In this document: piece by piece, positions 1-20,127 of the stretch
How positions within the stretch are numbered: the stretch's first letter is position 1
How the letters are laid out: each line of letters starts with the position of its first letter
Source: a virus
IMG/VR virus record: IMGVR_UViG_3300010885_017513
Location: 1-20,127 of that record
Direction: 5' to 3' (one strand)
Length of the DNA: 20,127 bases
Notes under the pieces: model-generated
What the model was told of the DNA's origin: nothing
Databases searched by the model: none
The model's input: the letters and a program-made list of their open reading frames with translations, nothing else
Made by a program: the position numbers and the translations under genes

Positions 1-11
1 AAACATAATAT

Positions 12-815
12 ATGAAAAGAATAGATTTAATTAAGATAGAACACAATCGCAAGACAGGGCAAGTATGTGAATACATAGAACCAAATGTAACAGAAGATTG
101 TATATTTTATTCTGATGGCGAACCAATTGGGTTCTATATGTCTAAGATGCCCGAGAAGATGTGTAAACTTGCAGATTTGGCAAATAAAGAATTCCAAAGT
201 AAGAATGTGCCCAAAACAAAATTAGATAGGTCAGATGTCTTAAAAGCACAAATGGAAAACCCTGGTATGTCAAGGTCTGATGCAAGAAAGATTGGAACTT
301 GTCAGATGTCAACCATAATCGGTAGTGTACCTCCGAAACCTCAATTTATGAGATACTATCCAACAAAGTCATCAGTACATAATGTAAAGGAAGCACAGAC
401 ATATATTAAAGCTATGCTTCTACTGGCTAAAGAGAGTGAACAATTGATAAAAGAAATAATACCAAACCAATATTATAAGCAAATAGAACTCTTTAAAACG
501 ATAGATGACAAATGGAAGTTTGGAAACCTATTTACAAGTTCAATTTCAAACTTTAATATATCAGCACCATTTCATAGAGACACAGGAAACATTCAAGGAG
601 CAGTTAATGTAATCATTTGTAAGAAACATAATTCAAAAGGAGGTGATTTACATATTCCTGATTACAATGCAACCATAGGACAAAAAGATAATTCAATATT
701 AGTATATCCTGCTTGGAAGAATGTTCACGGAGTAACACCAATACTACCAACTTTTGAAGGAGGGTATCGTAACTCTTTAGTATTCTATCCATTGAAAGCA
801 TTTAATAATTTATAA
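12..815 (+). CDS. 2-oxoglutarate/Fe(II)-dependent dioxygenase-like protein (TET/JBP-like phage family)
   Basis: The protein has 267 residues. The C-terminal third carries the iron-binding pattern of the double-stranded beta-helix dioxygenases: H188-x-D190 in the motif FHRDTGN, distal H239 in HGVTP, and R253 fourteen residues later as the probable 2-oxoglutarate carboxylate binder. A GGDLHIPDY stretch (210-218) matches the strand between the iron ligands. By family knowledge such enzymes oxidise nucleic-acid bases or protein side chains. The overall pattern resembles phage TET/JBP-type oxygenases, which would suggest oxidation of a pyrimidine base, but the substrate is inferred. The N-terminal ~130 residues have no motif I recognise. 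The gene lies directly upstream of the small terminase subunit (stop at 815, next ATG at 817), so it is expressed with packaging genes. The ATG lies only 12 bases into the window, so an upstream extension cannot be fully excluded. Confidence 0.72.
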   Translation: MKRIDLIKIEHNRKTGQVCEYIEPNVTEDCIFYSDGEPIGFYMSKMPEKMCKLADLANKEFQSKNVPKTKLDRSDVLKAQMENPGMSRSDARKIGTCQMSTIIGSVPPKPQFMRYYPTKSSVHNVKEAQTYIKAMLLLAKESEQLIKEIIPNQYYKQIELFKTIDDKWKFGNLFTSSISNFNISAPFHRDTGNIQGAVNVIICKKHNSKGGDLHIPDYNATIGQKDNSILVYPAWKNVHGVTPILPTFEGGYRNSLVFYPLKAFNNL

Positions 816-816
816 T

Positions 817-1233
817 ATGAAACCACATAATTCAACAATAAAAAAAGCTATGATAGAAGCACTTGAAAAAAGTCTTGGCATAGTTACAACTGCAGCAAAG
901 ACAGTTGGTATAGATAGAACTACTCATTACAACTGGCTCAAAGAAGATGAAGCATATAAAGAAGCAGTTGAAGGTATTAGCGATATGGCTATAGACTTTG
1001 CTGAATCTCAATTAAATCAATTGATGATGGGAGCAAAGCATCAAGTAGTTACAAACAAAGGAGAGATAGTAGAAATCAAAGATGCTCCTAATCCAAGTTC
1101 AATTATCTTTTATCTAAAAACAAAAGGAAAGAAACGTGGCTATGTTGAACGACAAGAAGTGGAAGTATCAGGCGAAAGAGAAATATTTAAAGGCTTAGAT
1201 TTAAACATCCAAGAAAACGAAGAAAGTCAATAA
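817..1233 (+). CDS. terS: Terminase small subunit
   Basis: The protein has 138 residues. Residues 21-42 form a helix-turn-helix (AAKTVGIDRTTHYNWLKED), followed by a helical region (about 50-72) that would form the oligomeric ring. Residues 94-119 hold the SSIIFYLK...GY..RQEVEVSG segment typical of the end of small terminases, which contacts the large subunit or portal. The role is recognition of the packaging site on phage DNA and loading of the large terminase. The ATG lies one base after the stop of the upstream oxygenase gene, and the large subunit follows within about 30 bases. Both the fold pattern and the position next to TerL support the call. Confidence 0.88.
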   Translation: MKPHNSTIKKAMIEALEKSLGIVTTAAKTVGIDRTTHYNWLKEDEAYKEAVEGISDMAIDFAESQLNQLMMGAKHQVVTNKGEIVEIKDAPNPSSIIFYLKTKGKKRGYVERQEVEVSGEREIFKGLDLNIQENEESQ

Positions 1234-1237
1234 AATC

Positions 1238-1260
1238 GTTTGTCTACACGATGGACAAAT
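1238..1260 (+). promoter_or_regulatory. Possible RNA hairpin between terS and terL
   Basis: TTTGTC at 1239-1244 pairs with GACAAA at 1254-1259. The pairing extends inward by a T-G and an A-T pair around a five-base loop, and outward by a G-T pair. It ends six bases before the ATG at 1267 and covers a possible TTG start at 1240. There is no T-run, so it is not an intrinsic terminator. It might tune terL translation or may be chance. Confidence 0.3.
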
Positions 1261-1266
1261 CGCATT

Positions 1267-2445
1267 ATGCTCAAAGAAACCACAGCCCAAAAAAAGATTT
1301 CTAAACTAAAAAAAAGAATTAGAATAGTACAAGGAGGAACTTCATCAAGTAAAACCTTTAGTATCATTCCTATGCTTATAGATTATGCTTATAAGAATCC
1401 TAATAGCGAAATAAGTATTGTAGCTGAAACTATACCACAAATTAGAAGAGGTGCCTTAAAAGACTTCTTAAAGATAATGGATTGGATTGGATTTTATAAC
1501 GATGACCAATTCAACAAATCTACATTAAAATATATATTCAAAAATAAATCATACATTGAATTCTTTAGTGCTGACCAACCAAATAAATTAAGAGGAGCAA
1601 GAAGAGATGTACTATTTATTAACGAAGCAAACAATGTGAACTTTGAAGCATACCATCAACTTGCTATAAGGACAAAGAAATTTGTTTACCTTGACTATAA
1701 TCCAAGTTCAGAATTTTGGGTACATACAGAACTTATAAATGATAAGGATGCTGACCTAATTATTTTAACCTATAAAGATAATGAAGCATTAGACAAAGAC
1801 CTGGTTAAAGAGATAGAAAAAGCAAAAGACAAAGCACTTACAAGTTCGTATTGGGCTAATTGGTGGAAAGTATATGGATTAGGACAAATAGGTAGTTTAG
1901 AAGGAGTGGTGTTTGATAATTGGAAACAAGTTGATAGTTTGCCTATGGATGCTAAACTTTTAGGATACTCAATGGATTTCGGATTCACTAATGACCCTAC
2001 TACATTAATGGCTATCTACAAGATGGACAATGAATTATACATAGATGAATTGTTGTACAGAACCAATATGACAAACAATGATATTGGAAACTTTATGAAG
2101 TCAATTAATATTACAAGACCTTATGATATTGTAGCAGATAGTGCCGAACCAAAATCAATACAAGAATTACGTTTGCAAGGATTTAATATGCAACCTGCAC
2201 AAAAGGGTGCTGACTCAATAAAGATTGGTATAGACATACTAAAAAGGTATCAAATCAATATCACAAAACAATCTACTAATACTATTAAAGAACTTCGTTC
2301 ATACCAATGGGAAAAGGATAGAGATGGAAAATTAACAGGAAAACCGATAGACCATTCAAATCACGCAATAGATGCTATAAGATATTTTGCTTTGAATAAA
2401 TTAAACAATAGACCTCAAGGCAAGTATGCTACAATAAGAGTATAG
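1267..2445 (+). CDS. terL: Terminase large subunit (ATPase plus RNase H-like nuclease)
   Basis: This is the DNA-packaging motor that translocates phage DNA into the prohead and cuts it. Counting residues from an in-frame TTG at 1240 (401 residues), the N-terminal ATPase has a variant Walker A GGTSSSKT (32-39) and a Walker B VLFINEA ending in the catalytic glutamate E129. The C-terminal nuclease has its acidic triad in MDFGF (D246), ADSAEP (D300) and HAIDAIRY (D378). The domain order and length fit the PBSX-type large terminases. I prefer the ATG at 1267 (392 residues) over the TTG at 1240, because it leaves the whole ATPase intact and TTG starts are rare next to the ATG-started neighbours. 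It lies just downstream of terS, and the TATATTATT element of the next unit follows its stop. Confidence 0.93.
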   Translation: MLKETTAQKKISKLKKRIRIVQGGTSSSKTFSIIPMLIDYAYKNPNSEISIVAETIPQIRRGALKDFLKIMDWIGFYNDDQFNKSTLKYIFKNKSYIEFFSADQPNKLRGARRDVLFINEANNVNFEAYHQLAIRTKKFVYLDYNPSSEFWVHTELINDKDADLIILTYKDNEALDKDLVKEIEKAKDKALTSSYWANWWKVYGLGQIGSLEGVVFDNWKQVDSLPMDAKLLGYSMDFGFTNDPTTLMAIYKMDNELYIDELLYRTNMTNNDIGNFMKSINITRPYDIVADSAEPKSIQELRLQGFNMQPAQKGADSIKIGIDILKRYQINITKQSTNTIKELRSYQWEKDRDGKLTGKPIDHSNHAIDAIRYFALNKLNNRPQGKYATIRV

Positions 2446-2465
2446 TAACAAATAACAAATTAAAA

Positions 2466-2474
2466 TATATTATT
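2466..2474 (+). promoter_or_regulatory. TATATTATT element 1 (putative phage promoter), start of tail unit
   Basis: This exact 9-mer lies in the 34-base gap after terL, preceded by AAATTAAAA and ending five bases before the ATG at 2480. The same core precedes four other unit-leading genes in the window. The promoter role is inferred from position and repetition. Confidence 0.6.
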
Positions 2475-2479
2475 TAGAA

Positions 2480-3091
2480 ATGAAAGTAAAGAATTTAACA
2501 ATCGGACAATTTATTCAATGCAAAACAATATCTGATTTTGAGACTGATACGATTAACAAAAGTATCAAGATGTTAGCTATTGTAAGTAATAAAACATTTG
2601 ATGAGATAGAGTCTATGCCAATAGATGAACTTACAAGTGCTTTAAATCAGTTTAGTGAGATAGAATCTTTAACAAGCACAACCAAGTTAAAGATGAAGTT
2701 TAAAGTTAAAGGAAAGAGGTTTGAATGTATTTGGCAAACTCAAAAGATGGGTGCTAATCAATATATAGATGCTACATCTTTTTGTAAGGGTGAAAAAGAT
2801 ATTATAAATAATATCCATAATATTATGGCAAGTATTTGTGTAGAAAGAACCTGGTACGGAAAGAAATTAAAATACAATCCTGAAAAACATAAAGAGATTG
2901 CAGATTTATTTTATAATGATATGAAGATAACACAAGCGTATCCAATTATGCTTTTTTTTTGCAAATATTTCGAGGAATTACACAACAATATCCTAACTTA
3001 CTTGGAGGGGGAATCAGAGAAAGCAATGGAGATAGCGAGGAAATACAAGAGCAAGGAAGAACATTTGAAGAAAAGTGGGGATGGATTGTAG
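2480..3091 (+). CDS. Tail assembly chaperone, upstream (G-like) product
   Basis: The protein has 203 residues, is mostly helical and carries no enzymatic motif. In siphoviruses a short chaperone and its frameshifted longer form coat the tape measure during tail assembly. Here codons 158-160 are CTT TTT TTT followed by TGC, within a run of nine T residues (2952-2960). The -1 frame is open from 2920 to 3240 and encodes a protein-like extension. The unshifted product ends in a charged helix (EELHNNILTYLEGE... to KKSGDGL). Codons in the overlap are unusually G/C-rich at third positions (23 of 43 by my count), unlike the AT-rich bias elsewhere, as expected if both frames are used. It is the first gene of the tail unit, but the tape measure is not adjacent (7858), which is atypical. 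The assignment rests on architecture, not on clear sequence identity. Confidence 0.65.
   Translation: MKVKNLTIGQFIQCKTISDFETDTINKSIKMLAIVSNKTFDEIESMPIDELTSALNQFSEIESLTSTTKLKMKFKVKGKRFECIWQTQKMGANQYIDATSFCKGEKDIINNIHNIMASICVERTWYGKKLKYNPEKHKEIADLFYNDMKITQAYPIMLFFCKYFEELHNNILTYLEGESEKAMEIARKYKSKEEHLKKSGDGL
2952..2960 (+). promoter_or_regulatory. Slippery nine-T run for -1 frameshift
   Basis: In the reading frame of the 2480 gene the run is read as CTT TTT TTT TGC, which contains a perfect T TTT TTT heptamer (2953-2959) of the X XXY YYZ type. A -1 slip gives a product of about 253 residues ending at 3240. Transcriptional slippage on the homopolymer would have the same effect. Confidence 0.65.
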
Positions 3092-3240
3092 TAATAAATA
3101 ATATGTCAAATAATGATAGAACAAAATGGGATTTCTATTTTGATTTGAACGTAATTGAATTCTTAAATACAGTAGTATTTTTTAAAGATAAAGCAGAAGA
3201 AGATAAACGACAATGGCAAAAGGTCAAGGGGCAGCAATAG
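2959..3240 (+). CDS. Tail assembly chaperone, frameshifted (T-like) extension
   Basis: This is the -1 frame continuation of the 2480 gene, about 93 codons after the T-run. Its second half reads as a real protein: TFEEKWGWIVVINN followed by SNNDRTKWDFYFDLNVIEFL and a charged KDKAEEDKRQWQK end. The W-x-W motif followed by a short helical domain is what I expect of the T part of a G/GT chaperone, which would bind the tail-tube subunit. The first half (3000-3055) looks less protein-like, so the precise junction is open. If there were no frameshift, an ATG at 3103 could start a stand-alone 45-residue peptide, which I think less likely because the WGW segment upstream of it would be lost. It overlaps the next gene by 28 bases. 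Confidence 0.6.
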   Translation: MQIFRGITQQYPNLLGGGIRESNGDSEEIQEQGRTFEEKWGWIVVINNMSNNDRTKWDFYFDLNVIEFLNTVVFFKDKAEEDKRQWQKVKGQQ

Positions 3241-3854
3241 GAAATAAGTATGGTTCATCCACCAAAAATTTTGAAAAAGAATTATCAAATGGTGCTGAAA
3301 AAATTATGGTCACTTGGGCTAATGATAGTATTGCTATTATGCGTAAAATATTAATAAGAAAAACAAGGATTAAAGATAGAGGTAAACTTGCTTCAGACCT
3401 GGCTCCTAAACCACATCCGATTGATAGTAATGGTAGTTTAAAGATTCAGATTGTAACTATGCAAGACCATTGGGAATATGTTGATAAAGGAGTACAAGGA
3501 GTAAAGAGAAATAACAAAGCACCTAATTCACCATTTAGATTTAGGAATCTTGGAACTCCTGATTCAATGGTAAATAGTTTTAAGCAATATATATCTGCAC
3601 TTGGTTTAAAGACTGCTAAAATAAGTGGTAAAAGAAAATCACTTTATAAAACAAAGGATAAAAAGAAAACTGCTAATTATGATATGATAACTAAAGCAGC
3701 AAGAGGAATGGCAGTAGCAACTAAAATAAGTGGAATAAAAGCAGTTAATTATGTTGAACCATCAGTCGGAAGTAAAAGATTAAAAATATTATCAGAATCA
3801 TTATCAAAAGAAATAGGTAAGAAAATATCAGCATCAATAGTATCAGAATTTTAA
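3213..3854 (+). CDS. Putative tail completion / head-tail joining protein
   Basis: The protein has 213 basic residues. A central segment HWEYVDKGVQGVK, followed by SPFRFRN, resembles HK97 gp10-like tail completion and minor tail proteins, which join the tail terminator to the neck. Residues 120-160 are Lys-rich (ISGKRKSLYKTKDKKK). It starts inside the last codons of the frameshifted chaperone product, suggesting translational coupling, and the next gene begins two bases after its stop. No catalytic motif is visible. The gp10-like assignment is moderate; a generic minor tail protein is the alternative. Confidence 0.5.
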   Translation: MAKGQGAAIGNKYGSSTKNFEKELSNGAEKIMVTWANDSIAIMRKILIRKTRIKDRGKLASDLAPKPHPIDSNGSLKIQIVTMQDHWEYVDKGVQGVKRNNKAPNSPFRFRNLGTPDSMVNSFKQYISALGLKTAKISGKRKSLYKTKDKKKTANYDMITKAARGMAVATKISGIKAVNYVEPSVGSKRLKILSESLSKEIGKKISASIVSEF

Positions 3855-3856
3855 AT

Positions 3857-5044
3857 ATGGCAATTACAATATTATCAAATCCAAGTTCATTTATGGCAGC
3901 ACACAATCAAGTGCCATATACGGTCAGTTCAAATATGACTGGCCAACCTAATTTTAATTTTATCATAGATATAAATCAAACAAGTGGAACTAATAATCCA
4001 TTAGCAAGACTTAAATATCCTGTACAACCAAGTTCAGCACAAATAACTTTTGACATCGGAAACGTGCTTAAAAACTATGTTTCATATGATTTTAATAATG
4101 TAAGTGCAGTGTTTGCACCAAATACTAATTCACGTTTAAAATATTATGTTGAGTTTAGAGAACTTTATGATGTATGGGATGGTACACAATGGATACCTAC
4201 ATTACAATCAATTTCAGCGAGACATCCAACAACTCCAAGTAGTACAAGTTTTAATTTAGCCACTAATACAATATTTGATTTTGAAGATTACTCAAGTGCA
4301 GCAATGGTTGGAAAAAGTGTATCAAATATTGGATTCTTGTCAAATGGTAATTCATTATCGGAAAATATAAAGAGTACAGAAGAAAGATTCTTATATTGGT
4401 TTGACCCTTCAAGAGTGGTAAAGACTGTAAGGTATGTGGCCACAGGAGGAGGAACTCAAGATGTTTCAATTACTTTAACTTCCAACGAATATTTATTTTG
4501 CACAAGAGCAGGAAAGTATGCACAAGATGTATTACTCGCTGCTGATTTAGAAATAACAAATTTATATAAAGTTCAGTTATTAGATGGTAGTGGTAATGTA
4601 ATAGCTACTAAAACATTTAACTTAAATACTGAATGCTCAATTTATGGCACAACAAGACTACACTGGTTAAATAAATTAGGTGGATTTGATTCATTTAATT
4701 TTATAAGGAATTCAACAAAGACAGAGGATATTGAACGTAAGCAATTTAAAGCACCACTATCTATTGGATATACTAAACAAGATAGATTGAAGACCAATTA
4801 TAATACAACTATTAATGATAAAATTAATATACAATCTGATTGGATTAGCGAACAACAAAGTACACTATTTGAAGAATTGGTATCATCACCTATCATTTAT
4901 CTTGAACGTAATCCAACTTCTTTTGTAGCAGTAAATATTATAAATACAAATTATGAATTTAAAAACTATTTAAACAATAGAAAATTATTTAATTTATCTT
5001 TAGATATTGAGTACACATATTCAAGATACAGACAATCATTATAA
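3857..5044 (+). CDS. Putative tail structural protein (distal-tail candidate)
   Basis: The protein has 395 residues, is beta-rich with many Asn, Ser, Thr and Tyr residues, and has no membrane segment or enzymatic motif. The start (MAITILSNPSSFMAAHNQVP) and the later FDIGNVLKNYVSYDF and YYVEFRELYDVW segments are features I associate with unnamed tail proteins of Bacteroidota phages, consistent with a distal tail or tail-tip component. Its stop TAA shares a base with the ATG of the 936-residue gene at 5044, so the two are translationally coupled and probably work together at the tail tip. Unlike in most siphoviruses, both precede the tape measure. The exact function is unknown. Confidence 0.5.
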   Translation: MAITILSNPSSFMAAHNQVPYTVSSNMTGQPNFNFIIDINQTSGTNNPLARLKYPVQPSSAQITFDIGNVLKNYVSYDFNNVSAVFAPNTNSRLKYYVEFRELYDVWDGTQWIPTLQSISARHPTTPSSTSFNLATNTIFDFEDYSSAAMVGKSVSNIGFLSNGNSLSENIKSTEERFLYWFDPSRVVKTVRYVATGGGTQDVSITLTSNEYLFCTRAGKYAQDVLLAADLEITNLYKVQLLDGSGNVIATKTFNLNTECSIYGTTRLHWLNKLGGFDSFNFIRNSTKTEDIERKQFKAPLSIGYTKQDRLKTNYNTTINDKINIQSDWISEQQSTLFEELVSSPIIYLERNPTSFVAVNIINTNYEFKNYLNNRKLFNLSLDIEYTYSRYRQSL

Positions 5045-7854
5045 TGAATCAAAATAGATTAATAATAAACCAAGTATCAGGAGCAAGTATAGTTGAATAC
5101 GAACTTGATTTATATGATAATGTTCCTTTACCTATAAATAAAAGTATTATAGATATTCAAAATGTGGCTGAACGTAAAAGTGATTTTACTAAAAGTATTA
5201 CTTTGCCTGGCACCCATAACAATAATGATATCTTCAGTAATATATTCAATCTTGCTCGTTCAGTTAAAAATAATAATACTTATAATTTTGCACCTGATTT
5301 CAATCCTACTTTAAAAGCAGATTGCGTACTTTATAAGAACGATATTGTTCAGATAAGAGGTTATCTTCAACTAACTAATATAAATGTAACAGATGAAAAC
5401 CAAATAGAGTATGAGATAATAATTATAGGCAGGACTGCAAATTTATTTCAAGATTTAGGGCAAAAAAAATTAAATGAACTTGATTTAAGTGCATATAACC
5501 ATATTTGGAATTTAAGTAATATCCAAAATAGTTGGACTGCTCCTTTAACTAATGGATATTATTATGGTATGATAGAGTATGGGGCAAGTTCAAATGAAAT
5601 AACTCATTATATAGACCAAATGTATCCACAAGTATATTTGAGGATTATTATAGATGCTATTTTTAAAGATGCAGGATATAGGTATAGTTCAGATTTCTTT
5701 GACTCTACAAGGTTCAGAAGCATATTAATTCCTGCGACAGGAAAGCAATTACTATTAACTGATTCGCAAGTATTAGATAGATTTTTTGAAGCAAACAGAA
5801 CAACTGATTCATCTTACGCAAGTGTTGACACATTTTTACCTCTTGTGATTCCTTTTAATAATATTGTTACAAATACAACTCCATCAAGTTATAATACATC
5901 ACTATATCAAGAATTAGTAGGAAATGCAGGATATTATGATTTTGTTAGTAATGTAAAATTAAGGCTTAAAAATATATCAGGAACAATAATAACAAATATC
6001 AATCCTGCTATCTCTATACATAGGAATGGATTAATTGTTTGCCAAGAAAGACCATTTGTAATTCCCTCAATAGCACCTGGTGCAACTGCAGATATTACAA
6101 TTCCAATATCAAAATTAAATTTATTTTGTAATGTTGGAGATACAATTGACATAAGACTTTTAACAAGTAATAATTATCAAGGACTTCAATATTCTTTATT
6201 AACAGATTCAAATTTTTATAATAATCCAAGTGCAAGTATAGTTGAAAATGGCACTATGTCTTTAAATACTATTTTGCCTGATGATGTAAAACAAGCAGAT
6301 TTCTTAAGTAGTGTTTTTAAATTATTTAACTTATATGCAGAGTCAGATTCTTTAGATGACAAAAAATTAATAATTGAGCCGAGAGATACTTTTTATTTAT
6401 CTAACCTGGTTGATTTAACAAATAAAGTAGATGTAAGCCAAGGAGTACAAATACAACCGATGGGTGCATTGAAATTTAAAGAATACAAATTCACATTTGA
6501 AAAAGACACAGATGAGAATAATAAATTATTTGATGCTAAATATATTGATTCTTATGGTACAAAAAAACAAATTATAAAAAATGATTTTGCAGTTGACCAA
6601 ACAGAAACTAAAGTAATATTTGCTCCAACTCCATTAGGCTTATCAAGTTTTAATGACAGGATAATGACAAGGATATTATTTGTTGATAGCAATGGTAAGT
6701 TTACTAATAGTCCTGCAAAATTAAGATTGTTATATAGAGGAGGTAATGTCAATACTGCAAACACTTGGAACATCACAAGTAAGATATCAGGTACAGTAAC
6801 TAATTATACTACCTATCCATTTGTAGGTCACTTAAACTCAATATCAAATCCAACATTTGACTTGAACTTTGAAATGCCTAAACAATTATTTTACAATGCA
6901 CCAAAGTATACAAATGTAAACCTTTATAATTTATACCATAGAAAAGGAATTGAAGAGATTACTAATCCTGATTCCAAGATTGTAAAGTATCATATTAAGT
7001 TATCTGAATTAGAAATAAATAAACTATCATTTAGATATACCTATTTTATAGATAAGCAATATTATCGTTTATATGAAATAGATTTTGATTCTAATAGCCA
7101 AGAGCCATCAGTATTAACTTTTTTAAAACTATCAACATCAAATGTATTTACAGAAGTTACCCAAACAATAAATGGAGGCATTGGAACAATAGATGGTAAC
7201 CCTCAACCAATTTATGTAATTGATAGTTTAAGAAATGGAAATATATATCCGTATTTAGCAGATAACACAATACAAGGGTACGAGAATAATATTAGTGGAG
7301 GAACTAATATAGTAAACTCAAATGGAAACATTGTGAATGCTAATGGTGTATCTATTTTAGGAGGAGCAAATAATATATCTAATCAAGATGGAGGAACTTA
7401 TATTGGTTCTAATAATTATCAAAGTGTAATGCCTGGCGAAACTATAATTAACAATATCCATCAATCTTTTTTAGCCACAAGAATATTGTCAGTTTCTGAA
7501 CTACAAAATTTACATAGTACACCTATTCAAATACTACCAATTCAAAATGGATATTGGACAGAAGTTTATGATTCTTATATAACTGTATTTTTTGGAACAA
7601 CTGCATCATCAAGAGGTTATACTAATAAAAAATTACATCTACAAATTACTGGAGGAGATGGAACACATTTATTAGAGTTTGATAATTCAATAACTACATC
7701 AAATATAGCTATAAAACAACGAGGAGTAAATATCTATGATTTACCATTTAAAGAAGGAGCAATAGAGATACATACAGCAGGTAATTTAGGCACATCAGGA
7801 AACGGACAAATAATAATTGAATTACAATATAGATTACACCCAATTATAGTATAA
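5044..7854 (+). CDS. Large tail-tip / tail-associated protein
   Basis: The protein has 936 residues and is the largest in the window. The N-terminal region contains YELDLYDNVPLPINKSI and SDFTKSITLPGTHNN, a pattern I know from large tail proteins of Bacteroidota phages in the position of a baseplate hub or tail-associated protein. The middle is a long beta-rich region. Around residues 743-805 there is a stretch of short Asn/Gly-rich repeats (GGTNIVNSNGNIVNANG, then SILGGANNISNQDGG) that look like turns of a beta-solenoid, as in fibre shafts. The last ~130 residues (from about LATRILSVSEL) may be a distal head domain. No lysozyme or peptidase motif is evident. It overlaps the upstream gene by one base, and the tape measure starts three bases after its stop. 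It probably forms the tail tip; receptor binding is possible but unproven. Confidence 0.55.
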   Translation: MNQNRLIINQVSGASIVEYELDLYDNVPLPINKSIIDIQNVAERKSDFTKSITLPGTHNNNDIFSNIFNLARSVKNNNTYNFAPDFNPTLKADCVLYKNDIVQIRGYLQLTNINVTDENQIEYEIIIIGRTANLFQDLGQKKLNELDLSAYNHIWNLSNIQNSWTAPLTNGYYYGMIEYGASSNEITHYIDQMYPQVYLRIIIDAIFKDAGYRYSSDFFDSTRFRSILIPATGKQLLLTDSQVLDRFFEANRTTDSSYASVDTFLPLVIPFNNIVTNTTPSSYNTSLYQELVGNAGYYDFVSNVKLRLKNISGTIITNINPAISIHRNGLIVCQERPFVIPSIAPGATADITIPISKLNLFCNVGDTIDIRLLTSNNYQGLQYSLLTDSNFYNNPSASIVENGTMSLNTILPDDVKQADFLSSVFKLFNLYAESDSLDDKKLIIEPRDTFYLSNLVDLTNKVDVSQGVQIQPMGALKFKEYKFTFEKDTDENNKLFDAKYIDSYGTKKQIIKNDFAVDQTETKVIFAPTPLGLSSFNDRIMTRILFVDSNGKFTNSPAKLRLLYRGGNVNTANTWNITSKISGTVTNYTTYPFVGHLNSISNPTFDLNFEMPKQLFYNAPKYTNVNLYNLYHRKGIEEITNPDSKIVKYHIKLSELEINKLSFRYTYFIDKQYYRLYEIDFDSNSQEPSVLTFLKLSTSNVFTEVTQTINGGIGTIDGNPQPIYVIDSLRNGNIYPYLADNTIQGYENNISGGTNIVNSNGNIVNANGVSILGGANNISNQDGGTYIGSNNYQSVMPGETIINNIHQSFLATRILSVSELQNLHSTPIQILPIQNGYWTEVYDSYITVFFGTTASSRGYTNKKLHLQITGGDGTHLLEFDNSITTSNIAIKQRGVNIYDLPFKEGAIEIHTAGNLGTSGNGQIIIELQYRLHPIIV

Positions 7855-7857
7855 GAA

Positions 7858-9414
7858 ATGGCAACAGAAAAAGTAGTAGTAGATGTTGAAGTAAAAGCAG
7901 CACCTGCAGTAGCATCAGTAAAGAGTTTAAAAGCAGAGTTACGACAAGTAACAAATGAATTATCTAATCTTGAAGAAGGTAGTCAAGCATTTATTGCTGC
8001 AGCAACTAAAGCAGGAGAATTAAAAGATAAAATTGGAGATGTAAAAGATGCAGTAAACGCATTTAATCCTGAAAAGAAATTTCAAGCATTAGCAGGAGTA
8101 GTTGGCATAGCAGCTAATGGATTCGCAGCAATGCAAGGTGCTATGGCATTGATGGGTAGTGAAAGCAAAGACCTTGAAAAAGTAGTTGCAAAAACACAAG
8201 GTGCCATCGCTTTGGCAAGTGGTTTAAATGGATTACTTGGAATGAAAGATGCCTTTAAATTATTAGGCTCACAAGTTCTTAAATTGATTCCTGCATTAAA
8301 CTCAATGGGAGCAGCTATGCTCGGTGCGATTACAGGAGGTATAGCAATTGCCCTGGTTCTTATAATATCTTATTGGAAGGACTTAAAATACTTAATTACA
8401 GGAAGCATTGGAGAGGTTAAATTAAGTTCTCAAGAGATGCTTGATGCAGTTAAAAAAGGCCACGATGAATATAAGAAAGCAGCCAATGAAAGAATGGCTA
8501 TTGCTGAACGTGAAGCAAGATTAAAATTAGATGGTAAAGAATTAGATTTAGAACTTGCAAAAATAGAAAGACAAAAGAAAATTGTTGAAGCAGTAACAAG
8601 TGGAAAACTTGCTGATGAAAAAGTATTAATTGAAGCAGAATATCAAAAGTCTATAAAAGACATTAATAACAAATATGCAAAAGAAGCAGCAGACAAGAAA
8701 AAGAAAGATGATGAAAAGGCTAAATCTGATGCAGAAAAGAAAGCTAAAGCAGAGTACGATTCAAATAAATATTGGGCTGAACAATCTGATAAGACAGTTA
8801 AAAGACAAGCAGAATATAAAATAGAATTTGAAGATTTAAAACAAGCACAATTATTAAAGAATGTTGAAGAGCAAAAGAAGATTGATGATATAAACCAAGA
8901 GAACGCATTAGCTGATATAGAACTTGAAAAACAAAAAGCAGCAGCAAGACAACAATATTTTGAAGAAGGAGCAAATTATTTAAATCAAGCAGCTGATTTA
9001 CTTGGAAAGAATACTGCTGAAGGTAAAGTTTTGGCAGTAGCATCAGCAACTATTTCAACTTACTTATCTGCACAAAAAGCATTCGCATCTTTTGCTGATA
9101 TTCCTTATGTTGGTATTCCATTGGGTATAGCAGCAGCAGGAATTTCAATAGCAGCAGGATTACAAAATATCAATAAAATTTTATCAGTACAAGTACCTGG
9201 CCAAACAGGAGGAGGAGGTGGAGGAATATCAACTCCAACTGCACCAAGTATACCAAGAATTCCTCAATCATTAAGTGGTTCAATGCTTAATCAAAATAAG
9301 CCTATAGATATAAATAATACTAATGCTGTAGGTAAAGTAATAGTGACTGAAACAGATATTACTAATACACAAAATAAAGTAAAAGGTATAATAAGAAAAG
9401 CAACAATAAAATAA
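7858..9414 (+). CDS. Tail tape measure protein
   Basis: The protein has 518 residues. It starts with a short strand (EKVVVDVEVKAA) and coiled helices, then a hydrophobic segment (152-173, GAITGGIAIALVLIISYW). A long charged Lys/Glu/Ala coiled coil follows (about 190-375). A second Ala/Gly-rich hydrophobic region lies at about 393-441, with the STYLSAQKAFAS and GIPLGIAAAGISIAAG patterns seen near the C-terminus of many tape measures. A glycine run (about 450-455) and a Ser/Pro/Ile tail finish the protein. The tape measure sets tail length and forms the core of the tube, and its hydrophobic parts are thought to enter the host membrane. It is short for the family, implying a short-to-medium tail. 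It is last in the tail unit, downstream of the tail-tip candidates, the reverse of the usual order. Confidence 0.85.
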   Translation: MATEKVVVDVEVKAAPAVASVKSLKAELRQVTNELSNLEEGSQAFIAAATKAGELKDKIGDVKDAVNAFNPEKKFQALAGVVGIAANGFAAMQGAMALMGSESKDLEKVVAKTQGAIALASGLNGLLGMKDAFKLLGSQVLKLIPALNSMGAAMLGAITGGIAIALVLIISYWKDLKYLITGSIGEVKLSSQEMLDAVKKGHDEYKKAANERMAIAEREARLKLDGKELDLELAKIERQKKIVEAVTSGKLADEKVLIEAEYQKSIKDINNKYAKEAADKKKKDDEKAKSDAEKKAKAEYDSNKYWAEQSDKTVKRQAEYKIEFEDLKQAQLLKNVEEQKKIDDINQENALADIELEKQKAAARQQYFEEGANYLNQAADLLGKNTAEGKVLAVASATISTYLSAQKAFASFADIPYVGIPLGIAAAGISIAAGLQNINKILSVQVPGQTGGGGGGISTPTAPSIPRIPQSLSGSMLNQNKPIDINNTNAVGKVIVTETDITNTQNKVKGIIRKATIK

Positions 9415-9419
9415 AAAGA

Positions 9420-9428
9420 TATATTATT
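9420..9428 (+). promoter_or_regulatory. TATATTATT element 2, before the protease gene
   Basis: The exact core lies in the 18-base gap after the tape measure stop and ends four bases before the ATG at 9433. The upstream context is A-rich (AAATAAAAAGA). With only four bases to the ATG, a promoter here would give an mRNA with almost no leader. Confidence 0.55.
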
Positions 9429-9432
9429 CAGT

Positions 9433-10014
9433 ATGGAAAAATTACCAATATATAGATTCGTAGTTGGCGAAGATGATGAATGCCAATTAGAGGCAATGGC
9501 TTTAGTAGATAATCCTGCAATAGAATTAAATTGGCAAACATTTAATAACTCAAGAATTAATTTTGTAGCAGACAAAGAAAAAAGAGTTATAAGTGGAGCA
9601 TTGATGGTAGCTGATTTGCCAATTTATAGAAGAGATGAAAGTGGTGAATATTATGGAGTTTTTACTGCGATAGATATATATAACCTACGAAATAAATTCT
9701 TCAAGCATTCAAAGGATAAAGAGGTAAATATGATGCACGATTCTAATAAGATGTTAGATGGTGTTTATATGATTGAAAATTTTATAATTGATAGTTCAAG
9801 AAATATAAATTCACCAAAAGGATTCAATCTTACAGATGGAAGTTGGTTCGGTTCATATAAAGTAGATAACGAAGATGTATGGAATAATTTTATAAAGACA
9901 GGAGAGTTCAAAGGATTTAGTGTTGAAGGAGTATTTAAGACAGAAAAAATAGCTGAAAAACCTAAAGATATTATTGAGGAAATGATTGATATTGTTAAAC
10001 AAATAGACATTTAA
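9433..10014 (+). CDS. Prohead maturation protease, XkdF-like
   Basis: The protein has 193 residues. The central and C-terminal parts match the XkdF-like phage serine protease pattern: a histidine in MMHD (H102), then GSWFGSYKVDNEDVW (136-150), then GEFKGFSVEG with the probable catalytic S163. Such enzymes cleave scaffold and capsid N-termini during prohead maturation. The N-terminal segment DECQLEAMALVDNPAI is also typical of this family. It lies immediately before the scaffold and capsid genes, the expected partner order. It has its own TATATTATT element and is separated from the scaffold gene by another one. The histidine/serine assignments come from motif reading and are not verified. Confidence 0.8.
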   Translation: MEKLPIYRFVVGEDDECQLEAMALVDNPAIELNWQTFNNSRINFVADKEKRVISGALMVADLPIYRRDESGEYYGVFTAIDIYNLRNKFFKHSKDKEVNMMHDSNKMLDGVYMIENFIIDSSRNINSPKGFNLTDGSWFGSYKVDNEDVWNNFIKTGEFKGFSVEGVFKTEKIAEKPKDIIEEMIDIVKQIDI

Positions 10015-10032
10015 ACAAAAAAATAAATTAAG

Positions 10033-10041
10033 TATATTATT
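10033..10041 (+). promoter_or_regulatory. TATATTATT element 3, before the scaffold/capsid unit
   Basis: The exact core, in the context AAATTAAG-core-AAG, lies in a 46-base gap and ends 19 bases before the ATG at 10061. It would drive the scaffold, capsid and tail-tube genes, the block expected to need the highest expression. Confidence 0.6.
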
Positions 10042-10060
10042 AAGCAAATAAAATAAACAA

Positions 10061-10624
10061 ATGACAAAATTTAACGCATTCGCAAAAATAAAAGCATTAT
10101 TCGCAAACGAAAATTTTAATGATGCTAAATTAGCAGATGGAACATTAATTCAATGGGAAGGAGATTTAGCAGAAGGAGTGGCAATAATGACTATTGATAC
10201 TGATGGAAACACTTTACCAATTGCAGATGGAACTTACACTATGGAAGATGGAAGTGAAGTTTATACAATGGGTGGATTAGTAACAAAGATTGAACCTGCA
10301 TCAGAAGATGTTAATGGAGAGAATCCTGCAGAAGCACCTGAAACAATGGCTGTTTCTGATACATCAATGTTAGAAGAAAGATTAGCTGCTTGTGAAACTA
10401 AAATGGCAGATATGGAAAAGAAGATGCAAGAAATGTTATCAGCAGTTGAGATGGAAAGTCAAAATGTTGATTCTAAATTTAATGAAATTAAAGAGATTGT
10501 TGAAACTATTGCAGATGAACCAATAGTAGTTGCTGAAGCACCAAAGAATTCAACTTTTAAGAAAGCAAAACCTTCAAAAACTGCAGCAGAAAAAATTGCA
10601 GATTGGAAAAATAGTTTAAAATAA
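10061..10624 (+). CDS. Putative capsid scaffolding protein
   Basis: The protein has 187 acidic residues. Residues 20-80 are a small beta-rich, Asp/Gly-rich part. Residues 103-150 form a probable coiled coil (MLEERLAACETKMADMEKK and on). The C-terminus (165-187) is basic, with KKAKPSKTAAEKIADWK. A central coiled coil and a basic C-terminal capsid-binding tail are the usual architecture of scaffolds, and the gene sits between the prohead protease and the major capsid protein. Scaffolds guide capsid assembly and are then cleaved and expelled. There is no detectable enzymatic motif. The assignment rests on position and architecture. Confidence 0.7.
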   Translation: MTKFNAFAKIKALFANENFNDAKLADGTLIQWEGDLAEGVAIMTIDTDGNTLPIADGTYTMEDGSEVYTMGGLVTKIEPASEDVNGENPAEAPETMAVSDTSMLEERLAACETKMADMEKKMQEMLSAVEMESQNVDSKFNEIKEIVETIADEPIVVAEAPKNSTFKKAKPSKTAAEKIADWKNSLK

Positions 10625-10651
10625 TATAAACCTTAAAATTAATATAAAGAA

Positions 10652-11593
10652 ATGGCATTTAACGTAACCAGTCTAACCAACTATTCTAATCCGAACGAGA
10701 ATGTTCTGATTACAAAAGCAATGTTTGAAGCAAAAACTGCTTCAAGAATGACTCCATTAACAGGAGTAAAATCAACAATAGAAGTTCCTACTTTAGCCGA
10801 TACATTATTTTGGCAAGATGGTTCAACTTGTGGCTTCTCTGCAAGTGGTAATACATCAATTAGTGGTAGAACTTTAACTATTGGAAAAATCAAAGTAAAT
10901 AAAGAATGGTGTATCAAAGATTTAGAATCTAAATATACACAATTATTATTGAAGCCAGGCAGTCAATATGATGCATTGCCAGGAGGTATTGACCAAGCAT
11001 TCGTGAATACAGTTATCGGTACTAACGGAGAGCAAATGGAAGTAGCAATTTGGCAAGGTGATACCACAAGTGGTAATCCTAACTTAAACAAATTTGATGG
11101 TTTAGTGAAAATTATCAACGCAGCATCAGGTACTACCCAAGCTAATGCAACTGCTTATGTAAGTGCAGTAGCAACTGCAATAACTGAAGCAAATATAATC
11201 TCAATTTTACAAGGAGTTTATAAAGCAATTCCTATCGCATTATTGAACAAATCTGATTTAAAAGTAAATGTAGGAATTCACATTTTCAGATTGTATCAAA
11301 TCGCATTAACTAATGCAAATTTATTCAACTACAAGACTGTTGATAGTGCATTAGGTGAAATGAAGATTCACGGAACAGATGTTACTATTGTGGCTTGTCC
11401 AGGTTTAAATAACATAAATGCAATCTATGCTTTACAAGATGCAAATATGTTCTTGGGAATGGATTTAGAGAACGAAGAAGAAGCATTCAAGTTTTGGTAT
11501 TCTATGGATTTTGATTTGGTAAGATTCAAAATGGAATTCAAATATGGTGTTCAAGTTTCTCAAGTTGCAGAAATCGTTAAATTTACAATATAA
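10652..11593 (+). CDS. Major capsid protein (probably HK97 fold)
   Basis: The protein has 313 residues with no membrane segment. Near the start it has TKAMFEAKTASRMTPLTGVKS, then a beta-rich region with KVNKEWCIKDLESKY and, later, HIFRLYQIALTNANLFNY. It ends with the strand-rich FWYSMDFDLVRFKMEFKYG segment. This helix-then-beta layout, the length, and the position directly after protease and scaffold support the major capsid protein. I saw no obvious fusion or decoration domain. A partial match to the promoter context (AAAATTAATATA) lies just upstream, but without the full element. A perfect hairpin follows the stop codon. Confidence 0.85.
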   Translation: MAFNVTSLTNYSNPNENVLITKAMFEAKTASRMTPLTGVKSTIEVPTLADTLFWQDGSTCGFSASGNTSISGRTLTIGKIKVNKEWCIKDLESKYTQLLLKPGSQYDALPGGIDQAFVNTVIGTNGEQMEVAIWQGDTTSGNPNLNKFDGLVKIINAASGTTQANATAYVSAVATAITEANIISILQGVYKAIPIALLNKSDLKVNVGIHIFRLYQIALTNANLFNYKTVDSALGEMKIHGTDVTIVACPGLNNINAIYALQDANMFLGMDLENEEEAFKFWYSMDFDLVRFKMEFKYGVQVSQVAEIVKFTI

Positions 11594-11599
11594 TTAACC

Positions 11600-11628
11600 A
11601 AGTGGAGTAGCTAATAACTACTCCACTT
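11600..11628 (+). terminator. Hairpin after the capsid gene (weak terminator or processing site)
   Basis: A perfect 11-bp stem (AAGTGGAGTAG at 11600-11610 with CTACTCCACTT at 11618-11628) encloses a seven-base loop, starting seven bases after the capsid stop. Only a few T residues follow, so termination is likely partial. It may instead stabilise the 3' end of the capsid mRNA while allowing reading into the gene at 11643, which has no promoter element of its own. Confidence 0.65.
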
Positions 11629-11642
11629 TAATAAATAAAAAT

Positions 11643-12161
11643 ATGGCTTGTGCAATCGTTTCAAACTATGCTCTTGACTGCAAAGATACAGTAGGAGGAA
11701 TAAAAAATTTATACATTACTGAATTAGGTAATGTAACTGCATATGCTGAAAATGCAAGTGGAATCGTTTCAGCAATAACAAAAGCAACAGGAACTAAATT
11801 CTATAAATATGAATTAGAGCCTCGTGGTGCAAATAATACATCAGTAGCAATACAATCAGACCCGACAATCGGTACTGTTGCTTATGAGCAAACTATTACT
11901 GCAAATTTCTTAAAGATGCAACAAGCGACATCTGCAAAATTAGCATTGTTAATTCAAAACAGATGTGTAATAATTGTAGAGATGAAATCAGGACAAGCAT
12001 TTATTTTCGGTAAAGAAAATGGTATGCAAGTTTCGGGTGGAACTGCTACAAGTGGTGGTGCTATGAATGAGTTCAATGGCTATACTTTGACTTTTATGGG
12101 ACAAGAAAAAGCATTCTCTCAAGAAGCATTAGCATCTTTATTAGGAACAATTACTGCATAA
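11643..12161 (+). CDS. Putative major tail (tube) protein
   Basis: The protein has 172 residues. A beta-rich body (GGIKNLYITELGNVTAY, then KFYKYELEP and TVAYEQTITANFLKM) ends in a segment with VIIVEMKSGQAFIFG, a Gly-rich loop and GYTLTFMGQEKA. This size and all-beta layout fit siphovirus tail-tube subunits, which polymerise around the tape measure. It lies right after the capsid gene and just before a strong terminator, as expected for a highly expressed structural gene. The tail chaperone is encoded about 8 kb upstream in another unit. A head decoration protein is the main alternative. Confidence 0.6.
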   Translation: MACAIVSNYALDCKDTVGGIKNLYITELGNVTAYAENASGIVSAITKATGTKFYKYELEPRGANNTSVAIQSDPTIGTVAYEQTITANFLKMQQATSAKLALLIQNRCVIIVEMKSGQAFIFGKENGMQVSGGTATSGGAMNEFNGYTLTFMGQEKAFSQEALASLLGTITA

Positions 12162-12184
12162 ATTCTTTTCATTGTTTTCATAAT

Positions 12185-12216
12185 TAAGCCTACTCATATA
12201 GAGTAGGTTTTTTTTT
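12185..12216 (+). terminator. Strong intrinsic terminator
   Basis: The stem CCTACTC (12189-12195) pairs with GAGTAGG (12201-12207) across a five-base ATATA loop. The pairing extends outward through G-T and A-T pairs, and nine consecutive T residues follow (12208-12216). It lies about 25 bases after the tail-tube gene and closes the scaffold-capsid-tail tube unit. The sequence resembles the hairpin after the capsid gene (shared ACTCC/GGAGT-type core). Confidence 0.9.
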
Positions 12217-12237
12217 GCTTGTAAAAATATAAATTAG

Positions 12238-12246
12238 TATATTATT
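12238..12246 (+). promoter_or_regulatory. TATATTATT element 4, restart after the terminator
   Basis: The exact core lies 21 bases after the T-run of the terminator and four bases before the ATG at 12251. Because transcription should stop just upstream, new initiation is needed here, which makes this the best positional support for a promoter role. A TTTG sits about 20 bases upstream (12214-12217), reminiscent of the -33 box of Bacteroidota promoters, but it is not shared by the other copies. Confidence 0.65.
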
Positions 12247-12250
12247 AGAT

Positions 12251-12667
12251 ATGATAAAGTTTAACAAATCAGCTACCAATAATGTAGTAGTAACTTTAAA
12301 AGAGAATTCAACTATTGCTAATCCGATTTATTTATTTAAATTTGTAAGCCAACAAACAAAAGTAAATTATTATTTTATTGGAACTGATATAAGTGCATAC
12401 AAAGATAGATATAATCAATTTACAATAGTAGAAAAGCCAGGTGCTAATACTTTAAATGGAGAGATTACATTAGGTTCTGAAGGGTTCTATGATTATAAAG
12501 TTTATCAAACAAATTTAACTAACACAAGTGGACTTGCTAATGCAGAAGCAGCAGTTCCAAATATAACAAAAGAAGTAGAAGATGGATTAGTGTATGTTGT
12601 ATTCGCAGCAAATACTAATATAACATATAATTCAATAGATAATACGTTAATAGTTTACCAACCATAA
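12251..12667 (+). CDS. Small beta-rich structural protein of unknown function
   Basis: The protein has 138 residues and is predicted largely beta, with TNNVVVTLKENSTIANPIY, then an aromatic LFKFVSQQTKVNYYFIG strand pair and the conserved-looking DRYNQFTIVE and GFYDYKVYQT. It has no cysteines, signal peptide or membrane segment. I associate this pattern with unnamed proteins in Bacteroidota phages near the portal, but the role is unknown; a capsid decoration or neck protein is possible. It is the first gene of its unit, and the portal gene starts one base after its stop, so co-translation with the portal is likely. Confidence 0.6.
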   Translation: MIKFNKSATNNVVVTLKENSTIANPIYLFKFVSQQTKVNYYFIGTDISAYKDRYNQFTIVEKPGANTLNGEITLGSEGFYDYKVYQTNLTNTSGLANAEAAVPNITKEVEDGLVYVVFAANTNITYNSIDNTLIVYQP

Positions 12668-12668
12668 T

Positions 12669-14660
12669 ATGTATAAGAATTCAGTAATAAAAATAAGTTT
12701 TACAAATGACAAAGTACCAATGTTTGTAGAACAAAGAGGTAAAGATTTTATCAAGTATGGTGAAACAAATGACTATCCTGAATATTTAGTAACTCTATTT
12801 AATAGGAGTGCTAAACACAATGCCATTATTACATCAAAACAATTGTATATTAATGGACAAGGATTTATGTTTGACCAAACAGATATGGAAGGAAAAGATA
12901 TCATATCTCTCCAAGCATTTATAGACAATCCTAATTCGTATGAAACTTTAAATGACCTATTATCAAAGACAAGTTTAGATTGTGAATTATTTGGTGGTTG
13001 TTATTTAAAAGTAGTAGGTAGAAAAGGTGGAAAAGGATACGATATTTATCACGTTGATTACTGCAAAATAAGAAGCAATTATGATAATACTGAATTCTAT
13101 TTAAGTAATGAATGGATAGATGAAAATGGGGTAGAAAAACATAATCCATTTATTGAAAAAACTTATCCTCCATTTGATTCTAATGCAAAAAAACAAGCAG
13201 AATCAATCTATTATTACAAATCTTATAGGCCAAATTTAAATACATATACTTTACCTGAATATATTGGGGCAGTTCCTGCAATTATAACAGATGCAGAGAT
13301 AGCGAATTTCCATCGTGCAGAGATTCAGAATGGATTCAAAGGAAGTAAGATGATTACTTTTATGAATGGTGTTCCATCTGATGATGAAATGAAAGTTACT
13401 GAAAGAAAATTAAAGAACAAATTTACATCCACAGACTCTGCAGGAAGTATTGTTATTGATTTTGTTGATGACCCAATGAGAGCAGCTAAAATTGATGATT
13501 TAAATGCAGGAGATTTTGCTCAAAAATATGAAGCGTTAAACGAAACTATTCAGCAAGAGATATTTGTTGGCCATAAAATCACATCACCTATGATATTCGG
13601 AGTAAGAGTACCAGGTCAATTAGGTGGAAGAGATGAAATGATAGATGCGTACAATATATTCTCTGCAACTTATATCTCGCCAAAACAAAAGATACAGACA
13701 AATATCTATAATTTATTTGCTCCGATAAAAGGTAAGTTAGAGATTAAGCCATTAGAACCTATTATGCCTAATTTTAGTGAATCTACTTTGATGAGTATAT
13801 TGACTAAAGATGAGATGCGAGATATTATTGGAAGGAAACCATTAGAGATTAAGAATGTAACATCTACAGTAGCTGATTCATTAGGTGCATTAAGTCCTTT
13901 AGTTGCTACAAAAGTATTGAATCAATTAACTCCTAATGAAGTAAGAGCAATCATTGGTAAGCCAGGATTAGAAGGAGGTGACACAATAGTTCCAAGTACA
14001 GATGTAACTAATCCTGTATCAGCATCAAATGACCAAAGAATGTGTAATCACGAATTTACTTCTGCTCAAGATAAGTTAGATTTAGAAGTATTTATGAAAT
14101 ATGGAGAATCAGCAGATAATTTTGTAAGTATAAAACGCAAAAAAACAATGTTATCGAGCCAAGATTTCGCTATGACTGATGGTGAGAAAGCAGTATTAGA
14201 TTTAATTAAAAAGAATCCAAATATAAGCAAAGAAAATATTGGTAAAATACTTGGATTAAATATGAATAATGTTGAAGGAATGTTGGAAACTTTAATTGGA
14301 GAAAAATCAATTACAGAAAACAATGGATTACTTAATATAACAACTAAAGGAAATGCATTGAAATTGCCAACTTTTGAAGAATTATTGATACGTTATAAAT
14401 ATGAATTGAGAGATTCTGCACCTGATTTAGTTGAAGGAGGAAGTAGTAGAGAGTTTTGCCAGGCAATGATGGATAATCCTCGTTACTTTACAAGAGAAGA
14501 TATCATAAATATAGGTAAAGATTTAGGACAATTATATGGAATATCTAATTATGATGCATTCACTCGTAGAGGTGGATGGTATCACGACCCTTTAAAGAAT
14601 GTAAACTTGCCTTATTGTAGGCATATTTGGGTTCAATCTATTGTAAAAAAAATTAAATAA
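12669..14660 (+). CDS. Portal protein with a C-terminal winged-helix-like and unknown domain extension
   Basis: The protein has 663 residues. Residues 1-365 match a portal core: YGETNDYPEYLVTLFNRSAKHNAII near the start, the stem/clip region with FHRAEIQNGFKGSKMITFMNG, and HKITSPMIFGVRVPGQLGGRD, typical of Bacteroidota phage portals. Two similar segments follow (376-393 and 418-437), both with LTxxExRxIIG. Residues about 500-562 look like a winged helix (DGEKAVLDLIKKNPNISKEN, then IGKILGLNMNNVEGMLETLI and a short wing). The last ~90 residues (566-654) contain SREFCQAMM, FTREDI, RRGGWYHD and PYCRHIW and resemble a Cys/His end domain seen in phage head proteins, but I cannot name it. The portal is the DNA gateway and packaging docking point. 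It lies downstream of the capsid gene, an unusual location. Confidence 0.85.
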   Translation: MYKNSVIKISFTNDKVPMFVEQRGKDFIKYGETNDYPEYLVTLFNRSAKHNAIITSKQLYINGQGFMFDQTDMEGKDIISLQAFIDNPNSYETLNDLLSKTSLDCELFGGCYLKVVGRKGGKGYDIYHVDYCKIRSNYDNTEFYLSNEWIDENGVEKHNPFIEKTYPPFDSNAKKQAESIYYYKSYRPNLNTYTLPEYIGAVPAIITDAEIANFHRAEIQNGFKGSKMITFMNGVPSDDEMKVTERKLKNKFTSTDSAGSIVIDFVDDPMRAAKIDDLNAGDFAQKYEALNETIQQEIFVGHKITSPMIFGVRVPGQLGGRDEMIDAYNIFSATYISPKQKIQTNIYNLFAPIKGKLEIKPLEPIMPNFSESTLMSILTKDEMRDIIGRKPLEIKNVTSTVADSLGALSPLVATKVLNQLTPNEVRAIIGKPGLEGGDTIVPSTDVTNPVSASNDQRMCNHEFTSAQDKLDLEVFMKYGESADNFVSIKRKKTMLSSQDFAMTDGEKAVLDLIKKNPNISKENIGKILGLNMNNVEGMLETLIGEKSITENNGLLNITTKGNALKLPTFEELLIRYKYELRDSAPDLVEGGSSREFCQAMMDNPRYFTREDIINIGKDLGQLYGISNYDAFTRRGGWYHDPLKNVNLPYCRHIWVQSIVKKIK

Positions 14661-14668
14661 ATAAAAAA

Positions 14669-15262
14669 ATGGCTGAAGTTTTATTTTTAAGCGAACAAAC
14701 CTTGAAAGATAGGTCTGTTTTACAAGATAATGTGGATATGAAAGTAGTTAAGCCTACGATAATGGATGTACAGAAGTATTATGTATTACCGATAATGGGA
14801 ACTCAACTGTATAATGAAGTAATAAATCAGATAAAAACAAGCACTTTAACTGCTTTAAATACTACTTTATTGAATGATTATATAACTGATGTAATGGTTT
14901 GGTATTGTAGAATGGAATTACCAATGGCAATGAACTATAAATACTTTAATAAAGCCATAGGAACGCAGAATGCAGATAATATGCAACCAGCAACAATGCA
15001 AGATATTGAGGTAATAATGAATGATGCAAGAAATAAAGCACAAGTTTATGCCCAAAGAATGACAAATTATCTACTCGCTAATACTGTAAAATATCCATTA
15101 TACTTAAACCAAGTTAATACAAGTGTAGATACTATATTTGCTAAACAAAACAACTATAATAGTGGACTTGTATTGGGTGATAATAATGGATGCAATGGTG
15201 AATTTAATTTTAAAGGTATAAGAATCCAACCAAGCGAAAAGAGATGTTCTTGGTGCTATTAA
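14669..15262 (+). CDS. Head-tail connector / adaptor protein (DUF6712-like)
   Basis: The protein has 197 helical residues. The N-terminal LFLSEQTLKDRSVLQDNVDMK, followed by VVKPTIMDVQKYYVLPIMGTQLYNEV, is the hallmark I associate with DUF6712-type proteins of Bacteroidota phages, which occupy the position of gp6-like neck adaptors. The C-terminal end is Cys-containing (NNGCNGEF, RCSWCY), with three cysteines that might bind metal. It follows the portal closely (stop at 14660) and precedes the tail-terminator candidate, the expected neck order. The role is to extend the portal ring for tail attachment. Confidence 0.7.
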   Translation: MAEVLFLSEQTLKDRSVLQDNVDMKVVKPTIMDVQKYYVLPIMGTQLYNEVINQIKTSTLTALNTTLLNDYITDVMVWYCRMELPMAMNYKYFNKAIGTQNADNMQPATMQDIEVIMNDARNKAQVYAQRMTNYLLANTVKYPLYLNQVNTSVDTIFAKQNNYNSGLVLGDNNGCNGEFNFKGIRIQPSEKRCSWCY

Positions 15263-15276
15263 AATAAATAAAAATT

Positions 15277-15720
15277 ATGCAATTTTATACATTAAACCAG
15301 GTTCTAAATCTTATAGAAAGTATTTCAAATAATCACGCACAAGTTAATCTTTATAATTTTGGGCAAGACACAGAAATAAGTGCAAAAGAACAAGAAAGAT
15401 ATCCTCTTGTTTGGGCTGATGTAAAGGATTCAAATATTGAAAACTACACATTACATCTAACAATTGATTTGATGGTATTAGACATCATTAAATCGTATAA
15501 TTTTAATGAAAAAGATATATTATCTGATACATTAAGTATTGCTCAAGACATATATGCACAATTGGCATCGTACGAATATCAAGATTATTTTATATTAGAC
15601 ACGAATGTTCAATTAGTTGTAATGAGAGAAGCATTACCTGACCTTGTAAATGGTTGGAAGATGACTTTAAATTTCCAATTAATGCAAGATAGAAATAGAT
15701 GCCAAGTTCCAACTAAATAA
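15277..15720 (+). CDS. Putative tail terminator / neck protein
   Basis: The protein has 147 residues with an alpha/beta pattern. YPLVWADVKDSN is followed by a strand pair (NYTLHLTIDLMVLDIIKS), a helix (DTLSIAQDIYAQLASYEY) and a closing strand pair (DLVNGWKMTLNFQLMQDRNRC). This size and layout fit tail terminators, small proteins that cap the tail tube and dock it to the neck. It follows the adaptor gene and closes the head-neck unit, with the next TATATTATT element starting 11 bases after its stop. Similarity is by fold pattern only, so confidence is moderate. Confidence 0.55.
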   Translation: MQFYTLNQVLNLIESISNNHAQVNLYNFGQDTEISAKEQERYPLVWADVKDSNIENYTLHLTIDLMVLDIIKSYNFNEKDILSDTLSIAQDIYAQLASYEYQDYFILDTNVQLVVMREALPDLVNGWKMTLNFQLMQDRNRCQVPTK

Positions 15721-15731
15721 AAAGAATTAAA

Positions 15732-15740
15732 TATATTATT
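15732..15740 (+). promoter_or_regulatory. TATATTATT element 5, before the fibre/lysis unit
   Basis: The exact core, in the context AATTAAA-core-AAG and nearly identical to the copy at 10033, lies in the 41-base gap after 15720 and ends 21 bases before the ATG at 15762. It would drive the fibre, lysis and downstream genes. Confidence 0.6.
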
Positions 15741-15761
15741 AAGTAATAAAATTAAAATAAA

Positions 15762-16031
15762 ATGACAGATTTACAAAAAATATCAGGAGTTGGTGGATGC
15801 GAATTCATAGCAGCAGCATCAGCAAAAACAGGTAAAACTTATAGCGGTATTGTTATCAATACAGATGCAGTAATTAGTGTACTTGAAATGAACGGAGTAA
15901 ACGTGCTAACAACAAAAGCATTTAATGGTGCAACAGTATCATCAGGTATGTTTATATCCGCAGAAGCAGGAACATCAATTACTGCGATTACTTTAAGTTC
16001 AGGAACTGCTATCGGTTATAACAATCAATAA
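15762..16031 (+). CDS. Small beta-rich structural protein
   Basis: The protein has 89 residues rich in Ala, Ser, Thr and Gly. It reads as short strands: GKTYSGIVINTDAVISVLEM, then GVNVLTTKAFNGATVSSGMF and SITAITLSSGTAIGYNN. I associate this pattern with small fibre or decoration proteins near tail-fibre genes of Bacteroidota phages; the function is unknown. It leads the fibre/lysis unit and the next gene begins two bases after its stop, so they are probably made together. It has no signal peptide or membrane segment. Confidence 0.6.
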   Translation: MTDLQKISGVGGCEFIAAASAKTGKTYSGIVINTDAVISVLEMNGVNVLTTKAFNGATVSSGMFISAEAGTSITAITLSSGTAIGYNNQ

Positions 16032-16033
16032 TT

Positions 16034-16303
16034 ATGTTAGGGATAACTACAACCAATGCACGAGTTGGAGGTTTTCGTGGTGGTGTTTCAGCACAAGCAT
16101 CAACTTTTAGAACAAGAGTTATTGCAGATGGCGGAACATTTGAAGCTATTACTTGTTTGAATTCAACTATTAAACAACTACAAGCTTTAAATCAAATAGC
16201 AACATCATTTAATTTGTTAGTTTTAGCTGATAGCGGAACTTTTGAACAAATAAATTGCGTACAAACAAACATTACAAATTTAAAAAATATAAATATAAAC
16301 TAA
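16034..16303 (+). CDS. Small protein with two internal repeats, likely fibre component
   Basis: The protein has 89 residues. Two similar segments, about 28-52 and 61-86, share ADxGTFExIxC followed by a short hydrophobic strand (STIKQLQAL and TNITNLKNI), a spacing of about 34 residues. The glycine-rich start (RVGGFRGGVSAQ) suggests a flexible anchor. Short repeats of this type resemble turns of a trimeric beta-structure in fibre shafts. The receptor-binding protein starts one base after its stop, so a role as an anchoring or shaft partner of that protein is plausible but inferred. Confidence 0.6.
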   Translation: MLGITTTNARVGGFRGGVSAQASTFRTRVIADGGTFEAITCLNSTIKQLQALNQIATSFNLLVLADSGTFEQINCVQTNITNLKNININ

Positions 16304-16304
16304 T

Positions 16305-17501
16305 ATGGGAAATGCTTATGATAATGCTTCGCTAATCGTTACTCCAAATGGGTACAAAGCAAGTAAAATATATGCTTTAAAGCCTACTGATGGAAGTAGT
16401 GACTTATCATTTAGTAGGGCTTCAACTGCATTAAGAAGAAATAGTGCAGGATTATGGGAATCAGTTGCAATTAATATTCCACGATTACATTATCCTGTTG
16501 GCGGTGGTTGTCCAAGTTGGTTATTTGAGCCACAAGCTACAAATATTTTTTTAGCAAGTCGTGTAGATGATAATAATTGGTTTTCGGTTGGAAGTACAAA
16601 AGTTTTAAACAGTATTCAATCACCATATAGCGGTTATTTAGCAACTAAATTAGTTGAGGATAATTTGTCTTCAACTCATATAATTTTAGCTATTGATAGT
16701 GGAGCAAGTAACGCAACTTACACAATTTCTTTTTATGCTAAAACTAATGGCAGAAATATTGGAGTATTAAACAATGGTTTAGGTTCTACACTTATTTGTA
16801 GTTTTGATTTAACTGCAGGAACTGGAACAGGAACAGGTTTTTTAAGCATTACAGATGCAGGCAATGGTTGGTGGTTATGTGTTTGTCAATATAATCCAAG
16901 TGTTTCGGGCTATAATATACAGTTAAGATTATTAAACGGAACAAATGCAACCTATTTAGGAGATGGTGTAAGCGGTGCTTATGTTTGGGGAACTCAATAT
17001 GAATTAGGCAGTACAGCAACTTCACCAATTATAACAGCAGGTAGTGCAGTTACAAGGTTAAAAGATGTATCTATTGCAACTGTTAATTTAAGTACAAATA
17101 ATACAATATATTATGAAGCATCAGTTAATATTTTAGGTGGTTATTTTTTAGATTTTAAAACTGATAGTTTGGGGAGGCAGTTTGCTTGTTTTGTTAACTT
17201 AGATGGAAGTTTACTAATAGATAATTATAACAATGATGTTAATAGAACTGATAATATTTCAAGTACAGGAATTATAATTGCAAATACAAAATTTAAATTA
17301 TGTTTAGTTTCAACAGGAACAAGTAGAACTTTATTTGTTAATGGCATTAAATATAATACAATAAATCAAACTTTTTCGGGTGGAGACAGAATTTATAATC
17401 AACAAACATTTGCTGATAATTTAAGTATGAATAATAATAATTTATTAGTATACTATCAAACAAGCCTTTCAGATACAGAAGCAATAGCCTTAACAACATA
17501 A
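16305..17501 (+). CDS. Receptor-binding / tail fibre protein with carbohydrate-binding-like domains
   Basis: The protein has 398 residues. Residues 33-80 hold a signature shared by many phage tail fibres: LSFSRASTALRRNSAGLWES, then AINIPRLHYPVGGGCPSWLF and EPQATN. A jelly-roll region with a carbohydrate-binding-module look follows (about 83-240, with YTISFYAKTNG and VWGTQYELG). A second beta-sandwich, LamG/concanavalin-like, fills the rest (about 255-395, with LFVNGIKYN and a closing TSLSDTEAIAL). Such proteins bind surface polysaccharides, so this is the best host-range determinant in the window. It is packed between two small fibre-region genes and before the lysis cassette. Confidence 0.75.
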   Translation: MGNAYDNASLIVTPNGYKASKIYALKPTDGSSDLSFSRASTALRRNSAGLWESVAINIPRLHYPVGGGCPSWLFEPQATNIFLASRVDDNNWFSVGSTKVLNSIQSPYSGYLATKLVEDNLSSTHIILAIDSGASNATYTISFYAKTNGRNIGVLNNGLGSTLICSFDLTAGTGTGTGFLSITDAGNGWWLCVCQYNPSVSGYNIQLRLLNGTNATYLGDGVSGAYVWGTQYELGSTATSPIITAGSAVTRLKDVSIATVNLSTNNTIYYEASVNILGGYFLDFKTDSLGRQFACFVNLDGSLLIDNYNNDVNRTDNISSTGIIIANTKFKLCLVSTGTSRTLFVNGIKYNTINQTFSGGDRIYNQQTFADNLSMNNNNLLVYYQTSLSDTEAIALTT

Positions 17502-17503
17502 TT

Positions 17504-17797
17504 ATGATTTATAAAAAATACACATTTGCAAAAGAATCGGACTTTGACATAAAAATTAAAGACTTAAAAAACTTTACTGCTATTCCTGTTACTTGTGTTA
17601 AAACACCTGCGGTTATTGTAGTTGGTAAAGTAATAACAGAAGCAGTAATTGATACTAATTACAACGTGGATATTCTTTGGGAGAATGAAGAGCCAAGTGA
17701 ATTTATACCTTATCAAATTTATCCAAAAGGAATAGGGCAACATATAATTGCAGGTTGGGAAGATTATTACATAGAAGATAAGGCAAAAGCTAAGTAA
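17504..17797 (+). CDS. Small hypothetical protein after the receptor-binding gene
   Basis: The protein has 97 residues and is mixed alpha/beta without signal or membrane segments. The C-terminal VDILWENEEPSEFIPYQIYP, followed by KGIGQHIIAGWEDYYI, is a pattern I associate with small unnamed proteins next to fibre genes in Bacteroidota phages. A fibre chaperone or small tail protein is possible but unproven. It starts two bases after the receptor-binding gene and shares one base (TAATG) with the downstream membrane-protein gene. Confidence 0.6.
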   Translation: MIYKKYTFAKESDFDIKIKDLKNFTAIPVTCVKTPAVIVVGKVITEAVIDTNYNVDILWENEEPSEFIPYQIYPKGIGQHIIAGWEDYYIEDKAKAK

Positions 17798-17970
17798 TGA
17801 ACAAAAATATTTTACTAATAATAGATAACGGATTCGCTTGGGCAGGAGTATTAACTGCAATAGCAATATCTGTACTACCAATACTTCAAGTAATAGCAGG
17901 AACAGCAGCACTTATATTCTCAGTTTTATCAATAGCTAAAATTTTAAAGAATTGGTATGAAAAAGATTAA
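17797..17970 (+). CDS. 57-residue membrane protein, holin-like
   Basis: The protein has 57 residues and begins MNKNILLIIDNGFAWAGV. A continuous hydrophobic region (about 15-47, LTAIAISVLPILQVIAGTAA and on) could form one long or two short membrane helices, with a charged KNWYEKD tail. It starts in the TAATG overlap with the upstream gene and overlaps the next membrane-protein gene by 14 bases. Position before a holin-like protein and lysozyme suggests a lysis role (holin or antiholin), inferred from context. Confidence 0.7.
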   Translation: MNKNILLIIDNGFAWAGVLTAIAISVLPILQVIAGTAALIFSVLSIAKILKNWYEKD

Positions 17971-18160
17971 AGAAAATTGGCAATCACACACATCAACTAT
18001 TATTGGTGGCATAGTTGCAATAGCTACTGCTTGGAGCACAATTGATATGAGTACATTTGATATTACAAAGGATTGGTTTAAGTTAATTATACCTGCTATA
18101 ATAGCACTTGGTGGATATTTAACAAAAATAAATACAAATGAAAATAACGAAAGCAAGTAA
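17957..18160 (+). CDS. Holin candidate
   Basis: The protein has 67 residues with two hydrophobic segments, about 14-27 (TIIGGIVAIATAW) and 42-56 (FKLIIPAIIALGGYL). A charged N-terminus (MKKIKENW) and a polar, Asn/Glu/Lys-rich C-terminus flank them. Small two-helix proteins directly before a lysozyme are typical holins, which form the membrane lesions that trigger lysis. It overlaps the upstream membrane-protein gene by 14 bases and the lysozyme gene by 23 bases, so all three are translationally linked. No family assignment beyond this topology. Confidence 0.7.
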   Translation: MKKIKENWQSHTSTIIGGIVAIATAWSTIDMSTFDITKDWFKLIIPAIIALGGYLTKINTNENNESK

Positions 18161-18593
18161 TAACTTATTAGAATTAATTAAAAAGTTTGAAGGCTTTAAA
18201 TCACATCCTTATTTATGCCCAGCAAATGTTGCAACAATTGGCTATGGTTCTACTCGTTATGCCAATGGGTTAAAAGTTACTTTAAAAGATAACCCAATAA
18301 CTGAAAGGGAAGGCATTGCACTTCTAAAAGATACTTTAAAACAGTACGAATTAGCAGTAGATTCTTATTGTATAGATTCAATAAATCAAAACCAATTTGA
18401 TGCATTAGTTGACTTTGCTTATAACTGTGGAAATGCTAATTTAAAAAGTAGTACATTGCTCAAGAAAGTAAATGTAAATCCAAACGACATAACAATAGGT
18501 TTGGAATTTGCAAAGTGGAACAAAGGTGGAGGAAAAATACTTAATGGATTGGTCAAAAGAAGAGCCGCAGAAAGCGAATTATACTTTAGATAG
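18138..18593 (+). CDS. Endolysin, GH24 (T4-type) lysozyme
   Basis: The protein has 151 residues. It has the GH24 signature: KFEGF with catalytic E18, then YLCPANVATIGYGSTR with C27 and T33 at the E-x8-(D/C)-x5-T spacing; the middle position is Cys rather than the Asp of T4 lysozyme. The C-terminal half has NQNQFDALVDFAYNCG and FAKWNKGGGKILNGLVKRR, which closes the muramidase fold. It cleaves the glycan strands of peptidoglycan. There is no signal peptide, so it depends on a holin for release. Its 3' end overlaps a small downstream ORF by 50 bases. Confidence 0.93.
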   Translation: MKITKASNNLLELIKKFEGFKSHPYLCPANVATIGYGSTRYANGLKVTLKDNPITEREGIALLKDTLKQYELAVDSYCIDSINQNQFDALVDFAYNCGNANLKSSTLLKKVNVNPNDITIGLEFAKWNKGGGKILNGLVKRRAAESELYFR

Positions 18594-18699
18594 TGTAGAA
18601 CTCGAGAGAGCAAAAATAGTCGCTATAATCGAAGCTAAATACAAGCAGAAAGAAATAGATATTAAAAAGGAACAAGACATAAAAAAGAAACGAAAATGA
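18544..18699 (+). CDS. Small highly charged protein overlapping the lysozyme gene
   Basis: The protein has 51 residues from the ATG at 18544 (a TTG at 18508 would add 12). It is Lys/Glu-rich (KYKQKEIDIKKEQDIKKKRK at the end) and probably a single helix. It overlaps the lysozyme 3' end by 50 bases in another frame and shares an ATGA with the next gene. This tight coupling, and the lack of another gene for the 100 bases after the lysozyme, support a real gene. A lysis accessory role is conceivable but nothing in the sequence shows it. Confidence 0.5.
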   Translation: MDWSKEEPQKANYTLDSVELERAKIVAIIEAKYKQKEIDIKKEQDIKKKRK

Positions 18700-19109
18700 A
18701 ATACTTAATACTTATCTTATTACTATCAAGTTGCTATACTAAACACCAAGCAATAGAAAAGTTCTGTAATAAAGATACTGCCAGTGTAATGGTAACTATA
18801 CACGATACTATCATAGTTGATTCTATACAAATTGATACTGTATTCAATGATACAGTTGATTCTATCTTTATTACCAAAAATAAGATACAAATCAAGTACA
18901 TTAAGATAGGGAATAAGATAGAGATTGTAGGCAAGTATTTGGGTGACACAATATACTACGAAAAAAAAGTATTGATTGAAGTACCTATTGACTGTCCAAA
19001 ATTATCTTGGTATAAGCAACTTGGTGCGGATTATTGGTTTATATTACCTTTAATAATCTTGATTCTATTTATTTTAATCTACATTCGCAAAATCTTAAAC
19101 AATGCATAA
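18696..19109 (+). CDS. Probable unimolecular spanin (lipoprotein with C-terminal membrane helix)
   Basis: The protein has 137 residues. The N-terminus is a lipoprotein signal (MKYLILILLLSSC, lipobox Cys at 13). A periplasmic beta-rich segment follows (about 31-95), with short alternating strands such as TIHDTIIVDSIQIDT and VDSIFITKNKIQIKYIKIG. The C-terminus carries a transmembrane helix (about 113-131, DYWFILPLIILILFILIYI) and a basic tail. A lipoprotein anchored to the outer membrane and also spanning the inner membrane is the architecture of unimolecular spanins such as phage T1 gp11, which fuse the two membranes at lysis. It sits two genes after the lysozyme. A general phage lipoprotein is the alternative. 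Confidence 0.7.
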   Translation: MKYLILILLLSSCYTKHQAIEKFCNKDTASVMVTIHDTIIVDSIQIDTVFNDTVDSIFITKNKIQIKYIKIGNKIEIVGKYLGDTIYYEKKVLIEVPIDCPKLSWYKQLGADYWFILPLIILILFILIYIRKILNNA

Positions 19110-19111
19110 CT

Positions 19112-19294
19112 ATGAAAGATTACAAAATAGCATACGAATTTAATGGTCGTAAAATGTATACTATTGTACGTGCAAGAAACGTACAAGAAGCTAAACAGCA
19201 AATCAATGATAGGCTAAATTTTATTGAGGTAAAAGATATTACTCCTCCTGATGAAACTTTAGATTACATCAAGAATTTATTTGGAATGAAATAA
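19112..19294 (+). CDS. Small hypothetical protein
   Basis: The protein has 60 residues from the ATG at 19112; an upstream in-frame extension (19034) overlaps the spanin gene and is less likely. It has a beta-strand pair (YKIAYEFNGRKMYTIVRARN) and a helix (VQEAKQQINDRLN), an alpha/beta pattern I associate with short Bacteroidota phage proteins. It starts two bases after the spanin stop and shares one base with the next gene. Function unknown. Confidence 0.55.
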   Translation: MKDYKIAYEFNGRKMYTIVRARNVQEAKQQINDRLNFIEVKDITPPDETLDYIKNLFGMK

Positions 19295-20010
19295 TGAAAA
19301 TTAGACCACGAATAACACAAGAAGAATTTGATTCTATCAAAAAGATAAGAATTGAAAATAATCAAAAAAGAGTATTGTGTATTGGTGATTTACACGAACC
19401 CTTTTGCTTACCAGGTTACTTTGAATTTTGCAAAGAGATTTACAATAAATATAAATGCACCGATGTAGTCTTTATTGGAGATATTATTGATAACCATTTT
19501 GCATCTTATCACGAAACCATTCCTGATTCAATTAGTGGTGGAGATGAGTTAGAATTGTCTATTACAAAAATCAAAAAGTGGCATAATTGTTTTCCTTATT
19601 CAACAATTATTATCGGTAACCACGATAGGTTGATTATGCGTAAAGCACAGACAGGAGGTATCTCAAGCAAATGGATTAAAGATTATAAAGATGTATTAGA
19701 AGTTCCTACTTGGAAATTTGTTGATAGACATATAATAGATGGAGTACAATATTTGCACGGAGAAGGAGGTACTGCAAGACTTAAATGTAAAGCTGATATG
19801 ATGTCAACCGTACAAGGTCATCTTCATACCCAGGCTTATACTGAATGGTTTGTGGGTGCCAATTTTAGAATCTTTGGAATGCAAATTGGTTGCGGTATAG
19901 ACCATAAGAATATTGCATTCAGCTATGCTAAGTATGGAAAAAAACCTGCAATCGGTTGTGGAGTTGTTATCAATGGAACGACAGCGATAAATGAATTAAT
20001 GGAGCTATGA
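19294..20010 (+). CDS. Calcineurin-like metallophosphoesterase
   Basis: The protein has 238 residues with the metallophosphoesterase metal-site motifs in order: GDLH (D32, H34), GDIID (D63), GNHD (N109, H110), a His in YLHGEGG (H155), and GHLH (H176, H178). The family uses two metal ions to hydrolyse phosphomono- or diesters, acting on nucleic acids, nucleotides or phosphoproteins. The substrate cannot be told. It overlaps the upstream small gene by one base, and its 3' end overlaps the start of the next gene (ATGA at 20007-20010). It marks the change from lysis genes to other functions. Confidence 0.85.
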   Translation: MKIRPRITQEEFDSIKKIRIENNQKRVLCIGDLHEPFCLPGYFEFCKEIYNKYKCTDVVFIGDIIDNHFASYHETIPDSISGGDELELSITKIKKWHNCFPYSTIIIGNHDRLIMRKAQTGGISSKWIKDYKDVLEVPTWKFVDRHIIDGVQYLHGEGGTARLKCKADMMSTVQGHLHTQAYTEWFVGANFRIFGMQIGCGIDHKNIAFSYAKYGKKPAIGCGVVINGTTAINELMEL

Positions 20011-20127
20011 TACCAAGCGAATTTCAAATATTAGGGCAAAAGATAGAAGTTATATTTGATGACCTTTATTGCCATAAAAATAAGTGCTATGGTATGTATA
20101 ATTCTTTACAAAACAAAATAATTCTTG
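20007..20127 (+). CDS. N-terminus of a possible SprT-like metallopeptidase (cut by window edge)
   Basis: From the ATG at 20007, 40 codons are visible, beginning MIPSEFQILGQKIEVIFDD and continuing to CHKNKCYGMYNSLQNKIIL. A start of the form IPxxFxxxG followed by a beta pair is what I associate with a family of small phage peptidases related to SprT, in which an HExxH motif would follow later. The motif is outside the window, so the call is tentative. Confidence 0.45.
   Translation, partial: MIPSEFQILGQKIEVIFDDLYCHKNKCYGMYNSLQNKIIL

Follow-up and report, generated by a model that had tools for sequence, protein, structure and literature searches.

Phage sigma factors that direct transcription from their own late promoters are already known. 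SPO1 and T4 both encode such factors, and the T4 late promoter, TATAAATA, has no upstream element and needs gp33 and the sliding clamp. The sigma factor of phiEco32, named gp36, is ECF in character. Phages phiEco32 and 7-11 each combine a phage sigma factor with late promoters of its own (PMC4331800). Beyond a few model systems little is known of phage late promoters, least of all for Bacteroidota phages, and a literature search that was thin on subscription journals and preprints found no paper on such promoters in this group. The case described here is best classed as a Bacteroidota-phage variant of a known arrangement.

The window, meaning the whole stretch of DNA analyzed, is a complete virus record of 20,127 bases that, judged against 35 kb relatives, appears to be a fragment of a phage genome. 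Its genes lie on one strand throughout and encode a Tet_JBP-like oxygenase, the small and large terminase subunits, a tape measure protein, an S78-type protease, a capsid-like protein (phrog_11320; weak SU10_MCP), a portal, tail proteins, a lysozyme, and a phosphoesterase. A megablast search of the window against phages gave no match, and the nearest phage by TerL is Flavobacterium phage FPSV-S2. The window holds no sigma gene, the fragment stopping short of the region that carries one in the relatives. Like the relatives of the window, whose sigma factor is a predicted one, phiEco32 and 7-11 are lytic phages with a sigma factor and a few well conserved short motifs before their structural genes (PMC4331800), and their early genes are read by the host sigma factor, as is proposed here. 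They are, however, larger podophages of enterobacteria whose -10 motifs are of the TGATGT type, whereas the window's clade has genomes of ~35 kb, an AT-only motif, an RCAAW upstream element, and promoters abutting start codons. No anti-sigma gene was recognized. The T4 late promoter is likewise a short AT-rich -10-like element placed before late genes and served by a phage sigma-like factor, but the upstream RCAAW element belongs to the window's alone. A T4-type late promoter was itself considered and rejected, as the motif at every site is TATATTATT and not TATAAATA; genes of the T4 gp55, gp33, and clamp type had no match among the proteins scanned.

The exact 9-mer TATATTATT stands before five gene blocks of the window (Table 1). 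All five positions reported for it by the sequence-only reading are correct and on the plus strand, each in a gap 5' of an ATG (5, 4, 19, 4, and 21 nt for S1-S5). The same reading held that the window contains no other copy, which is mistaken: two minus-strand copies exist, one within a gene (7369-7377) and one at a gene's end (10620-10628). No counterpart of either was seen at the same places in the relatives, and both look like chance occurrences. The downstream AG that it also described is present at all five sites in the window but is not conserved in the relatives, which have, for example, tataa, catt, or atgt. In total the window carries seven copies against 2.6 expected, a count that 3 of 100 shuffles reach. 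The 9-mer lies in 5 of the window's 24 upstream 40-mers, whereas the count never exceeded two in 5000 shuffles; when any 9-mer is allowed to win, 14 of 1000 shuffles reach five. Significance within the window alone is thus moderate, and it is conservation in the relatives that settles the case against chance.

Table 1. Coordinates of the promoter elements, the terminator-like hairpin, and a sigma-like gene of a relative. Positions refer to the window unless stated otherwise.
Feature	Sequence or product	Position	Strand	Remarks
S1	TATATTATT	2466..2474	+	-10-like element 5' of gene after TerL (ATG 2480); exact in 10/10 close contigs holding the site
S2	TATATTATT	9420..9428	+	5' of protease gene (ATG 9433); exact in 7/7
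S3	TATATTATT	10033..10041	+	5' of g10-capsid block (ATG 10061); exact in 7/7
S4	TATATTATT	12238..12246	+	5' of g13-portal block (ATG 12251); exact in 8/8; weak upstream element
S5	TATATTATT	15732..15740	+	5' of g17-tail block (ATG 15762); exact in 7/7; weak upstream element
S1 upstream element	AACAAA	2447..2452	+	13 nt 5' of TATATT; bases -20 to -11 97% identical among relatives
S2 upstream element	AACAAT	9402..9407	+	12 nt 5' of TATATT in window, 13 in most relatives
S3 upstream element	AACAAA	10014..10019	+	13 nt 5' of TATATT; no difference among relatives in bases -20 to -11
Terminator-like hairpin with T-run		12186..12210	+	closes capsid block, directly 5' of S4
Sigma-like gene, relative G002	P0001	oriented 13173-13673 = L013:6328-6828	minus (in L013)	

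Eleven relatives were found by a scan with the capsid-like protein, the close ones having a capsid-like protein 84-90% identical. Searching these for the 9-mer near gene starts, as the sequence-only reading had suggested, found it exact at 39 of 39 orthologous sites in the close relatives (per-site counts in Table 1, window included). These sites had been gathered via the 9-mer itself; in an alignment by gene start, it is missing from no close relative wherever the start could be placed (for the G005 protease the start chosen was wrong, and the 9-mer of that genome lies there at 12104). At the same sets of sites, identity is no more than 46-61% over bases -30 to -21, so that the flanks diverge while the 9-mer is kept. 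When the 9-mers that precede genes in the window's clade are counted by gene family, TATATTATT takes the top rank. In the 35 kb relative G002, each of the five plus-strand copies stands before a late gene, and the early region has none. G005 and G010 hold five late copies and one extra plus-strand copy (at 3078 and 12045, respectively, in window orientation) inside a methyltransferase-like gene upstream of the terminase; its surroundings are conserved too, which may reflect either constraint on the coding sequence or a promoter.

Two further observations concern these sites. Between the protease gene and g10, G003 (L003:7158-9103) and, in the same place, G005 carry an insert that encodes a Zeta-toxin-like kinase and also has a gene on the minus strand; within it both genomes have a minus-strand TATATTATT. 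In the more distant relative L007, neither motif precedes the g17 orthologue although the gene is 85% identical; it thus seems that individual sites can gain or lose a late promoter.

What the sequence-only reading overlooked is that the 9-mer is, by its sequence context, only the -10 half of a larger element. Its partner, RCAAW, most commonly in the form AACAAA, lies ~13 nt upstream and is clear at three of the five sites (S1-S3) and weak at S4 and S5. With the five sites given equal weight, the region 5' of the 9-mer is an A-rich stretch in which C is preferred at -17. Together the two halves likely constitute a bipartite late promoter of the form (A)RCAAW - ~13 nt - TATATTATT. In the relatives the distance to the ATG is 4-6 nt at S1, S2, and S4 and 16-21 nt at S3 and S5. 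The spacing between AACAAA and TATATT is equal at S1 and S3 (13 nt), whereas the distance to the ATG at these two sites is unequal (5-6 vs 16-20 nt).

The relatives encode a candidate reader of this element, a sigma-like protein of ~145-170 aa whose gene lies 2.6-6.6 kb upstream of TerL. The protein is laid out like an ECF sigma factor, with a region-2-like N-terminal half, a C-terminal helix-turn-helix, and regions 2 and 4 only. Matches to the Pfam sigma regions fall below the cut-off (Sigma70_r2 is best, E 0.014), and a sequence search against the PDB returned SigW alone (E 0.6). A tblastn search with two representatives against 50,697 phage records gave no match, and a profile-guided scan of genome contigs found no relative. 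Two AlphaFold2 models were made, one from 12 sequences (mean pLDDT 75.5) and one from 36 (77.7); in them a helical domain at the N terminus is joined through a low-confidence linker to a C-terminal domain of four helices. Going by their titles, the PDB matches listed by Foldseek are sigma factors or polymerase complexes, the best being 6dv9_F (ECF sigma L; E 1.2e-3, probability 1.00), and the matches in the viral library are phage proteins named Sigma70-ECF or RpoE-like. VIA-align 2 gave a match to region 4 of SigD (Z 8.6, rmsd 2.1, 59 residues), a few other helix-turn-helix proteins appearing at lower ranks. For helical domains a Z of about 8 is a middling value, and the argument rests more on the consistent kind of match. 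The predicted models, matching mainly sigma factors, suggest that the protein is an ECF-like sigma factor. It resembles bacterial ECF (group 4) sigmas in its size, its two regions, and the ECF structures that its models match; it differs from them in its low identity (~10-17% in structural alignments) and in the AT-rich -10 of most lineages.

To compare sigma factors with motifs, a sigma family collected from 89 contigs by a profile-guided scan was cut into lineages at 60% identity, and one orthologous site, upstream of the gene after TerL, was read in each. In lineage s2, which comprises the window's relatives, TATATTATT occupies this site in every contig. Lineage s0 instead has TTAGCAAAAAAGTA...TTTATATTT or TATATATT (10 distinct rows), s1 has AACAATTT...CTTATATTTATAA or CTATTTA variants (16 rows), s3 has AACAATAAACGTGTAAAATTATATATTA (4 rows), and s5, s6, and s7 (1 row each) have AGCAAA or AGCAAT with a -10 of their own; TATATTATT is found there in none of the 33 rows of these lineages. 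The distant lineage s4 has neither motif at the site. Plain k-mer ranking did not bring out the motifs of the other lineages, because late genes are a minority of starts, whereas the aligned orthologous site did. Contigs L052, L057, L059, L060, L062, and L063 have ATAAACAAA...TAGTTATATATATATG before the gene after TerL, and no sigma of the window's family was detected in them.

Sigma factor and late block are largely co-inherited, and much of the match between lineage and motif could therefore reflect shared descent, so cases of exchange were sought. The TerL of L022 is nearer to s0 (80-83%) than to its own lineage (76-79%), yet this contig has an s2 sigma and TATATTATT. L140 and L129, whose TerL is only ~31% identical, nevertheless have an s0 sigma, with the s0 motif directly after TerL. 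The motif thus appears to track the sigma factor and the late block rather than the adjacent TerL, although shared descent may still account for part of this pattern.

A cultured phage, Nonlabens phage P12024S (Inhavirus; 35.7 kb), was reached through portal similarity, the portal being only 23% identical. P12024S resembles the relatives in early gene order (ERF, YqaJ-type exonuclease) and in having a sigma gene shortly before TerL: gp33, 1.3 kb before it, scores above the Pfam Sigma70_r2 cut-off, unlike the window-family sigma, and hhalign of that sigma family against gp33, with a probability of 1.5%, did not establish homology between them. On its plus strand P12024S has six copies of the pattern ACAAA-N13/14-CGTTA, with none on the other strand, and all six sites lie 6-7 nt 5' of an annotated ATG; five precede late genes and one (gp35) stands just before the terminase. 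As in the window, an ACAAA-type upstream element thus lies 13-14 nt 5' of a -10 that abuts the ATG; the -10 itself differs, being CGTTAATA rather than TATATTATT.

Together, these observations make it almost certain that the 9-mer before the five blocks switches on late genes. Its reader is probably a sigma factor of the kind that the relatives encode, with a distinct form of the signal for each sigma lineage. We consider it likely that the host core polymerase, carrying a phage-encoded ECF-like sigma factor, reads the bipartite TATATTATT promoter and so drives the five late blocks. The sequence-only reading had proposed a phage-specific promoter served by a modified polymerase or a phage sigma-like factor, and the sequence evidence supports it: conservation, late-only placement, a terminator 5' of S4, and a sigma lineage that predicts the motif at the same gene. 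We infer that the sigma factor of the relatives is what reads TATATTATT, and that the early genes, that of the sigma factor among them, are most likely expressed by the host sigma-A polymerase. The phage sigma would then steer the host core RNA polymerase to the late promoters, its gene sitting, as in the relatives, upstream of the terminase genes and beyond the window fragment. If TATATT takes the usual place from -12 to -7, transcription would start ~7 nt past it, and the mRNAs of S1, S2, and S4 would be near-leaderless, with leaders of only ~1-3 nt. Several observations count against this explanation, namely the absence of a sigma gene from the window itself, the weak upstream elements of S4 and S5, the sub-cut-off Pfam matches of the sigma, the motif-less g17 of L007, and shared descent.

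Other readings of the elements were weighed. The late promoters may be read by the host sigma-A holoenzyme assisted by an activator or co-activator of the phage, with the ECF-like protein acting elsewhere, and this we regard as unlikely. TATATT is one base off TATAAT and several early proteins have no known function, as such a mechanism would allow, but the Bacteroidota -7 box is missing at the sites, the motif varies by sigma lineage before the same gene, and the CGTTA of P12024S resembles what we take to be an ECF-type -10. An unaided Bacteroidota sigma-A promoter was rejected, TAnnTTTG occurring at none of the five sites, as the sequence-only reading had observed; host TAnnTTTG boxes before early genes showed no clear enrichment with the exact pattern. 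Short repeated sites 5' of genes would also fit a repressor or other DNA-binding protein (operator, packaging, or replication signal), a reading made very improbable by elements that are not palindromic, always follow gene orientation, and keep mostly fixed distances to the ATG and to the upstream element. Slimmer still is the chance of a translation signal, an AU-rich mRNA element guiding the ribosome to the start codon: the position 4-6 nt 5' of the ATG at S1, S2, and S4 in all relatives would suit it, but the element is 16-21 nt away at S3 and S5, is present before some genes only, and has a terminator directly 5' of it at S4, and AACAAA holds its distance to TATATT and not to the ATG, which favors a promoter at the DNA level. 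Recognition by a phage RNA polymerase is equally remote, for although single-subunit polymerase promoters can hold short fixed AT-rich elements, no polymerase gene was seen among the proteins scanned, which included the window's 936-aa protein and only part of the small genes.

Returning to a promoter read by a phage ECF-like sigma, we hypothesize, with about an even chance of being right, that a broad group of small Bacteroidota phages shares fast-diverging ECF-like sigmas that recognize lineage-specific -10 elements and a common RCAAW, from promoters 4-6 nt before the start codon that yield near-leaderless mRNAs. Dozens of related phages with paired sigma and promoter variants at one gene would form a series for studying the evolution of sigma specificity and a source of orthogonal sigma-promoter pairs. 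Near-leaderless late mRNAs are predicted here for hosts in which Shine-Dalgarno sequences are seldom used, and the prediction is open to test in the cultured P12024S.

Two minor observations concern the early region. In 7 of 7 s2 relatives read, the gap just upstream of the sigma gene (for example L020:9935-10000) holds a host-type TATTTTTG box and then a hairpin with a T-run; the start codon of the sigma gene is GTG or TTG. This arrangement could attenuate or delay sigma expression, which is only a lead because no pair has changes on both sides. The first gene of the window (12-815) encodes a Tet_JBP-type oxygenase by Pfam (E 1.1e-9), its PHROGs family being named queuine tRNA-ribosyltransferase. 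Its G002 orthologue (L013:676-1443, minus) is 77% identical and belongs to a cassette that also encodes an amino acid:DNA transferase (ADDT), a kinase-like protein, and a ParB-like protein, a setting that suggests hypermodified DNA.
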